Assembly: GCF_027925025.1 (NCBI RefSeq)
Contig: NZ_AP027058.1
Span: forward strand, 620,001 to 684,000
Direction: 5' to 3'
Source: Limnohabitans sp. MORI2
GTDB lineage: Bacteria > Pseudomonadota > Gammaproteobacteria > Burkholderiales > Burkholderiaceae_C
DNA: 64,000 nt
Shown here piece after piece: positions 1 through 64,000 of this stretch (positions are counted from its first letter, which is position 1; every line of letters starts with the position of its first letter). Both the position numbers and the translations under genes were made by a program. The notes under the pieces were generated by a model. It was not told the origin of the DNA, made no database searches, and was given only the letters and a program-made list of their open reading frames with translations.

Positions 1-2
1 GG

Positions 3-1097
3 CGTTTGTGGTGTGGCTATGCCTGCCCGCAAACGGTGTACAGCGAAATCTTTTTGTGGATCGAGCGCAAGATCGAGGGTGATCGCTCTGCGCGTATGCG
101 TTTGGACGACGCTGATTTTTCTTTGAAGAAGCTCAGCAAGAAAACCTACAAACACACCGCATGGATTGTGTTGTCGCTCTGGACGGGCTTCACCTTTGTC
201 GGCTACTTCACCCCGATTCAAGAACTGTTGGTTGCCGCCAAAGATTGGAACTTTGGCCCTTGGCAATTTTTCTGGGTGTTCTTCTATGCGTTTGCCACGT
301 ATGGCAATGCAGGTTTCATGCGTGAGCAAGTGTGTAAATACATGTGTCCTTATGCACGCTTCCAAAGCGCCATGTTTGACCATGACACGCTCATCGTCAC
401 CTATGACGCCGAACGCGGTGAGCCTCGTGGCCCACGCTCTAAGAAGACCGACCTTGCTGCCGCCAACTTGGGCGCTTGCGTGGATTGCACTTTGTGTGTG
501 CAGGTGTGTCCAACGGGTATCGATATTCGCGACGGTTTGCAATACGAATGCATTGGCTGTGGCGCCTGTGCCGACGTGTGCGACACTGTGATGGAAAAAG
601 TGGGCTATGCCAAAGGCTTGGTGCGCTACACCACGCAAAACGCCATGGCCAACAAATGGACAACCCAACAAACGGTGATGCGTGTGTTGCGCCCTCGTGT
701 GTTGATCTACACATCAATTTTGATGGCGATCATCATGGCTGTGGGTGTTTCGCTGGCCATGCGCACACCGTTCAAGGTCGATGTGGTGAGGGATCGCGCC
801 ACACTGGCTCGCATCACAGAAAACGGTGGCATCGAAAACATTTACCGCCTCCAAGTGATGAATGCGTCTGAGAAAGACAAAACTTTCCAGCTCTCCGTCA
901 ATGGCATGAAGGACATCCGCATCGAAACCGAAACAGATGTGAAGGTTGCTTCCGCGCAATCGCATTGGGTGGTTTTGCGCGTGACCATTCCTTACGGTTC
1001 TGCTGAGCCTGGTTCACACAAGATCGTGTTCGACATCAAAGACGCCTTGGGTCACGATGTGATTCATGAAAAGTCGGTCTTTTTGGTGCCGCGTTAA
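3..1097 (+). CDS. ccoG: Cytochrome cbb3 oxidase accessory protein CcoG (5' end outside window)
   Basis: This is the C-terminal 364 codons of a CcoG/FixG/RdxA protein; the reading frame is open to the window edge, so the true start lies upstream. Visible: the WCGYACPQTVYSE segment typical of the N-terminal membrane part, further hydrophobic segments, then two 4Fe-4S ferredoxin-type Cys clusters (C-x2-C-x2-C-x3-C at about residues 158-168 and 182-192 of the fragment), one more membrane segment near 235-253 and a C-terminal Ig-like FixG domain. The family works in the inner membrane in copper/cbb3-type oxidase assembly under low oxygen. Identification is strong; the preceding genes, presumably ccoNOP, are not visible. 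Confidence 0.95.
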   Translation, partial: RLWCGYACPQTVYSEIFLWIERKIEGDRSARMRLDDADFSLKKLSKKTYKHTAWIVLSLWTGFTFVGYFTPIQELLVAAKDWNFGPWQFFWVFFYAFATYGNAGFMREQVCKYMCPYARFQSAMFDHDTLIVTYDAERGEPRGPRSKKTDLAAANLGACVDCTLCVQVCPTGIDIRDGLQYECIGCGACADVCDTVMEKVGYAKGLVRYTTQNAMANKWTTQQTVMRVLRPRVLIYTSILMAIIMAVGVSLAMRTPFKVDVVRDRATLARITENGGIENIYRLQVMNASEKDKTFQLSVNGMKDIRIETETDVKVASAQSHWVVLRVTIPYGSAEPGSHKIVFDIKDALGHDVIHEKSVFLVPR

Positions 1098-1143
1098 TTG
1101 ACTTCTGTTGGTGTGGGTTGAGTGCTTTAACTTTTAGGTTGTC

Positions 1144-2310
1144 ATGAATCGTCATCTCGTATTGCTGTCTATCGCGCAGGGCTTGTTCCTGACCAACAAC
1201 GTCACCTTCATCGCCATCAATGGTTTGGTGGGTTTGAGTTTGGCACCTGATACTTGGATGGCCACGTTGCCTGTGATGGGCTATGTGGTGGGCGGTGCGC
1301 TCAGCACGGGGTTGGTGGCGAAATCGCAGCAACGCTTTGGCCGCAAGGGTTCATTTCAGTTGGGGCTTTTGGTGGCCTTGCTGTCTGCTGCGTTGGGTGC
1401 GTTTGCTGTGTTTTCACAATCCTTCTGGTTGTTGGTCACAGCCACCGTGGTGGCGGGGTACTACAGCGCGAATGGTCAGTTGTACCGTTTTGCAGCGGCC
1501 GAGTTGTGCAAGCCTGACTTCCGCGAAAAGGCGGTGTCTTTGGTGATGGCTGGTGGTCTCATTGGTGCAGTCATTGGGCCGAATTTGGCCATTCAAACCA
1601 AGAGCTTATTGGGCACGCCCTTCGCAGGCGCGTATGTGGCGCTGATGGGGGTTGCTGTACTGTCTATGGCGGTGATGAGCTTGATCACCTTCCCACCAGC
1701 ACCTGTGGCGAAAACGGATGACACGGGTGGTCGCCCCTTGAGGCAGATCATGCGTCAGTCGATCTTTTTTGTGGCTGCAATGGCAGCGGCTTTGGGCTAT
1801 GGCGTGATGAACTTACTCATGGCAGCCACACCCTTGGCCATGCAGGTGTGTGGCTTGTCGTTTGAAGATACCGGCTGGGTGCTGCAGTGGCACGTGATTG
1901 GCATGTTTGCACCTGGCTTTTTCACAGGGCACTTGATCAAACGCTTTGGCGTCTTGTCTGTCATGGGTGTTGGCGTGCTGCTCAACATCGCATGCATTGC
2001 GGTGGCGTTGTCAGGGGTGGATTTGCACCAGTTTTTGATTGCGTTGTTTTTGTTGGGCGTCGGCTGGAATTTCTTATTCACAGGCAGCACCACGCTGTCG
2101 ATGCAGGCCTACACACCGCAAGAGAAAAATCGCGCTCAGGCAGCTATTAACTTTTGTGTGTTTGCCACCATGGCGTTCACCTCGTTTGCCTCGGGTGCTT
2201 TGGTGACTACGCAAGGTTGGGCGTGGCTCAATTGGGGGTCGCTGGTGCCTGTGCTGATCACAGGCATGGGCTTGCTGTGGTTGGCGCGAAAAAAAGCCTC
2301 AGCGCCCTGA
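1144..2310 (+). CDS. MFS transporter, 388 aa
   Basis: A hydrophobic protein with about twelve predicted membrane segments and the layout of the major facilitator superfamily; a basic loop (QQRFGRKG, about residues 63-70) sits where the family has its conserved loop 2-3 motif. MFS proteins move small solutes with proton coupling or as uniporters; the substrate cannot be read from sequence. It starts 46 bases after ccoG on the same strand, and its stop codon lies in the loop of an intrinsic terminator. Drug or metabolite exporter is the usual role for this size class, but that is inference. Confidence 0.85.
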   Translation: MNRHLVLLSIAQGLFLTNNVTFIAINGLVGLSLAPDTWMATLPVMGYVVGGALSTGLVAKSQQRFGRKGSFQLGLLVALLSAALGAFAVFSQSFWLLVTATVVAGYYSANGQLYRFAAAELCKPDFREKAVSLVMAGGLIGAVIGPNLAIQTKSLLGTPFAGAYVALMGVAVLSMAVMSLITFPPAPVAKTDDTGGRPLRQIMRQSIFFVAAMAAALGYGVMNLLMAATPLAMQVCGLSFEDTGWVLQWHVIGMFAPGFFTGHLIKRFGVLSVMGVGVLLNIACIAVALSGVDLHQFLIALFLLGVGWNFLFTGSTTLSMQAYTPQEKNRAQAAINFCVFATMAFTSFASGALVTTQGWAWLNWGSLVPVLITGMGLLWLARKKASAP

Positions 2311-2325
2311 GGGGCTGAGGTTTTG
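2297..2325 (+). terminator. Intrinsic terminator of the MFS gene
   Basis: The arms CCTCAGC (2297-2303) and GCTGAGG (2314-2320) pair and are followed by TTTT. The TGA stop of the MFS gene (2308-2310) lies inside the loop, so translation and transcription end together. Confidence 0.75.
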
Positions 2326-2339
2326 TGGGTACGCGCTGT

Positions 2340-2552
2340 TTACTGTGCGGGCTCTTCTTCAGCGGCTTTCATGGGGCAGGTGTTGATGCCCAACAAGGTG
2401 TAAGCGCCGCAAAAACGAAACACGCCCGTTGCCAAAGGAATGGCGCCTAAAAACCCCCAAGCGCCAACAACACCAGTAGCTGCCAATGCGATGAGTGCCA
2501 AGCCTGCGACGATGCGCAAGATGCGGTCAATGCCGCCGACGTTTGCTGTCAT
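2340..2552 (-). CDS. DUF2892-family small membrane protein, 70 aa
   Basis: A short protein with two hydrophobic segments separated by a Gly turn (roughly residues 11-27 and 30-45). The opening NVGGIDRILRIVAG and the later R-F-C-G-A-Y-x-L-x-G-I-N-T-C-P match the DUF2892 (YgaP membrane-domain) pattern. The molecular role is not established; relatives often accompany sulfur or rhodanese genes, which fits the divergent SulP gene. The start has a good ribosome site (AGGAGA, reading the minus strand, just upstream of 2552). An FNR-type palindrome lies about 57 bases upstream with a TAATAG hexamer between, so oxygen-responsive activation is plausible. Confidence 0.85.
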   Translation of the reverse strand: MTANVGGIDRILRIVAGLALIALAATGVVGAWGFLGAIPLATGVFRFCGAYTLLGINTCPMKAAEEEPAQ

Positions 2553-2602
2553 AAATTTCTCCTGAAGAAAACACTATTAGACACGCAACCGAGCAGAAAT
2601 GC

Positions 2603-2616
2603 TTGAGTTAAATCAA
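2603..2616. promoter_or_regulatory. FNR/ANR-type binding site
   Basis: The sequence TTGAG-TTAA-ATCAA matches the FNR/ANR consensus TTGAT-N4-ATCAA at 9 of 10 fixed positions, and the symmetry extends outward to GCTTGA...TCAAGC. It sits between the divergent DUF2892 and SulP genes. On the minus strand a TAATAG hexamer (2573-2578) lies about 34 bases from the site centre, close to class II activator geometry. The site is seen directly; its use by FNR is inference. Confidence 0.65.
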
Positions 2617-2673
2617 GCCTAAAAATCAGCGTGACGAAATTTGCGATACTGACAAAAAACTGTCATATTTGCC

Positions 2674-4884
2674 ATGTCTACATCACACACACTTTCTCGC
2701 GCCAATTTATCGGGTGATATTTGGGGTGGCTTTGCGGCCATGTTGGTGGCGTTGCCTTCTGCGATTGCATTTGGCGTCACAATTTTTTCTCCGCTGGGGG
2801 CTGACTTTGGTGCCAAAGGCGCTTTGGCTGGCATGTTGGGCGTCACGGCGCTGGGCTTGATTGCGGCGACGTTTGGAGGCACGCAGCGGCTCATTTCCGC
2901 ACCATGTGCGCCTGCGGCGGCGGTGTTGTCGGCATTGACGATTCAAATGACGCAACAAGGTTCAGGTGTGGGTGCTGTGGTGCTGACCTTGTTCTTGGTG
3001 GCGTTTGTCAGCAGCTTGGTGCAGATCTCTTTTGGTTTGTTGCGCATTGGTGAACTCATCAAGTACATGCCGTTTCCCGTGGTGAGCGGCTACCTCAGTG
3101 GTGTGGGCTTGATCATCATCATGAGCCAACTTCCCAAGTGGATGGCACTACCCAAAGGCATGAACTGGTGGCAAGGCTTGCACGCCATGGAGCTGTGGCA
3201 AGCCCCCAGTTTGATTGTGGGTGCGGCCACCGCTGCCTTCATGCTTTTGGCCCCGCGCATCTCGAACAAAGTGCCTGCCGTGATTGTGGGTTTGTTGGGC
3301 GGCATGGCCTCGTATTGGTTGTTGGCATTCAGTGCTTGGCCTGAACTGCGCAATTTGCACGACAACCCATTCATCATTGGCCCATTGGCTGTGGGCGGCG
3401 AAGGTTTTTTTGAATCGCTGCTTGACCCATTTCGTAGCTTGAGCGAATCAGGCATGCCCAACTGGACTCAAATTGCATTTCCAGCGGTGACTCTGGCTGT
3501 GCTCTTGTCGATTGACACCCTCAAGACCTGTGTGGTGCTCGACGCCATGACTGGCTCGCGCCACGACTCCAACAAAGAACTCATTGGCCAAGGCTTGGGC
3601 AACTTGGCTGCTTCGCTCATCGGTGGTGCACCTGGTGCAGGCACCATGGGCGCGACCTTGGTCAACAAAGCCAGCGGTGGCACGACCTATTTGTCGGGGG
3701 TGTTCCAAGGCGTGTGGTCATTGTTGGCGATTTTGTTACTCACCTCAGTGATTGCATGGGTGCCTGTGTCTGCTTTGGCCGCTTTGCTGATCGTGATTGG
3801 TGTCAAGATGATTGACTGGCATTCCTTGCAGCTGCTCAAAGCCAAAGACACCATGCTCGACTTTGCCGTGATTGTGCTGGTGGTGATTGTGGCCAACACC
3901 GTGAGTTTGATTGCAGCTTCAGGTGTAGGCGTGGCCATGGCCATCATGTTGTTCTTGCGTGAGCAAATTCACACCTCCACCATCCGTCGCAAAACCTTTG
4001 GTGACAAGGTGTTCTCGCAGCGCGTGCGCGGTCAGCGTGAGCGTGATGTGTTGGCAGAGACGGGTGGCCACACGGTGATTTTTGAATTGCAAGGCAGCTT
4101 GTTTTTCGGCACCACCGATCAGCTCTACACCGCCATTGAACCTGAGTTGAGCAAGGCCAAGTTTGTGGTGCTTGATTTCATGCGTGTGCAGTCGATGGAT
4201 ATGACGGCAGGCCACATGATTGAGCGCATTCGCAATATGTTGTCTGAGCGCCATGCACGCTTGGTGCTCACACGCGTGCCCGAGCGTTTGCCCAGTGGGC
4301 GTGATTTGCGCTCTTATGTGGACCACATTGGTTTGTTGTCTGACAGCACAGCCAAAATTTTTGACGAGTTCGACGAAGCGCTCGAATGGATTGAAGACGA
4401 AACGTTGGCGCTTGCAGGCCACGCCCATGTGTCGCACGAAGGCATTCCCTTGGGTAAGTTTGAAATCTTCCACGGCTTGAACGACGAAGAGATTGCAGCG
4501 CTCGAACGCTGCGCCCAACGCCATGTGTATGAGGCGGGCGATTTGGTGTTCAGCGCTGACTCAGGCGGCCATGAACTGATGCTCATCAGTCGAGGCGAAG
4601 TGAAGGTGAGTTTGCCCTTGGCCAATGGCAAGACCATTCACCTCACCACATTCAGCCGTGGTCAGTTCTTTGGCGAGATGTCGTTCTTAGATGGCCGCGC
4701 TCACTCGGCCGATGTGTACGCCACACGTGAGACCGAACTGATTGCCATCGATCGCAAAGCCTTTGCCACGGTGGCAGCAGGCGATCCGGTGATGAGCATC
4801 AGCGTCATGCGAGCGGTGGCCTTGGCGATTGCCGACCGCTTGCGCCACGCCAACGCAGAGCTGCGAGAGATGCGTCAGGCTTGA
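2674..4884 (+). CDS. SulP-family anion permease with STAS and cyclic-nucleotide-binding domains, 736 aa
   Basis: This is a three-part fusion. Residues about 1-425 form the multi-span SulP transporter core (start region LSGDIWGGFAAMLVALPSA; later GGAPGAGTMGAT). About 440-570 is a cytosolic STAS domain. About 590-720 is a cNMP-binding (CRP/PKA-like) domain with the phosphate cassette FGEMSFLDGRAHSADV. Plain SulP proteins are near 500-570 residues, so the last domain is an addition. In the cassette, the Arg that normally contacts the cyclic phosphate appears as His or is shifted, so nucleotide binding may be altered. Likely an inner-membrane sulfate or other anion (possibly bicarbonate) importer controlled by its cytosolic domains. 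It is divergent from the DUF2892 gene around an FNR-like site. Confidence 0.9.
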   Translation: MSTSHTLSRANLSGDIWGGFAAMLVALPSAIAFGVTIFSPLGADFGAKGALAGMLGVTALGLIAATFGGTQRLISAPCAPAAAVLSALTIQMTQQGSGVGAVVLTLFLVAFVSSLVQISFGLLRIGELIKYMPFPVVSGYLSGVGLIIIMSQLPKWMALPKGMNWWQGLHAMELWQAPSLIVGAATAAFMLLAPRISNKVPAVIVGLLGGMASYWLLAFSAWPELRNLHDNPFIIGPLAVGGEGFFESLLDPFRSLSESGMPNWTQIAFPAVTLAVLLSIDTLKTCVVLDAMTGSRHDSNKELIGQGLGNLAASLIGGAPGAGTMGATLVNKASGGTTYLSGVFQGVWSLLAILLLTSVIAWVPVSALAALLIVIGVKMIDWHSLQLLKAKDTMLDFAVIVLVVIVANTVSLIAASGVGVAMAIMLFLREQIHTSTIRRKTFGDKVFSQRVRGQRERDVLAETGGHTVIFELQGSLFFGTTDQLYTAIEPELSKAKFVVLDFMRVQSMDMTAGHMIERIRNMLSERHARLVLTRVPERLPSGRDLRSYVDHIGLLSDSTAKIFDEFDEALEWIEDETLALAGHAHVSHEGIPLGKFEIFHGLNDEEIAALERCAQRHVYEAGDLVFSADSGGHELMLISRGEVKVSLPLANGKTIHLTTFSRGQFFGEMSFLDGRAHSADVYATRETELIAIDRKAFATVAAGDPVMSISVMRAVALAIADRLRHANAELREMRQA

Positions 4885-4890
4885 TGCTGT

Positions 4891-5274
4891 TTATTTAGCG
4901 GGTGGACGGTACATCGCACAAATCTTGTTGCCCGCTGGGTCACGCAAGTAAGCGATGTAGTAGCTAAATGCTGGGTTGGTGCGTAGGCCTGGGGGGTCTT
5001 CGCAGCTCACGCCGCCGTGGGCTACGCCAGCGGCGTGAAAGGCCAACACTTCAGCTTCTGATTTGGCGGCAAAGCCAAACGTGCTGCCATTGCCAAACGT
5101 GGCGGGCTCACCATTGATGGGCAGAGTGATGCCAAACGTGCCTGTGGGTGTGCGGTACACATAGCGGCTGCCACCACCTGTGCCAGGGGCGTGTCCGAGA
5201 GCGCCGAGCGCTGCATCGTAAAACTGGCGCGATGCTTCAATGTCTTTGGCGCCTAAAAAAACGTGGGTGAACAT
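4891..5274 (-). CDS. VOC-superfamily (glyoxalase/dioxygenase fold) protein, 127 aa
   Basis: A single-module vicinal-oxygen-chelate protein: it opens FTHVFLGAKDIEASRQFYDAAL and ends with Y-L-R-D-P-x-G-N-K-I-C, both typical of lactoylglutathione-lyase-like proteins. Two beta-alpha-beta-beta-beta units fit in 127 residues. Members bind a metal and act on diverse small molecules, or give drug resistance; the substrate is not predictable. It converges on the SulP gene with a 6-base gap. Confidence 0.85.
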   Translation of the reverse strand: MFTHVFLGAKDIEASRQFYDAALGALGHAPGTGGGSRYVYRTPTGTFGITLPINGEPATFGNGSTFGFAAKSEAEVLAFHAAGVAHGGVSCEDPPGLRTNPAFSYYIAYLRDPAGNKICAMYRPPAK

Positions 5275-5302
5275 GCGAGTCTCCTGATGTGTCTAGACAA
5301 AG

Positions 5303-5335
5303 AAAAAAGCGGCTCGGTTACCCGTGCCGCTTTTG
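5303..5335 (-). terminator. Intrinsic terminator downstream of the HU gene
   Basis: GCGGC (5309-5313) pairs with GCCGC (5326-5330), with extra GGT/ACC pairing in the loop. On the minus strand the hairpin runs into six T residues. It separates the HU gene from the VOC gene and is A/T-flanked on both sides. Confidence 0.75.
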
Positions 5336-5352
5336 CGTGTGAACGCGAAGAA

Positions 5353-5637
5353 TTACTTCTTCTTGGTGTTCACAGCAGCTTTGAACGCTGCGCCAGCAGT
5401 GAAGCGAGGCACCACAGCAGCTGCGATTTTCAAAGCTTCGCCAGTGCGTGGGTTCTTGCCAGTGCGAGCAGCACGTGTAGCAGCTTTGAAGGTACCGAAG
5501 CCGATCAATTGCACGTCGTCTTTTTTAGCAACAGCGTGAGTGATGGTGTCCAAGATGGCATTGACTGCGCGGCCAGCGTCGGCCTTTGTCAGTTCTGTTT
5601 GTGCTGCCACTGCTTCGATCAATTCAGTTTTGTTCAT
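5353..5637 (-). CDS. hupB: HU-family DNA-binding protein, 94 aa
   Basis: A complete HU/IHF-type histone-like protein. It starts MNKTELIEAVA, carries the dimer-core GFGTF and the beta-arm sequence RTGKNPRTGE with the Pro that intercalates DNA, and ends in a Lys-rich tail. It bends and compacts DNA non-specifically as a dimer. The GFGTF and GKNPRTGE details fit HU better than IHF. A ribosome site (AAGGAA) precedes the start, a strong terminator follows, and the gene stands alone, divergent from pilT. The hupB symbol is by similarity. Confidence 0.93.
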   Translation of the reverse strand: MNKTELIEAVAAQTELTKADAGRAVNAILDTITHAVAKKDDVQLIGFGTFKAATRAARTGKNPRTGEALKIAAAVVPRFTAGAAFKAAVNTKKK

Positions 5638-5822
5638 GTCATTTCCTTATTAAAACGGGTGCATTGTGCCAGTTTTGCTGAGTGTTTTTGCGGCCCAGCG
5701 CATTGCTTTTGATAAACGCAGATTAGGAACTTCCCTGATGATGCACCAGGATGAGACAGATGCTTCAAAAATGAATTCTGATTAGTTACAAAACAACGCC
5801 ATCGCTCGGTTAGAACGGCTGA

Positions 5823-6845
5823 ATGACGCTTTCTAATTTGTTGTTGCAATGCATCACACGCGGTGCATCCGACCTGCATTTGTCCTCTGGCCTTGCGCCT
5901 TTGCTGCGTGTGCAAGGTGATTTGGTGGCCTTGAATGAACCCGCGTTGGTCAGCGAAGAGTTGCATGCGTCATTGATGACGATGATGTCATCCAGCCAGC
6001 AAACACAATTTGCGCAAACCCATGAATGTGATTTTTCATGGGACCTGCCAGAGCTGTCACGCTTTCGGGTGAATGTGTTCATGCAGGCACGGGGTATCTC
6101 TGCCGTGTTTCGGGTGATTCCACATCATGTGCCTAGTCTGCAAGATCTTGATGCCCCGCTTGTGCTGAGTCAGTTGATGAATCGCACACAGGGTTTGGTG
6201 TTGGTCACAGGTGCCACCGGTTCTGGCAAGTCCACCACCTTGGCAGCGATGATTCACATGCTCAATCAAACGCAAGACAAACACATCATCACCATTGAAG
6301 ATCCGATCGAGTTTGTGCATGTGCCAGCACGTTGCTTGATTCAACAACGTGAACTCGGCCCCCATACCTTGAGCTTTGCCAACGCGCTGCGTGCAGCCTT
6401 GCGCGAAGACCCCGATGTGATTTTGGTCGGCGAGCTGCGCGACTTAGAAACCATTCGCCTAGCCATCACTGCGGCTGAAACAGGGCACTTGGTGTTCGCA
6501 ACCTTGCACACCTCGAGTGCGGCCAAAACCATGGACCGCATCGTGGATGTGTTTCCTGCGCAAGAAAAAGACATGGTGCGCAGCATGTTGTCTGAGTCAC
6601 TCCATGCGGTGGTGTCGCAGACCTTGTGCAAGCGCAAAGACGGTGCAGGGCGTGTAGCCGCATTTGAGGTGATGTTGGGGACGCCTGCCGTGCGCAACTT
6701 GGTGCGAGAGGGTAAAGTGGCGCAACTGTATTCAACCATCCAAACAGGGCGCAGTGTGGGGATGCAAACCTTAGATCAGAGCTTGGCTGGCTTGGTACAG
6801 CAGGGCTTGATTGATGCGCAAGAGGCGCAAGCCCAATCGAAATGA
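5823..6845 (+). CDS. pilT: Type IV pilus retraction ATPase PilT, 340 aa
   Basis: A secretion-type hexameric ATPase. It opens with ASDLHLSSG (PAS-like N-terminal domain), followed by Walker A GATGSGKST, an Asp box (TIEDPIEFVH), Walker B ILVGELRD, and the His box GHLVFATLHTSSA. The AAETGHLVF and FEVMLGTPAVRNLVREGK stretches are characteristic of PilT rather than PilB. It powers pilus retraction (twitching, DNA uptake) at the inner membrane. No pilU follows, unlike the common pilTU pair; a tRNA gene lies just downstream on the other strand. Confidence 0.92.
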   Translation: MTLSNLLLQCITRGASDLHLSSGLAPLLRVQGDLVALNEPALVSEELHASLMTMMSSSQQTQFAQTHECDFSWDLPELSRFRVNVFMQARGISAVFRVIPHHVPSLQDLDAPLVLSQLMNRTQGLVLVTGATGSGKSTTLAAMIHMLNQTQDKHIITIEDPIEFVHVPARCLIQQRELGPHTLSFANALRAALREDPDVILVGELRDLETIRLAITAAETGHLVFATLHTSSAAKTMDRIVDVFPAQEKDMVRSMLSESLHAVVSQTLCKRKDGAGRVAAFEVMLGTPAVRNLVREGKVAQLYSTIQTGRSVGMQTLDQSLAGLVQQGLIDAQEAQAQSK

Positions 6846-6848
6846 CAT

Positions 6849-6923
6849 TGGTGCCTCCGACAGGAATCGAACCTGTATCTACACCTTAGGAGGGAGTCGT
6901 TCTATCCATTGAACTACGGCGGC
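6849..6923 (-). tRNA. tRNA-Arg (anticodon CCU)
   Basis: A 72-nt cloverleaf plus an encoded CCA (6849-6851). Arms: acceptor GCCGCCG with CGGAGGC, D arm GTTC/GAAC, loop CTCCTAA giving anticodon CCU (reads AGG), and a perfect T arm ACAGG-TTCGATT-CCTGT. Two stem mismatches are visible: G4-A69 in the acceptor and a T-T pair in the middle of the anticodon stem. Despite these, the overall fold and the CCA argue for a functional minor Arg tRNA. Confidence 0.88.
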
Positions 6924-6944
6924 AACCGCAGGTATTTTAAGGCG

Positions 6945-8129
6945 CTACTTGCTGAGTACCCGCATCGCTTCTTCCAAGCCTTTGAGCGTGAGCGGGTACA
7001 TGCGGTTGCTGACGATTTGTTGAATGATGGCAATGCTTTGGCGGTATTGCCAGACGCCTTGTGGCTCGGGGTTGATCCATGCGAATTTTGGGAACGCATG
7101 GATTAAGCGCTGTAGCCATTCAGCACCGGCTTCTTCATTGTTGTATTCCACGCTGCCACCGGGCTGCACAATTTCGTATGGGCTCATGGTGGCGTCGCCA
7201 ATGAAGATGAGCTTGTAGTCTTTGTTGTACTTTCGAATGATGTCCCACGTCTCAAACTTCTCGGCATAGCGGCGTTTGTTGTTGCGCCACATGAAGTCGT
7301 ACACGCAGTTGTGGAAGTAATAAAACTCTAAGTGTTTGAACTCGGCTTTGGCTGCGCTGAACAGTTCTTCCACGCGGGCAATGTGGTCGTCCATCGTGCC
7401 GCCCACATCCATGAGCAAGAGCACCTTCACATTGTTGTGGCGCTCGGGACGCATCAAGATGTCTAAGAAGCCGGCATTGGCCGCGGTTTTGTGGATGGTT
7501 CCGTCAAGATCAAGCTCTTCGGCCGAGCCTTCGCGGGCAAAGCGGCGCAAGCGACGCAGCGCCACTTTAATGTTGCGTGTGCCCAGCTCTTGGGTGTCGT
7601 CGTAGTCACGGTAGGCGCGTTGGTCCCACACTTTCACAGCGCTGCGGTTGCCGCCTTTGCCGCCAATGCGAATGCCTTGGGGGTTGTAGCCGCCGTTGCC
7701 AAAAGGCGATGTGCCGCCTGTGCCAATCCATTTGCTGCCGCCCTCGTGGCGTTCTTTTTGTTCTTCGAGGCGTTTCTTCAACGTCTCCATCAACTCGTCC
7801 CAGCCCATTTTCTCGATGGCGGCTTTTTGTTCGGGTGTGAGCTCTTTTTGAAGAATCTTTTCCAGCCAATCAAGCGGCACTTCTTTGGTGAAGTCGGTGA
7901 GGATCTCCACGCCTTTGAAGTAGGCGGCAAAGGCGCGGTCAAACTTGTCGTAATGCTTTTCGTCTTTCACGAGCACGGTGCGTGACAGGTGATAGAAATC
8001 ATCCATGCTGCACGCGTCAGATGCTGGCCCAACCACGTTGGCTTGTAGGGCTTCGAGCAGCGTCAGGTACTCGCGCACCGACACGGGCACTTTGGCCGCG
8101 CGCAGGGTGTAGAAGAAATCGATCAGCAT
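6945..8129 (-). CDS. VWA-domain CoxE-like protein, 394 aa
   Basis: This protein matches the VWA/CoxE-like family encoded beside MoxR ATPases. The N-terminal half (FFYTLRAAKVPVSVREYL) is family-specific; the C-terminal half is a von Willebrand A domain with its metal site at LLLMDVGGTMDDH (about residues 233-245), where the usual D-x-S-x-S is D-x-G-x-T, and a later FIGDATMSPYE. Such proteins pair with MoxR AAA+ chaperones to insert metals or mature enzymes. It is the last gene of a moxR - small membrane protein - VWA set on this strand. Client protein unknown. Confidence 0.85.
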   Translation of the reverse strand: MLIDFFYTLRAAKVPVSVREYLTLLEALQANVVGPASDACSMDDFYHLSRTVLVKDEKHYDKFDRAFAAYFKGVEILTDFTKEVPLDWLEKILQKELTPEQKAAIEKMGWDELMETLKKRLEEQKERHEGGSKWIGTGGTSPFGNGGYNPQGIRIGGKGGNRSAVKVWDQRAYRDYDDTQELGTRNIKVALRRLRRFAREGSAEELDLDGTIHKTAANAGFLDILMRPERHNNVKVLLLMDVGGTMDDHIARVEELFSAAKAEFKHLEFYYFHNCVYDFMWRNNKRRYAEKFETWDIIRKYNKDYKLIFIGDATMSPYEIVQPGGSVEYNNEEAGAEWLQRLIHAFPKFAWINPEPQGVWQYRQSIAIIQQIVSNRMYPLTLKGLEEAMRVLSK

Positions 8130-8137
8130 GGTTCTGA

Positions 8138-8353
8138 TTACTCCGTGTCAACCTTGGGCGCATGAAAACGACGTGCAGTCTGCAAACCTATGCCGCCGCC
8201 AATGCCGACCAAAATGATTGCAGCAATACTGCCTGTGCCGTAGCCTGGTGCAAATAGATCCAAGCCAAATGCCTGGCCTAGGCCAAAGCCCAACAAGGCG
8301 CCCACCACAAAGCCGACGGCGTCTAAAAGACCTTCGATCAAAGATGCAAGCAT
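8138..8353 (-). CDS. Small glycine-rich membrane protein, 71 aa
   Basis: The protein starts MLASLIEGLLDAVGFVVG and contains two hydrophobic, Gly-rich segments (about residues 10-28 and 40-60) followed by a short basic tail. I chose the ATG at 8353, which has an AAAGG ribosome site 6 bases upstream and does not run into moxR; an upstream ATG at 8404 would overlap moxR by 38 bases. It sits between moxR and the VWA gene and is probably co-transcribed. I do not recognise the family; a membrane partner of the MoxR/VWA pair is inference only. Confidence 0.65.
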   Translation of the reverse strand: MLASLIEGLLDAVGFVVGALLGFGLGQAFGLDLFAPGYGTGSIAAIILVGIGGGIGLQTARRFHAPKVDTE

Positions 8354-8366
8354 GTATGCCTTTGCT

Positions 8367-9221
8367 TTAGCGGTTGCGGCTCTGCATGAAGACGAGTTTT
8401 TCAAACAAGGTCACATCTTGTTCGTTTTTCAGCAAAGCCCCCACGAGCGGCGGGATGGATACTTTGTCGTCTGCGGTTTGAAGCGCTTCGAGTGGAATGT
8501 CTTCGGCCACCAATAGCTTGAGCCAGTCGATCAGTTCGCTGGTTGAAGGCTTCTTCTTGAGGCCTGGCAAGTTGCGAATGTCATAAAAGGTTTTCATCGT
8601 CACGGTCAGCAGGTCTTGTTTGATGGTGGGGAAGTGCACCTGCACGATGTGGCGCATGGTGTCTGCGTCTGGGAACTTGATGTAGTGGAAGAAGCAGCGA
8701 CGCAAGAATGCATCGGGCAGCTCTTTTTCGTTGTTGGAGGTGATGAACACCAACGGACGATTTTTGGCTTTGATGAGTTGGCGCGTTTCGTAGCAATAAA
8801 ACTCCATGCGGTCGAGTTCGCGCAGCAAGTCGTTGGGGAACTCGATGTCGGCTTTGTCGATCTCGTCAATCAGCAGGGCCACAGGTGTTTCTGATGTGAA
8901 GGCTTGCCACAGCACACCTTTGAGGATGTAGTTTTCAATATGTTGCACGCGCGCTTGGCTGTCTGCGTCCGGCATTTGGCTGTCGCGCAAACGGCTCACG
9001 GCGTCGTACTCGTACAGGCCTTGTTGGGCTTTGGTGGTGGACTTGATATGCCATTGCAACAGGGGCATGCCCAGTGCTTCAGACACTTCCTCGGCCAACA
9101 TGGTTTTGCCTGTGCCTGGCTCGCCTTTGACGAGTAAGGGGCGCTTGAGGGCGATGGCAGCATTGACTGCCAGCATCAAATCTTGGGTGGCGACGTAGTT
9201 GTCGGTGCCTTTGAATTTCAT
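8367..9221 (-). CDS. MoxR-family AAA+ ATPase, 284 aa
   Basis: A single AAA+ module with Walker A GEPGTGKT (residues 33-40), Walker B LLIDE (116-120), a sensor 1 region FITSNNEKELPDAFLRRC with the arginine finger pair, and a C-terminal lid. MoxR proteins remodel or activate protein complexes together with a VWA partner; here that partner is encoded 237 bases downstream with a small membrane protein between. The three genes probably form one operon. Confidence 0.92.
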   Translation of the reverse strand: MKFKGTDNYVATQDLMLAVNAAIALKRPLLVKGEPGTGKTMLAEEVSEALGMPLLQWHIKSTTKAQQGLYEYDAVSRLRDSQMPDADSQARVQHIENYILKGVLWQAFTSETPVALLIDEIDKADIEFPNDLLRELDRMEFYCYETRQLIKAKNRPLVFITSNNEKELPDAFLRRCFFHYIKFPDADTMRHIVQVHFPTIKQDLLTVTMKTFYDIRNLPGLKKKPSTSELIDWLKLLVAEDIPLEALQTADDKVSIPPLVGALLKNEQDVTLFEKLVFMQSRNR

Positions 9222-9267
9222 CGGTCTGTTCCGTTTGCGTTAAATTTTTTAGGTAGCGTATCAGAGC

Positions 9268-10437
9268 TTAGCCTAGCTCGCGCAGCACTTCTTCGGTGTG
9301 CTCGCCCAATCGAGGCGCAGGCCGCCACACACCCGTAGGTGTGCCGCTCATTCGCACTGGGGGGCGCAGTTGGCGCAGCATGCCTTCAAACGGGTGTGGC
9401 ACATCGAGCCAGCCTTGGGTGGCTGCAAGGTGTGGGTCGGTCAGCAAATCGTTGAGCTTCATCATGGGCATGACGGGGATGTCATGCGCTGTGAGGTCTT
9501 TGAGCCACTCGGCCGTTGGGCGCTTACGCATGTGCTGGGCCACCACACCATACAGCGCATCGATGTTTCTAAGGCGATCCGCATGTGTGGCAAAGCGCGC
9601 ATCGGTCTCAAACAAATCAGGCGCGCCCACGAGTTTTAAAAACGCTTGCCAATGCGCGTCGTTGTACATGAGGGCGCAGATGTACCCGTCTTGTGTGGCG
9701 TAGGGTTTGCGATTCACAGCCATCAAGCGTGGATAGCCCATGCCGCCGAGAGAGGGCTTCCATGTTTCGCCACATAAATGATCGCCCAATACAAACTGCA
9801 GCAAGCATTCAAACATGGGCACTTCCACATGCTGGCCCATGCCTGTGCGGTAGCGCGCAATGATGGCGGCCATCACAGCGTGCACCATGTTGAGCCCCGT
9901 CACGCGGTCGGCAAATGTGGTGGGGGCGTAGCGCGGTTCAGCGCTGCCGCTTTGCGTCATCAGCCACGGCATGCCCACTGCACCTTGAATCAGGTCGTCG
10001 TATGCTGGCCAGTCGGAGTAGGGGCCACCTTCGCTGTAGCCATACGCGCCGCACACGATCAAGCGTGGATTGACGGTATGCAGCGTGTCAAACGACAAAC
10101 CCAATCGCGCCATGGCTGCGGGGCGAATGTTGTAGACCAACACATCGGCGGTTTTGCACAAGGCCAGCAACTGTTCGCGTTGCTCCGGCTTTTTCAAATC
10201 CAGAACGACCGAGCGTTTGTTGCGGTTGGCGTTGATGAAGATGTGGCCCATGCCTGGGTGCTTCATCGGGCCTGCGTGGCGCATGATGTCGCCGCTGGGC
10301 GGCTCGATCTTGATGACGTCAGCGCCGTAGTCGCCCAAAATTTGCGTGGCGTAGGGGCCGAGCACCACGCCCGTTAAATCAAGCACGCGCAAGCCTGCGA
10401 GTGCGCCTTGCAGGCTTGCGTTGTCAGTCAGGCTCAT
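9268..10437 (-). CDS. Family III (CaiB/BaiF-type) CoA-transferase, 389 aa
   Basis: Starts with the family signature AGLRVLDLTGVVLGPYATQ and contains NRNKRSVVLDLK and a likely catalytic Asp in TTFADRVTG. Family III enzymes move CoA between carboxylic acids through an enzyme-bound aspartyl-CoA intermediate. The gene lies 3 bases downstream of a Bug-type binding protein on the same strand, so uptake and CoA activation of one organic acid is the likely theme. The acid is unknown. It is a different paralogue from the CoA-transferase at 23190. Confidence 0.9.
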   Translation of the reverse strand: MSLTDNASLQGALAGLRVLDLTGVVLGPYATQILGDYGADVIKIEPPSGDIMRHAGPMKHPGMGHIFINANRNKRSVVLDLKKPEQREQLLALCKTADVLVYNIRPAAMARLGLSFDTLHTVNPRLIVCGAYGYSEGGPYSDWPAYDDLIQGAVGMPWLMTQSGSAEPRYAPTTFADRVTGLNMVHAVMAAIIARYRTGMGQHVEVPMFECLLQFVLGDHLCGETWKPSLGGMGYPRLMAVNRKPYATQDGYICALMYNDAHWQAFLKLVGAPDLFETDARFATHADRLRNIDALYGVVAQHMRKRPTAEWLKDLTAHDIPVMPMMKLNDLLTDPHLAATQGWLDVPHPFEGMLRQLRPPVRMSGTPTGVWRPAPRLGEHTEEVLRELG

Positions 10438-10440
10438 GGC

Positions 10441-11433
10441 TTATTCAGGTGTGATGCCAGCGGTCTTGACCCAACCGCCCCATTTCTTAATTTCGGCGTC
10501 AATGGTTTTGGCAAGAGTCGCGGAGTCTTCCACGTCAAGGTCAATACCCACGCCTTGAATCTTCTCGCGCACCTCGGGCTTGGCTAGCACCGCCATCAAC
10601 GTGGCGGTCGCTTTCTTTTGCACATCGGCGGGCACGCCCCCTGGGGCCATGAGGCCAAACCATGCGCTCACGTTGTAGCCGTTCACCGTGTCGCCAATGG
10701 GCGGCACGTTAGGGGCTTTGCCAGCGCGTTTCTTGGTAGTCACGCCTAGGCCACGCATGCGCCCGCCGTTCATTTGCGACACAGCGTTGCCGGTGTCGGC
10801 AAAAGCGAATTGAATTTGGCCACCCAGCAAATCGGTCAACGCAGGGGGGATGCTTTTGTAGGGCACGTTGACGGTTTGCAAACCGGCCAACTCAGTGAGC
10901 ATGGCCGCTGATACGAGTGAGCCTGACGAGCCATGACCAAACGCGAGCTTGCCCGGGTTGGCTTTGGCGTAGGCGACAAACTCTTTCATGTCTTTGGCGG
11001 GGAAGTCGTTGTTGACCATCAAGATAAAGCCGGTCTCGCCCACTTTGCCGATGGGGGTGAAGTCTTTCACGGGGTCGTAGGGCAGCTTGCGGTACAGGTG
11101 CACATTGGCCGCTTGCGTGGTGCTAGTGGTGACCAAGAAGGTGTAGCCGTCGGCGGGGGATGCCTTGACCACCTCTGCGCCCAAGATGCCGTTGGCACCT
11201 GCTTTGTTTTCTACCGTGATGGGTTGTCCCATCGCTTCGCTCATGGCTTGCGCCAAGATGCGTCCCAAGTTGTCGGTAGCGCTGCCTGCGCTGAATGGCA
11301 CCACAAACTTGATCGGTTTGTTGGGGTAGCTTTGCGCGTGGGCGGTTGGACTTGCCAAGCCAAACATGGCAGCCGTGGCAAAACCTGCGCACAAGGCGCG
11401 ACGAAGGGGGGATTTAAGTAAAAAGTGGCGCAT
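10441..11433 (-). CDS. Bug/TctC-family periplasmic solute-binding protein, 330 aa
   Basis: An N-terminal signal peptide (basic start, hydrophobic core, cut after AHA near residue 33) is followed by the family signature YPNKPIKFVVPFSAG and the ligand-loop region VENKAGANGILGAEVV. These proteins bind carboxylates in the periplasm for tripartite tricarboxylate transporters. No TctA or TctB gene is nearby, so it is an orphan receptor. First gene of a two-gene unit with the CoA-transferase that follows. A GGAGAC ribosome site precedes the start. Confidence 0.93.
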   Translation of the reverse strand: MRHFLLKSPLRRALCAGFATAAMFGLASPTAHAQSYPNKPIKFVVPFSAGSATDNLGRILAQAMSEAMGQPITVENKAGANGILGAEVVKASPADGYTFLVTTSTTQAANVHLYRKLPYDPVKDFTPIGKVGETGFILMVNNDFPAKDMKEFVAYAKANPGKLAFGHGSSGSLVSAAMLTELAGLQTVNVPYKSIPPALTDLLGGQIQFAFADTGNAVSQMNGGRMRGLGVTTKKRAGKAPNVPPIGDTVNGYNVSAWFGLMAPGGVPADVQKKATATLMAVLAKPEVREKIQGVGIDLDVEDSATLAKTIDAEIKKWGGWVKTAGITPE

Positions 11434-11479
11434 GGTTGTCTCCTGTTTTATTTTTGAAATCTTTCAACGCCGCCGAGCA

Positions 11480-11914
11480 TCAGTCTTTGGTGGCGCGCCG
11501 TTGTACGGCATCAATATACGCGTGGCCGTCGGGAGGACGCCCACTGCGTTGGCTTTCCCAAATCATTTGGCCCAGCGCGTCCATGGTTTGGTGGTGGGCG
11601 TCGTGCAGTGAGTCGAGTTTGGCGGTGAGCAGCTCTACCGCTTGGCGAATGCCGCGTGGCTGGTCAATCGAGCATTGCTCGCTCACCGACAGGTGCATGG
11701 ACAAATGCAAGAAGGGGTTGGTCTTGCCGTCTTTCACTTCGTACATGCGTTCTAGCGCTGCATCAACGTCGGAGAAATCGGCGTGGTATTCGGGGTGCTC
11801 GGCCACCCATTGGCTGGCGAGTGTTTCAAGAGCATCCATGGGCTGGGCGTTGCGCCACTTGGCATAGACCGAACAGAAGAAGCGCCGTACATCGGCTTGA
11901 CTGGGTTCAAACAT
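11480..11914 (-). CDS. DUF1841-family protein, 144 aa
   Basis: Opens MFEPSQADVRRFFCSVYAKW and contains NPFLHLSMHLSVSEQCSIDQPRGI, which I recognise as the DUF1841 pattern conserved across Betaproteobacteria. It is soluble and mostly helical, with no signal peptide. No biochemical function is known to me. It lies between a bug gene and the fpr terminator, on the same strand. Confidence 0.85.
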   Translation of the reverse strand: MFEPSQADVRRFFCSVYAKWRNAQPMDALETLASQWVAEHPEYHADFSDVDAALERMYEVKDGKTNPFLHLSMHLSVSEQCSIDQPRGIRQAVELLTAKLDSLHDAHHQTMDALGQMIWESQRSGRPPDGHAYIDAVQRRATKD

Positions 11915-11942
11915 GGGTGTGATTGTGGCTCAGGTGATGACC

Positions 11943-11969
11943 AAAGAAAAAGGCCTCCGAAGAGGCCTT
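11943..11969 (-). terminator. Intrinsic terminator of fpr
   Basis: AAGGCCTC (11950-11957) and GAGGCCTT (11962-11969) form an 8-bp stem with a 4-base loop; on the minus strand it is followed by TTTTTCTTT. It closes the fpr transcript before the DUF1841 gene. Confidence 0.8.
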
Positions 11970-11989
11970 AGAGCTGAGCGGGGAAGTGC

Positions 11990-12766
11990 TTATTGCTCCA
12001 CAAAAGCACGTTCCACCACAAAGTCGCCGGGGGTGGTGGTAGAGCCTTCTTTGAAGCCGCGTTCTTCGAGCAAAGTGCGCATGTCTTTGTTCAGGCCGGG
12101 GCTGCCGCAAATCATGATGCGGTCATTGGCGGGGTCGATGTTGGGCAAGCCCAAATCTTGGGTGAGCTTGTTGGACGTGAGCAAGTCGGTCACGCGGCCT
12201 TGGTTTTTGTAGGGCTCGCGGGTGACGGTGGGGTAGTACAACATTTGGCTGCTCACCATCTCGCCCAAGAACTCGTGCTTGGGCAGCTCTTCGGTCAAGT
12301 AGTCGTGATAGGCCAGTTCTTTCACTTCGCGCACGCCGTGCACCAAGATGACTTTTTCGAAACGCTCATACGTCTCTGGGTCACGCACGATGCTGAGGAA
12401 CGGGGCCAAGCCCGTGCCTGTGCCAATGAGATACAAGTTTTTGGCAGGCAACAAATAGTCGATCAACAAAGTGCCCGTGGGCTTTTTGCCGATGACGATT
12501 TTGTCGCCCACTTTGATGTGTTGCAGCTTGGAGGTGAGGGGGCCATCGGGCACCTTGATGCTCAAAAACTCCAAGTGTTCTTCGTAGTTGGCGCTCACGA
12601 TGCTGTAAGCGCGCAACAAGGGTTTACCGTTTTCACCGCGCAAGCCAATCATGGTGAAGTGGCCATTGGAGAAACGCAGTGAGGTATCGCGTGTGGTGGT
12701 GAAGCTGAACAGGCGGTCGGTCCAGTGGTGGACAGATAAAACTTCTTCGTCGAGGAATGCACTCAT
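11990..12766 (-). CDS. fpr: Ferredoxin--NADP reductase, 258 aa
   Basis: A bacterial-type FNR flavoenzyme. The FAD-binding RAYSIVSA lies in the first barrel domain, the NADP-binding GTGTGLAPFLS and later CGSPGLN in the second, and the C-terminus is VERAFVEQ as in the subclass with an extended tail. It exchanges electrons between NADPH and ferredoxin or flavodoxin, supporting Fe-S biogenesis and oxidative-stress defence. I use the ATG at 12766 (MSAFLDEEVLSVHHWTDR), as in relatives, rather than the TTG at 12778. An FNR-like palindrome lies about 100 bases upstream. Confidence 0.93.
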   Translation of the reverse strand: MSAFLDEEVLSVHHWTDRLFSFTTTRDTSLRFSNGHFTMIGLRGENGKPLLRAYSIVSANYEEHLEFLSIKVPDGPLTSKLQHIKVGDKIVIGKKPTGTLLIDYLLPAKNLYLIGTGTGLAPFLSIVRDPETYERFEKVILVHGVREVKELAYHDYLTEELPKHEFLGEMVSSQMLYYPTVTREPYKNQGRVTDLLTSNKLTQDLGLPNIDPANDRIMICGSPGLNKDMRTLLEERGFKEGSTTTPGDFVVERAFVEQ

Positions 12767-12858
12767 GACTGTAATCAATCGCTATAAATCAAGCCCTCTA
12801 GTGTAGGCGAGGACTTAAAACCTAGGGCTATATGTTCGTGCGTAGAACGCTATAAGGC

Positions 12859-12872
12859 TTGACCTGAATCAA
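12859..12872. promoter_or_regulatory. FNR/ANR-like palindrome upstream of fpr
   Basis: TTGAC-CTGA-ATCAA matches TTGAT-N4-ATCAA at 9 of 10 fixed positions. It is in the gap between trmL and fpr, centred about 99 bases before the fpr start, with weak -10-like AT-rich sequence (12827-12834) between. The match is visible; regulation is inference. Confidence 0.45.
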
Positions 12873-12889
12873 TGGGTTTGACGCAGCTA

Positions 12890-13360
12890 TCAGGCCTTGC
12901 CCACAAACCCGTTTTGTCGCCACGCCTCGTAGGTGATGACGGCCACTGAGTTAGACAAGTTCAGGCTGCGCTGGTCGGCACGCATGGGCAGGCGCAGGCG
13001 CTGGCTAAGGGGGAAGCTTTCGCGAATGTCCACGGGCAAGCCGCTAGTCTCAGACCCAAACACAAACCAGTCGCCGGGCTGAAACGCCATGTCGTGCGCG
13101 GTGCTGGAGCCTTTGGTGGTCATGGCAAACATGCGTGCGGGGTCGGGCTTGGCGTCGTTCAAAAACGTGGCCCAGTCGGCATGGCGCAGCACGGGCGCGT
13201 ATTCGTGGTAGTCCAAGCCCGCGCGGCGCATGTGCTTGTCTTCCATCGAAAAGCCCAGGGGCTCGACCAAATGCAAGGAGCAGCCTGTGTTGGCTGCCAA
13301 GCGAATGACATTGCCCGTGTTGGGCGGGATTTCGGGGTGGACGAGGACGATGTGGAACAT
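12890..13360 (-). CDS. trmL: tRNA (cytidine(34)-2'-O)-methyltransferase TrmL, 156 aa
   Basis: A compact SPOUT methyltransferase. It starts MFHIVLVHPEIPPNTGNVIRL, the TrmL hallmark, and has the knotted AdoMet site FGSETSGLP and LRLPMRADQRSLNLSNSVA at the C-terminus. It methylates the ribose at the wobble position of tRNA-Leu isoacceptors. Length is normal for the family. It lies downstream of comF on the same strand with a 31-base gap. Confidence 0.95.
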   Translation of the reverse strand: MFHIVLVHPEIPPNTGNVIRLAANTGCSLHLVEPLGFSMEDKHMRRAGLDYHEYAPVLRHADWATFLNDAKPDPARMFAMTTKGSSTAHDMAFQPGDWFVFGSETSGLPVDIRESFPLSQRLRLPMRADQRSLNLSNSVAVITYEAWRQNGFVGKA

Positions 13361-13391
13361 GGGGCTGGATTGTCCTTCATCGTTGCCGTGC

Positions 13392-14090
13392 TCATTCTTC
13401 CGTGCGAGCTTCGGTTCTAGCCAGCACCAGCCCCGTCACTCTTGCCACCCCGGCTGCTTTCAAGGCCCGCGCTGCCGCGTACAGCGTTGCGCCTGTGGTC
13501 ATCACATCGTCGACCAAAACCACATGCTGCCCGCGCAGCCGTGCTGTGTGTTCAGGGTGAACCCAAAAGGCATGCGCGGCTTGCGCTAAACGGTCTTGGC
13601 GTGATGCGCCGACTTGATGTGCGCCCAGCCCTTGGCGTTGAAGCGCGTTGACCAAGGCTTTGCTGGGGGCCAAGTGGCGAGCCAGTTCCAGCGCTTGGTT
13701 AAACCCGCGTTCGCGCAAGCGCATTGGGGTGAGCGGGATGGGAATGACGCAGTGAGCAGCTTCTAAGGCAGGCTCGACCCACGGCGCGTGGCGCATGAGT
13801 TCGGCCAAGGCTTTGGCCAAGCCGGGGGCGGCCTGAAATTTAAAACGCGCAATGCACTGCGACCACGGAAAGTCATAGCTCACCGCAGCCAAGCACTGGT
13901 GCAGGGGTGAGGGCGTGTGTTGGCAGTTGCCGCAGGGCAGGCGCTGCACGTGCAGGGCGCAGGTGGGGCAGCGCGGCACGGGCTGGGCAAAGGCGGTGAT
14001 GCAGGGCTCGCACAAGCTCATGCTGGGCCAGCGGCGGCAGATGTGGCAAAGGCTGGGGACGTTCAATGACAGGCGAAACATGCCTTGCAT
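13392..14090 (-). CDS. ComF-family phosphoribosyltransferase-like protein, 232 aa
   Basis: The N-terminal zinc-binding part has Cys pairs (CHIC, CEPC, CPTC, CGNC), followed by a PRTase fold with the PRPP motif VVLVDDVMTTGATL near the C-terminus. ComF proteins are needed for late steps of DNA uptake in naturally competent bacteria; the reaction is undefined. The gene is divergent from the BioC-like gene with 77 bases between. The first ATG (14090) is followed by another at 14081, so the start is uncertain by three codons. Confidence 0.9.
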   Translation of the reverse strand: MQGMFRLSLNVPSLCHICRRWPSMSLCEPCITAFAQPVPRCPTCALHVQRLPCGNCQHTPSPLHQCLAAVSYDFPWSQCIARFKFQAAPGLAKALAELMRHAPWVEPALEAAHCVIPIPLTPMRLRERGFNQALELARHLAPSKALVNALQRQGLGAHQVGASRQDRLAQAAHAFWVHPEHTARLRGQHVVLVDDVMTTGATLYAAARALKAAGVARVTGLVLARTEARTEE

Positions 14091-14167
14091 TGGAAAGACA
14101 TTGCGCCCCTGTAGGTTGAAGCGCGGCGCAATCTTTGTGCGGGTGAGGTGCCCGGATAATAGGCGTC

Positions 14168-15064
14168 ATGTCTTCAGAACCGTCTAGCGCTGCACGCCCT
14201 CCCTCTATCGACCCTGTGGCCTGTGCGCGTTGGGCCGCGTGGCCGCACGACAGTTCGCCTTGGTTGCACGAAGAAATTGCGCGTCGCATGGAAGACCGCT
14301 TGCAGTGGATTCGCTTGCAGCCCAAGTCGTGGGTCGACTGGGCACCTGTGAGTGGCGGCCTCAAGGCCCACATGCTGCTGCGCCAACGCTACCCCGAGGC
14401 GCAAGTGGCCGTGGTGGAGCCTACGCCCCAGCGCCAAGCCCAAGCGCGTGCTGCGCTGCGCGGCAACTGGCTGCAACGCTTGCTGAAGCAAGGGCCTAGT
14501 TTTGCGGCCCCAGCCGAAAGCAGCGCCGCCATGCTGTGGGCCAATATGGCGTTGCATAACAGCGCCAACCCACAGGCTTTGTTGCAGCAGTGGCATCAGC
14601 TGTTGGCGGTGGATGGTTTTTTGATGTTCTCGTGCCTTGGCCCCGACACTTTGCGTGAACTGGCCGAGGTGTACCAAGCCCAAGGGTGGCCGCCTGCCAG
14701 CCATGCGTTCACCGACATGCACGATTGGGGCGACATGCTGGTGCAAGCCGGTTTTGCAGAGCCCGTGATGGATATGGAGCGCATCACACTCACCTATGCC
14801 GATGCCGACAGCTTGCTGGCCGAGTGTCGATTGCTGGGCCGCAATTTGCACCGCGATCGCTTTGCAGGGTTGCGCGGTAAGCAATGGCTGGCGCAGCTCA
14901 AAAACGCATTGCTGGCTTTGGCAAAGCCTCAGCAAGATGGGCGCCTTGCGCTGACGGTGGAGGTGATTTACGGCCACGCCCTCAAACCTTTGCCCCGTCT
15001 GAAAGTGCAAAGCGAGAGCACAGTGTCTTTGCAAGATATGCGTACCTTGTTGTCTAAAAAATGA
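14168..15064 (+). CDS. BioC-like methyltransferase-family protein, 298 aa
   Basis: The fold order and segments such as MLWANMALHNSANPQALL, GFLMFSCLGPDTLREL and HDWGDMLVQAGFAEPVMDME match malonyl-ACP O-methyltransferase BioC and its relatives, which start biotin synthesis by methylating the malonyl carboxylate. The expected AdoMet motif I (D-x-G-x-G) is replaced by a VDWAPVSGG sequence, so it may bind the cofactor differently or have lost activity. No bio genes are adjacent. The gene overlaps the SCO gene by ATGA, indicating co-translation. Assignment is to the family only. Confidence 0.7.
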   Translation: MSSEPSSAARPPSIDPVACARWAAWPHDSSPWLHEEIARRMEDRLQWIRLQPKSWVDWAPVSGGLKAHMLLRQRYPEAQVAVVEPTPQRQAQARAALRGNWLQRLLKQGPSFAAPAESSAAMLWANMALHNSANPQALLQQWHQLLAVDGFLMFSCLGPDTLRELAEVYQAQGWPPASHAFTDMHDWGDMLVQAGFAEPVMDMERITLTYADADSLLAECRLLGRNLHRDRFAGLRGKQWLAQLKNALLALAKPQQDGRLALTVEVIYGHALKPLPRLKVQSESTVSLQDMRTLLSKK

Positions 15065-15669
15065 GTGTTTCTATGTTTACTTTCACGCGTCGTTGGGTGT
15101 GCTCGTTGTTGGCTGTGTTGGCTTTGACTGCCTGCAGTCCTGATAAGCCCAAATTCAGCAGCATTGACATCACAGGTGCGGACTACGCCCAAGACTTCAC
15201 GCTCACCGATCACAACGACCAACGTCGCAGCCTGAGTGATTTCAAGGGCAAGGTGGTGGTGCTGTTCTTTGGCTACACGCAATGCCCTGATGTGTGCCCC
15301 ACATCGATGAGCGAGTTGGCCGAAGTCAAACGTTTGTTAGGGGCCGATGGCGACAAACTGCAAGGCGTGTTTGTCACGGTCGATCCCGCGCGCGACACCA
15401 CTGAATTGCTCAAGGCCTACATGGTCAACTTTGACCCCACGTTCGTCGCCTTTGTGCCCACGCCAGATGAGCTGGCCGATGTGGCCAAGCGCTTCAAGAT
15501 TTACTACAAAAAGCAAGACGGCAAAACGCCTACCAGCTACACGATGGACCATTCAGCGGGGAGCTACGTGTACGACACCCAAGGCCGTGTGCGCTTGTAC
15601 AGCCGTTATGGCTCGGGTGCGAAGGTGCTGGCGCAAGACATTCAAACCTTGCTCAAAACCACACCCTGA
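15061..15669 (+). CDS. SCO1/SenC-family copper chaperone lipoprotein, 202 aa
   Basis: The start has a lipoprotein signal with lipobox LTAC (Cys25). The thioredoxin-like domain holds the copper ligands C75-x3-C79 (GYTQCPDVCP) and His164 (MDHSAG). SCO proteins deliver copper to the CuA site of aa3-type oxidases or act as thiol reductants in the periplasm. The start codon overlaps the stop of the preceding gene. No oxidase genes are adjacent, though ccoG lies 14 kb upstream. Confidence 0.93.
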   Translation: MSVSMFTFTRRWVCSLLAVLALTACSPDKPKFSSIDITGADYAQDFTLTDHNDQRRSLSDFKGKVVVLFFGYTQCPDVCPTSMSELAEVKRLLGADGDKLQGVFVTVDPARDTTELLKAYMVNFDPTFVAFVPTPDELADVAKRFKIYYKKQDGKTPTSYTMDHSAGSYVYDTQGRVRLYSRYGSGAKVLAQDIQTLLKTTP

Positions 15670-15670
15670 T

Positions 15671-16579
15671 TCAACGCGTCTGTGATTCGCGTGTGTTGGC
15701 TTTCTCTACCAAGAAGTCAATGCAGGTTTTGATCGCGCGTGTGCGATGGCGCGAGGGCAGGTACAACAAGTACATGTGTGTCCCAAAGATGCTCAAGCGA
15801 TGGTCATCCAAGGTGGTCACCACATCACCACTGGCAATCACATCGGCCACCATGTAGTCGGGCACCAAGCCAATGCCCAAGCCGCCCAAGATGACTTCTT
15901 TCAAAAACGGGTAATGGTCGGAAATGAGGGTTGGCGTCAGCATCACCTCTTGGCGCTCTTCCCCTCGGTACGCACGCAGCGACAGCTGACGCCCCACCAC
16001 GTTGGCGGTGATGATGGGTTGTGCGCGCAGCTGCGACAGCTCGGTGGGCATGCCATGTTGTTGGGCAAAGGCTTTGGATGCACACGCCAAGTAGCGCACG
16101 GTGCCCATGTCTTTGGCCACCATGGTTTCGGGCGGTTGGGGCAACACGCGAATGGCAATGTCCACGTCGTCGCGCAAGTTGTCAATGCGGTTTTCAAACA
16201 CCACATCCAGCACCACGCCGGGGTAGCGTTGTTTGAACTCAATCAGCCAAGGCGTCATCACGATGTGGCCATAGCCACTGGGCACGCTGATACCCACACG
16301 GCCTTGCAAGCCTTGGCCTAAGTTGGTGACGGTTTCGTGGGCGCTGGCCATTTCGTTGCGGATGGCGCGTCCGTGTTCGCATAACCGCCAGCCGAGTTCG
16401 GTGGGCTCCATGCGGCGGCTGGTGCGTCGAATCAGTTCGGCGCCCAGCGCCTTTTCTAGCTGGCGCAAGTGGTAGCTCACATTGGCACGGGTCATCTTGA
16501 GTTTGCTGGCGGCTTTGCTCAGATTGCCCGCTTCGATGATGTCGACCAAAAGGGTGAGGGAGGCGAAATCAACCGTCAT
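15671..16579 (-). CDS. LysR-family transcriptional regulator, 302 aa
   Basis: An N-terminal winged helix (TLLVDIIEAGNLSKAASKLKMTRANVSYHLRQLEKALGA, residues about 9-47) is followed by a periplasmic-binding-type effector domain (GRVGISVPSGYG onward). Divergent from the nine-gene acyl-CoA degradation cluster with 102 bases between, where two TTGA...TCAA inverted repeats lie, so it is the probable regulator of that cluster. The likely inducer is a dicarboxylate or its CoA ester (inference). Confidence 0.9.
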   Translation of the reverse strand: MTVDFASLTLLVDIIEAGNLSKAASKLKMTRANVSYHLRQLEKALGAELIRRTSRRMEPTELGWRLCEHGRAIRNEMASAHETVTNLGQGLQGRVGISVPSGYGHIVMTPWLIEFKQRYPGVVLDVVFENRIDNLRDDVDIAIRVLPQPPETMVAKDMGTVRYLACASKAFAQQHGMPTELSQLRAQPIITANVVGRQLSLRAYRGEERQEVMLTPTLISDHYPFLKEVILGGLGIGLVPDYMVADVIASGDVVTTLDDHRLSIFGTHMYLLYLPSRHRTRAIKTCIDFLVEKANTRESQTR

Positions 16580-16592
16580 TGGTAAATTTTCT

Positions 16593-16626
16593 TTGACATA
16601 GCGTCAATAAAGTTTGAGATTGTCAA
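16593..16626. promoter_or_regulatory. Paired inverted repeats, probable LysR-type operator
   Basis: TTGAC-N5-GTCAA (16593-16607) and TTGA-N5-TCAA (16614-16626) have centres 20 bases apart, two helical turns. The first contains a T-N11-A core. LysR regulators usually bind such a pair (recognition and activation sites) between divergent genes, as here. Confidence 0.6.
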
Positions 16627-16681
16627 GAAATATTATCTGCCAAACAATCGTATCCAAGACAAAACAAAGAGGAGCAACGGT

Positions 16682-18799
16682 TTGACCCCCCATTCTGAAA
16701 CCGCCGTCGTCAAAACATCCAAAGACGGTGACCTGCTGGTCGTCACGATTGACCATCCCCCCGTCAACGCCATCAGCGTGGATGTGCGCCGTGGCTTGGT
16801 GGCCGCGATTGACGAGGCTGAGGCCGATGCCAGCGTCAAAGGCGTGCTGCTGTTAGGCGCGGGCCGTGCGTTCATTGCGGGGGCAGACATCCGTGAGTTT
16901 GGCCGCCCGCCCATGCATCCCATCTTGCCCGAGGTGTGCAACCGCATCGAAGCTTGCACCAAGCCGGTGGTGGCGGCCATTCATGGGCCCGCATTGGGCG
17001 GTGGCTTAGAAGTAGCCATGGCCGCGCATTACCGCTTGGCCATGCCCGATGCCAAGTTGGGGTTGCCGGAAGTGCAACTGGGTTTGTTGCCAGGCTCAGG
17101 CGGCACGCAACGCGCGCCGCGTTTGATGGGCGTGGAGGCCGCGGTGAACTTGATGCTCAGCGGCCGACACATGAAAGCCCAAGAGGCCGTTGCGTGCAAA
17201 TTGGTCGATCAACTGGGTGAAGGCACGGACGTGCTGCAAGCAGGCTTGCGCTTTGCGCGCGCCCTGTTGGCCGACGCTGCGCCGGTTCGACGCACGCGTG
17301 ATTTGGATGCGTTCAAAGTGGGTTACGACCACCAAATGGAACTGCTCGACAACATCCAAAAAGATGTCGAAAAGAAATCGCGCGGTTTGTTCTCGCCACT
17401 CAAGGTGATTGAGGCGGTACGTGCAGGTTTGCACATGCCGTTTGACGAAGCACTGGCCCACGAGCGCCAATTGTTTTTGCAATGCATTGATAGCCCGCAA
17501 CGTGCAGGTTTGATTCATGCCTTCTTTGCAGAGCGTGAAGTGGCGAAGGTGCCAGAGGTCAAAAGCGTTGCCCCTCGCCCCGTGACCCATGTGGGCGTGA
17601 TTGGTGGCGGCACCATGGGCGCGGGCATTGCGGTGTCTGTACTCGACGCAGGTTTGCCTGTGACCATGATTGAGCGCGACGACGAAGCCGTGGCCAGAGG
17701 CCGACACAACGTAGAGAAGGTCTACAACGGTTTGATCGCCAAAGGCCGCATGACTGAACAAGCCAAAGCTCAAGTGATGGCGCGTTTCAGCACCAGCACG
17801 AACTACGACGCATTGGCGAAAACCGATTTGGTGATTGAGGCGGTGTTTGAAGAAATGTCGGTCAAGAAGGCTGTGTTTGCAGAGCTGGACCGCGTGTGCA
17901 AACCCAATGCAGTGATTGCCACCAACACCTCGTATTTGGACATCAATGAAATCGCGGGCAGTATTTCGCGCCCGCAAGATGTGATTGGTCTGCACTTTTT
18001 CTCGCCAGCCAACATCATGAAGCTGCTTGAAATTGTGGTGCCCGAGAAGGTGAGTGCAGACGTGGTGGCCACCGCATTCAGCTTGGCCACGCAACTCAAG
18101 AAAGTACCTGTGCGTGCCGGTGTGTGCGATGGCTTCATTGGCAACCGCATCTTGGCGGTGTACCGCGCTGCGGCTGATCACATGATGGAAGACGGCTGCT
18201 CGCCCTATGAGATTGATGCAGCCATGCGTGCGTTTGGCTACCCCATGGGCCCCTTCCAAGTGTCAGACTTGGCAGGTGGTGACATTGGTTGGGCCACGCG
18301 CAAACGACGCGCAGCCACGCGCGACCCGAAAGCGCGCTATGTGCAAATTGCCGATCGCATTTGCGAGCGCGGCTGGTTTGGCCAAAAAACAGGGCGCGGT
18401 TATTACCTCTACCCCGAAGGCTCACGCACAGGTGTGCCTGACCCCGAGGTCTTGCAAATCATTGATGACGAGCGTGTGCGCGCCAACATCCAGCCGCGTG
18501 CGTTGACGCCAGAGATGATTGTTCGCAAATACATGGCGGCCATGGTCAACGAAGGGGCGAATGTGGTGCATCAAGGCATTGCGCTGCGCCCCTTGGATGT
18601 GGACGTCACGTTTGTGCATGGCTATGGATTTCCGCGTTATCGCGGTGGCCCCATGAAGTACGCCGACATGGTGGGCTTAGAAAACATCTTGGCCGACATT
18701 CAAGAATTTGCCAAACAAGACCCTTTGTTTTGGCAGCCTTCGCCACTGTTGGTGCAGTTGGTGAAAGACGGTAAAAACTTTGACAGCTTGAACCGCTGA
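16682..18799 (+). CDS. Bifunctional enoyl-CoA hydratase / 3-hydroxyacyl-CoA dehydrogenase (PimF/FadB-type), 705 aa
   Basis: The N-terminal crotonase domain (about 1-190) keeps both hydratase glutamates (E110 in GGGLEVA, E130 in GLPEVQLG). The C-terminal dehydrogenase has the NAD motif GGGTMG (308-313), catalytic GLHFFSP (His about 437) and two helical lobes. It performs hydration and NAD-dependent oxidation in beta-oxidation. The start is TTG at 16682, chosen because an AGAGGAG ribosome site lies 9 bases before it and no better ATG is near. First gene of the operon; order matches pimF of the pimelate pathway. Confidence 0.92.
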   Translation: MTPHSETAVVKTSKDGDLLVVTIDHPPVNAISVDVRRGLVAAIDEAEADASVKGVLLLGAGRAFIAGADIREFGRPPMHPILPEVCNRIEACTKPVVAAIHGPALGGGLEVAMAAHYRLAMPDAKLGLPEVQLGLLPGSGGTQRAPRLMGVEAAVNLMLSGRHMKAQEAVACKLVDQLGEGTDVLQAGLRFARALLADAAPVRRTRDLDAFKVGYDHQMELLDNIQKDVEKKSRGLFSPLKVIEAVRAGLHMPFDEALAHERQLFLQCIDSPQRAGLIHAFFAEREVAKVPEVKSVAPRPVTHVGVIGGGTMGAGIAVSVLDAGLPVTMIERDDEAVARGRHNVEKVYNGLIAKGRMTEQAKAQVMARFSTSTNYDALAKTDLVIEAVFEEMSVKKAVFAELDRVCKPNAVIATNTSYLDINEIAGSISRPQDVIGLHFFSPANIMKLLEIVVPEKVSADVVATAFSLATQLKKVPVRAGVCDGFIGNRILAVYRAAADHMMEDGCSPYEIDAAMRAFGYPMGPFQVSDLAGGDIGWATRKRRAATRDPKARYVQIADRICERGWFGQKTGRGYYLYPEGSRTGVPDPEVLQIIDDERVRANIQPRALTPEMIVRKYMAAMVNEGANVVHQGIALRPLDVDVTFVHGYGFPRYRGGPMKYADMVGLENILADIQEFAKQDPLFWQPSPLLVQLVKDGKNFDSLNR

Positions 18800-18823
18800 T
18801 CAGACATTCATTGAAGGATTTGT

Positions 18824-20011
18824 ATGCGTGAAGCGGTCATTGTTTCCACGGCTCGTACGCCACTGACGAAGTCGCACCGAGGTGAGTTCAACGCCATCTC
18901 GGGGGCAGAGTTGGCTTCGCATGCGGTGAAAGCCGCCGTGCAACGCTCGGGTGTGGATGCCCAGTTGATTGAAGATGTGATTCTGGGCTGCGGTTATCCC
19001 GAAGGGCGCACAGGCCGCAACGTGGCACGCGCCAGTGTGTTGCGTGCGGGTTTGCCACTGAGCATTGCGGGAGCCACAGTGAGTCGTTTTTGTGCTTCGG
19101 GTTTGCAAGCCATTGCCACAGCAGCGGGACGCATTGTGGTGGACGGTGCGCCTGTGATGGTGGCTGGTGGCTTAGAAAGCATTTCAGGTTTGCGACGCGG
19201 CCCCGGCACCACGGTGGACGATGGCATTGACCCATGGATGGCACAGCACAAGCCTGATTTGTATTTGCCCATGATTGAGACGGCAGACATTGTGGCCAAG
19301 CGCTACAACATCAGCCGCGAAGAGCAAGACCGTTTTTCTGTGGAGAGCCAACGCAAAACAGCAGAGGCACAAACAGCGGGTCGTTACAAGGACGAAATCA
19401 TTTCCGTCACCACCACGATGGCCGTGACCGACAAAGACACCAAAGCGGTGACGTACCAAGAAGTGACGGTCGATCACGACACCAGCAACCGCCCTGGCAC
19501 GAGCTACGAGTCGTTGGCTAAGTTGCAGCCTGTGCGTGGTGAAGCGCACTTCATCACGGCGGGCAATGCATCGCAGCTGTCAGACGGTGCATCCGCCTGC
19601 GTGATGATGGATGGCAAGCTGGCTTCGCAATTGGGCCTGCAACCTTTGGGCGCATTTCGTGGCATGGCACTGGCGGGCTGCGAGCCTGACGAGATGGGCA
19701 TTGGTCCTGTGTTTGCCGTGCCCAAATTGTTGTCGCGTCATGGCCTGACAGTGGACGACATTGATTTGTGGGAACTCAACGAAGCCTTTGCCTCGCAATC
19801 GATTTATTGCCAAAAAACGTTGGGCATTCCGGATGAGCGACTGAATGTGAATGGCGGTGCGATTTCTTTAGGCCATCCGTTTGGCATGACGGGCGCACGT
19901 TTGGTTGGCCACATTTTGTTAGAGGGCCAACGCCGCAAAGCCAAGTGGGGCGTGGTCACCATGTGTATCGCAGGTGGCATGGGCGCTGCAGGTTTGTTCG
20001 AAATATTCTGA
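18824..20011 (+). CDS. Acetyl-CoA acyltransferase (thiolase, PimB/FadA-type), 395 aa
   Basis: A thiolase with its acyl-accepting Cys90 (SRFCASGLQ), the His motif [16 protein letters not shown] and a C-terminal Cys in [11 protein letters not shown]. It cleaves 3-oxoacyl-CoA with CoA to give acetyl-CoA and a shortened acyl-CoA. A GAAGGA ribosome site precedes the start. It lies 24 bases after the bifunctional hydratase/dehydrogenase and 13 bases before the acyl-CoA dehydrogenase pair. Degradative rather than biosynthetic role is inferred from context. Confidence 0.93.
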
Positions 20012-20024
20012 CCAAGGGACTGAC

Positions 20025-21212
20025 ATGGATTTGAACTTTACCCCTCAAGAAGAAGCCTTCCGTGATGAGGTGCGTGCTTTTTTGGCGCAGAACCTGTCGG
20101 CTGAGTTGTCAGCCAAAGTGCGTGCCGGAGAGCATTTGTCCAAGGCTGAGATGGAGGGCTGGCACGCCAAGCTAAACGCGCGTGGCTGGCTGGCTAACCA
20201 TTGGCCCGAAGAGTGGGGTGGCCCTGGATGGAACGCTGTAGAGAAATTTATTTTTGAAAATGAATGCGCCTTGGCGCATGCGCCGCGCATCGTGCCGTTT
20301 GGCGTGAGCATGTTGGGGCCTGTGTTGATGAAGTACGGCAGCGAAGCACAGAAAGCGTATTGGCTGCCACGCATCTTGGATGGTTCGGACTGGTGGTGTC
20401 AGGGCTACTCAGAGCCAGGCTCGGGTTCTGATTTGGCATCGGTCAAAACCTCAGCGGTGCGTGATGGCGATCACTACATCGTCAATGGCCAAAAAACATG
20501 GACCACGCTGGGCCAACACGCCAACATGATTTTTTGCCTAGTGCGCACAGACCGCGAGGCCAAGTCGCAATCGGGCATCAGCTTTTTGTTGGCGGATATG
20601 ACGTCGCCTGGCATCGAGATACGACCCATCATCACCTTGGATGGTGCGCATGAAGTGAACGAGGTGTTTTTCACCGACGTCAAAGTGCCCGTGGCCAACT
20701 TGGTGGGTGAGGAAAATAAAGGCTGGACGTATGCCAAGTATTTGCTCACCTACGAGCGCACCAACATCGCAGGCGTGGGCTTCTCTGTGGCTGGTTTAGA
20801 AAAGCTCAAGGTTGTGGCAGACCGCGTGCAATGCAATGGCAAGCCTTTGTCACACGACCCCTTGTTTGCGGCACGCATGGCCAAGGTGGAGATTGACCTA
20901 GAGAACATGAAAACCACCAATTTGCGCGTGATCGCTGCGGTGGCAGGGGGCGGTGTGCCTGGTGCTGAGAGTTCGATGCTCAAAATTCGTGGCACTGAAA
21001 TTCGTCAAGAAATTCTGTCACTCACGCGTCGTGCCATGGGGCCTTATGCCGCACCTTATATGCATGATGTATCTGATGATCAAGCGCCTTTGGGTGATGA
21101 GGCGGCTGCAAGGGCTGCATCGTCTTATTTCAACAACCGCAAGTTGTCGATCTTTGGTGGCTCGAACGAGATTCAGAAAAACATCATTTCCAAAATGATC
21201 TTGGGCCTGTGA
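20025..21212 (+). CDS. Acyl-CoA dehydrogenase, large (PimC-type) subunit, 395 aa
   Basis: FAD acyl-CoA dehydrogenase fold, with FAD-binding segments GYSEPGSGSDLASV and NGQKTWT. The usual C-terminal catalytic Glu (YEGT) is absent: the sequence there is FGGSNEIQ. A Glu (E244) in LLTYERTN is at the position used by isovaleryl- and long-chain-type enzymes. Together with the following gene it resembles heteromeric PimC-PimD dehydrogenases for CoA esters of dicarboxylates. I chose ATG 20025 (MDLNFTPQEE) with AAGGGAC upstream rather than an in-frame ATG inside the thiolase gene. Confidence 0.9.
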   Translation: MDLNFTPQEEAFRDEVRAFLAQNLSAELSAKVRAGEHLSKAEMEGWHAKLNARGWLANHWPEEWGGPGWNAVEKFIFENECALAHAPRIVPFGVSMLGPVLMKYGSEAQKAYWLPRILDGSDWWCQGYSEPGSGSDLASVKTSAVRDGDHYIVNGQKTWTTLGQHANMIFCLVRTDREAKSQSGISFLLADMTSPGIEIRPIITLDGAHEVNEVFFTDVKVPVANLVGEENKGWTYAKYLLTYERTNIAGVGFSVAGLEKLKVVADRVQCNGKPLSHDPLFAARMAKVEIDLENMKTTNLRVIAAVAGGGVPGAESSMLKIRGTEIRQEILSLTRRAMGPYAAPYMHDVSDDQAPLGDEAAARAASSYFNNRKLSIFGGSNEIQKNIISKMILGL

Positions 21213-21241
21213 TGACTGGCTGCGTGTGAAAGGAATACCCC

Positions 21242-22378
21242 ATGAATTTTGAACATACCGAAGACCGCCGCATGCTGATGGACAGCCTGAACCGTTTTGT
21301 GTCAGAGCAATATGGCGCAGACGTTCGCACCCAAATCGCCTATGGCGCAGAAGGACACAGCCCCAAGTTGTATGCGCAGTTGGCCGAGTTAGGAACCATC
21401 GGCGCTTTGTTTCCAGAAGAGGTGGGTGGCTTTGCAGGTGCAGGCTTTGACATCAGCGTGGTGTTTGAATGCTTGGGCCGGGGCATCGTGCCTGAACCCT
21501 TGTTGGGCGCTTTGCTGGTGGGACGTGCATTGATGCTCGCTGGCAGCGATGCCCAAAAAGAAAAGTTGGCAGCCTTGATTGAGGGCTCCGCCTTGGCAGC
21601 TTTGGCGCATGATGAACCTGGTGCGCACCACGAGTTAAACCATGTCAAGACCACGGCCCAACGAGAGGGCACGCATTGGGTGCTCAACGGCGTGAAGGGC
21701 TTGGTGAGCTTTGGTGAGAAAGCCGATGTGTTGCTGGTGTCTGCGCGTACCTCAGGAGCGACGGGCAGTGAAGCGGGTATCAGCTTGTTCCTTGTGTCGG
21801 GCCAGGCAGCGGGCATCACAGGCCGGTCGTTCAACCGCATAGATGGTGGGCGTGCATCGGAGTTGGTGTTGGACCATGTGCAAGTGCCGGCCGATGCCTT
21901 GTTGGGCGCAGAGGGTGAGGGCTATGCGGTGCTTGAGCGGGTGCGTGGCTATGCCTTGTTGGCTCTGTGTGCAGAAGCAGTGGGTGCGATGGATGTGGCC
22001 AAAGACCACACCTTGGAATACCTGCGCACGCGCAAACAGTTCGGTGCACCCATTGGCAGTTTTCAGGCTTTGCAACACCGCATGGTGGATGTGTTGCTGG
22101 AGGTGGAGCAAGCGCGTTCTGCCGTCATCAATGCAGCCGCTGCCATTGATGGACAAGATCGCGTGGCACGTGAGAAAGCGCTGTCGGCGGCGAAGTACAG
22201 CATTGGTCACATTGGCACTTTGGTGGCCGAGGAAAGTATTCAGTTGCACGGTGGCATTGGCATGACTTGGGAGTTACCCCTGTCCCACTATGCCAAGCGA
22301 TTGGTGATGATCGACCATGAATTTGGTGACGAAGACCATCACTTGGCACGATTCATCGCATTGAGCCAAACACATTGA
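21242..22378 (+). CDS. Acyl-CoA dehydrogenase, small (PimD-type) subunit, 378 aa
   Basis: The second, divergent acyl-CoA dehydrogenase of the operon, starting MNFEHTEDRRMLMDSLNRFV. It has the family middle beta domain (HWVLNGVKGLVSFG) and the C-terminal helical bundle with TRKQFGAPIGSFQALQHRMVD and LHGGIGMT, but no YEGT catalytic motif. Small subunits of heteromeric dehydrogenases share these features. It most likely forms an alpha-beta complex with the product of the gene 29 bases upstream. A GAAAGGAA ribosome site precedes the start. Confidence 0.9.
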   Translation: MNFEHTEDRRMLMDSLNRFVSEQYGADVRTQIAYGAEGHSPKLYAQLAELGTIGALFPEEVGGFAGAGFDISVVFECLGRGIVPEPLLGALLVGRALMLAGSDAQKEKLAALIEGSALAALAHDEPGAHHELNHVKTTAQREGTHWVLNGVKGLVSFGEKADVLLVSARTSGATGSEAGISLFLVSGQAAGITGRSFNRIDGGRASELVLDHVQVPADALLGAEGEGYAVLERVRGYALLALCAEAVGAMDVAKDHTLEYLRTRKQFGAPIGSFQALQHRMVDVLLEVEQARSAVINAAAAIDGQDRVAREKALSAAKYSIGHIGTLVAEESIQLHGGIGMTWELPLSHYAKRLVMIDHEFGDEDHHLARFIALSQTH

Positions 22379-22392
22379 GTCAAGAGGTAGAG

Positions 22393-23193
22393 ATGACACA
22401 CGCATTGCTGACCCGCCGCGAAGGTGCTGTATTGGTTTTGTCCAATAACAACACGGCTGCGCGCAATGCGTTGAGCTTTGAGTTCTACACCGCTGTGACC
22501 GACGCCTTGCATGAGGCGGCACTTGATCCATCGGTGGGGGCCATCGTGCTCACAGGTGAAGGGGGTCACTTTTGCTCGGGGGGTGACTTGCGCCAGTTGG
22601 CCAAGCGACGTGAGCTGTCTGTGGCTGAGCGCCGCGTGCGGCTCGAAGGCTTGCATGATTTGATTCGCGCGGTGCGCGATTGCCCCAAGCCTGTGATCGC
22701 AGCCGTGGAAGGCGCGGCAGCCGGTGCCGGTCTCTCGCTGGCGATGGCCTGCGACATGTTGGTGGCCGCCAAAGATGCCAAGTTCACCGTGGCCTATGTG
22801 AAAGTCGGCCTCACGCCCGATGGCGGTGCGACGGCTTTCTTGGCCGAGTTCGTGTCTCGACAGGTGTTGACCGAGTTGTGTTTGACTGGTGCGCCTTTGA
22901 GTGGCGAGCAGATGTATGCCTTGGGCGCTGTCAATCGGCTCGTGGCGTCGGGCGATGCGCTGTCAACGGCCATCGCGTTGGCAACGGATATTTCACAAGG
23001 TCCGCAGCATGCGATGAGTCGCATCAAACACTTGTGCCGTCACGCGATGCGACATTCGCTGGAAGATCAACTCGAACTCGAAGCGCAGTCTATGGTCGAG
23101 GCCATGGGCAGTGAAGAGTCACGAGAAGGAATTGATGCTTTTTTGAACAAGCGATCCCCCAACTTCTCTCAACTACATCAGGTCAAAGAATGA
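22393..23193 (+). CDS. Crotonase-family enoyl-CoA hydratase/isomerase (PaaG-like), 266 aa
   Basis: Crotonase fold with oxyanion-hole segments CSGGDL and EGAAAGAGLSLA. Both hydratase glutamates are missing: the first position is Ser in GLSLAMACD and the second lies in AYVKVG. Asp143 in GLTPDGGAT aligns with the catalytic Asp of PaaG-type isomerases, so double-bond isomerisation is more likely than hydration. I chose the ATG at 22393, which has an AGAGGTAGAG ribosome site. Its place in the operon corresponds to pimE. Confidence 0.85.
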   Translation: MTHALLTRREGAVLVLSNNNTAARNALSFEFYTAVTDALHEAALDPSVGAIVLTGEGGHFCSGGDLRQLAKRRELSVAERRVRLEGLHDLIRAVRDCPKPVIAAVEGAAAGAGLSLAMACDMLVAAKDAKFTVAYVKVGLTPDGGATAFLAEFVSRQVLTELCLTGAPLSGEQMYALGAVNRLVASGDALSTAIALATDISQGPQHAMSRIKHLCRHAMRHSLEDQLELEAQSMVEAMGSEESREGIDAFLNKRSPNFSQLHQVKE

Positions 23194-24425
23194 GTATGAC
23201 GTCTGAACAGCCAGAACATGATTTGCCACTGGCAGGCATTCGCGTGTTGGACCTCTCGCGTGTGTTTGCAGGCCCCATGTGCGGCATGGTCCTCGGTGAC
23301 TTTGGTGCTGAAGTGATCAAGGTAGAACACCCAGGCCGAGGTGACGACACGCGGGATTGGGGCATACGCATTGGCAAGACTGAAACGACGTACTACAACA
23401 GCATGAACCGCAACAAGCGGTCCATCACGGTGGATCTTCAGTCGCCTGAGGGTATCAAAATCATCCACGACTTGCTACCGCAATGCGATGTGGTGATTCA
23501 CAACTTCAAAACTGGTGGCGCTGAAAAACTCGGTATTGGCTACGAACAGCTCAAGGCCATCAAACCGGATTTGATTTATTGCGCCGTGGCTGGCTATGAC
23601 ACCAGTGGCCCCGAGGCGCGCCGACCCGGGTATGACTTGGTCATACAAGCCGAGGCTGGGTTGATGGCGCTCAATGGCGCTGCCGATATGCCGCCATTGA
23701 AGTTTGGTGTGGCCGTGGTGGATTTGATGACGGGCATGTATTCAGCCCAAGCCATTTTGGCTGCGCTGTTGCGCCGTGAACGTCGCGGTGTGGGGCAACT
23801 CATTGAGATGGCTTTGTACGACTGCGGCTTGTCTGTGTCTGGCTATTACGGCTTAGATGCTTTGCATCTCGGACATGACCCCGAGCGTTATGGCAACGCG
23901 CATCCTTCCATCGTGCCCTACGGCATGTACGAAGCCGCTGATGGCCCGCTCATCATTGCGGTAGGCAACAACGCCCAGTTCGATAAGTTTTGCCGCCATG
24001 TGATCTTGCGTCCAGACATTGTTGAGAACCCGCTGTTTGCCACGAATGTGGAGCGAGCCAAAAACCGCAAAGAGCTCGGGCCCATGCTCAAGGCTTTGAT
24101 TCAGACATTCCCACGCGACGTGTTACTCGAGCGTCTGACAGCGGCTGGCATTCCATGCGGCAAAGTGGCGGGCTTGCATGAGGCACTCACGAGCGAGCGA
24201 ACACGCCGAGGCCGCATGGTGCAAGACATGCCTCATCCGGTGGTGGGCAACACGCCTGTGTTTGCGCCGCCGTATCGCTTAGACGGGCAACGCTTACCGA
24301 TTCGAAAAGCGCCTCCCACCTTGGGCGAAGGCACACGCGCTGTGTTGCAAGACCTGTTGGTGATGAGTGACAGTCAACTTGAGGCCTTGCAGGCAGCTGG
24401 TGTGCTGACATTGCCAAAGACCTGA
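23190..24425 (+). CDS. Family III CoA-transferase (dicarboxylate-CoA type), 411 aa
   Basis: Signature LAGIRVLDLSRVFAGPMCGM, NMNRNKRSI-type loop, and the catalytic Asp178 in AVVDLMTG. Relatives include succinyl-CoA-dependent transferases that activate glutarate and other dicarboxylates. In a pim-type cluster the acid is normally activated by a CoA ligase (PimA); here this transferase occupies that role. Its ATG overlaps the TGA of the upstream isomerase gene, so the two are translationally coupled. Confidence 0.9.
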   Translation: MSMTSEQPEHDLPLAGIRVLDLSRVFAGPMCGMVLGDFGAEVIKVEHPGRGDDTRDWGIRIGKTETTYYNSMNRNKRSITVDLQSPEGIKIIHDLLPQCDVVIHNFKTGGAEKLGIGYEQLKAIKPDLIYCAVAGYDTSGPEARRPGYDLVIQAEAGLMALNGAADMPPLKFGVAVVDLMTGMYSAQAILAALLRRERRGVGQLIEMALYDCGLSVSGYYGLDALHLGHDPERYGNAHPSIVPYGMYEAADGPLIIAVGNNAQFDKFCRHVILRPDIVENPLFATNVERAKNRKELGPMLKALIQTFPRDVLLERLTAAGIPCGKVAGLHEALTSERTRRGRMVQDMPHPVVGNTPVFAPPYRLDGQRLPIRKAPPTLGEGTRAVLQDLLVMSDSQLEALQAAGVLTLPKT

Positions 24426-24448
24426 TGAATCAAATTTTGGAGATGCTT

Positions 24449-25447
24449 ATGTTTTCTAAACACACGATGCCTTGGATTTTGCGATGGGTCTTGATCAGCG
24501 CTTTCCTAGGTGGCATTGCCAACGGTGTGCAGGCACAGCAGAGTGGTGCCACCGATAAAACCATCAAACTGGTGGTGCCATTCCCAGCGGGTGGGCCGAC
24601 TGACACGGCCTCTCGTATCGTGGGGCAACGTTTGGCTGAACGTCTGAAACAAACCGTGGTGGTGGAAAACCGAGCAGGTGCTTCAGGCGCCATTGCAGCT
24701 GCCCAAGTGGCCAAAAGCGCACCGGACGGCAGCACCTTGATGATGTTGGCGACGCCCACCATGCTCGCGCCTCATTTCAACAAGGCAGCAGGCTATGACA
24801 CCACCAAGGACTTCATGCCCGTTGCCACGGTCTATGACTTGCCGATCGTCATTGTGGTCAATCCCGTTTTGCTGCCAGACGTGACCGACTTGTCCAAGCT
24901 CATTGCATACGCCAAAGCGCAACCCAAGCCCATGAACTACACCAGCTCAGGCGTGGGCAGCTTTGGGCACCTCAGCATGGAGTTGTTGCAACAGTTGGCT
25001 GGTTTTGAAATGCAGCATGTGCCCTACAAAGGTGGTGTGCCTGCCATCACTGACACGATCGGTGGTGTGGTGCCTGTGATGTATTCAGACTTGGTCGCAG
25101 CGTTGCCGCACATCAAATCTGGCAAGTTGCGAGCCATTGCGATTGGGTCTCCTCAGCGCGTGGGCATGGTGCCCGAGGTGAAGACGATTTCTGAGCAAGG
25201 CATCAAAGGCTATGACGCTGTGTCGTGGGGTGGCCTGCTTGTAGTGAAAGGCACGCCCAAAGCAGTCGTGGATAAATTGGCCAGCGAAGTGCAAGCCATT
25301 TTGTTGGAGAAGGAAGTGCAAGACCGATTGCGCGATGCAGGTTGCATCGCCAACTTTGAGGGGCCCGTTCAAATGGGGCAACGTATTCAGAATGACTACG
25401 CCAAATGGGGGCGAGTGATTCGCGATAGAAGTGTGTCAAACGATTAA
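24449..25447 (+). CDS. Bug/TctC-family periplasmic solute-binding protein, 332 aa
   Basis: Signal peptide (MFSKHTMPWILRWVLISAFL, cut near QAQ) followed by TIKLVVPFPAGGPTDTASR and VVENRAGASGAIAAAQVA, the family signatures. I place the start at ATG 24449, 7 bases after GGAG, not at the in-frame ATG overlapping the CoA-transferase stop. Binds a carboxylate in the periplasm, probably the dicarboxylate metabolised by this operon. No transporter membrane subunits are encoded here. A family member from Rhodopseudomonas (AdpC) is known to bind adipate. Confidence 0.93.
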   Translation: MFSKHTMPWILRWVLISAFLGGIANGVQAQQSGATDKTIKLVVPFPAGGPTDTASRIVGQRLAERLKQTVVVENRAGASGAIAAAQVAKSAPDGSTLMMLATPTMLAPHFNKAAGYDTTKDFMPVATVYDLPIVIVVNPVLLPDVTDLSKLIAYAKAQPKPMNYTSSGVGSFGHLSMELLQQLAGFEMQHVPYKGGVPAITDTIGGVVPVMYSDLVAALPHIKSGKLRAIAIGSPQRVGMVPEVKTISEQGIKGYDAVSWGGLLVVKGTPKAVVDKLASEVQAILLEKEVQDRLRDAGCIANFEGPVQMGQRIQNDYAKWGRVIRDRSVSND

Positions 25448-25466
25448 AAACAAACAGGAGACAAAC

Positions 25467-26462
25467 ATGATGGATAAAAAATCTCGCCGCCAAGTTTTGG
25501 CTACCGCAGCAATTGCACTGATGGCCATGTGTGTGGGGACGCAGGCACAAGCACAGGCCTATCCGAATAAACCCATCAAGCTGATCGTGCCCTATGCGCC
25601 AGGTGGTGCCACAGACATCATTGCGCGTACCTTGGCCGAAAAGCTGTCCGATCGGTTGGGTCAACCTGTGCTGATCGACAACCGCGCAGGTGCGGGTGGT
25701 GTCACAGGCACTGATGCCGCCGCGAAGGCTGCACCCGACGGCTATACCTTTTTGGTGACCTTGGGCACCACGGTGCTGATCAATCAGTTTTTGTATGAAA
25801 AACTGCCCTATAACCCTGGTCGTGATTTCTCACTGGTCTCGCAACTCGCTTTGGCACCTGTCACGCTGTTGGTGAATCCGAACTCTGGCATCAACAACGC
25901 CAATGATTTGAAGGCACACATTCTCAAGAACCCCAACAAGTTGTCTTATGGTTCTTGGGGCATGGGCTCCTATGCACACCTTGCAGGTGCCTATCTGAGC
26001 CAAAGCCTGTCTGCGGACTTGACCCATGCCGCTTACAAAGGCGAGGCGCCCATGTTGCAAGACTTGGTGGGTGGTCAGATCGACTTTGCCTTTGCCAGCG
26101 CGCAAACAGCCAAACCCTACATTGATGGCGGCAAGCTGCGTTCGATCGCTGTGACTGGTGAGCAGCGTATGAGTGTGTTGCCCACCGTTCCTACGATGCG
26201 TGAGCAAGGGTTCAAAGACGACATCTTCCGTGTGACGGGTTGGATTGCGATGGCCGCCCCCGCTAAGACGCCAAACGATGTGGTGCAACGCGTATCTGCA
26301 GAAGTGCGGGCCATCGTGGCGTTGCCAGAAACACAAGAGCGCATCAACAAGATGGGCTTCATGCCTGTGGGCAATACGCCTGAGCAGTTCTCTGCTGTGT
26401 ACAAAAGCGAATTCCCAGTTTGGGAGCGCGTGGTGAAACTGTCTGGCGCTAAGCTAGACTGA
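25467..26462 (+). CDS. Bug/TctC-family periplasmic solute-binding protein, second copy, 331 aa
   Basis: Starts MMDKKSRRQVLATAAIALMA with a signal peptide ending in AQAQA, then YPNKPIKLIVPYAPGGATDI and DNRAGAGGVTGTDAAAK. ATG 25467 is preceded by ACAGGAGAC; a longer in-frame start would overlap the preceding gene and break the signal peptide. It directly follows another bug gene but differs from it strongly, so the two were probably not recently duplicated and may bind ligands of different chain length. Confidence 0.93.
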   Translation: MMDKKSRRQVLATAAIALMAMCVGTQAQAQAYPNKPIKLIVPYAPGGATDIIARTLAEKLSDRLGQPVLIDNRAGAGGVTGTDAAAKAAPDGYTFLVTLGTTVLINQFLYEKLPYNPGRDFSLVSQLALAPVTLLVNPNSGINNANDLKAHILKNPNKLSYGSWGMGSYAHLAGAYLSQSLSADLTHAAYKGEAPMLQDLVGGQIDFAFASAQTAKPYIDGGKLRSIAVTGEQRMSVLPTVPTMREQGFKDDIFRVTGWIAMAAPAKTPNDVVQRVSAEVRAIVALPETQERINKMGFMPVGNTPEQFSAVYKSEFPVWERVVKLSGAKLD

Positions 26463-26502
26463 TTCTTTCATTTTCAAAATATTTGCATAAAGAAATCATC
26501 CA

Positions 26503-27684
26503 ATGGCGAGTTCTAGTTTTTCTTGGGAAGACCCCTTCCAACTTGATGCCCAATTGACGGACGAAGAGCGTCAAGTCAAAGAGGCGGCAGCTTCTTACTG
26601 CCAAGAGCGTTTGGCCCCGCGTGTGTTAGAGGCTTTCCGTCACGAAAAAATGGACGCATCGATTTTTCGTGAAATGGGTGAGCTGGGCCTCTTAGGTGCC
26701 ACGATCCCTGAGGCCTATGGCGGCGCTGGTTTGAACTACGTCTGCTACGGCTTGGTGGCGCGTGAGGTGGAGCGCGTGGACTCGGGCTATCGTTCGATGA
26801 TGAGTGTGCAATCGTCTTTGGTGATGGTGCCCATCCACGAGTTTGGCTCTGAAGCCCAAAAACAAAAGTACTTGCCCAAGCTGGCCACGGGAGAGTGGAT
26901 TGGTTGCTTTGGGTTGACCGAACCCAACCACGGCTCAGACCCCGGCAGCATGATCACGCGTGCTAAAAAAGTGGCAGGGGGTTATTCGCTCTCAGGGGCC
27001 AAGATGTGGATCACCAACAGCCCGATTGCCGATGTGTTTGTGGTGTGGGCCAAAGACGATGCAGGCGCGATTCGCGGCTTCATTTTGGAAAAAGGCTGGA
27101 AGGGTTTGACCGCCCCCGCCGTGCACGGCAAGGTGGGTTTGCGTGCATCCATCACTGGCGAGATCGTGATGGACGAGGTGTTTGTGCCAGAAGAAAACGC
27201 CTTCCCCGATGTGCGTGGTTTGAAAGGCCCGTTCACCTGTTTGAACAGTGCGCGCTATGGCATCGCCTGGGGCGCTTTGGGCGCTGCTGAAGACTGCTTC
27301 CACCGTGCACGCCAATACGTGATGGACCGTCAACAGTTTGGCCGCCCTTTGGCGGCCAACCAACTGATTCAAAAGAAGTTGGCTGACATGCTGACCGAAA
27401 TTTCTTTGGGCTTGCAAGGCTGCTTGCGCTTAGGACGCATGAAAGATGAGGGGACAGCCTCAGTGGACTTGACGTCTATCTTGAAGCGCAACAGCTGCGG
27501 CAAGGCCTTGGACATTGCACGTTTGGCCCGCGACATGATGGGTGGCAATGGCATCAGCGATGAGTTTGGTGTCGCCCGCCATTTGGTAAACCTAGAAGTG
27601 GTCAACACCTACGAGGGCACACATGATGTGCATGCGCTGATCTTGGGACGTGCCATCACGGGCATTCCAGCATTCAGCAATTAA
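26503..27684 (+). CDS. gcdH: Glutaryl-CoA dehydrogenase, 393 aa
   Basis: An acyl-CoA dehydrogenase with glutaryl-CoA dehydrogenase features: the opening [14 protein letters not shown], the substrate-binding [16 protein letters not shown] region, [15 protein letters not shown], and the catalytic Glu371 in [10 protein letters not shown]. It oxidises and decarboxylates glutaryl-CoA to crotonyl-CoA. As last gene of the cluster it would consume the five-carbon dicarboxyl-CoA left after one round of beta-oxidation of pimeloyl-CoA. It converges on rpoH with a 3-base gap. Confidence 0.93.
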
Positions 27685-27687
27685 GCC

Positions 27688-28611
27688 TTAAGCGTATTCA
27701 GCCAAAGCCGCTTTCATCTTCTTCATGGCTGCCACTTCGATTTGGCGAATGCGTTCGGCGCTCACGCCGTATTCGGCAGCCAACTCGTGCAGTGTCATGC
27801 CGCCCGAGCCGTTGTCTTGCACTTTGAGCCAGCGCTCTTCCACGATGCGGCGGCTGCGTTCGTCCAACACATTGAGTGCAGCGGCGATGCCGTCAGACGC
27901 CAGCACATCGCGTTGGTGTGCGGCAATCATGGCAGTGGGCTCGTGGTTCACATCGGTCAAGTAGGCGATGGGGCCAAAGGCTTCATCGCTTTCTTCGTTG
28001 GGCGTTGGGTCGAGCAACACATCGCCGCCGGCCATGCGCATTTCCATTTCCAACACTTCTTCGGGCTTGACGTTGAGCTTGCTGGCCACGGCCTCGACTT
28101 CTTGGGTGTTGAGGCTGTTGCGATGCGTGGCTTCGGTGGCGTCGGCCTTGAAGCCTTGCTTCATCGAACGCAGGTTGAAGAACAGTTTGCGTTGGGCTTT
28201 GGTGGTGGCCACTTTGACCAAACGCCAGTTGCGCAAGATGTATTCGTGAATTTCAGCTTTGATCCAGTGCAGCGCGTAGCTGACCAGACGCACGCCCTGA
28301 TCTGGGTCAAAGCGTTTGACGGCTTTCATCAAACCAATGTTGCCTTCTTGAATCAGGTCAGCGTGGGGCAGACCGTAGCCCAAGTATTGGCGTGACACCG
28401 ACACCACCAAACGCAGGTGCGAGAGCACCAGCTTTCCAGCGGCTTCGAGGTCGTTGTTGTTTTTGAGTTGACGCGCAAACTCCTGCTCTTGCTCTGGCGT
28501 GAGCATGGGCAAGCGGTTGGCAGCACTGATGTAGGCATCGAGGTTGCCCAGCGACGGAACCAGTGCCCAAGGATTGGAAACGGCGAGTTGCTGTTGTGTG
28601 ATTGCAGTCAT
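27688..28611 (-). CDS. rpoH: RNA polymerase heat-shock sigma factor RpoH (sigma-32), 307 aa
   Basis: A group 3 sigma-70-family protein with region 2 (DLIQEGNIGLMKAVKRFDPDQG), the RpoH box (QRKLFFNLR, about residues 139-147) and region 4 with a helix-turn-helix (LHELAAEYGVSAERIRQIE). It directs polymerase to chaperone and protease promoters. AAAGGAC lies 8 bases before the ATG. The promoter region contains a perfect CIRCE operator, so the HrcA repressor encoded at 43723 probably controls this gene: a link between the two heat-shock circuits. Confidence 0.96.
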   Translation of the reverse strand: MTAITQQQLAVSNPWALVPSLGNLDAYISAANRLPMLTPEQEQEFARQLKNNNDLEAAGKLVLSHLRLVVSVSRQYLGYGLPHADLIQEGNIGLMKAVKRFDPDQGVRLVSYALHWIKAEIHEYILRNWRLVKVATTKAQRKLFFNLRSMKQGFKADATEATHRNSLNTQEVEAVASKLNVKPEEVLEMEMRMAGGDVLLDPTPNEESDEAFGPIAYLTDVNHEPTAMIAAHQRDVLASDGIAAALNVLDERSRRIVEERWLKVQDNGSGGMTLHELAAEYGVSAERIRQIEVAAMKKMKAALAEYA

Positions 28612-28641
28612 TGAATTAGTCCTTTCGGATAACTAAAACGT

Positions 28642-28671
28642 ATATTAGCACTCATGGGTGGTGAGTGCTAA
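28642..28671 (-). promoter_or_regulatory. Probable rpoH promoter overlapping the CIRCE operator
   Basis: On the minus strand a -35-like TTAGCA (28666-28671) and a -10-like TAATAT (28642-28647) are 18 bases apart. The -35 hexamer and spacer lie within the CIRCE palindrome, so a bound repressor would block polymerase. Confidence 0.55.
28645..28671. promoter_or_regulatory. CIRCE element (HrcA operator) upstream of rpoH
   Basis: TTAGCACTC (28645-28653), nine spacer bases, then GAGTGCTAA (28663-28671): a perfect match to the CIRCE consensus including spacer length. It ends 33 bases before the rpoH start. HrcA, folded with the help of GroEL, binds CIRCE and represses; heat titrates GroEL and relieves repression. 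The hrcA gene is in this window. Confidence 0.93.
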
Positions 28672-28713
28672 ACCTTGCGTATTTTAGGGGTTTACCCGTG
28701 AATCGAGAAGGTG

Positions 28714-28742
28714 TTGAGGTACTGTGTTTTTTAACATATACT
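28714..28742 (+). promoter_or_regulatory. Sigma-70-type promoter of the small Cys-rich gene
   Basis: TTGAGG (28714-28719) and TATACT (28737-28742) are separated by exactly 17 bases. Predicted transcription start is near 28749, giving a leader of about 25 bases that includes the AAGGAG ribosome site. Confidence 0.7.
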
Positions 28743-28758
28743 GAATTTAATCACAGTA
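28720..28758. promoter_or_regulatory. Tandem LexA-like (SOS) boxes
   Basis: Box 1, 28720-28739: TACTGTG...ACATAT, weaker (CTGT-N8-ACAT). Box 2, 28739-28758: TACTGA...ACAGTA, CTG-N10-CAG with 15 of 20 matches to the E. coli consensus TACTGTATATATATACAGTA. They cover the promoter spacer and the -10/start region, the right place for repression; centres are 19 bases apart. Binding by LexA is inference. Confidence 0.55.
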
Positions 28759-28773
28759 TTTAAGGAGCCCTTT

Positions 28774-29001
28774 ATGCCCCCCATGACCTTGGAGCGAATT
28801 GCTGTGCAGTGCTGCAAGAGCTGCGCGCATGTGCTTCATTCCGACTCTTCTGAAACCCATTTGCGCTGTGGCTTGGGCTATTACATCCAGCCGCCGCTCA
28901 CGCGTAAGCAAGGCCGCATGGACAGCTACCCCGTGGTGGAGGCGCATGAGCGCTGCGGCCGCTGGCGCGAGAGCCTCCAAGGTGTTTTGAGGCGAGACTA
29001 A
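28774..29001 (+). CDS. Small Cys-rich protein, possibly SOS-regulated, 75 aa
   Basis: Supported as a gene by a consensus promoter, an AAGGAG ribosome site 6 bases before the ATG, and its exact fit between rpoH and ftsY (3 bases from the ftsY stop). Cysteines at 13, 14, 17, 32 and 61 plus H19 and H22 could bind zinc; the spacing CCxxC-x14-C is zinc-ribbon-like. The C-terminal half is basic (RKQGR, GRWRES, RRD). I do not recognise the family. LexA-like boxes over the promoter suggest a DNA-damage role, but this is inference. Confidence 0.75.
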   Translation: MPPMTLERIAVQCCKSCAHVLHSDSSETHLRCGLGYYIQPPLTRKQGRMDSYPVVEAHERCGRWRESLQGVLRRD

Positions 29002-29004
29002 ACC

Positions 29005-30057
29005 TCAGCCCAAGAGGGCATCGGCAAACTCTTGGGCGTTGAAGGTTTCGAGGTCTTCCACGGCTTCGCCCACACCAATGAAATACACAGGCACAGTTGA
29101 GCCACCTGCTGCTGCGCGGCCTTGACCCCACAGTGCGATGGCTGCCAGTACGCCACCTTTGGCAGTGCCATCGAGCTTGGTGACGATGAGGCCGGTCAAC
29201 CCCAACGCTTCGTCAAAGGCCTTGACCTGAGCCAGCGCGTTTTGGCCGGTGTTGCCATCAATCACCAGCAGCACTTCATGCGGGCCAGTTTCATCGGCCT
29301 TTTGCACCACGCGTTTGATCTTTTTCAGCTCTTCCATCAGGTGCAGCTGGGTGGGCAGGCGGCCTGCGGTGTCAACCAGCACCACGTCTTTGCCGCGTGC
29401 GCGGCCTGCGGTGACGGCGTCAAAGCTCACAGAGGCGGGGTCGCCGCCTTCTTGGCTGACGATTTCTACTGTGTTGCGTGTGGCCCATACGGCCAGTTGC
29501 TCGCGGGCGGCGGCGCGGAAGGTGTCGGCCGCGGCCAGTAACACCGAAGCACCGCTGTCGCTCAAATGGCGGGTGAGCTTGCCAATGGACGTGGTTTTAC
29601 CTGCACCGTTCACGCCAGCCACCATGATGACGGTGGGTTTGTGCGCACCAATGGTGAGTGGCTGTTCGAGCGGCTTGAGCAGTTGGGCGATGGAGGCGGC
29701 CAGCAAGGCTTTGACGGCCGATGGCTCAGTCGTGGCGGTGTCTTTGACGCGCTGCTTCAAGTCTTTGAGCAAATACTCGGTGGCTTGCACGCCAGCATCG
29801 GCCATGAGCAGGGCGGTTTCTAGTTCTTCATAAAGATCGTCATCAATCTTGGTGCCAGTGAACACCGTGCTGATGCTTTGGCCTGTGCGACGCAGGCCGT
29901 GGCCCAAGCGAGCCATCCAGCTCGCGCGGGGGCGCTCCGCTGGCATTTGTTGTGGGGGGGCTTCGGATGAGGCAGCGTTTGCGGATGCCGCTGTGTTGCT
30001 GCTCTTGGCGTCTGCCGCAGGCTGATCAGCGTTTTTTTTCTTGAAGAAGCTAAACAT
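29005..30057 (-). CDS. ftsY: Signal recognition particle receptor FtsY, 350 aa
   Basis: An SRP-type GTPase: short Ala/Gln-rich acidic N-terminal region (about 1-50), N-domain helical bundle, then G motifs GVNGAGKTTSIGKL (G1), DTFRAAAREQL, DTAGR (G3) and TKLDGTAKGG (G4). It docks ribosome-SRP complexes to the Sec translocon at the inner membrane. The acidic A domain is short compared with E. coli FtsY. Divergent from rsmD, as in many Proteobacteria. Confidence 0.96.
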   Translation of the reverse strand: MFSFFKKKNADQPAADAKSSNTAASANAASSEAPPQQMPAERPRASWMARLGHGLRRTGQSISTVFTGTKIDDDLYEELETALLMADAGVQATEYLLKDLKQRVKDTATTEPSAVKALLAASIAQLLKPLEQPLTIGAHKPTVIMVAGVNGAGKTTSIGKLTRHLSDSGASVLLAAADTFRAAAREQLAVWATRNTVEIVSQEGGDPASVSFDAVTAGRARGKDVVLVDTAGRLPTQLHLMEELKKIKRVVQKADETGPHEVLLVIDGNTGQNALAQVKAFDEALGLTGLIVTKLDGTAKGGVLAAIALWGQGRAAAGGSTVPVYFIGVGEAVEDLETFNAQEFADALLG

Positions 30058-30087
30058 GTGTGGGGGTTTCTAGAATCGGTCCATTCT

Positions 30088-30711
30088 ATGAAAACCCGCA
30101 CACCCAAATCTTTCAACACCCCTCCCGCCAAACCTGTCGCCGAGAAGCGACACAAAGGTGCTGGCGAGGTGCGCATCATTGGTGGCGAATGGCGCCGCAC
30201 CAAATTGCCCGTGGCCCTTAAGCCTGGCCTGCGCCCCACGCCCGACCGTGTGCGTGAGACCTTGTTCAACTGGCTTGGTCAGTCGCTCGTGGGCTGGCGC
30301 TGTGTAGATCCATTTGCGGGCACAGGCGCCTTGGGTTTTGAAGCTGCCTCGCGCGGCGCGGCCCATGTGCAGGTGTGCGAGCTTGACCCTGCTTTGGTGG
30401 CGCAGCTCAGCACCCAAGTCAATCGTCTCAAGGCCAACAATGTGCATGTGTTGCGTACCGATGGCGTGGCTTGCTTGAGGCAGCTCAGTGCTGCGAGCGT
30501 GGACTTGATCTTCATTGATCCGCCGTTTGATGGCGCGTTGTTTGAACCCGCCTTGCAAGCGGCTGTCAAAGCCGTCAAGGTCGATGGGTATGTGTACCTC
30601 GAAGCACCTGTGGCGTGGACGGATGAGCAGTTAGCGCCGATGGGTCTTTCGCTGCACCGTCATCTGAAGGCGGGGGCGGTGCATGCGCACTTGCTGCGCC
30701 CAATTGCATAA
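30088..30711 (+). CDS. rsmD: 16S rRNA (guanine(966)-N(2))-methyltransferase RsmD, 207 aa
   Basis: Opening GGEWRRTKLPV...LRPTPDRVRETLFNWL is the RsmD hallmark; the AdoMet fold follows with DPFAGTGALGFEAASRGA and the catalytic DPPF (LIFIDPPFDG). It methylates G966 of 16S rRNA during 30S assembly. I use the ATG at 30088; the frame opens earlier with GTG at 30058, overlapping the ftsY start codon region, which is less likely. Followed by coaD, a common pairing. Confidence 0.94.
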   Translation: MKTRTPKSFNTPPAKPVAEKRHKGAGEVRIIGGEWRRTKLPVALKPGLRPTPDRVRETLFNWLGQSLVGWRCVDPFAGTGALGFEAASRGAAHVQVCELDPALVAQLSTQVNRLKANNVHVLRTDGVACLRQLSAASVDLIFIDPPFDGALFEPALQAAVKAVKVDGYVYLEAPVAWTDEQLAPMGLSLHRHLKAGAVHAHLLRPIA

Positions 30712-30747
30712 TCAGAATCGATTCTTAGAAAGACACAGGAGCATCGC

Positions 30748-31245
30748 ATGTCCAAGCACGTTGTCGCCATTTACCCCGGCACCTTTGACCCCATCAGCTT
30801 GGGCCATGAAGACATCCTGTTGCGCGCCGCAGCGATGTTTGACAAAGTCATCTTGGCAGTGGCCACAGCGCACCACAAGAAGACCTTGTTCACTTTGGAT
30901 GAGCGCATGGACATGGCGCGCGAAGCCATGGCTGCGCACCCTCAAGTGGAAGTGGTGCCTTTCACGGGTTTGGCTCGCGATTTTGTGCGCAGCCACAACG
31001 CCACCGTGATGGTGCGCGGTGTGCGTACTGTGACCGACTTTGACTACGAGTTTCAGCTCGCTGGCATGAACCGCGAACTGATGCCTGAGGTTGAAACCGT
31101 ATTCCTCACGCCCAGCGCCAAATACCAATTCATCTCCAGCACCTTTGTGCGTGAAATTTCATTGCTGGGTGCAGGCGACGATGGCAAAAACTTGGTGTCT
31201 GCGGGCGTCTACAAGCGTCTGTTGGCCAAGCGCGCCGCTCAGTAA
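30748..31245 (+). CDS. coaD: Phosphopantetheine adenylyltransferase CoaD, 165 aa
   Basis: A nucleotidyltransferase with the T/S-x-GH motif (YPGTFDPISLGHEDIL) and the C-terminal ISSTFVREI. It converts 4'-phosphopantetheine and ATP to dephospho-CoA, the penultimate step of CoA synthesis. Normal length. A CAGGAGC ribosome site precedes the ATG. It follows rsmD by 36 bases. Confidence 0.96.
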   Translation: MSKHVVAIYPGTFDPISLGHEDILLRAAAMFDKVILAVATAHHKKTLFTLDERMDMAREAMAAHPQVEVVPFTGLARDFVRSHNATVMVRGVRTVTDFDYEFQLAGMNRELMPEVETVFLTPSAKYQFISSTFVREISLLGAGDDGKNLVSAGVYKRLLAKRAAQ

Positions 31246-31302
31246 GCTTGGTTGCTGAAACTACTTCAGTACCGATAGCTCGTATCGCTTGCACAGATCG
31301 CC

Positions 31303-32025
31303 ATGACTGACTTTTTGCTCATTCGCCACGGCGAGACCGCGTGGAACCGCGAGCTGAGGTTTCAAGGTCAGTTGGATGTGCCATTGAATGACATGGGTTT
31401 TGAACAAGCACAACGTTTGAAAACTCGCATGGTGCAAGCTTTGGGCGAATGGCAAGCGCAGGGCCGTGTACCCACCCGACTCATCAGCAGCGACTTACTT
31501 CGTGCCCAGCAAACGGCCCAACCTGTGGCCGAAGTGTTGGGCCACACCTGCATCTTGAATGCAGGTTTGCGTGAACAGTGCTACGGCATGTTTGAAGGCA
31601 TGCGCAGCTCCGACATTCAAGCCCAATACCCTGAGGCTTGGCAGCGCTGGTTGGCCTTTGATGCAGACGATGCGGTTCAGGGTGCTGAGAGCACACGAGT
31701 CTTTCACGACCGTGTGATTGCCACGCTACAAGACCTTGCCCAGCAATACGCCGGTGAGCATGTGGTGGTGGTCACGCATGGCGGCGTGCTCGACATGGTC
31801 TGGCGTCATGCGCAGGCCTTGTCGCTCAGCGGCCCGCGTGTGTGTGACATTCCTAATGCTGGGCTCAACCAAGTGGCTTGGCGAGATGGTGGGCTGCACA
31901 TAAAGCTCTGGGCCGATGCAGCGCACTTGGCCGATTTGCCTGATCAGCCTGTGTACAGCCAAAAGCGTTTGCTTGAGGCACGTGAGCAACTAACCCCACA
32001 AACACATACCAACGGTGTGGCCTAA
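31303..32025 (+). CDS. Histidine phosphatase (phosphoglycerate-mutase-like) protein, 240 aa
   Basis: Branch-1 histidine phosphatase with the phospho-accepting LLIRHGETAWNREL near the N-terminus, EQCYGMFEG, and the second His in VVTHGGVLDMV. Members include cofactor-dependent phosphoglycerate mutase and broad phosphatases such as GpmB or CobC; the lack of longer mutase insertions suggests a phosphatase. It lies between coaD and the ferredoxin gene on the same strand. Confidence 0.88.
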   Translation: MTDFLLIRHGETAWNRELRFQGQLDVPLNDMGFEQAQRLKTRMVQALGEWQAQGRVPTRLISSDLLRAQQTAQPVAEVLGHTCILNAGLREQCYGMFEGMRSSDIQAQYPEAWQRWLAFDADDAVQGAESTRVFHDRVIATLQDLAQQYAGEHVVVVTHGGVLDMVWRHAQALSLSGPRVCDIPNAGLNQVAWRDGGLHIKLWADAAHLADLPDQPVYSQKRLLEAREQLTPQTHTNGVA

Positions 32026-32055
32026 ATCGCTGCGGGATAATTGGCTTTTACTTAG

Positions 32056-32328
<273 letters not shown>

Positions 32329-32347
32329 TTCAACCTCGGGATTGATG

Positions 32348-32830
32348 CTAGGGGCTAGCGTTAGCAGGCACCGCTTTGGCGGTGCTTTTCTTTTTGGGTG
32401 CAGTTGGGTCCACGGCGGTGAAGTAAGGGCTGTTGGGTTGACGGCTGTGCTTGCCGTGGCGTTTGGGGATGTTTGTGAGCGACTCGTGACTCACGGGGTT
32501 TGCAGGCGCTAGAGGGAGCGTGTTCAGCCTGATCGGGGCGGATTGCGCCGCTTGACGCTCGGATTGCACGCGTTGTTTTTCGAGAGATTGCGCTTCGCGC
32601 AACTCATGGGTAGCGATGTTGTTTTTGTCTTGTCCAGTGGTGTGCAGCACCGAGCTGGGTTTAACTTCTGTCGCTGCTGTGTTCGCGCATTGGCTGGATG
32701 TGCTGTAGGCCTCACCGCAGCGGTAGACCGTATCGGCTAAGGCTGTTGAGTTCATGAGCGTTGCCATGAAAAACATGGCAGCCCAAAGCTCAGGTGCGCT
32801 CATCCCCTTTGGCTTGTGTTTTTTCAGCAT
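32348..32830 (-). CDS. DUF4124-like exported protein, 160 aa
   Basis: An N-terminal signal peptide (basic KKHKPKG, hydrophobic stretch, cut after ALA near residue 32) is followed by [17 protein letters not shown], a short two-Cys module like the DUF4124 domain, then a charged and Pro-rich low-complexity tail. The ATG at 32830 has GGGAG 6 bases upstream (minus strand) and overlaps the end of pth by 41 bases. The role is unknown; the tail suggests a flexible periplasmic protein. Confidence 0.75.
32368..32394 (+). terminator. Intrinsic terminator of the ferredoxin gene, inside the convergent gene
   Basis: GCACCGC (32368-32374), loop TTTG, GCGGTGC (32379-32385), then TTTTCTTTTT. It ends plus-strand transcription 40 bases past the ferredoxin stop, within the coding end of the DUF4124-like gene. 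Confidence 0.8.
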
Positions 32831-33464
32831 CAGCAGCTCCCGCTTTCTCAGTGCCAGGCAGCGTCGCTGGCCGAGGTGGTTTGGGCCGGGGCGGCTTGGC
32901 GGTGTGAATCATTTGCGTGGCTTTCACCATGTCGCCCGCAAGCAAATGCGGCAAGGCCAAGCTGGTGCGTGTGATGCAGTCCTCAATGGCGGTGCGTTGG
33001 TCAGGTGCTGGTTTTTTCAGCACCCAATTTGCAACCTCTGATTTCACACCGGGGTGGCCAATGCCAATGCGCAGTCGCCAGTATTGGTCTGTGCCGAGCT
33101 GTGCATGAATATCGCGCAGGCCATTGTGGCCCGCATGGCTGCCGCCGAGTTTGAGTTTGGCTTCGCCGGGCGTGATGTCCAACTCGTCGTGCACCACCAA
33201 AATTTCTTGCGGCTGAATTTTGAAGAAACGTGCCAAAGCTCCCACCGACTTGCCTGAGAGGTTCATGAAGGTTTGAGGCTCGAGCAGCCACACGTTTTCG
33301 CCTTTGACAGATGTACGCGCCACCAAGCCATGGTACGAACGATCGGGCTGGAGTGAGACTTTGAGGTCACGCGCGGCGGTATCCACCCACCAAAAACCTG
33401 CGTTGTGCCGCGTGGCTTCGTATTCAGTGCCAGGGTTGCCCAGGCCAACAATGAGCTTGATCAT
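32790..33464 (-). CDS. pth: Peptidyl-tRNA hydrolase, 224 aa
   Basis: Starts [23 protein letters not shown] with the catalytic His in RHNAG, and has NLSGKSV and HDELDI...[13 protein letters not shown]. It frees tRNA from dropped-off peptidyl-tRNA. Usual length is near 190-200; this one has an extra C-terminal tail of about 35 residues rich in Pro, Lys, Ala and Glu. The start at 33464 matches the family exactly; an upstream in-frame TTG is rejected. Same strand as rplY, a classic neighbour. Confidence 0.96.
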
Positions 33465-33492
33465 GTGTGAATTATCAATGAGTGTGCACCAA

Positions 33493-33520
33493 TGAAAACG
33501 GCCCACCGAGGTGGGCCGTT
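33493..33520 (-). terminator. Intrinsic terminator after rplY
   Basis: AACGGCCCACC (33497-33507) and GGTGGGCCGTT (33510-33520) form an 11-bp stem with a 2-base loop; on the minus strand it ends in TTTT (the last two inside the stem). It lies between rplY and pth. Confidence 0.8.
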
Positions 33521-33539
33521 GCAACAATCTACAAAGAGA

Positions 33540-34151
33540 TTATTTTTTCTTTTTATCGTCAGCAGCTTCGGCAGCGGCAGGTGCTGCTTCTTCTTTCGTT
33601 GCAACAACAGCCACCAACACGGGGTTGGATTTGCCGTGTGTCACAACAGTCACGCCTGCGGGCAAGGTGATGTCGTTGACGTGCAAAGAGTGACCTTTGG
33701 TCAAGCCGCTCAAGTCCACAGCGATGAATTCGGGCAAGTCTTTGGGCATGCAAGAGACTTCCAATTCAGTGGCGATGTGGTTGATCAAGCAGTGGTCTGC
33801 TTTCACAGCGGGAGAGTTCTCTTCGCCAGAGTAGTGCACAGGCACTTTTTTCTTCATCTTGGTGTTGCCATCGATGCGTTGGAAGTCGATGTGCAAAACG
33901 AGTTGCTTGTAGGGGTGGTATTGCACGTCGCGCAACAACACTTCGGTTGTTTTGCCGTTCAATTCCATTTGCAAGACAGAAGCGTGGAAAGCTTCTTTCT
34001 TCAAAGCGTGCCACAAAGCGTTGTGATCGATTTCGATCAATGAAGGTTCAGTAGCGCCACCGTAGACGATGCCAGGTGTACGACCAGTGATACGCAGACG
34101 GCGGCTCGCACCCGTTCCCTGCTTAGCGCGCTCAAAAGCGACAAATTTCAT
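33540..34151 (-). CDS. rplY: 50S ribosomal protein L25 (CTC form), 203 aa
   Basis: N-terminal 5S-rRNA-binding domain ([21 protein letters not shown]) plus the C-terminal beta extension of the long CTC/TL5 type ([29 protein letters not shown]). The Ala/Glu/Lys tail is low complexity. It binds 5S rRNA in the central protuberance. TGGAG precedes the ATG. Downstream of prs, separated by a terminator-like hairpin, so expression may be partly independent. Confidence 0.96.
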
Positions 34152-34193
34152 AATTAACTCCAGTAAGAACCCACCGCGACCAGTGTGGCTCCA

Positions 34194-34223
34194 GTTTTAA
34201 AAATAGGCTGCATGAATGCAGCC
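34194..34223 (-). terminator. Terminator-like hairpin between prs and rplY
   Basis: GGCTGCA (34206-34212), loop TGAA, TGCAGCC (34217-34223); reading the minus strand it is followed by TATTTTTAAAA. It may fully end the prs transcript or act as an attenuator. Confidence 0.65.
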
Positions 34224-34256
34224 CGGGGTCGATGTTCGACGACTTGAACGCTGCTG

Positions 34257-35231
34257 TTAGAACAGCTGGTCTTGGTCGGAGAACAAACTCATGACCGACT
34301 CACCGCTGGCAATGCGTTGGATCGTTTCGGCGATCAACGGAGCCACAGTGAGTTGGCGAATTTTCTTGCAGGCGCGGCCAGCTTCGCTCAAAGGAATGGT
34401 GTTGGTCACCACGACTTCGTCGAGGGCATCGCCTTTGGCAATGCGTTCAATCGCAGGGCCAGAGAAGATGGGGTGTGTGCAGTAGGCGTACACCTTCTTA
34501 GCGCCACGTGTTTTCAAGACTTCAGCGGCTTTGACCAAAGTGCCGGCGGTGTCGATCATGTCGTCCATGATCACGCAGTTGCGGCCTTCGATGTCGCCAA
34601 TGACGTTCATCACTTCAGACACGTTGGCTTTGGGGCGACGCTTGTCGATGATGGCCAAGTCGCAACCGAGTTGCTTGGCCAATGCACGAGCACGCACCAC
34701 GCCACCCACATCGGGTGACACAACGATCAAGTCGTCGTAGTTCTTGGTGCGCAAATCGCCCAACAAAACAGGGGAGGCGTAGATGTTGTCAACAGGGACG
34801 TTGAAGAAGCCTTGGATTTGGTCAGCGTGCAAGTCCATGGTCAACACGCGGGCCACGCCTGCTGTTTGCAGCAAGTCCGCCACAAGTTTGGCAGAAATTG
34901 GCACACGGCTTGAACGTGGGCGGCGGTCTTGACGGGCATAGCCGTAGTAGGGGATGACCGCGCTGATGCGCTCTGCTGAGGCGCGCTTCAAAGCGTCGAC
35001 CATGATCAGCAATTCCATCAAGCTTTCGTTGGTGGGAGCGCATGTGCTTTGCACCACGAACACATCGCGGGCGCGCACGTTTTGGTTGATTTCAACGGTG
35101 ACTTCACCGTCAGAGAAGCGACCCACATGAGCTGCGCCAACTTCGATGCCGAGGTGGTTTGCAATTTCGGCAGCCAAAGTGGGATTGGCGTTGCCAGTAA
35201 ATACCATGAAGTCGGGGGTGTGGGTCGACAT
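34257..35231 (-). CDS. prs: Ribose-phosphate pyrophosphokinase, 324 aa
   Basis: A class I PRPP synthase: [26 protein letters not shown] (catalytic region), [17 protein letters not shown], and the PRPP motif [13 protein letters not shown]. It makes PRPP from ribose 5-phosphate and ATP. ATG 35231 gives [17 protein letters not shown] as in relatives; longer in-frame starts run into the tRNA gene. Order ispE - tRNA-Gln - prs - rplY - pth is a conserved Proteobacterial arrangement. Confidence 0.97.
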
Positions 35232-35250
35232 AAGTGCTCTTGAAAGAGTT

Positions 35251-35327
35251 TGGCAGGGGATCGAGGACTCGAACCTCGGAATGCCGGAATCAAAATCCGG
35301 TGCCTTAACCAACTTGGCGAATCCCCT
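35251..35327 (-). tRNA. tRNA-Gln (anticodon UUG)
   Basis: 77-nt cloverleaf on the minus strand with acceptor AGGGGAT/ATCCCCT, discriminator G and encoded CCA (35251-35253). Anticodon arm CCGGA-TTTTGAT-TCCGG gives anticodon TTG; T arm CGAGG-TTCGAGT-CCTCG. It sits between ispE and prs on the same strand and is probably processed from their common transcript. Confidence 0.95.
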
Positions 35328-35359
35328 ACACAGGTCAAGCGCTTTGCAGCGACCAACCG

Positions 35360-36205
35360 TTAACTTTCGCTAGCTGCCCATCCCGCTTGCGGATGAACTG
35401 CCAGATTGCTGCATATCCGCATTTGCCAGTTGTGTGGGGCTGAATCAATCAACGCGCCACTAGTTAGCTGAGCAAATACTGCGCTGCCAGAACCGGTCAT
35501 GCGTGGGCTTAATCCGTGAGAGCCGAGCCATTGAAGGGCTTCGGTGATCTCTGGGCACAGCGCCTGAGCCACTGGCTGCAAGTCATTACGGCCGAAGCCA
35601 TAAGGATCAACAGCGAAGACCGACATTGTAGCAGTTTCTGTGGCCCGTTCCAACTCTGGATGGCGAAAAATTTTTGCAGTCTCCAAACCAGAGTTGGGTT
35701 TGACCACGGCAAAGCGCGTTTTAGGTAGCTCAATGGGGGTGATTTTTTCGCCAATACCCTCCACCCAAGCGTTGTGGCCGCCCAAGAAAAACGGTACATC
35801 TGCGCCTAAAGCCAACCCCAAAGGCATGAGCTTAGATAAAGGCCAGTTCAATCCCCACAGCCGATTGAGGGTCAGCAGCGTGGTGGCAGCATCGGATGAG
35901 CCGCCGCCCATGCCGGCTTGGGCGGGGATGTGTTTTTCAATCGCTATGTGTGCGCCCAAAGACGTCCCGCTGGCGCGTTGCAACGATTGCGCGGCGCGCA
36001 TAACCAAGTCGTCTGGGGGCAGTGTCACATTGAGGTCTTCACGCTCAATCACGCCGTCGTCACGCACATCAAAGTGCAGCGTGTCGCACCAGTCAATCAG
36101 CATGAAGACCGATTGCAGCAAGTGATAGCCGTCGTCACGCCGCCCTGTGATGTGCAAAAACAGGTTGAGCTTGGCAGGTGCTAAGACGTTGTGGAGCGAG
36201 CGCAT
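35360..36205 (-). CDS. ispE: 4-(cytidine 5'-diphospho)-2-C-methyl-D-erythritol kinase, 281 aa
   Basis: GHMP kinase: substrate motif [20 protein letters not shown] and the ATP loop [17 protein letters not shown], plus the late [11 protein letters not shown]. It phosphorylates CDP-methylerythritol in the MEP isoprenoid pathway. It follows lolB by 3 bases, as usual. Confidence 0.96.
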
Positions 36206-36208
36206 GGT

Positions 36209-36703
36209 TTACGGGTCGATTTTGATACGCAGCGTCACTTCGGGCGCTGGTTCTGTACGGCGTGCAGACAGTGAGCCTTGTGACATGTTCGATAAATCGG
36301 CCTGCCAGCCCGTGGCATTGATCTGTTGGCCTTGAAGCCATCCAAAGATGGCTTCAACGGGCAATGCTGCGCCTGTGGTTTTTTCTGTGAGTTCTGCCAG
36401 TGAGTTGAAGTACTGGTGCTTGCCGCCATCGCTGAGTTGCACTAACTGCGGTGTCCATTGCAGTGCGCCAAGTGTGGTGCCTAAGGGGGAATACAAATCT
36501 AGCTCGCCATTTTTCGCATCGCCGCGCAGTAAAAAACTAGCGCTCATGGAGGAGGGGGCATCGCCCAATACTTGCACGCTGATGCGGCCTTGCCATTCAG
36601 GTGCGTTGACTTGCTCTGCGCTGAAAGGCTTGGTTGTGCGGTTAGGCGTGGTGCAGCCAGTCAGCAAGGTACCCATCAGCAAAGCAATCCACCAAACGCG
36701 CAT
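36209..36703 (-). CDS. lolB: Outer-membrane lipoprotein LolB, 164 aa
   Basis: Lipoprotein signal with lipobox LLTGC (Cys17). The remaining sequence, including WQGRISVQVLGDAPSSMSASFLLRGD and GELDLYSPLGTTLGAL, matches LolB, which receives lipoproteins from LolA and inserts them in the outer membrane. Slightly short (LolB is often about 190-200). Between the TPR gene and ispE, 3 bases from each. Confidence 0.9.
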   Translation of the reverse strand: MRVWWIALLMGTLLTGCTTPNRTTKPFSAEQVNAPEWQGRISVQVLGDAPSSMSASFLLRGDAKNGELDLYSPLGTTLGALQWTPQLVQLSDGGKHQYFNSLAELTEKTTGAALPVEAIFGWLQGQQINATGWQADLSNMSQGSLSARRTEPAPEVTLRIKIDP

Positions 36704-36706
36704 GGT

Positions 36707-38350
36707 TTACAGCGCGGGTTTGAGGCGCTGCAAGGTTTCTTGCAAAGTCTCGTTGTTGGGGGCTGTGTTCAAGCCTTCGCGCCAAACTTTGAGGGCTTCG
36801 TCTTGGCGCTTCATCTTCCATAGCACTTCGCCCAAGTGAGCGGCAATCTCAGCGTCTGCACGGTCTTTGTAGGCTTTTTGCAAATGGCTCAGTGCAGCAC
36901 CTAAGTTGCCCAAGCGAAACTCCACCCAACCCAAGCTGTCGGTGATGAAGGGATCGTCAGGTGCAAACGTCAGGGCTTTGACAATGAGCTGCTTGGCTTC
37001 TGGCAAGCGAATGTTGCGGTCCGCCAGTGAGAAACCCAAGGCGTTGTATGCGTTGTAATAGCTGGGGTTTTGCGCAATGACATGACGCAAAAGTTTCTCC
37101 ATTTCGTCCAGCTTGTTGAGCTTTTCGGCCAGCATGGCTTGCTCGTAGATCAAGTCGATGTCATCACCGTGATTGGCTGCTAGCAAATCAAAGGCAGCTT
37201 GCCATTGACGGTGGTCGCGCAACAGTTGAACTTCGGCAAGTACACGGTTGCGTTGTTCGTCGGCGCTATTGGCTGGAATTTGATGAATCAGTTCACGCGC
37301 TTCACCCATCTTGCCTTGCCGTGCCAACAACGCAGCACGGCGTGTTTGGGCTTGGTTTAAGCCTCGGGTGCTGGTGTCGGTTGGGGTAGTGGTGGCAAGG
37401 TTGACGTATCGAGCCAGCGAAGCTTCGGCTTCTTGGTCTTGGCCCTGTTCAAACTGCAACGATCCCAGCACCAGCCAAGCATCTGCCAGCTTGGGATTCT
37501 TGCGCGTGATGGCTTGCAGTTTTTCAGTCGCTTCTGGGTAGCGTTCGAGTTCGATCAAGACGCGTACATAGCTCATGGCCATTTCGGTACTGTCTTGTTG
37601 ACGCAAACCTTGTTGTACCAAGGCCTCAGCATCTGTGACTTTCTTGCTCATCAGCTCCATGGCGAGCAACAGCGGACCTTGAGCCTTCTTGTCGGCCGCA
37701 AGGCCTTTTTTGACAGCGTCAAGGGCTGCAGGTATCTCATTGCTCGCCAAGCGCATGCGACCGATGCTTGTCCATGCGATAGCGCCTGTGGAGGTGCTCT
37801 TTGTCAGATACGGATCAAGTGCTTGCTGTGCGACTTGGGTGGCACTTTTCTTGTCTGTTACACGCGCATAGTGCCGAGGAATAAGGTTGATGCTGGTGTC
37901 TCGTTCGGCATCAGGTGCGAGGCTGATTTCTTTTTTGAGTGGCTCTAAGCTCTCAGACACTTGGTTCAGAGCAATCAAAATTTGCAGCAATTGGTTGTTG
38001 GCCTTACGGTCTTGGGGCCATGCGTTCGACCACGCGCGAGCAGCCATTAAGGCGCCATCACCTGAACGGGCCTGTAGCGCGATTTCTACGGCACGGTCAT
38101 ACAGTTGCACATCGTTGGATTTGCGTGCTGCATCCAGCAGCAGCGAGAACCCAGCCACAGCTTCGCCGTGACGTAAATTCATTTCGCCGAGCAGAATTTC
38201 ATAAAGCAACTCGCCGGTCATGGCGGAGTTCTCGACCTTCTCGGTTGCATCGGTTTTGGCGTAACTGAGGACAGGCGTAGCGCAAGACGCAGCCGTTAAA
38301 AGCGCCAGGCGTAAGGCCCAAAGACGTGCAGCAGACAAGGGGAATTTCAT
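36707..38350 (-). CDS. Exported tetratricopeptide-repeat protein, 547 aa
   Basis: Signal peptide (MKFPLSAARLWALRLALLTA, cut near YAK) followed by many TPR-like helical pairs; clear units occur at AEKLNKLDEMEKLLRHVIAQNP, NAYNALGFSLADRNIRLPEA and DPFITDSLGWVEFRLGNLGAALSHL. I set the start at 38350 because it gives the signal peptide; the frame extends upstream over mutM without sense. The gene heads the lolB-ispE-prs strand. It is commonly annotated as a TPR protein of outer-membrane biogenesis; its partner is unknown. Confidence 0.88.
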   Translation of the reverse strand: MKFPLSAARLWALRLALLTAASCATPVLSYAKTDATEKVENSAMTGELLYEILLGEMNLRHGEAVAGFSLLLDAARKSNDVQLYDRAVEIALQARSGDGALMAARAWSNAWPQDRKANNQLLQILIALNQVSESLEPLKKEISLAPDAERDTSINLIPRHYARVTDKKSATQVAQQALDPYLTKSTSTGAIAWTSIGRMRLASNEIPAALDAVKKGLAADKKAQGPLLLAMELMSKKVTDAEALVQQGLRQQDSTEMAMSYVRVLIELERYPEATEKLQAITRKNPKLADAWLVLGSLQFEQGQDQEAEASLARYVNLATTTPTDTSTRGLNQAQTRRAALLARQGKMGEARELIHQIPANSADEQRNRVLAEVQLLRDHRQWQAAFDLLAANHGDDIDLIYEQAMLAEKLNKLDEMEKLLRHVIAQNPSYYNAYNALGFSLADRNIRLPEAKQLIVKALTFAPDDPFITDSLGWVEFRLGNLGAALSHLQKAYKDRADAEIAAHLGEVLWKMKRQDEALKVWREGLNTAPNNETLQETLQRLKPAL

Positions 38351-38390
38351 GCCCGCATCATAATCGCTGACTAATTTTTTCTGCCCACCC

Positions 38391-39206
38391 ATGCCTGAAT
38401 TGCCCGAAGTCGAAGTGACCCGTCTGAGCTTTGCCGACCGCATTGCGGGTGCGCGCGTGATTGGGGTGCGTGTGGGCAAGCCACTGCGCTGGCCTTTGGG
38501 GTGCGAGCCCAAGTCGCTGATTGGTCGTCGTGTACTGGGTGTGCGCCGCCGTGGCAAATACTTGCTGGTTGATCTCGACGATGGCCTGTTGCTGTGGCAT
38601 TTAGGCATGTCAGGTAGTTTGTTGTTTGGCAATGACCGTAGCGCACCACAAGCCCATGACCACTTTGATTTAGACACCACGCAAGGTCTCTTGCGTCTGA
38701 ACGACCCACGCCGATTCGGTGCGGTGGTGTTTGCGCCGAGCGAGCAAAGTGCCGAGGCCGTCAAGCTGCTGGGCCACTTGGGCGTGGAGCCTTTGAACGG
38801 TGGTTTTGCGCTGGATGCGTTTCATGCAGGTTTGCGCAAACGCAAAGCGCCCATCAAACAAGTGCTGTTGGCTGGTGAGCTGGTGGTCGGTGTGGGCAAT
38901 ATTTATGCGTCTGAAGCGTTGTTCTTGGCAAGTATTCGCCCCACCACACGCGCTGAGTGCATCAGCCGTCCGCGTGCAGAAAAGCTGCGCTTAGCTGTGA
39001 TGGACGTGTTGGCACGTGCGGTGAAAAAAGGCGGCAGCACCTTGCGCGACTTCTCAGCCGCCGATGGCAAAAACGGCTACTTTCAACTCGAAGCCCATGT
39101 GTACGACCGTGCGGGCGAGCCCTGCCGCGTGTGCGGCACAACGATCCGCCGCATTCAGCAAGGGCAGCGCTCAACTTATTACTGCCCCGTGTGCCAAAAA
39201 CCATGA
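38391..39206 (+). CDS. mutM: Formamidopyrimidine-DNA glycosylase MutM (Fpg), 271 aa
   Basis: N-terminal catalytic PELPEVEVT (Pro2, Glu3), central helix-two-turn-helix ([11 protein letters not shown]), and a C-terminal zinc finger (CRVC...CPVC). It removes 8-oxoguanine from DNA and nicks the strand. Overlaps mutY by ATGA, so both parts of the GO system against oxidised guanine are translationally coupled. Divergent from the TPR gene with 40 bases between. Confidence 0.97.
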
Positions 39207-40249
39207 CGAAGAAAAACAGTTTTGGCGACACCGTGGTGGCGTGGCAGAAAAAGCATGGTCGCCACGACCTACCGTGGCAAAACACGCAAGACCCCTATGC
39301 CGTGTGGCTCTCGGAAATCATGCTGCAACAAACGCAAGTGGTCACGGTGCGCGAATACTTTGCACGTTTCATGGCGCGTTTTCCTACCGTGGCTGATTTG
39401 GCTGCGGCACATCAAGACGAAGTGTTGGGGCTATGGAGTGGTTTGGGTTACTACAGCCGCGCCCGCAATATGCATCGTGCAGCGCAAGATGTGGTGGCGT
39501 TGCATGGTGGTGTGTTTCCACGCAGTGCTGAAGCCTTGCAAACCTTGCCTGGCATTGGCCGATCTACCGCAGCGGCCGTGGCCTCGCTGTGCTTTGGTGA
39601 GCCCATTGCCATTTTGGATGGCAACGTCAAACGCGTGCTCACACGTTATTTGGGTTTCAAAGACGACTTGGCATCATCGAAGGTCGAGAAAGAGCTCTGG
39701 GCCATCGCTCAAACCATGTTGCCTCAGCGCGATGTGACAAACGCCATGCCTCGCTACACCCAAGGCGTGATGGATTTGGGGGCGACCGTGTGTACGCCTA
39801 AAAAACCGCAATGCGCACAATGCCCTGTGTCCGATGCGTGCGTGGCCAAGGCCGAAAGCCAGCCCGAGGCCTATCCTGTCAAAACACGCAAACTTAAACG
39901 AACGTCTGAGCAGTTGTGGTTGTTACACGCTGTCACAGCCGATGGCGATGTGTGGCTCATGCAACGTCCGCAAACTGGGGTTTGGGCGGGCTTGTATTGC
40001 TTGCCAGTGTTTGAGAGTTTTGAAGCTTTGCTGGCAGCTTTGCCTGCCAAGTACCGCACACAGCTGCACGAAGGCACGGTGTTCAAGCATGTGCTGACGC
40101 ACAAAGATTTGCACTTACATCCGGTTCAGCTGAATGTGCCAAGTGCTGTGAAGTTGGACGCGGCGATGGGTGAGGGGCAGTGGGTAGCTCATGCCGATTG
40201 GCCCGCGCTGGGCCTGCCAGCACCTGTGCGCAAATTGCTGACGAATTAA
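39203..40249 (+). CDS. mutY: A/G-specific adenine glycosylase MutY, 348 aa
   Basis: HhH-GPD glycosylase: [12 protein letters not shown], helix-hairpin-helix [15 protein letters not shown], catalytic Asp in [11 protein letters not shown], the 4Fe-4S loop C-x6-C-x2-C-x5-C ([17 protein letters not shown]), and a C-terminal NUDIX-like domain ([19 protein letters not shown]) that reads 8-oxoG. It removes A mispaired with 8-oxoG. The ATG at 39203 overlaps the mutM stop. Its end overlaps the convergent rapZ by 4 bases. Confidence 0.97.
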
Positions 40250-41124
40250 GGCGCGATGTCGAGTTCGCGGTGACGCTTGAGCGTGACCCACTCTTTGGCA
40301 AAACGCTTAGACAGCAACTCCACCAAATACACCGAGCGGTGTTGCCCACCGGTGCAGCCAATGGCCACGGTCACATAGCTGCGGTGGTCAAGGTTGAGGT
40401 CAGGCAGCCACGTGTTCATGAAGTCTGAAATTTGGCTGGCCATTTTTTCTACTGCGCCGTGTTCGGCTAGCCAATCAGCCACGGGCGCATCACGCCCAGT
40501 GAGTGGCCGCAGAGCGGGTTCGTAATGCGGGTTGGGCAGCATGCGCACGTCAAACACGTAGTCAGCATGCACGGGAATGCCGCGCTTGAACGCGAAGGAT
40601 TCAAACATCAACGTCAGTTGCGTGGCCGGAGCCGAAATGAGTGACTTGATATAGCCCTGCAACTTGCTGCTGCGCAACAAGCTGGTGTCGATGATGTGTG
40701 ACTCTTCGCGCAGCTCAGACAAGAGCTCACGCTCGTGTTCAATGGCCTCGACCAAGTCACGTTGTTGATCGCGAACCACATCTTGGCCATCTTGGCGCGA
40801 TAGTGGATGGCGGCGGCGTGTTTCTGAAAAACGGTGCACCAAAATTTCAGTGGTGGCATCCAAAAACAACAAACGCACATCCACGTCCATTAAGCGCAAA
40901 TGTGCCAGCTGTGCAGGGACCAATGGCAAGGAGTTAGCGCTGCGCACGTCCATCGCAATGGCCACTTTGCTGATGCTTTGTTGCTCTTCCAGCTGTACAA
41001 ACGGCAGCAACAACTCAGGTGGCAGGTTGTCCACACAGTAGTAGCCTGCATCTTCTAGGGCGTTCAAGGCCACGGACTTGCCTGAGCCCGACATGCCTGT
41101 GATGAGCACCAGTTCTTGTTTCAT
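40246..41124 (-). CDS. rapZ: RNase adapter protein RapZ, 292 aa
   Basis: P-loop [11 protein letters not shown] near the N-terminus, the family stretch [12 protein letters not shown], and the C-terminal [18 protein letters not shown]. RapZ binds small RNAs (GlmZ in E. coli) and presents them to RNase E in control of glucosamine-6-phosphate synthase; outside enterics its targets are less clear. Start overlaps the recN stop by 4 bases. Confidence 0.95.
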
Positions 41125-42794
41125 TTTTTACCCGTTTTTGCAGAGGTTTGTAGCATCTCACGCGCATGGGCGAGGGTGGTGTCTGACACTTTTTCGCCGC
41201 CCAACATGCGTGCAATTTCGTTCACTCTGGCATCGGCTCCAAGCGCGGTGACTTGACTGGATGTGCCCTGCGCATCGCTGTGTTTGGATACCACCAAGTG
41301 ATGGTCCGCGCACGCAGCGACTTGCGGCAAGTGGGTCACAGCCAGCACTTGACGGTCTTTGCCGAGTTGTTTCATCAAGCGGCCCACCGTCTCGGCCACA
41401 GCACCGCCCACGCCCGAATCGACCTCGTCAAAGATGAGGGTTTGCGCCGTGCCCAGCTCGCTGGTGGTCACGGCGATGGCCAAGGCAATGCGTGACAGTT
41501 CGCCGCCCGAGGCCACCTTGCCCACAGGTCGCGGCGTGCTGCCGGGGTGGCCTGCCACCAAGAAGGTGATGCTCTCCAGCCCGCTGGCTGTGGGTTGTTC
41601 GGTCTTGTCGAGTTGCACCTCAAAGCGGCCGCCTTGCATGCCCAAGCCCTGCATGGCTTGGGTGATGGCGGTGGCCAGCTTGGGCGCAGCTTGTGTGCGG
41701 GCTTGCGAAATTTTGCGGGCTTCTGTTTGGTACGTGGCAGCAGCTTTGGCTTCTGTGGCCTCAAGCGCTTCAAGGTCTGTGGCGGCATCGAGCTGCGTCA
41801 AACGAGTTTTCCACTCTTGGTACAAAGCGGGCAACTCTTGGGGTGTGCGCTTGAAGCGACGCGCCAACGACATCCACAGAGACATGCGGTCGTCGAGTGT
41901 TTGTAAGCGTGCGGGGTCGAGTTCGGTGCGGCCCAAATAAGCGTTGAGCGAATGCGCCACATCACCTGCTTGCGCGAGGCTAGAGGCCAGCACGTCGACC
42001 AACGATGTGAACTCAGGCTCCACATCGGTTTGGTCTTGCAACGTGTCTTGGGCTTTGGCCAGCATGCGCAGCGCACCGCTGTCGTCGTCTTCCAGCGCTT
42101 GAATGGCGGCATGTGCGGCATCCATCAGGGCTTGCGCGTTTGACAGGCGCGTGTGTTGGCTGTTGAGCTCATCCCACTCGTCTTCGGCGGGATTGAGTTT
42201 GTCAACCTCCGTGATCTGCCATAACAAACGCTCACGCTCTTCTTGTAATGTGGCTTGGGCGGTGCGTGCCTCGTGTAAGGCTTGGGTGGCTTGACGCCAG
42301 TGTGTCCAGGTTTGCGTGAGGCCTTGCAGGTTCACGCCCGCATAGGCGTCGAGCAAACCACGGACCGCTTCGGGTCGGGTCAGGCTTTGCCATGCGTGCT
42401 GACCATGAATATCCAAAACCATATCGCCCAAGGCGCGTAGCTGGGTGGCGGTCGCAGGGCTGCCATTGATCCATGCGCGGCTTTTGCCTTGTGCGTCAAT
42501 CGTGCGCTTGAGCAGCAGCTGGCCGTCGCTGGCAATGTCGGCAAAGCCTTCGTCATCCAGCCACTTCACGATCTCTGGCGTGGTGTCGAACTCGGCACAA
42601 ATTTCGGCGCGGGCTGCGCCTTCGCGCACCACGCTGGTTTCAGCGCGTGCACCCAGCACCAATTGCAGGGCGTCTATCAATATCGATTTGCCAGCACCGG
42701 TCTCGCCGGTGAGCGCAGAAAAGCCGCTCGACAAGTCGAGGTCCAGTTCACGCACGATCACAAAATCGCGCAAAACGATGTGCTGCAAACTCAT
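41121..42794 (-). CDS. recN: DNA repair protein RecN, 557 aa
   Basis: SMC-like ATPase with Walker [15 protein letters not shown], a long coiled-coil middle, the signature [14 protein letters not shown], and Walker [14 protein letters not shown]. It gathers broken DNA ends for recombination repair. Overlaps nadK and rapZ by 4 bases on either side, forming a tight nadK-recN-rapZ operon. No LexA-type box is visible upstream of nadK. Confidence 0.96.
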
Positions 42795-43684
42795 GCCACG
42801 CCCTCGTTCCAGTGCAGTTTTTGACGCAAGGTGTCGTAATAGCTCCAGCCACGGGGGTGCAAGAAAGTGGCGTGGTAGTTGGATCGCTTCACAGTGATGC
42901 GGTCACCAATCAAGAGCGACGCGAGCGACTGCATGTCAAAGTTGGCGCTGGCATCGCGGCCCGCCACCAGATCAATGGTTACTTCGCCCGTGTCGGCCAG
43001 CACGATGGGGCGGTTTGACAGGGTGTGCGGCGCAATCGGGGCCAGCACCCACGCAGGCAAAGAAGTGTGCAGCAATGGCCCGCCCACAGACAGTGAATAA
43101 GCGGTGGAGCCCGTGGGGGTGGCGATGATCAAACCGTCGGCGCGCTGGTTCGCCACAAAGCGGCCGTCCACCGCCACGCGCACTTCCAGCATGCCGCTGG
43201 TCGCACCACGGTTGACCACCACGTCGTTCAAGGCCAGTGCGTTGAACACGCAATGCCCATCGCGCCAGACCTTGGCGCGCATCAGGGCGCGACGGTCTTC
43301 TTCATAACCGCCTCGCAGCATGGCCGAGAGCGTGTTTTGAACTTCATTGAGGGGGATGTCGGTGATGAAACCCAATCTACCTTGGTTGATGCCAATCAGT
43401 GGGACGTTGTGTGGCGCCAGCTGCCTTGCATAACCGAGCATGGTGCCGTCGCCGCCGAGCACAATGGCCAAGTCACACGATTGGCCAATTTCTTCAATGC
43501 TCATCACGGTGTAGCCACTCAAGCCTGCGCCTGAGGCTGTGGCGTGTTCAACCACGACATCACAGCCTAGGGTGTGCAAGAACTGCGCAATGCCCTCAAG
43601 CGTTTGACGGGAAGAGGCGTTGGAAATCCCGACCGATTGGTGGTATTTCCCGAGCAATGCAATGTGCCGAAATTTCGATTTCAT
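42791..43684 (-). CDS. nadK: NAD kinase, 297 aa
   Basis: Catalytic GGDGTML motif, [10 protein letters not shown], and the later [15 protein letters not shown]. It phosphorylates NAD to NADP. Length is typical for Betaproteobacteria. Divergent from hrcA with 38 bases between start codons; first gene of the nadK-recN-rapZ operon. Confidence 0.97.
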
Positions 43685-43722
43685 GGGTAAATTACATCAT
43701 TAAAATTCGCCAAAGATTCAAC

Positions 43723-44724
43723 ATGCTAGACGATCGCGCCAAGTTATTGCTCAAAGCGCTGGTAGAGCGCTACATTGCCGACGGGCAACCCGTCGGCTCG
43801 CGCACGTTGTCGCGTGCCAATGGCATTGAACTCTCGCCCGCCACCATCCGCAATGTGATGTCTGATTTGGAGGAGTTGGGCCTGATTGCCAGCCCGCACA
43901 CCTCGGCGGGCCGCATTCCCACTGCCTTGGGCTATCGCTTGTTTGTCGACACCATGTTGACGGCAGAGCGCAGCCAACTCCAGACCCCCACTTTGGCCCC
44001 AGATCAACCGCACAAGGTGATTGCCAATGCGGCACACCTCTTGTCGGATTTATCCCAGTTTGTGGGTGTGGTTATTGCGCCTCGTCGCAGCTCGGTGTTT
44101 CGCCATATCGAGTTTTTGCGCTTGTCGGACCGCCGCTTGTTGGTGATCATCGTCTCGCCTGAAGGCGACGTGCAAAACCGCGTGCTGTTCACCGAGACCG
44201 ACTACACCGCATCACAGTTGGTGGAAGCTTCCAACTACCTTAACCAACATTTCGCAGGCATGGCGATTGAGCAAGTGCGCGAAAAGCTTTTGGCAGAAGT
44301 CGAGTCATTGCGCGGTGAAATTGCCACCCTCATGCAAGCGGCGGTACAGGTGAGCACCGAGGCTCTCACCCAAGCGCAAGACGATGTGATCATCAGTGGT
44401 GAACGCAACTTGTTGTCGGTGAGCGATTTCTCCAGCGATATGGGTAACTTGCGCCGTGCCTTTGATTTGTTTGAACAAAAAGCGCAGTTGGTGCGTTTGC
44501 TAGATAGTTCAGCGCAGGCCGAAGGCGTGCGTATCTACATCGGTGGCGAAAGCAAAATTGTGCCTATGGAAGAGCTGTCAGTGGTGAGTGCGCCGTATGA
44601 AGTAGACGGGCATGTCGTGGGCACGCTCGGTGTGATTGGTCCCACGCGCATGGCTTACGACCGCATGATTCAAATCGTGGACATCACGTCCAAGCTTGTG
44701 AGCAACGCCCTGAGCCACAAGTAA
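43723..44724 (+). CDS. hrcA: Heat-inducible transcription repressor HrcA, 333 aa
   Basis: N-terminal winged helix: [31 protein letters not shown] then [19 protein letters not shown], the HrcA hallmark. Middle GAF-like and dimerisation regions follow ([20 protein letters not shown]). It represses genes carrying CIRCE; activity depends on GroEL. I set the start at ATG 43723; the frame opens upstream over nadK without similarity. A perfect CIRCE lies before rpoH in this window; none is visible before hrcA itself. Confidence 0.96.
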
Positions 44725-44729
44725 GTGCA

Positions 44730-45671
44730 TCAAGGTTTTGGCAAGCGCACGCCAAACAAAATGCCGCAGGTCACCAAGGCCAGGCCCGCCAGCAAATTCA
44801 AGCCCATGGGCTCATTCAAAAACACCACTGCACCCAGCGCAGAAAGACCAGGCACGAGGGCCGTGATCATGGTTGATCGCACAGGGCCGAAGTGGCGAAT
44901 CATCACATTGAACGTGATGCCTGAAATCACCACCGAACCGACGCCTTGATAGATGGCTTGAAACACCATTTCGCCGACGGGTGCAATCGACAAATGACTA
45001 GGCACCCAACCCATGTAGGCTGCCAATGCATAGGCCGGAATGAAGGTGGTGCAAGAAAAGGCCGTGATCGCGATGGTGGCACGCACAGGGTCTAGCGCAT
45101 GGCGACGCACCAGCACGGTGTAGCAAGCCCAGCAAAACGCGGCACTCATGAAGAGCAAGTCGCCTTTCCAGATGTCACCGCCATCAAAAGCCCTGAGCAA
45201 ACTGGCACCGCCCACGCACAAGTCGCCCAAGACAATACAGGCCAAGCCGATAGCACGAGCGCGTGTGATGTGATCGTGCAGAACGACCATGGCCAAGAGC
45301 GATGTCCACAACGGTAAGCTGCCAGGCATCAGCACAGAGGCGTGCGCTGCAGGTGCAAAGAAAAAGCCAGAGTACGCCAGCATGGCGTAGAGCATGCTGC
45401 CAAACAAACCACCCAAAGCTGTGATGCGCCAAGGCAGTGGCGACAAACCCATGAAAGAGCCTGCACGTTCGCCCGATTGACGCTGCGCGCACATCAACCA
45501 CCAACTCCACGGCAGCAACACGCAGCCCGCGCCGATGATGCGCAAAAAACCAATGTCGAGGGGAAGGAGTGTGTGCGCTGCCGATGCTCTGGCCACCACG
45601 ATGAAGGATGACCAAATCAACACCGTGAGCACAGCGCAGGTGAGCCCGAGGGCTCTGGGAGAGAGTTTCAT
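44730..45671 (-). CDS. DMT/EamA-family transporter, 313 aa
   Basis: Ten predicted membrane segments arranged as two EamA repeats (about residues 8-150 and 165-305); features such as GVGSVVISGITFNVMIRHFGPVRSTMI in the second repeat match drug/metabolite exporters. Substrate unknown. It converges on hrcA with a 5-base gap and stands alone. Confidence 0.88.
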   Translation of the reverse strand: MKLSPRALGLTCAVLTVLIWSSFIVVARASAAHTLLPLDIGFLRIIGAGCVLLPWSWWLMCAQRQSGERAGSFMGLSPLPWRITALGGLFGSMLYAMLAYSGFFFAPAAHASVLMPGSLPLWTSLLAMVVLHDHITRARAIGLACIVLGDLCVGGASLLRAFDGGDIWKGDLLFMSAAFCWACYTVLVRRHALDPVRATIAITAFSCTTFIPAYALAAYMGWVPSHLSIAPVGEMVFQAIYQGVGSVVISGITFNVMIRHFGPVRSTMITALVPGLSALGAVVFLNEPMGLNLLAGLALVTCGILFGVRLPKP

Positions 45672-45714
45672 ACGAGGGATGATAAATCCCTCGCAGAATC
45701 AAAGTTGTAGACGT

Positions 45715-46284
45715 TTAGAAATTGAAGCCGACGTAAAGCGCCGCTGCGCCTTGTTTGAACTTGACGCCTTCCAAGCCAGAGTTGCCATCGGCTTTGCGCT
45801 GTGTCCATTCGGCTTGGATGAAGTTTTGGCCGTAAACATAATGCTTCAAACCTACGCCATAGCTCATGCCGCTCAAATTACGAGTGGGGTTGCCGCCCGC
45901 TTCGTATCGGCTGGCGTATGTGCCAACTTTGCCGTAGAGCAAAGAGTTGCTGATGAGCAAGATGCCTGGCTCAATGCTCACTTCGGTTGGGCCGCTGACG
46001 GCCAAGTATTCTTGTGCGCTCAGTTTTGAGTTCTTCATGTCAAACGTCGCGCTCACGCCCAACTTGGCAGGGTAGGCCAGTGCAAATGTGTAGTTGACCT
46101 TGGCAACGCCCAAGCTGGTATTGCCTTTGGTGGTTGTAGAGGCCGACGTGGCTTCGGTTGAGTTTTGCGCAACACCCATGCTGAGGTTCATGCCCTCAAA
46201 GTACGCATAGCTTGGTTTGGCGGGTTGAGCAAAGCTTGCATGCACAGTTGTCAGCAAAGCAGCCAATGTGAGGAGTTTTTTCAT
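45715..46284 (-). CDS. Small outer-membrane beta-barrel protein, 189 aa
   Basis: Signal peptide (MKKLLTLAALLTTVHASFA) then alternating amphipathic beta strands with many aromatic ends (YAYFEGMNLSMGVAQ, VNYTFALAYPAKLGVSATFDM, AALYVGFNF), closing in a C-terminal Phe as outer-membrane proteins do. Length suits an eight-stranded OmpA/OmpX-like barrel. I chose the ATG at 46284 for the signal peptide. It is 62 bases downstream of the Kelch lipoprotein gene; co-expression is plausible. No specific family recognised. Confidence 0.75.
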   Translation of the reverse strand: MKKLLTLAALLTTVHASFAQPAKPSYAYFEGMNLSMGVAQNSTEATSASTTTKGNTSLGVAKVNYTFALAYPAKLGVSATFDMKNSKLSAQEYLAVSGPTEVSIEPGILLISNSLLYGKVGTYASRYEAGGNPTRNLSGMSYGVGLKHYVYGQNFIQAEWTQRKADGNSGLEGVKFKQGAAALYVGFNF

Positions 46285-46346
46285 AGGGCACCGTTCGTTA
46301 AAGAGTGTTGTTAAGCCATGTATCGGTTTGTATTTCACAAACTTGA

Positions 46347-48266
46347 TCAGGGCGGAGACCATAGCTCAGCTTTTTTATCAGCAGTGCCAGCGTTGGTGAA
46401 ATAGTTACCAATGATCAATACCGCACTACTGGTGAGTTTCACGCTTCTGTGCATGGAACGGGCGTAGTTCAGCTTTTTCTGGGCGGAGGGAGAGAATGCA
46501 CCTCCCGTTGCGGCAGTGTTGTCCACATCGAATAAATCGATCGTGTCTAAATCGGCCAGTGCAATGTTTTTTCCGCCAACTAGCAGTACATCGCCAGAGT
46601 CGAGTAATGAGCTGGTGTGGTAGGAGCGTGCCGCAGGCATTGTGATCGCTGTGCCCACCGACCAAGTCGTGGTGGTCACAGCCGCCGTGCTACCGACAGC
46701 GGCCGTTGTGATTTTGGTTTCGCGTGTGATGACTTCAGCTTTATCACCCGCTACGCTGCCTGCGCCACCTGTGATCAAGATTTGGAATTTAGACACCACA
46801 TCGTTCACTGCAGCTGCTGATGTATTGATGGTCGCGTTGATCAGCGATGCCGCATGAGCGCGTCGACCAATGGCCATGGTCGGACCAAGACTCCACGTTG
46901 CAGCGACAGGATCGTAAATTTCAGTGCTTTTCGCATCGACCAAGTTGCCGTTACTGTTGTAGGCAGAGCCTTCACTGTCGTTGCGTCCGGCAATCAATAC
47001 ATGACCGTTGGGCAGCAAAGTCGCTGTGTGTTCTTGGCGAGATACGTTCATGCTGCCAGTTGCTGTGATGACGCCAGTCAGCGTGCTTGGGTCAAACAAC
47101 TCGACCACAGTTCCTCGGCCTGAGCTGACGGCCCCGCCCACGATCAAGACTTTGTCGTTGTTGAGGAGTGTGCTGGTGTGGCCTGTACGAGCTTCGATCA
47201 GCGGCGCTCCGGCAGACCAAGATTTGCTGCCTGGGTCATAAATCTCGGTTGTTTTCAAAGCCGTGGTGGCTGCTGTGCCGTCGTAACCGCCGGTGACCAG
47301 CACCTTGCCGCTGCGAAGCAGTGATGCGGCATGGCCGCGTCGAGCTGTGGCCATTGGTCTTGCGTTGGTCCATGTGCCAAAGAATGGGTCATACAACTCG
47401 CATGAATTCAAGACAGTGCCTGTGCTGCTCACCCCTCCACACACCAGAACTTGACCGTTGTGCAGGGCCGTAGCAGAGAAATCGCTGCGTGCAATGTTCA
47501 TGTCGGCGGCAATACCCACTTTGCCAGCGCCCGTCGTCACAGTGACAACTTTGCTATTGGTCTTTGTGTAGCGGGGATTAGATGCATCGCGTGTGTCAAT
47601 GTAGGTCACGCGCAAGGTGTAAGTGGTGTCTGCTTGCAGGTTTGTGCGAGGGATATCAATACCTGATGCACTCACTTGGATGAACGAGGATTCAAGGTTG
47701 TTGGTCAAAATGCCCGTGGTGCTCAAGTCAAGTGTCAAACCAGTCGGTACAGTGAATTGGGGCGTCAGCACCACACTGCCACCGGTGAGGATGGCTTGCG
47801 TGTCAATGCCCAGTGTGACATCTGGAACGATGTTGGGCAATGTGTTCACTGTGACGGTCAACGACACAGGTGCAGTTTGCAAGATAGAGGTACGTACCGT
47901 GGTTGGATCTTGGTAATTCACCACCAGGGTATACGTGGTGGTTGTGCTGGGGTTGACGGTGATCGCTTCACCAGAATTCACGACTCGGCTAGAAATGGAG
48001 CCGTCACTGGCCGTCAATCGGCCTGTGCCGTAACTAAAGAGGGGCACAAATGTGGCTTGAAAACCGGGGTTGATGTTGGCGCCACCATCTGTTCTGGTCA
48101 GTGTTGGGCTCGGTGCGGAAGGTGCTGTGAATGTCGCAGACGACGTGGCACCCCCGCCACCACCCCCGCCACATGCCACGAGCAAGCAAAGGCCGCCAGC
48201 CATCAGCAAATGGCGTGGCCAGCGAATGATGTGGCTCTTGATAGAGCTAAAGATCTCGTAGGTCAT
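46347..48266 (-). CDS. Kelch-repeat lipoprotein, 639 aa
   Basis: N-terminal signal with lipobox LLVAC followed by seven Gly (about residues 32-39). About 40-230 are beta-rich, Ig-like sequence with long Thr/Ser stretches. From about 250 a Kelch propeller follows, with repeated elements of the form R-x-x-H-x-A-x-L-L-x-x-G-x-V-L-x-x-G-G and E-x-Y-D-P-x-x-x-x-W (about six or seven blades, for example ARRGHAASLLRSGKVLVTGG and ARTGHTSTLLNNDKVLIVGG). Likely a surface-exposed adhesion or carbohydrate-binding lipoprotein; ligand unknown. Confidence 0.85.
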   Translation of the reverse strand: MTYEIFSSIKSHIIRWPRHLLMAGGLCLLVACGGGGGGGATSSATFTAPSAPSPTLTRTDGGANINPGFQATFVPLFSYGTGRLTASDGSISSRVVNSGEAITVNPSTTTTYTLVVNYQDPTTVRTSILQTAPVSLTVTVNTLPNIVPDVTLGIDTQAILTGGSVVLTPQFTVPTGLTLDLSTTGILTNNLESSFIQVSASGIDIPRTNLQADTTYTLRVTYIDTRDASNPRYTKTNSKVVTVTTGAGKVGIAADMNIARSDFSATALHNGQVLVCGGVSSTGTVLNSCELYDPFFGTWTNARPMATARRGHAASLLRSGKVLVTGGYDGTAATTALKTTEIYDPGSKSWSAGAPLIEARTGHTSTLLNNDKVLIVGGAVSSGRGTVVELFDPSTLTGVITATGSMNVSRQEHTATLLPNGHVLIAGRNDSEGSAYNSNGNLVDAKSTEIYDPVAATWSLGPTMAIGRRAHAASLINATINTSAAAVNDVVSKFQILITGGAGSVAGDKAEVITRETKITTAAVGSTAAVTTTTWSVGTAITMPAARSYHTSSLLDSGDVLLVGGKNIALADLDTIDLFDVDNTAATGGAFSPSAQKKLNYARSMHRSVKLTSSAVLIIGNYFTNAGTADKKAELWSPP

Positions 48267-48364
48267 GGGGCGTGTGTCAAAAACAGTTCGACGCTGGAAT
48301 TAGCGCCGTCACAGATGTTTCGACCTCACGGCTGAATACTTGAGGTGAACCTTTTCGTACAAAC

Positions 48365-48370
48365 TACAAT
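48365..48370 (+). promoter_or_regulatory. -10 element of the tRNA-Met promoter
   Basis: TACAAT ends 13 bases before the tRNA 5' end. A convincing -35 is less clear (TTGAGG is 19 bases upstream). Function is inferred from position. Confidence 0.45.
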
Positions 48371-48383
48371 GGGAGCTTAGGTT

Positions 48384-48460
48384 GGGGCGATAGCTCAGTT
48401 GGTTAGAGCAGAGGACTCATAATCCTTTGGTCCACGGTTCAAGTCCGTGTCGCCCTACCA
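48384..48460 (+). tRNA. tRNA-Met (elongator, anticodon CAU)
   Basis: 77-nt cloverleaf with encoded CCA. Acceptor GGGGCGA/TCGCCCT (G1-U72 wobble), D arm AGCTCAGTTGGTTAGAGCA, anticodon arm GAGGA-CTCATAA-TCCTT, T arm CACGG-TTCAAGT-CCGTG. The CAT anticodon could also be tRNA-Ile2 before lysidine modification, but the acceptor and the CAGAGGACTCATAATCC arm match elongator tRNA-Met. Confidence 0.9.
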
Positions 48461-48465
48461 AAATG

Positions 48466-48497
48466 AAAAAGCCACTGATTTCGGTCAGTGGCTTTTT
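48466..48497 (+). terminator. Intrinsic terminator of tRNA-Met
   Basis: GCCACTGA (48471-48478), loop TTTCGG, TCAGTGGC (48485-48492), then TTTTT; the left side is AAAAA, so it can also end minus-strand transcripts from the SDR gene. Confidence 0.85.
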
Positions 48498-48525
48498 ATG
48501 GGTTCAGACTCACGCGAGGCGGATC

Positions 48526-49263
48526 TCAATGCCTGATCATGATTCGCTCCCCTAGCGAAGGGCTCAATCGCAGTATGAACCGAAGTAATGCCGTTGCGCC
48601 CACATCAATTTCTGGCTGACCCTTGTGCACCCCTTTGAGAATTTGGGTTGCGGCATCAACTGCACTAATTTTGCCTCGACCACGTCCTCGGGTCATGTCG
48701 GTATCGACCAGTGGCGGCAGTGCCTCCTGTATCAGGATGGGCCAACCAGCTTGTCGAATTTGAGCCCGCAGGGATTTTGTGAAAGATCTTAGGGCGGCCT
48801 TGCTCGCGCAATAGATCGGGCTGCTCCTCTTTGGCGCTAGGGCTAGACCAGAAGTCACAAAGACTATCTGTGCTTTTTGTTCGCAGGCCAGTCTAGGTAA
48901 CAACAGCCTTGTGAGCTCTACGGGGCCTACGAAGTTCACTTTCATTTCTTGCTCGGTGTCGAAAATGACGCTGGCATTTTGGTCTGTCCAGTCTCGCAAT
49001 TGCTGGATGCCAGCGTTATGAATGACCAGTTGTATTCCCCCTGTAGGTAAGGACTGAACGAAGGCCTCACGGCTCGCTGTGTTTGCTTGGTCCAGCACAA
49101 GCCAATTCACCTGTGGCAACAGGGTCCGAGCTTCGGTCAACGCACTTTCTGAGGTCCCAGTCGCTGTGACTTTTGCGCCATTGGCTACAAGTTGCGTCAC
49201 CAGTTGTAAACCAATTCCTCTTGTCCCTCCCGTCACGAGAGCATGTATCTGCTGCCAGTTCAT
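48526..49263 (-). CDS. Short-chain dehydrogenase/reductase, atypical codon use, 245 aa
   Basis: Classical SDR: nucleotide motif TGGTRGIG (residues 11-18), NAG (83-85), and active-site Ser138, Tyr151, Lys155 (YCASK). It resembles DltE/YdfG-like oxidoreductases. Substrate not predictable. Base and codon use differ from neighbours: the first 20 codons include ATA, GGA, GGG, ACA, AGA and TTA, rare elsewhere in the window. It lies between tRNA-Met and tRNA-Arg genes, a common site for acquired DNA. A 12-base palindrome lies just upstream. Confidence 0.88.
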   Translation of the reverse strand: MNWQQIHALVTGGTRGIGLQLVTQLVANGAKVTATGTSESALTEARTLLPQVNWLVLDQANTASREAFVQSLPTGGIQLVIHNAGIQQLRDWTDQNASVIFDTEQEMKVNFVGPVELTRLLLPRLACEQKAQIVFVTSGLALAPKRSSPIYCASKAALRSFTKSLRAQIRQAGWPILIQEALPPLVDTDMTRGRGRGKISAVDAATQILKGVHKGQPEIDVGATALLRFILRLSPSLGERIMIRH

Positions 49264-49279
49264 TTGTAGATTCCTTTTC

Positions 49280-49291
49280 AGATCATGATCT
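49280..49291. promoter_or_regulatory. Perfect 12-base palindrome upstream of the SDR gene
   Basis: AGATCATGATCT lies 17 bases before the SDR start codon. It could be an operator for a dimeric repressor, but no regulator gene is adjacent. Sequence seen directly; role is a guess. Confidence 0.3.
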
Positions 49292-49389
49292 TAGAGTTAC
49301 CCAACATTCCCTATTGAGAGCGCTTTTCAATGGTCTTATTTATCTAAGGTTAAAAACTGCCTATCCCCCTTGGTTCAAATCCCAACTTC

Positions 49390-49419
49390 TTGTCGACCTA
49401 CAAATATCTGTGATATACT
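49390..49419 (+). promoter_or_regulatory. Probable promoter of tRNA-Arg(ACG)
   Basis: TTGTCG (49390-49395) and TATACT (49414-49419) with an 18-base spacer, 14 bases before the tRNA 5' end. Confidence 0.55.
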
Positions 49420-49433
49420 TTCGGTTTTCCAGA

Positions 49434-49510
49434 GCGGCTGTAGCTCAGCTGGATAGAGTACTTGGCTACGAACCAAGGGGTCGTGGGTTCGATTCCTGCC
49501 AGCCGCACCA
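49434..49510 (+). tRNA. tRNA-Arg (anticodon ACG)
   Basis: 77-nt cloverleaf with encoded CCA (49508-49510). Acceptor GCGGCTG/CAGCCGC, anticodon arm CTTGG-CTACGAA-CCAAG, T arm GTGGG-TTCGATT-CCTGC (one mismatch). The ACG anticodon, modified to inosine, reads CGU/CGC/CGA. Followed closely by a strong terminator. Confidence 0.94.
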
Positions 49511-49518
49511 AATTGAAC

Positions 49519-49552
49519 AAGGGTTTACATCTTCGGATGTAAACCCTTTTTC
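49519..49552 (+). terminator. Intrinsic terminator of tRNA-Arg(ACG)
   Basis: GGGTTTACATC (49521-49531), UUCG-type tetraloop, GATGTAAACCC (49536-49546), then TTTTT. An 11-bp stem with the very stable loop. Confidence 0.9.
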
Positions 49553-49593
49553 TTTGGCTGCGTTGAATTCTCTTCGCTACATAAAATGTTTCT

Positions 49594-50028
49594 ATGAAAA
49601 ATCGTCTTCTCGTTTCATTGACTTCTGTTGCAGCTTTGGCGTTGAGCGGTTGCGCGACGCCAGTCGCCAAGCCTGCTTTTTACCCAAACATGCATTACCA
49701 GCAAGTTGGCCCCGCGCAAGCGCAGGCTGATGCCCAAGCGTGTGCAAGCTTGGCTGATCAATCTGGCGTTGGCGCTGTCAACAAAATTGATGCAGGGCGT
49801 GCTGCAGCCACGGGTGCTGCTGGCGTTGGTGCTGCAGGCGTGGTGGGGTCTTTGCTAAGCGGCCATAAGCCCGATATGCGTGACATTGCTGCAGGTGCTG
49901 CTGCCATTGGCGCAGCTGGCGCTGCTGCCACTGCAGCAGGGCAGTCGGTGGGTGGAAGCAATATGCACCGCCAATTCGTGCAGCAATGCTTAGCCGAGCG
50001 CGGCTACCAAGTCATTGGCTGGCATTGA
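49594..50028 (+). CDS. Glycine-zipper lipoprotein, 144 aa
   Basis: Signal peptide with lipobox LALSGC (Cys20). The middle (about residues 66-115) is an Ala/Gly-rich zipper (GAAGVGAAGVVGSLLSG and AAGAAAIGAAGAAATAAGQS) likely to embed in membrane. A CASLADQ segment and a C-terminal QQCLAERGYQVIGW, typical of this class, provide two further cysteines. Envelope stress or structural role is common for the type, but no function is assigned. It ends 13 bases before greB. Confidence 0.82.
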   Translation: MKNRLLVSLTSVAALALSGCATPVAKPAFYPNMHYQQVGPAQAQADAQACASLADQSGVGAVNKIDAGRAAATGAAGVGAAGVVGSLLSGHKPDMRDIAAGAAAIGAAGAAATAAGQSVGGSNMHRQFVQQCLAERGYQVIGWH

Positions 50029-50041
50029 GGCTTGAACGGCC

Positions 50042-50611
50042 ATGAGCAAGGCCTTCACCCGCGAACACGACGGGGCGGACGACGATGATGACATCGGCCT
50101 ACCGCCGCTACCTAAGGGCAGCAAAAACTACATCACGCCACAAGGCTACGCCGTGTTGCGCGATGAACTGCTGGAGCTGATCGACAACGAGCGCCCACGC
50201 ATCGTAGACATCGTGCACTGGGCTGCCAGCAACGGTGACCGTTCAGAAAACGGTGACTATTTGTATGGCAAAAAACGTTTGCGCGAGATTGACCGCCGCA
50301 TCCGTTTCCTTACCAAGCGCTTAGAAATCGCTGAGGTTACCGACCCCAGCGTCCATCATGGCCGTGACCAAGTGTTCTTTGGTGCCACAGTGACGTATGT
50401 GGATGAGGCAGATGTTGAGCGCACCGTCACCATCATGGGCATTGACGAGGCTGACAGCCTCAAAGGCCAAGTGACTTGGGTGTCGCCTATTGCGCGCGCG
50501 CTGCTCAAATCGCGTGAAGGCGATGTGGTGAAGTTGGTCACGCCCGTGGGCGTGCAAGAGGTGGAAGTGGTGGAGGTGCGTTACCCCACACCTGCTGCTG
50601 AGAAGGCTTAA
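50042..50611 (+). CDS. greB: Transcription elongation factor GreB, 189 aa
   Basis: GreA/GreB fold: N-terminal coiled coil with YITPQGYAVLRDELLELIDNERPRIVDIVHWAASNGDRSENGDYLYGKK, including the acidic tip that enters the polymerase secondary channel, and a C-terminal FKBP-like domain (VFFGATVTYVDEAD). It rescues backtracked polymerase by transcript cleavage. YGKKRLREIDRRIRFL is characteristic of GreB rather than GreA. The N-terminus carries an acidic extension of about 30 residues. It overlaps the convergent spoT end by 4 bases. Confidence 0.94.
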   Translation: MSKAFTREHDGADDDDDIGLPPLPKGSKNYITPQGYAVLRDELLELIDNERPRIVDIVHWAASNGDRSENGDYLYGKKRLREIDRRIRFLTKRLEIAEVTDPSVHHGRDQVFFGATVTYVDEADVERTVTIMGIDEADSLKGQVTWVSPIARALLKSREGDVVKLVTPVGVQEVEVVEVRYPTPAAEKA

Positions 50612-52872
50612 GCTTCTCGCCCCACACCCGACACCACACGCTGTGCTTGCAGCACCGAAGGTACGCGGCGTAACGAACCCAATACAGCGTCTAAGTGCGC
50701 ACGGTCGCGCACAGCAATGACAAAGCGCAAGTCAAACGCTTCTTGGCCGCTCACCTCATCGGCCATGTTGACCAAGGTGATATCTGCTTCAGCGCTGGTG
50801 ATGGCTGAGGCCACGCGGGCGAGCACACCTTTGCCGTTGCTGGCGGTGACTACCAAGGCCACTTCAAATGTGCGGGTGGGTTCTTCGGCCCATTCCACGG
50901 CAATGAAGCGCTCACTGTCTTTGTATTTCAGGCGCTGCGCCACACCGCAGTTGTCGGTGTGAACGACCAAGCCTTCGCCACGGCCCAGGTAGCCCACGAT
51001 GGTGTCACCCGGCACAGGGCGGCAGCAAGTGGCGTATTGCACCGATGCGTTTTCGCTGCCATCCACCGTCACGCTACCTTGCGACACAGTTTCGTGCGCG
51101 GTGAAGCGCTCGCGGCTCAGCAGCAGGGCGTCGGGCTTGTGGCCCAAGTCAGACAACAAGGTTGCCAAGCGTTTGGCCACGATGCTGGCCACGCGTTTGC
51201 CAAGGCCAATGTCGGTGAGCAATTCGGCTTTGGTTTTGCTGCCCGTGAAATGCAGTAGTTTTTCCCAAATTTGGGCGTGTTGTTCGTCTTGTGCGGGGAG
51301 CGATTCAATGCCTTCGGCACGCAGCGCTTGGGCCAATAGTTTTTTGCCCAAGTCTTGCGACTCAGAGTGCGCCATGGTCTTGAGGTAATGGCGAATTTTT
51401 GAGCGGGCGCGACCTGTGCGCACAAAGCCCAACCATGCGGGGTTGGGAGACGCAACAGCAGATGTCACCACCTCAACAATGTCGCCATTGCGCAGCTCGG
51501 TACGCAGTGGCACTTGTTCGCCATTGATCTTGCCGGCCATGGTGCGGTCACCCACATCGCTGTGCACGGCATACGCAAAGTCGACGATGGTGGCGCCGCG
51601 TGGCATCGCCATGATCTTGCTCTTGGGTGTGAACACATACACCGCATCTGGGAAGAGATCGACTTTGACGTGGTCCCAAAACTCGGTGGCGTCGCGTGTT
51701 TCGTCTTGAATGTCGAGCAACGATTGCAGCCACTTGTTGCCCAAGTTTTCGTTGGCCTCGTTGCTAGAGCCTTTGTCTTTGTACAGCCAGTGCGCGGCCA
51801 CACCCGTTTCAGCCACCAAGTGCATGGCCTCGGTGCGCATCTGAAATTCCACGTTCAAGCCCGATGGCCCGACGATGGTGGTGTGCAGCGATTGGTAGCC
51901 GTTGAGCTTGGCAATCGCAATGTGGTCTTTGAACTTGCCTGGCACGGGCTTGTACATCTGGTGCAGCACGCCTAGCGCGGTGTAGCAGTCAATCACATCG
52001 GGTAGCACCAAACGGAATCCGTAAATGTCGGTCACCTGCGCAAAGCTCAGATGCTTGCCGTCCATTTTTTTGTAAATCGAATACAGCGTTTTCTCGCGCC
52101 CCGAAATGCGCACATTCAGGCCTTGTTTGGCAAAAGCGGCTTCCACCTCTTGCTGCACTTTTTGCATCAAATCGCGGCGGCGGTGGCGGGCTTTTTGAAT
52201 GGCTTTGCTCAGCACCTTGTGACGCCACGGCCACAGGTATTGAAAGCACAACTCTTGCAGTTCGCGGTAGGTTTGGTTCAGGCCCAAGCGGTGCGCAATG
52301 GGTGCGTAAATCTCGAGCGTTTCGTTGGAGATACGACCCCACTTGGCACGGGGCATATCGCCCATGGTGCGCATGTTGTGGCTGCGGTCGGCCAGCTTGA
52401 TGAGAATGACGCGCACATCGCGCGCCATGGCCAGCAGCATCTTGCGGAATGACTCAGCTTGGCTTTCTTCGCGGGTGTTGAATTCGAGCTTGTCGAGCTT
52501 GGTCAGTCCATCCACTAACTCGGCCACTTGAATGCCAAAGCGCTCGATCAAATCGGTCTTGGTGATGCCACAGTCTTCCATCGCGTCGTGCAGCAGCGCG
52601 GCCGACAGGGCCTGTGCATCGAGCTTCCATTCCGCGCACTGCGCGGCCACGGCGATGGGGTGGGTGATGTAGGGCTCACCGCTGTTGCGCAGCTGGCCCA
52701 AATGGGCTTCGTCGGCATAGCGGTAGGCACGGCGCACCATGTCTAAGCCCTCGGTGTTGAGGTAGCCTAGTTTTTCAGTCAACGCAGCAAAGCTTGCCGC
52801 GGCAGCATTGGCTGCGGCAGCGCTTCCGGATAAGGAAGCAGGAGGCTTTAACGTGGATTGGGTGACACTCAT
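50608..52872 (-). CDS. spoT: Bifunctional (p)ppGpp synthetase/hydrolase (SpoT/Rel), 754 aa
   Basis: Domain order: HD hydrolase with the metal motif LLHDAMEDCG (about residues 91-100), synthetase region (YGFRLVLPDVIDCYTALG; GKFKDHIAIAKLNGYQSLHTTI), TGS domain (VYVFTPKSKIMAMPRGATIVDFAYAVHSDVGDR), a conserved-Cys region (YATCCRPVPGD) and a C-terminal ACT domain. It makes and destroys the stringent alarmone. The intact hydrolase motif supports SpoT. It lies downstream of gmk-rpoZ on the same strand, with a terminator between. Confidence 0.96.
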   Translation of the reverse strand: MSVTQSTLKPPASLSGSAAAANAAAASFAALTEKLGYLNTEGLDMVRRAYRYADEAHLGQLRNSGEPYITHPIAVAAQCAEWKLDAQALSAALLHDAMEDCGITKTDLIERFGIQVAELVDGLTKLDKLEFNTREESQAESFRKMLLAMARDVRVILIKLADRSHNMRTMGDMPRAKWGRISNETLEIYAPIAHRLGLNQTYRELQELCFQYLWPWRHKVLSKAIQKARHRRRDLMQKVQQEVEAAFAKQGLNVRISGREKTLYSIYKKMDGKHLSFAQVTDIYGFRLVLPDVIDCYTALGVLHQMYKPVPGKFKDHIAIAKLNGYQSLHTTIVGPSGLNVEFQMRTEAMHLVAETGVAAHWLYKDKGSSNEANENLGNKWLQSLLDIQDETRDATEFWDHVKVDLFPDAVYVFTPKSKIMAMPRGATIVDFAYAVHSDVGDRTMAGKINGEQVPLRTELRNGDIVEVVTSAVASPNPAWLGFVRTGRARSKIRHYLKTMAHSESQDLGKKLLAQALRAEGIESLPAQDEQHAQIWEKLLHFTGSKTKAELLTDIGLGKRVASIVAKRLATLLSDLGHKPDALLLSRERFTAHETVSQGSVTVDGSENASVQYATCCRPVPGDTIVGYLGRGEGLVVHTDNCGVAQRLKYKDSERFIAVEWAEEPTRTFEVALVVTASNGKGVLARVASAITSAEADITLVNMADEVSGQEAFDLRFVIAVRDRAHLDAVLGSLRRVPSVLQAQRVVSGVGREA

Positions 52873-52892
52873 ACGGCTACTTTACCCGCAAT

Positions 52893-52921
52893 GAAAAAAG
52901 CACCGACGTCGCGGTGCTTTT
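52893..52921 (-). terminator. Intrinsic terminator between rpoZ and spoT
   Basis: GCACCG (52900-52905), loop ACGTCG, CGGTGC (52912-52917); on the minus strand followed by TTTTTT. It would reduce read-through from rpoZ into spoT. Confidence 0.75.
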
Positions 52922-52940
52922 CACTTGGGGTAACCCCGAT

Positions 52941-53144
52941 TTAGCCGGGTACTTTTTTCAGCATCTCGATGCCGATTTGGCCTGCTGCAATTTCGCGCAA
53001 GGCGGTGACGCCTGGCTTGTTCTTGCTTTCAACTTTGGGTGTGTGACCTTGGCTCAACATGCGAGCGCGGTATGTGGCGCACAAAACCAATTGAAAACGG
53101 TTTGGGATTTTCTCGAGGCAATCTTCAACAGTGATGCGGGCCAT
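52941..53144 (-). CDS. rpoZ: RNA polymerase omega subunit, 67 aa
   Basis: [30 protein letters not shown] is the omega signature. It folds around the C-terminus of beta-prime and aids assembly; in Proteobacteria it takes part in ppGpp binding. 16 bases after gmk and before spoT, the usual gmk-rpoZ-spoT cluster. Confidence 0.97.
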
Positions 53145-53160
53145 GTGGGTACTCCGGAAA

Positions 53161-53787
53161 TTAGGTGATGTTCAGGGCTTGAAAGATCTCAGCCCGAGCC
53201 CGGCGCTGTGCCAGGTATTTGAGGCGCTGTGCATGCACGATCGCTTTCAGGTCGAACAAGGCCGTCTCAAACAACTCGTTGATTATAACGTAGTCAAATT
53301 CTTTGGCCTGTGCCATCTCTTCGGCGGCATTCTTCAGGCGCAGCTCAATGATGTCGGCAGCGTCTTCGCCACGGTTGTGCAAGCGAGATTTCAGTTCTTC
53401 CCAGCTCGGCGGCAAGATGAAGATGAGCACCGCGTTGGCAAACAGCTTTTTTACTTGAATCGCGCCTTGGAAGTCGATTTCCAAAATCACGTCTGCGCCT
53501 TGGGCAATGCGGTCTTCAATGGCTTTGCGGGAGGTGCCGTAGCGTTGGCCGTGCACATGAGCCCATTCCAAAAATGCGTTGCCCTCGACCATTTGGTCAA
53601 ACTCGCCGGGCGACACAAAGAAGTATTCGCGACCATGCTTTTCTTGGCCGCGGGGTGGGCGCGTGGTGTGCGACACCGAGGGGCGCACTTTGGCGTCAAG
53701 CTCCATCAAGGCTTTGACGAGGCTCGATTTGCCAGCCCCGCTGGGGGCCGCGACCACAAAGAGGTTGCCGGGGAAGTTGTCCATCAT
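53161..53787 (-). CDS. gmk: Guanylate kinase, 208 aa
   Basis: P-loop [11 protein letters not shown], the GMP-binding [22 protein letters not shown], and [18 protein letters not shown]. It converts GMP to GDP. Its start overlaps the yicC stop by 4 bases. A second ATG directly follows the first, so the start is uncertain by one codon. Confidence 0.96.
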
Positions 53788-54692
53788 TCGAGGTTCTGTA
53801 CTTGTTCGCGGAGTTGTTCGATCAACACCTTCATGTCCACGGAGATGCGCGTCATCTCAAGCGTGGAGGACTTGGAGCCGAGGGTGTTGGCCTCGCGGTG
53901 CAGTTCTTGAATCAGAAAGTCCAAACGCTTGCCCACGCCTTCGGCCTTGGGGTTGTTCAGCAAGTTGGCAATTTCGTCGAGGTGCGAAGCCAAGCGCGTC
54001 AGCTCTTCGGCCACGTCAATGCGAATGGCGAAGGCAGTGGCTTCGGTCAAGGCGCGATCTTGGGCGGCTTCGGGCAGCGTAGCGCCTTCGGCCAAGGCCA
54101 TGGCATCGCGCCAGCGCTCTAAAAAGCGCAAGCGCTGTTGCTCGACGAGTTGGGGGACCAGCGGCGCAGCTTGGTCGGCCAAAGCGCGGAGTTGACCCAC
54201 GCGCTCCAACAGGGTTTGGGCTAGACGTGCGCCCTCGCGTTCGCGTGCATCGCTGAGTTGGGTGAGGGTGGTTTGAGCCAGCTTCAACACCGCAGGGCCA
54301 ATGTCGGCAGGTGCGGCAGATTGGGCCGTAGCCAAGCGCAACACATCAGCCACCGACAGGCCATTGGCCTTGGGTAAGTGAGCGTGTACTATCTCTTGTA
54401 GCCCCAGCAGGCGTTGCAGCAGGGTAGGGGTTGGCTCGGCAAAGCTAGTATCGGCCGTGCTCTCAATGTTGGCGCGTACCTCAACCTTGCCGCGTTTGAG
54501 GTGCTTGCTCACCAGCTCGCGCATGGCCGCCTCGTGCTGGCGCAGCTCTTCGGGCATCTTGAACGTCAGGTCAAGGAAGCGGCTGTTGACCGAGCGAATT
54601 TCCAGCCCCAAGCGCAGGGCTGGGCTGTTGGCGGTGTCTGAAGTCAGCTCGGTTTGCGCGCTGGCATAACCGGTCATGCTGTAAATGGGCAT
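53784..54692 (-). CDS. yicC: YicC/YloC-family endoribonuclease, 302 aa
   Basis: Starts [16 protein letters not shown], with [21 protein letters not shown] in the N-terminal YicC domain and a C-terminal DUF1732 end ([19 protein letters not shown]). The family cleaves RNA and influences small-RNA turnover. Tightly linked to gmk by a 4-base overlap; divergent from rph. Confidence 0.94.
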
Positions 54693-54819
54693 GGTGTGGC
54701 GTTGGGTATCAAAGCGGTGATTATCTCAGGCTTGGCAGGGTGTTTAGCTGCAGCGTGGGTGAGGGCTGCGTCTTGGTCGACAATCGCAGTTTTCGAACCA
54801 AGACCCACACAAGCCCAAC

Positions 54820-55554
54820 ATGACTACCACCTTGCCCGCCTCTCGCCACACCCGTGCTGCCGACCAACTGCGCCCCGTGCGCATCACCCGCAACTACACC
54901 ATGCATGCCGAAGGCTCGGTGCTGATTGAGTTTGGCCACACCAAAGTGCTGTGCACCGCATCGGTGGAAGAAAAAGTGCCTGGCCACAAAAAAGGCTCGG
55001 GCGAAGGCTGGGTCACCGCCGAATACGGCATGCTGCCCCGCGCCACCCACACCCGCAGCGACCGCGAAGCCGCACGCGGCAAGCAATCGGGCCGCACCCA
55101 AGAAATTCAGCGCCTCATTGGCCGCTCGATGCGCGCTGTGTTTGATTTGAAAAAACTAGGCGAACGCACCATCCATTTGGACTGCGACGTGTTGCAAGCC
55201 GACGGCGGCACACGCACGGCCAGCATCACCGGTGCGTTTGTGGCGGCGCAAGACGCGGTGAACAAACTCATTGCCGCAGGCAAAATTTCTGAGAGCCCCA
55301 TCACCCAAGGCGTGGCCGCTATTTCGGTGGGCATGTTGGGCGATTTGCCCTTGCTCGATTTGGAATACACCGAAGACTCCGCCTGCGATACCGACATGAA
55401 CGTGGTCATGACCAGCGCTGGCCACTATGTAGAAGTGCAGGGCACAGCCGAAGGCCTGCCGTTCACCCGCGACCAAATGAATGCCTTGCTGGCCTTGGCC
55501 GAAAAAGGTGTGCGTGAACTCATTGCTATGCAGCAAGAAGCCTTGCAGGCTTGA
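54820..55554 (+). CDS. rph: Ribonuclease PH, 244 aa
   Basis: Phosphorolytic 3'-5' exoribonuclease: [46 protein letters not shown] and [20 protein letters not shown] are family motifs. It trims tRNA and rRNA 3' ends. Length is normal (about 240). First gene of rph-rdgB-hemW on this strand; divergent from yicC. Confidence 0.97.
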
Positions 55555-55577
55555 TGCGTAGCGTTGGTTTAAACACC

Positions 55578-56183
55578 ATGAAGCGAATCGTTCTGGCCTC
55601 TAACAACCAAGGCAAGCTCGCCGAGCTGCAAGCCATGTTTGCGCCGCTGGGTGTCGAGCTGGTGCGCCAAGGTGATTTGCACATTGGCGAAGCCGAAGAG
55701 CCGTTTCACACCTTTGTTGAAAACGCCTTGGCCAAAGCCCGCCACGCCGCGCGTGAAAGCGGCTTGCCCGCCGTGGCCGATGATGCGGGCCTGTGTGTGG
55801 ACGCCTTTGGCGGCCTGCCCGGCGTGCAAACCGCCTACTACGCCACGCACTTTGGTTACGAAAAAAGCGACGACAACAATGTGCGTGCCTTGCTTGAGCA
55901 AATGGCCAACATTGACAACCGCCGCGCTGCGCTTGTGAGCACCCTCGTAGCCGTGCGCCACCCTGATGACCCCGAGCCACTCATTGCCGTGGGCCGTGCG
56001 GTGGGCGAAATCACCCGTGCGCCTGTGGGCAGCAACGGCTTTGGCTTTGACCCCATCATGTTCATCCCGCGCTTTGGCAAAACTTTTGCCGAGCTGCCCA
56101 TCGAGGTGAAAAACGCCAACAGCCATCGCGGTCAAGCCGCGCAGCAAATGTTGGCGCTCATGCGTGAGCATTGGTTTTCATGA
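55578..56183 (+). CDS. rdgB: XTP/dITP pyrophosphatase (RdgB/HAM1), 201 aa
   Basis: Ham1 fold: substrate-binding SNNQGKLAELQ at the start, catalytic ADDAGLCVDAFGG, and NGFGFDPIMF. It removes non-canonical purine triphosphates, keeping inosine and xanthosine out of DNA. I use the ATG at 55578, just after the rph stop; in-frame starts overlapping rph lack the family N-terminus. Overlaps hemW by ATGA. Confidence 0.96.
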   Translation: MKRIVLASNNQGKLAELQAMFAPLGVELVRQGDLHIGEAEEPFHTFVENALAKARHAARESGLPAVADDAGLCVDAFGGLPGVQTAYYATHFGYEKSDDNNVRALLEQMANIDNRRAALVSTLVAVRHPDDPEPLIAVGRAVGEITRAPVGSNGFGFDPIMFIPRFGKTFAELPIEVKNANSHRGQAAQQMLALMREHWFS

Positions 56184-57394
56184 CCCAAGACATCCAACAC
56201 CTCATGCGCCCCGGCACGCTCAGCTTGGGCAGCTTGCCGCCGCTCTCGCTGTACGTGCATTTGCCGTGGTGTTTGAAGAAGTGCCCGTACTGTGACTTCA
56301 ACTCGCACGAAGCCCAAAGCAGCGTGGGTGGCGAGTTGCCCGAGCAGCGCTACCTCGACGCCTTGTGTGCCGACCTTGAACACAGCCTGCCACTCATTTG
56401 GGGCCGAAGCGTGCACAGCATCTTCATTGGCGGTGGCACGCCCAGCTTGTTTTCGCCTGCGGCGATTGACCGCCTCATCAGCGACATGCGTGCACGTTTG
56501 CGCCTAGAAGCCGATTGCGAAATCACGCTGGAGGCCAACCCCGGCACCTTTGAAAAAGACCGCTTTCGCGCCTTTCGCAAAGCGGGCGTTACTCGCCTGT
56601 CGGTGGGGGTACAAAGCTTCAACGACCAACACTTGCAGGCGTTAGGCCGCGTACACAACCGCGCCCAAGCCATTGCCGCGGTCGAAGAAGCGCGTGACGC
56701 GTTTGACACCTTCAACCTCGACCTGATGTACGCCTTGCCCGGTCAAACGCTGGCGCAGTTGGACGAAGACCTTGATATGGCTTTGTCTTTGCAGCCCCCG
56801 CATTTGTCGGTGTATCACCTGACCATTGAGCCCAACACCGTGTTTGCCAAATTCCCGCCGCAAGTGCCGGAAGACGACGACGCCTACGCCATGCTCGACC
56901 GCATCACCGAGCGCACTGCCGCTGCGGGCCTGCACCGCTACGAAGTGTCGGCCTACTCCAAAGACAACCACCGCTGCTGGCACAACCTCAACTACTGGCA
57001 GTTTGGCGACTACCTAGGCATTGGTGCTGGCGCACATAGCAAACTCAGCTTTGCTCACCGCGTGCTGCGCCAAGTGCGCAACCGCGACCCGCGCCTATTC
57101 ATGGACCACGCGCTCGACACCAGCCGCGCAGACCGTGCCGTGGCCCAAAGCACCGAAGTGCCCCGCGCTGATTTGCCCTTTGAATTCATGCTCAACGCCT
57201 TGCGCTTGCGCCACGGTTTTTCGTTGGCCGACTTCACCGAACGCACTGGTCTGCCCGTGACCGCCATTCAGTCGGCACTGGCCGAGGCCGAAGCCAAAGG
57301 CTTTATCAACCGCGACTTTCAGCGCGTGGTGCCCACAGAGAGAGGCTTTGACTTCTTGAGCGATTTGCAATCTTTGTTTTTGTCTGAGGTCTGA
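56180..57394 (+). CDS. hemW: Heme chaperone HemW (radical SAM), 404 aa
   Basis: Radical-SAM cluster C-x3-C-x2-C in LPWCLKKCPYCDF, GGGTPSLF, and the HemW motif HNxxYW (HNLNYW) followed by YLGIGAGAHS. HemW binds heme and passes it to respiratory enzymes; it was formerly named as a coproporphyrinogen oxidase. The HNxxYW motif and the missing fourth N-terminal Cys favour HemW over HemN. Start overlaps the rdgB stop. Followed by tRNA-Ser. Confidence 0.95.
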   Translation: MTQDIQHLMRPGTLSLGSLPPLSLYVHLPWCLKKCPYCDFNSHEAQSSVGGELPEQRYLDALCADLEHSLPLIWGRSVHSIFIGGGTPSLFSPAAIDRLISDMRARLRLEADCEITLEANPGTFEKDRFRAFRKAGVTRLSVGVQSFNDQHLQALGRVHNRAQAIAAVEEARDAFDTFNLDLMYALPGQTLAQLDEDLDMALSLQPPHLSVYHLTIEPNTVFAKFPPQVPEDDDAYAMLDRITERTAAAGLHRYEVSAYSKDNHRCWHNLNYWQFGDYLGIGAGAHSKLSFAHRVLRQVRNRDPRLFMDHALDTSRADRAVAQSTEVPRADLPFEFMLNALRLRHGFSLADFTERTGLPVTAIQSALAEAEAKGFINRDFQRVVPTERGFDFLSDLQSLFLSEV

Positions 57395-57441
57395 AGCAAA
57401 AGCAGGCCAAAGACACATTACAATGTCGGCTGAATTCAACT

Positions 57442-57531
57442 GGAAGCGTGGCAGAGTGGTTGAATGCACCGGTCTTGAAAACCGGCGAAGGTGTGAGCCT
57501 TCCGTGAGTTCGAATCTCACCGCTTCCGCCA
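57442..57531 (+). tRNA. tRNA-Ser (anticodon UGA)
   Basis: 90-nt class II tRNA with a long variable arm and encoded CCA. Acceptor GGAAGCG/CGCTTCC, anticodon arm ACCGG-TCTTGAAAA-CCGG reading TGA, T arm GTGAG-TTCGAAT-CTCAC. A -10-like TACAAT lies about 20 bases upstream and a terminator just downstream. Confidence 0.95.
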
Positions 57532-57534
57532 GAC

Positions 57535-57566
57535 AAAAAACGCACCCTACGAGGTGCGTTTTTTCT
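57535..57566 (+). terminator. Intrinsic terminator of tRNA-Ser
   Basis: CGCACC (57541-57546), loop CTACGA, GGTGCG (57553-57558), with AAAAAA before and TTTTTT after, so the stem can extend to 12 pairs. Confidence 0.85.
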
Positions 57567-57586
57567 TTTTCCCTCCCACACTTCTC

Positions 57587-57623
57587 CTAAAGCTTGAACA
57601 TCGGCAACACATTGCCGCTTTAG
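57587..57623. repeat. Nested inverted repeat upstream of the sigma-54 promoter
   Basis: The inner perfect hairpin CGGCAA-CACA-TTGCCG (57602-57617) is enclosed by CTAAAGC (57587-57593) and GCTTTAG (57617-57623). No T-run follows. It lies immediately before the sigma-54-like promoter and could be a protein-binding site. Seen directly; role unknown. Confidence 0.5.
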
Positions 57624-57625
57624 CT

Positions 57626-57642
57626 TTGGCACGCCTTATGCA
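57626..57642 (+). promoter_or_regulatory. Sigma-54 (RpoN) type promoter
   Basis: TTGGCACG-CCTT-ATGCA compares with the consensus TTGGCACG-N4-TTGCA: one mismatch (A for the first T of TTGC). The -24 GG and -12 GC are separated by exactly 10 bases, as required. The start point would be near 57653, giving a leader of about 70 bases to the gene at 57723. An activator (enhancer-binding protein) would be needed; none is encoded nearby. Confidence 0.65.
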
Positions 57643-57653
57643 TATGTGCCAGA

Positions 57654-57670
57654 AATTGGACAACCCAATT
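57654..57670. repeat. Inverted repeat in the 5' leader of the gene at 57723
   Basis: AATTGG-ACAAC-CCAATT, perfect 6-base arms, 5-base spacer, at the predicted transcript start. It could be an operator or a 5'-end RNA hairpin. Confidence 0.45.
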
Positions 57671-57722
57671 ACCGCAACAAGGAACACACAGAAATGACCT
57701 GAACCTTTTGAAGGAGCTTGCT

Positions 57723-58109
57723 ATGGAATCCACAAGCATGATGCGTGTCAACGCCCACCCCGGCAGCTATGGTGGGCACGGCAGTACGCCGCAAGACCGG
57801 CAACACCAACGACGTCAAAAAATACTGGCGCTGTTTGATGCGGTCGAGCACGGCCACTTAGACGCTTCCAAGCTCGCCCTCAAGGTGTTGATGAATTTCG
57901 ACCACGCGCTCAGCACCGATGCGCAGTTTGTGCGTCTGTCCAAAGCGCTAGACGCGGGCAGTGTGTATGTGGCGCAGCAAGTTGTGCGCGAGATGAAGAC
58001 CAAGTTCATCAATGCCCTACCGTTGTCGACTCATGCGGTGCCTGTGCCGCATCCTGCATCGCGGCATCATCAACCGGATGGCATGCATTTTGTGGATACG
58101 CGGGCTTGA
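57723..58109 (+). CDS. Hypothetical protein behind a sigma-54-type promoter, 128 aa
   Basis: AAGGAG lies 6 bases before the ATG at 57723, supporting this start; an in-frame TTG at 57708 would place the ribosome site inside the gene. The N-terminus is polar and Gly/His-rich (NAHPGSYGGHGSTPQDRQHQ); the middle (about 30-95) looks helical (KILALFDAVEHGHLDASKLALKVLMNF); the tail is Pro/His-rich. No signal peptide or membrane segment. I do not recognise it. It converges on the repeat-protein gene with 11 bases between. Confidence 0.7.
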   Translation: MESTSMMRVNAHPGSYGGHGSTPQDRQHQRRQKILALFDAVEHGHLDASKLALKVLMNFDHALSTDAQFVRLSKALDAGSVYVAQQVVREMKTKFINALPLSTHAVPVPHPASRHHQPDGMHFVDTRA

Positions 58110-58120
58110 GGGTTTGTATT

Positions 58121-58591
58121 TCAGCGCGTCTTGGCCCTGCAGGCCGCTTGCATATCGCGGTCACGAATAAAGCCGCATTGGCTGCTGCCCCCGCCGGTTT
58201 CAGCCCGACACATGGCTTGTAGGTCGCTGTCGCGGATGAAGCCGCACTGGCTCGTTCCGCCGCCCGATGTGGCACGGCAATAGGCTTGCTTGTCTGGGTT
58301 TTGAATGAAGCCGCATTGGCTTGAGCTGCCATGCGTGTTGGCGCGGCAAGCAGCTTGCATGTCGTGGTCACGGATGAAGCCGCACTGGCTGCTGCCACCC
58401 CCTGTTTCAGCACGGCAACGTGCTTGTAGATCTGGCTCGCGAATAAACCCACAGTGGCTAGACCCACCGCCGCCGATGGCGCGGCAATAGGCTTGGCGGT
58501 CGGGGTTTTGAATAAAACCGCAGTCGGCTTGTTGGGCAAGTGCTGGCAAGTTGACCAGCACCCAAGCCAAGAATAGGCCAAGAAATTTCAC
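58121..58591 (-). CDS. Secreted Cys-repeat protein, six 23-residue units, 156 aa
   Basis: A signal peptide (MKFLGLFLAWVLVNLPALAQ when read from GTG 58591) leads into six tandem units of about 23 residues with consensus CGFI-x4-D-x-QA-x-CRA-x-x-GGGSSQ; the last is cut short (18 residues). Every unit has two Cys twelve residues apart, which could pair as disulfides in the periplasm. Units 1-3 and 4-6 match in order (NPD..QAYC, x-x-DLQA, D-x-DMQAAC), so a three-unit block was duplicated. GTG 58591 lies one base after the PilZ stop, suggesting coupling; a longer in-frame ATG start is possible. Family not recognised. Confidence 0.72.
   Translation of the reverse strand: MKFLGLFLAWVLVNLPALAQQADCGFIQNPDRQAYCRAIGGGGSSHCGFIREPDLQARCRAETGGGSSQCGFIRDHDMQAACRANTHGSSSQCGFIQNPDKQAYCRATSGGGTSQCGFIRDSDLQAMCRAETGGGSSQCGFIRDRDMQAACRAKTR
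58124..58522 (-). repeat. Six tandem 69-bp coding repeats
   Basis: The DNA encoding the CGFI...CRA units repeats every 69 bases, with a 207-base higher-order period. Copies differ at many sites, so this is an old protein-coding repeat under selection rather than a recent satellite. Confidence 0.85.
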
Positions 58592-58592
58592 G

Positions 58593-59276
58593 TCAATGCG
58601 CACGTTGCTGCAACTCATGCACCAACAGCACCACACGCGCATCGGGCTGGTCAAAGCGAATGCCGTGTTGGTATTCGGGTTGGGCACTAGCTTGGTTCGC
58701 TTTGTGAACGAGTTCGACGTTTTGAATGGTGCCCATCATTTCGGCGTGTTCAGATTTGCCGGTGGATTGCAGGTCAAAGCGCAGACCGAGTTTGATGCGG
58801 CTTTCTACATCGCCCAGCTTGTGCGGCCCTACCACCGATGTGCCGCCACCGCTGATGTCGTGCAGATGAAAGTCACCTAGGTTGTGGCCAGATGTCGATT
58901 CCAAAATTTCGACAGGCAGGGAGGTGCGCACACGCAGGTGGGCGCGCATGGGGCTTTCTAGGATGTCTTCTGGGAAGCTCATCAACATGAAGTTGCGTGG
59001 GTTGAGCAGCATGGTGTTGATGCGGCTCTTGAACGTAAAGATGGACAAGCCCGAGAACAATCGCACTTCCACATTCATGCCTTCGCGCAGGTGGACGATC
59101 CAGCCGTCCTCTTGCGGAATACGAAGCATTAAAAACTCGTTTTCCACCCAACCAATGACACTGGTGTAGTGCTTGTGGGCAGTGGCCGTGTCTTGAATCA
59201 GCTGAACCCGCTGACCCACTTGCAAGTTCATATCGGCGAATTTTGCTTTTTTAGGGGCTTGCTCGTGATTTGACAT
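58593..59276 (-). CDS. PilZ-domain c-di-GMP-binding protein (YcgR-like), 227 aa
   Basis: An N-terminal YcgR-type beta-barrel (about 17-105) is followed by a PilZ domain with both c-di-GMP motifs intact: RxxxR at residues 111-115 (RAHLR) and D-x-S-x-x-G at 140-145 (DISGGG). It is a receptor that would change partner activity when c-di-GMP is high: flagellar brake in YcgR, or polysaccharide synthesis control. With the neighbouring GGDEF, EAL and glycosyltransferase genes, the second is as likely. Upstream partner of the repeat-protein gene. Confidence 0.9.
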   Translation of the reverse strand: MSNHEQAPKKAKFADMNLQVGQRVQLIQDTATAHKHYTSVIGWVENEFLMLRIPQEDGWIVHLREGMNVEVRLFSGLSIFTFKSRINTMLLNPRNFMLMSFPEDILESPMRAHLRVRTSLPVEILESTSGHNLGDFHLHDISGGGTSVVGPHKLGDVESRIKLGLRFDLQSTGKSEHAEMMGTIQNVELVHKANQASAQPEYQHGIRFDQPDARVVLLVHELQQRAH

Positions 59277-59282
59277 TTGGGC

Positions 59283-59311
59283 TTGTTAGTTTGTGTTTCA
59301 ATTCTTATCAT
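59283..59311 (+). promoter_or_regulatory. Probable sigma-70 promoter of the GGDEF gene
   Basis: TTGTTA (59283-59288) and TATCAT (59306-59311) with a 17-base spacer. It starts transcription near 59318, which supports the ATG at 59340 over the upstream TTG at 59277. Confidence 0.55.
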
Positions 59312-59339
59312 AAAGACTGATGCCTTCGATGAGAATTTT

Positions 59340-60476
59340 ATGATTGCCAGAGTTGTTTCTTATCCCATGCACGCTCTGAAATGGATCGCATTTGGCTCGG
59401 TTCAATTTTCAGAACAAGAAGAATATTTAGAGTTCCGTTACAAGTTTCTGATCGTGCTGATGCTCACCGCAGCGGCTTTGACGGGCTTGTTCATTTTGGG
59501 TTTGGTTAGCCAAATCAACCTCATTGGTTGGGCGCATGGCCGCATGATGATCACTTTTGTCACGGGTACGGTGGTGCTGTGGTTGTTGCTGCGCGGTTCA
59601 CCCAAACGCTTCAAAACCATCGGCTGGACCTATGAGGTGTTGAGCCTGTTGGAAAGCGCTTCCGCTTTGATGTATGTGCCTGTGGATGAGCTGCGTGTGT
59701 TGTGGTTCTACACCAATATTCCCTGCGTGTTCATTTTGCTGGGGCAGCGTCCAGGTTGGGCAGTGACGGTGTTCACGATGGTGGGTTTTGTGGTGGGCAA
59801 CAGCTATCTTGAGAAACCGTACTCAACCAGCGCCATTGCCACGGGTGTGTTGGCCATGGTGTATTTGGGCGTGTCGTTCCATGCTTATGTGGACCGCTCG
59901 ATTTCGTACTTCAAACGCATGCGCGACTACAACGCGCAGCTGCACGACTTGGCCAGCCATGATCCGCTCACGCGCGTGTTCAACGCAGGTGCCTACTACC
60001 GCGCATGCGATCAGCAAATTCATACCAGTCAACGGAGCACCCAGCCATTCGCGGTGCTGTTCATTGACCTAGACCATTTCAAATCTATCAACGACACCTA
60101 TGGCCATGCCGTAGGCGACGATGTGTTGCGTACTGTGGCGCAGACTCTGCGTGCAACGGTGCGCCGCAGTGACATCGTGGGGCGCATTGGGGGCGAAGAG
60201 TTTTCAGTGTTTTTGCCCAACACGCAATTGCAAGGCGCTCAACAGTTGGCTGAAACCTTGCGTGTCGCGATTGAGTCGATTCACATCGAGGTGGATGGCG
60301 TGCGCTTGAAAATCACCGCCAGCATTGGCGTGGCTGCAAAGCGTTTTGATCAAGAAACCATGCAGGCAATTCAACAGCACGCCGATCAAGCCATGTACGA
60401 AGCCAAGCGCGGCGGACGCAACCGTGTGTCGACGTTTGACTCAGATGGTGACAGTTTGGCTTTGCCTGCTACCTAA
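59340..60476 (+). CDS. Membrane diguanylate cyclase (GGDEF), 378 aa
   Basis: The N-terminal half has about six hydrophobic segments (residues about 35-200) forming an unnamed membrane sensor. A GGDEF domain follows: LASHDPLTRVFN, LFIDLDHFKSIND, and the active site GGEEF (about residue 284). An intact product-inhibition site RRSD lies five residues before it. It makes c-di-GMP from two GTP. I chose ATG 59340 for position after the likely promoter. It is divergent from the PilZ gene and converges on the barrel gene of the EPS operon, so it probably supplies local c-di-GMP. Confidence 0.92.
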   Translation: MIARVVSYPMHALKWIAFGSVQFSEQEEYLEFRYKFLIVLMLTAAALTGLFILGLVSQINLIGWAHGRMMITFVTGTVVLWLLLRGSPKRFKTIGWTYEVLSLLESASALMYVPVDELRVLWFYTNIPCVFILLGQRPGWAVTVFTMVGFVVGNSYLEKPYSTSAIATGVLAMVYLGVSFHAYVDRSISYFKRMRDYNAQLHDLASHDPLTRVFNAGAYYRACDQQIHTSQRSTQPFAVLFIDLDHFKSINDTYGHAVGDDVLRTVAQTLRATVRRSDIVGRIGGEEFSVFLPNTQLQGAQQLAETLRVAIESIHIEVDGVRLKITASIGVAAKRFDQETMQAIQQHADQAMYEAKRGGRNRVSTFDSDGDSLALPAT

Positions 60477-60499
60477 GTTGCGTTAGTGGATCGGTTAGC

Positions 60500-61453
60500 T
60501 TACCGACCGAGTGGCCAAATCCACTGCGCATCGAGATAGCGGTACACGTAGCCAGTGTTGCCGCTGTATAGCCCCGATGTTTCGCTGCGGCCTACACGCA
60601 GTTTGAAATACGAGCTACCCCGCACTGGGCTGGTGAGTTGCAATTCGGCCAAGCGTGCGGGCGTGCTGCCATCGTTGTTGACGGTTTGGCGACCTTCGCC
60701 TAAGCGGGCGTACCACTGCCAGCCGTCGTAGCGGCGACGCCAGCCAATCAGGCCCATGGATTCATTCAAACGGTCGGGGTTGAAGTAGTTGCCGCTGGCT
60801 GCACCATTAGCGTCGCCCAGCTGATGTTTGTAGGCCCATTGCAGGGTGATGCCTTGATCAGGCCAAGCGTCCCACACGGCGCGAGCGCGTTGTTGCTGGC
60901 GATCTTGACCATCTGAAAAATGGGTTTGCGCGAGCGAGCCCACCACGGTCACGCGTGGGTGCACTTGGTAGTCCACATTGCCACCCACCAGATCGTAGTG
61001 AATGCCTTGCTGCAAGGCGTTCATGGATTCCACCCAGTCGCGACTCGCAAACACTCCCCAATGCAGTTGCGCGTTGTAGGCGCGGTTGTAGTTCCACTCG
61101 CCAATCGCAGTCGTTTTGTCAGGGCCTTGGTTGACGCCCACTTTCAAGCTGTAGCCCATGCCGGTGAGGGCGTCCAAGTCTTGGGCGGTGTAGTTCACGC
61201 CGTGGCCGCTGAGGCTGTTGCCGTTTTGTCGATAGCGTTGTTCTTGCCACTCCACGCCTTGCCATTTGAGCCCGTTGCTGTAGCTGGGCAGCGCAGAAGC
61301 AAAGGCTTTGTGAATGGTCAAACCATCGCTGTCGCTTGATTGGCTCCAAGCAGGCGACACAGCCCATGCAGGTTCGGCAGCAAAGGTAGAGGTGGTCATG
61401 CCCATGGCGGCGGTGGTACACAGGGCTGCCACGGCCTTGATCTTCAATGTCAT
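60500..61453 (-). CDS. Outer-membrane beta-barrel protein of the EPS operon (PgaA/YaiO-like), 317 aa
   Basis: Signal peptide (MTLKIKAVAALCTTAAMGMT, cut near FAA) then amphipathic strands with many Trp/Tyr ends (NAQLHWGVFASRDWV, ITLQWAYKHQLGD, GWQWYARLGEGRQ, YLDAQWIWPLGR). A YFNPDRL element recalls the barrel of PgaA-type exporters, though no TPR domain is present; YaiO-type barrels are another option. Its ATG (61453) overlaps the glycosyltransferase stop by 4 bases, so the pair likely makes and exports one glycan. Confidence 0.7.
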   Translation of the reverse strand: MTLKIKAVAALCTTAAMGMTTSTFAAEPAWAVSPAWSQSSDSDGLTIHKAFASALPSYSNGLKWQGVEWQEQRYRQNGNSLSGHGVNYTAQDLDALTGMGYSLKVGVNQGPDKTTAIGEWNYNRAYNAQLHWGVFASRDWVESMNALQQGIHYDLVGGNVDYQVHPRVTVVGSLAQTHFSDGQDRQQQRARAVWDAWPDQGITLQWAYKHQLGDANGAASGNYFNPDRLNESMGLIGWRRRYDGWQWYARLGEGRQTVNNDGSTPARLAELQLTSPVRGSSYFKLRVGRSETSGLYSGNTGYVYRYLDAQWIWPLGR

Positions 61454-62754
61454 TTCGTTCCCCATGTTTTGCGCAAGTTCAACACTTCGCTGATGTAGCC
61501 CCACACGCACGCGGGTTGCAAGATGATGCTGTAGACCAAGGTGTACGACAGCAGGCCCAAGCGATTGCGGCGCACTTTCAGGCCCACTTCGTCAAACGTC
61601 GCTTTGCTGCGTGCATACATGAGCGAGTTCATCAAAAAGCTGATGGGCAACAAGGCCAAGGTCATGGGGCCCACGATCCAGAAGTGGCCAAACATGGCCA
61701 GCACCAAGCCTGGAATAAAACCCAAGCTGTAGGCCAAGTCCATGAATGGAAACAGCGTGTTCCACCAGATGTAAAACACGGGCATGCGGCGTTGCAGCAA
61801 GATGTCGGGCGTCATCTTGAACGCTTCAATCAAGCCTCGCGACCAACGCTGGCGCTGACGAATGAACTGCGTCAAGTTGTCGGGGCAGCGGGTGAGTGCA
61901 ATCGCGTTTTCGGCGTGGCCCACGCGGTAGCCCGCACGCAAAATTTTCCAGGTCAGCACAATGTCTTCGCCCACGGTGTGCGGCCAGCCGCCCACTTCGA
62001 CCAAGGTTTCTCGGTCGTACAGCGAGAACGCGCCTTGCGCCACCAGCGTGCCTTGAAACAACGACTGAATGCGCTTGATGGCGGCAATGCCCAAGAAGTA
62101 GTCCCACTCTTGCGCTTTGGTCAGCCAGTTTTGGCGCGAGTTGCGAATCAAAATTGCACCGGCCACCGCGCGTGTGTTGGGCGGGTCAGCCAAGCGTCGG
62201 CCCACCAAGTTTTGAATGCCGTCTTTCCAAATCCAGCAATCGGCATCGACCGTGATGACGTAGGGGGTGTTGCACTGCGCCAAGCCTTGGTTGAGTGCGT
62301 TGGCTTTGCCTGCGTTTTGTTTGAGGTCTATGAGGTTGAGGTTGGGGTATTCAAACAACAGATCGCGCACGATGCCTGCGGTGTTGTCTGCCGAACCATC
62401 GTTGATGACCGTGACGTGCAGCGCGCCAGGGTAAGTTTGGCGCATGAGGCTGCGCACGGTGTCTTCGATGGACTCTGCTTCGTTGTACGCCGCCACCAGC
62501 ACGGTGACACTGGGGTAATGGTCGTGCAGCGGCACGCGTGGACGTTTGTCGAGCGCCAAAGCCACCATGATGAAAGCATTCATGAAGCCGGGAATGATGG
62601 CGATGAAGCCAATCAAAAACGCAGCAATAGCCGGTGCGGTGTGATGGCTGAGTTGCTCATACCAAGGAATGGAAAGCCAAATAGACAGCAGCATCCACGC
62701 GGTGGACACGGCAACGGTGATGATGAATTTCCAACGAATCGTGATGTAGGGCAT
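61450..62754 (-). CDS. Membrane family-2 glycosyltransferase (PgaC/BcsA-like), 434 aa
   Basis: Two N-terminal membrane segments (about 10-30 and 42-66), a GT2 catalytic domain, then three or four C-terminal segments. Processive-synthase residues are present: NDGS (D119), DAD (170-172), GED (262-264), and QRQRW (300-304). The layout matches poly-beta-1,6-GlcNAc, cellulose and hyaluronan type synthases; no PilZ domain is fused. Between the EAL gene (0-base gap) and the outer-membrane barrel (4-base overlap). Product not predictable. Confidence 0.9.
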   Translation of the reverse strand: MPYITIRWKFIITVAVSTAWMLLSIWLSIPWYEQLSHHTAPAIAAFLIGFIAIIPGFMNAFIMVALALDKRPRVPLHDHYPSVTVLVAAYNEAESIEDTVRSLMRQTYPGALHVTVINDGSADNTAGIVRDLLFEYPNLNLIDLKQNAGKANALNQGLAQCNTPYVITVDADCWIWKDGIQNLVGRRLADPPNTRAVAGAILIRNSRQNWLTKAQEWDYFLGIAAIKRIQSLFQGTLVAQGAFSLYDRETLVEVGGWPHTVGEDIVLTWKILRAGYRVGHAENAIALTRCPDNLTQFIRQRQRWSRGLIEAFKMTPDILLQRRMPVFYIWWNTLFPFMDLAYSLGFIPGLVLAMFGHFWIVGPMTLALLPISFLMNSLMYARSKATFDEVGLKVRRNRLGLLSYTLVYSIILQPACVWGYISEVLNLRKTWGTK

Positions 62755-63549
62755 TCAAGGGGCGGGCGCGTGGCTGGCGATGAGCCAATGCGCCAAGGGC
62801 TGAGGTTGAGAGAAATAAAAACCTTGCACCAAGCGGCAGTTCAAGCCCTGCAAGGCTTGGCACTGCTCGGCGGTTTCAACGCCTTCGGCAATCAGCTCAA
62901 TGCCAAATTCGTCAGCAAAGGCAATCGCGGCTTTGACGATGGCGTGCACCATGGGGTGATCCATTTGTTGCGCAAACTGTTTGTCGAGTTTGATGACATC
63001 AAAGGGCAGCATGTGCAAACGGCTCAAGCTCGATTGCCCCGAACCAAAGTCGTCCATGACGATGCGCACGCCGCGCTTGCGTAGGGCGTGCAAACCATCA
63101 ATCACGGTTTGTGAGATGCGCTGAAAGTAGGTTTCGGTGATTTCAAAATCCAAACGTGTGATGGTGGCGGGTGGCAGCGCGTCGAGCCAGCCGTTGATGA
63201 AGGATGAAAAATCCAGCGCAGTGATGTGTCGGATCGACAAATTCACACTCACACGAATATCGGGGTGGGCGGCGAGAAGTTGTGGCAAGTCACGCGCCAC
63301 TTGCTGAAAAACCAAACGCTCCAGCGGTGCAATCAACCCAATGTGTTCGGCCACAGGAATGAATTGATCGGGCGTCACTTCGCCCCAAGGCCCAGGCGCA
63401 ATGCGGCACAGCGCTTCCACGCCCACGAGCTTGTGCGAGGGCAAAGCGTTTTGACCTTGGTAGACCAGGTCAATGTGTTGTTGTTCGATCGCGGACAAAA
63501 GCGCCTGCTTGATGTGGGGGAGGCGACTTGTCAAAACATCGGGTTCCAT
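62755..63549 (-). CDS. EAL-domain c-di-GMP phosphodiesterase, 264 aa
   Basis: A stand-alone EAL domain with E45-A46-L47 (VGVEALCRI), SVNLS, FEITET, DDFGSGQSSL, KLDKQF and AEGVET, so all metal and catalytic positions look intact. It hydrolyses c-di-GMP to pGpG. No sensor or membrane part. First gene of the EAL-glycosyltransferase-barrel operon; its job would be to lower the signal near the synthase. Confidence 0.92.
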   Translation of the reverse strand: MEPDVLTSRLPHIKQALLSAIEQQHIDLVYQGQNALPSHKLVGVEALCRIAPGPWGEVTPDQFIPVAEHIGLIAPLERLVFQQVARDLPQLLAAHPDIRVSVNLSIRHITALDFSSFINGWLDALPPATITRLDFEITETYFQRISQTVIDGLHALRKRGVRIVMDDFGSGQSSLSRLHMLPFDVIKLDKQFAQQMDHPMVHAIVKAAIAFADEFGIELIAEGVETAEQCQALQGLNCRLVQGFYFSQPQPLAHWLIASHAPAP

Positions 63550-63584
63550 GCGGTGATTTTCCTATTCAATGTGGTGCATTTCGG

Positions 63585-63600
63585 TTCAAGCTGTCTTGAA
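63585..63600. promoter_or_regulatory. Inverted repeat upstream of the EAL operon
   Basis: TTCAAG-CTGT-CTTGAA, perfect 6-base arms, 36 bases before the EAL start codon and 117 before the gene at 63717. A possible operator for the divergent region; no factor is identified. Confidence 0.35.
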
Positions 63601-63716
63601 TTGCATAAAAACACGCGATGCGAATTGGCGTTGAGTTCTATCGTTTTAATTTTGAAGAATTTTTGTTGTATCAGTGTCTTGATAATGAGCATGCAAACAG
63701 ACAGAGAGGTTGGCAC

Positions 63717-64000
63717 ATGGTTATGACAGAGCGACGCCGTGCGGACAACGCGCTATTGCGCGAGAAGATTGACCACATTCAACAGACCAGTCAGCAGCTC
63801 AAAGACTTGGTCGATCAGGTGCAGGGCCAAGCTGTGGCATGGGCGCGTGAGGGCAAAGTCGTTGACCTGCCCAATGCTGAGTTGGCGCAAGTGCTAACCG
63901 TGGCATTTGCGCAGCAAGGCCAAGCGATGACACACATTCAGCAACACATCAAGGGGGTGGCTGTGCGTGAGGTTGCTGCAGCTGCTGCGCTGATCAGTGA
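63717..64000 (+). CDS. Hypothetical coiled-coil protein (3' end outside window)
   Basis: An uninterrupted frame of 94 codons from ATG 63717, with AGAGAGG 7 bases upstream, running off the window edge. The visible part is charged and Gln-rich (DHIQQTSQQLKDLVDQVQGQ), probably coiled coil, with an Ala-rich helical end. No signal peptide or membrane segment. Divergent from the EAL operon. Family not recognised. Confidence 0.7.
   Translation, partial: MVMTERRRADNALLREKIDHIQQTSQQLKDLVDQVQGQAVAWAREGKVVDLPNAELAQVLTVAFAQQGQAMTHIQQHIKGVAVREVAAAAALIS

Follow-up and report, generated by a model that had tools for sequence, protein, structure and literature searches.

The short gene between rpoH and ftsY in Limnohabitans sp. 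MORI2 is probably a LexA-repressed SOS gene that encodes a small, soluble protein with a four-cysteine metal site; the gene, its control by LexA and the metal site are put forward here jointly, as a reading of the sequence. The window, i.e., the whole stretch of 64,000 nucleotides that was analysed, is part of a 2.65-Mb genome contained in one contig. A sequence-only reading of this region had proposed a promoter covered by tandem LexA-like boxes in front of a 75-codon frame, and the elements it named, TTGAGG at 28714-28719, a 17-bp spacer, TATACT at 28737-28742, AAGGAG and cysteines 13, 14, 17, 32 and 61, are all legible at the places given. The gene is not known to belong to any SOS core, and among open-licence papers, as judged by titles and the beginnings of abstracts, none was found on it or on LexA/SOS control in Limnohabitans. 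The features of the locus are as follows:

27688-28611, minus strand: rpoH, with sigma-70 domains
28647-28673, no strand assigned: perfect CIRCE element TTAGCACTC-N9-GAGTGCTAA before rpoH, outside the putative SOS unit; arms invariant in 12 orthologues
28720-28739, no strand assigned: LexA-type box 1, TACTGTGTTTTTTAACATAT, CTG-N10-CAT, weak; 15 of 20 columns invariant in 12 orthologues; score 11.7, rank 2
28737-28742, plus strand: putative -10 hexamer TATACT, in 12/12 orthologues
28739-28758, no strand assigned: LexA-type box 2, TACTGAATTTAATCACAGTA, CTG-N10-CAG; 16 of 20 columns invariant in 12 orthologues; score 19.1, rank 1
28762-28767, plus strand: Shine-Dalgarno sequence AAGGAG, read directly; AGGAG ahead of the gene in 12/12 orthologues
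28774-29001, plus strand: gene of the 75-residue protein (75 codons), supported by 12 orthologues, pN/pS 0.121 and family alignments
29005-30057, minus strand: ftsY, with an SRP54 GTPase domain

The 75-codon frame opens with an ATG at 28774 and its stop ends at 29001, both read directly, and it shares a 162-bp intergenic region with the divergent rpoH. A protein search recovered orthologues in 12 of the 84 genomes of the genus (source genome counted) at 78-100% identity, and over these 12 the pooled pN/pS was 0.121 with a pS of 0.46, which identifies the frame as a coding gene under purifying selection, as had been supposed. A described structured RNA was also considered and rejected, the interval 28500-29200 having given no Rfam match at the gathering score.

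The upstream regions of the 12 orthologues align without trouble, and across them the 39-bp double box (28720-28758) is identical in 30 of 39 columns, the spacer before it (28674-28719) in 14 of 46 and the leader after it (28759-28773) in 5 of 15. The sequence-only reading had named boxes that are not conserved where the gene is kept as evidence against itself; the boxes are conserved in all 12 orthologues, and the CTG-N10-CAG of box 2 is intact in each. Box 1 sits between the -35 and -10 positions, and box 2 overlaps the -10 and the presumed transcription start. The promoter as originally described stands in one half only: TATACT lies inside the conserved block in 12/12 orthologues, whereas TTGAGG falls in the drifting spacer and is present in a single row of the 12, that of the source genome, so that it was discarded as a conserved promoter part.

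A LexA matrix was built from nine boxes of SOS-type promoters of the genus, i.e., two from lexA, one from recA, two from Y-family polymerase genes, one from a RadA-like gene and three from UmuD-like genes, of which one was recognised by eye alone. Several of the training boxes were found by CTG/CAG pattern searches and accepted for their neighbours, and the matrix therefore leans towards that pattern. A scan with this matrix placed box 2 and box 1 first and second of the 63,981 positions of the window, the next-best position scoring 9.7. Left-out training boxes scored 14.2-28.9, which makes box 2 a typical member of the set and leaves box 1 below its weakest member; box 1 taken by itself would be marginal. 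Among the orthologues, box 2 scored 14.4-22.3 and box 1 6.7-11.7. Against the E. coli LexA consensus, box 2 has the 15 matches in 20 that had been claimed for it and box 1 has 12. When 20,000 intergenic sequences of 162 bp were simulated, a site as good as box 2 arose in 0.04% and one as good as box 1 in 2.3%, and in none of them did a pair that good occur at 19 bp.

This spacing is also that of lexA itself. Eleven lexA loci of the genus were fetched, one of which (L042) had an unreadable promoter, and the other ten all carry a pair of CTG-N10-CAG boxes at a distance of exactly 19 bp, the same period as at the 75-codon gene (28722 to 28741). Read as its reverse complement, box 2 agrees at 18 of 20 positions with the box that precedes the source genome's Y-family polymerase gene. 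The motif described for most beta- and gamma-Proteobacteria in PMC3323433 is CTGT-N8-ACAG; the operator of the 75-codon gene resembles such LexA operators in its CTG-N10-CAG core over a promoter, its lexA-like tandem layout and the presence of LexA and RecA in the genome, and it differs from them in that box 2 has CTGA in place of CTGT on one side and box 1 is degenerate (CAT). A search of the 12 genomes for TACTG-N10-CAGTA returned 30 sites, compared with 34 for a reversed control pattern, so that it is location, conservation and layout, not the number of sites, that speak for LexA. Twelve of the 30 lie at the 75-codon gene, four at Y-family polymerase genes, five at RadA-like genes, three at UmuD-like genes and four elsewhere, with two not inspected and some of the assignments made by identity to an inspected 20-mer or from a frame read by eye; the source genome has three such sites, one each at the 75-codon gene, the RadA-like gene and the Y-family polymerase gene.

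The source genome (G000) encodes both LexA (PF01726) and RecA (PF00154). Among the 12 genomes with the gene, a LexA domain was detected in 11, the exception being G235, a draft of about 370 contigs and 97% completeness that does have the gene and the boxes. RecA was detected complete or nearly so in ten of the 12, the exceptions being G252 and G268. The missing LexA and RecA are likely due to gaps in the drafts.

Gene and operator seem to come and go together. With up to three mismatches allowed, the 39-bp element occurs in 12 of the 84 genomes of the genus, at one site each, and these are the same 12 that carry an orthologue of the gene. In L168 and L169, two loci that rpoH marks as close sisters, rpoH, the CIRCE core and ftsY are kept, the gene and both boxes are jointly absent, and rpoH and ftsY adjoin. 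An rpoH tree was drawn from 25 of 30 fetched loci, ten of them with the gene; G272, which had no rpoH match, and G268, which had a partial match and no locus, were not in it. The most favoured reading of the tree is a single gain following the L168 branch (node support 0.70) and a single loss, in L169; the less favoured alternative is an earlier gain (node support 0.91) and two losses. The gene was probably acquired a single time, by one clade of the genus. The locus amounts to a natural experiment in which, as it seems, one joint gain and one joint loss of gene and operator took place, and the operator is missing from dozens of relatives in other parts of the genus. Control of the 75-codon gene by LexA, as the sequence-only reading proposed it, is in this way supported at the level of sequence by the footprint, the matrix score, the lexA-like spacing and the joint absence with the gene.

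Two other readings of the conserved block were weighed. The element might be bound by a different regulator, such as a phage-type or S24-family repressor, with its likeness to a LexA box being convergent. Such a reading could draw on the low standing of box 1 among the training boxes, on the possibility of reading the whole element as one wide inverted repeat (TACTGTG-N25-CACAGTA), and on the genome G235; it has to contend with a box 2 that lies within the matrix range of the training boxes and whose variants preserve CTG-N10-CAG throughout the orthologues, and with a 19-bp tandem layout equal to that of lexA, and it is considered distinctly unlikely. That the block serves the divergent rpoH instead of the 75-codon gene is very improbable indeed. 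Both genes do face the one intergenic region, in which rpoH has a CIRCE of its own; the block, however, occurs in 12 of the 84 genomes of the genus, compared with rpoH protein matches in 83 of 84 (a few of them weak), is absent together with the gene from L168 and L169 where rpoH is kept, and ends 15 bp before the start of the 75-codon gene, more than 100 bp away from rpoH.

Under control by LexA, dimers of the repressor would hold box 2 strongly and box 1 weakly and, by covering the -10 and the start site, would exclude RNA polymerase. In other bacteria, DNA damage activates RecA and this leads to the self-cleavage of LexA, and the same chain would here allow the 75-codon gene to fire. The product may then fold around one metal ion or cluster via Cys14, Cys17, Cys32 and Cys61, as their conservation suggests, and could, at a guess, act in the damage response as a small adaptor with a protein or a nucleic acid for its partner. 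In this way the likely SOS regulon of this freshwater genus would gain a small unnamed protein, and the case bears on how a dispersed family of small proteins gets wired into a stress response.

The core of the protein can be written C14-x2-C17-x14-C32-x28-C61-x2-W64. Two alignments were made, A1 with 34 and A2 with 82 sequences, from which truncated, interrupted, over-long and near-duplicate rows were excluded (L009, L010, L028, P0001, P0003 and P0010-P0012 among them); C14, C17, C32, G33, R44 and C61 are invariant in A1, and C17, C32, G33 and C61 in A2, with C14 nearly so. Of the five cysteines singled out earlier, 14, 17, 32 and 61 thus form a conserved core, whereas Cys13 is Ser in P0002 and was no longer counted as a constant member of the metal site; in the close relative P0008, position 14 is Ser and the cysteine stands at 13. 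A four-cysteine metal site is on this evidence likely.

The description of the protein as an orphan proved wrong, as it belongs to a large, unnamed paralogous family. The search of the genus gave 79 matches in 51 of the 84 genomes. Besides the 12 orthologues these comprise 67 further sequences, the weakest of them possibly chance hits. Beyond the genus the protein seems to be rare: five of 200 genomes of the taxonomic family matched, three of the five in the same genus, and in the order, where at most 14 candidates were scored per genome, at least two of 399 genomes did so among the matches listed (the source genome and G087). Boxes were scored for 65 relatives, 63 of the 67 non-orthologous genus matches and two from outside the genus. 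The four-cysteine frame is kept in 63 of these, the exceptions being L009 (interrupted) and L010 (without a start), and two relatives, L028 and L190, have stops in frame and retain the four cysteines. The family is dispersed, with diverse neighbours at the 23 loci viewed. A box at or above the level of the weakest training box was found at one relative of the 65 (L013 in G080, 26.1), and the second best, at L193, scored 12.4 and lies 235 bp upstream. Control by LexA was on this count rejected as a trait of the family; taken together, its members are no damage-response family.

The 75-residue protein itself has no Pfam and no NCBIfam match. The TiaS zinc ribbon was matched weakly by five of 34 relatives (best E 0.017), and the protein of the window matched no family. 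A search of solved structures by sequence gave one match, at E 2.5, and the models of the protein had no significant structural neighbour. PHROGs yielded weak matches at most (best E 0.066), and none of 69 matches in a viral fold library reached E 0.001. An origin from phage was tried and set aside, as a phage collection held no match for the protein or its paralogue L012; a plasmid search with the protein returned a single match, at 39%, the plasmid bearing the label Limnohabitans sp. TEGF004.

The product had been pictured as a zinc protein, and it might instead be a HiPIP-like iron-sulphur protein by its fold, with a part in sensing or buffering redox stress in the SOS response, a reading that is rated as unlikely. 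All five Foldseek matches of a first model (mean pLDDT 81; E up to 10, and thus weak) were entries for HiPIP or for alkylsuccinate/benzylsuccinate synthase complexes, the matched chains being read as small Fe-S subunits from their lengths, and a second model had no HiPIP-type match. The 75-residue protein shares with HiPIPs and the benzylsuccinate synthase small subunits (4Fe-4S) its four cysteines, the opening C-x2-C and the closing C-x2-aromatic motif, both common to 30 HiPIP sequences, and the weak fold likeness of one of the two models. It differs in its longer last spacer and, as judged by eye, has no signal peptide, unlike the HiPIP sequences compared. In a profile comparison the real alignment outdid 29 of 30 column-shuffled controls, the comparison as such was not significant, and PF01355 (HiPIP) was absent among the ten families matched by 34 relatives.

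A division inhibitor induced by SOS in the place of SulA was likewise weighed, and its chance is rated as small. Short, lineage-specific genes under LexA-type control are what SulA, SidA, SosA and YneA have in common with the 75-codon gene, and the SulA family (PF03846) was found in none of the 12 genomes that carry it, a search in which the E. coli control was positive; the 75-residue protein, having no Pfam match, is no member of that family either. An absent SulA would only leave room for the checkpoint or repair factor that had been suggested. The neighbouring ftsY encodes the SRP receptor and for that reason says nothing on division. The family, moreover, is dispersed among unlike neighbours and mostly without LexA boxes, which tells against such a role, and the protein, with four cysteines, has by eye no apparent membrane stretch. 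Small SOS-induced division inhibitors are described for Staphylococcus (SosA) and for Caulobacter, whose SidA is given in PMC4211646 as a 29-residue inner-membrane protein, a setting at odds with that of the 75-residue protein.

For the LexA-repressed metal-site protein preferred here, a function as an adaptor or brake on replication or division is suggested tentatively and is itself doubtful, any one target being less probable again. A bolder version, judged improbable, would have it as a small, lineage-specific metalloprotein of a new family that was recruited to the SOS response through a lexA-like tandem operator. In bacteria lacking SulA it would then act on damage as a brake or adaptor, and it might carry a cluster sensitive to oxygen or to redox state.

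Several observations were made beside the main line. The CIRCE element, the operator of HrcA, is identical in 18 of 27 columns (28647-28673) across the 12 orthologues, both 9-bp arms being invariant and the loop variable. Its core, GCACTC-N9-GAGTGC, was present in 28 of the 30 fetched rpoH loci and the full 9-bp arms in 23, and the heat-shock sigma factor rpoH is therefore probably under HrcA in the genus. At 28688-28697 lies a 10-bp near-palindrome, GGGT-(A/T)3-CCC, which recurs in 21 of the 30 rpoH loci, also in those without the 75-codon gene, at 9-30 bp from the CIRCE core and in 15 of the 21 cases at 19 bp.

The RadA-like gene of the source genome (L103 1501-2904, C1:72788) is preceded by TACTGGCTATTTATCCAGTA, a 20-mer that recurs on either strand in four of the 11 other genomes searched, one occurrence being inspected (L111), and radA may be part of the SOS regulon of the genus. 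A frame of about 80 residues directly follows lexA in L049 (oriented position 2145 on) and is a possible operon partner; a SulA search found nothing in the genome of that locus. At L013 (L083 1270-2787, G080), the LexA-type box TACTGTTCTTTCATACAGTA is common to the relative and a divergent S24-type (UmuD-like) gene. Behind the latter come a 273-residue frame that has no Pfam match and, by eye, the start of a UmuC-like frame. At L034 and L039 a second small, cysteine-rich frame with two CxxC motifs lies upstream of the relative, and in P0027 the relative and such a second frame are fused as one protein of 145 residues.
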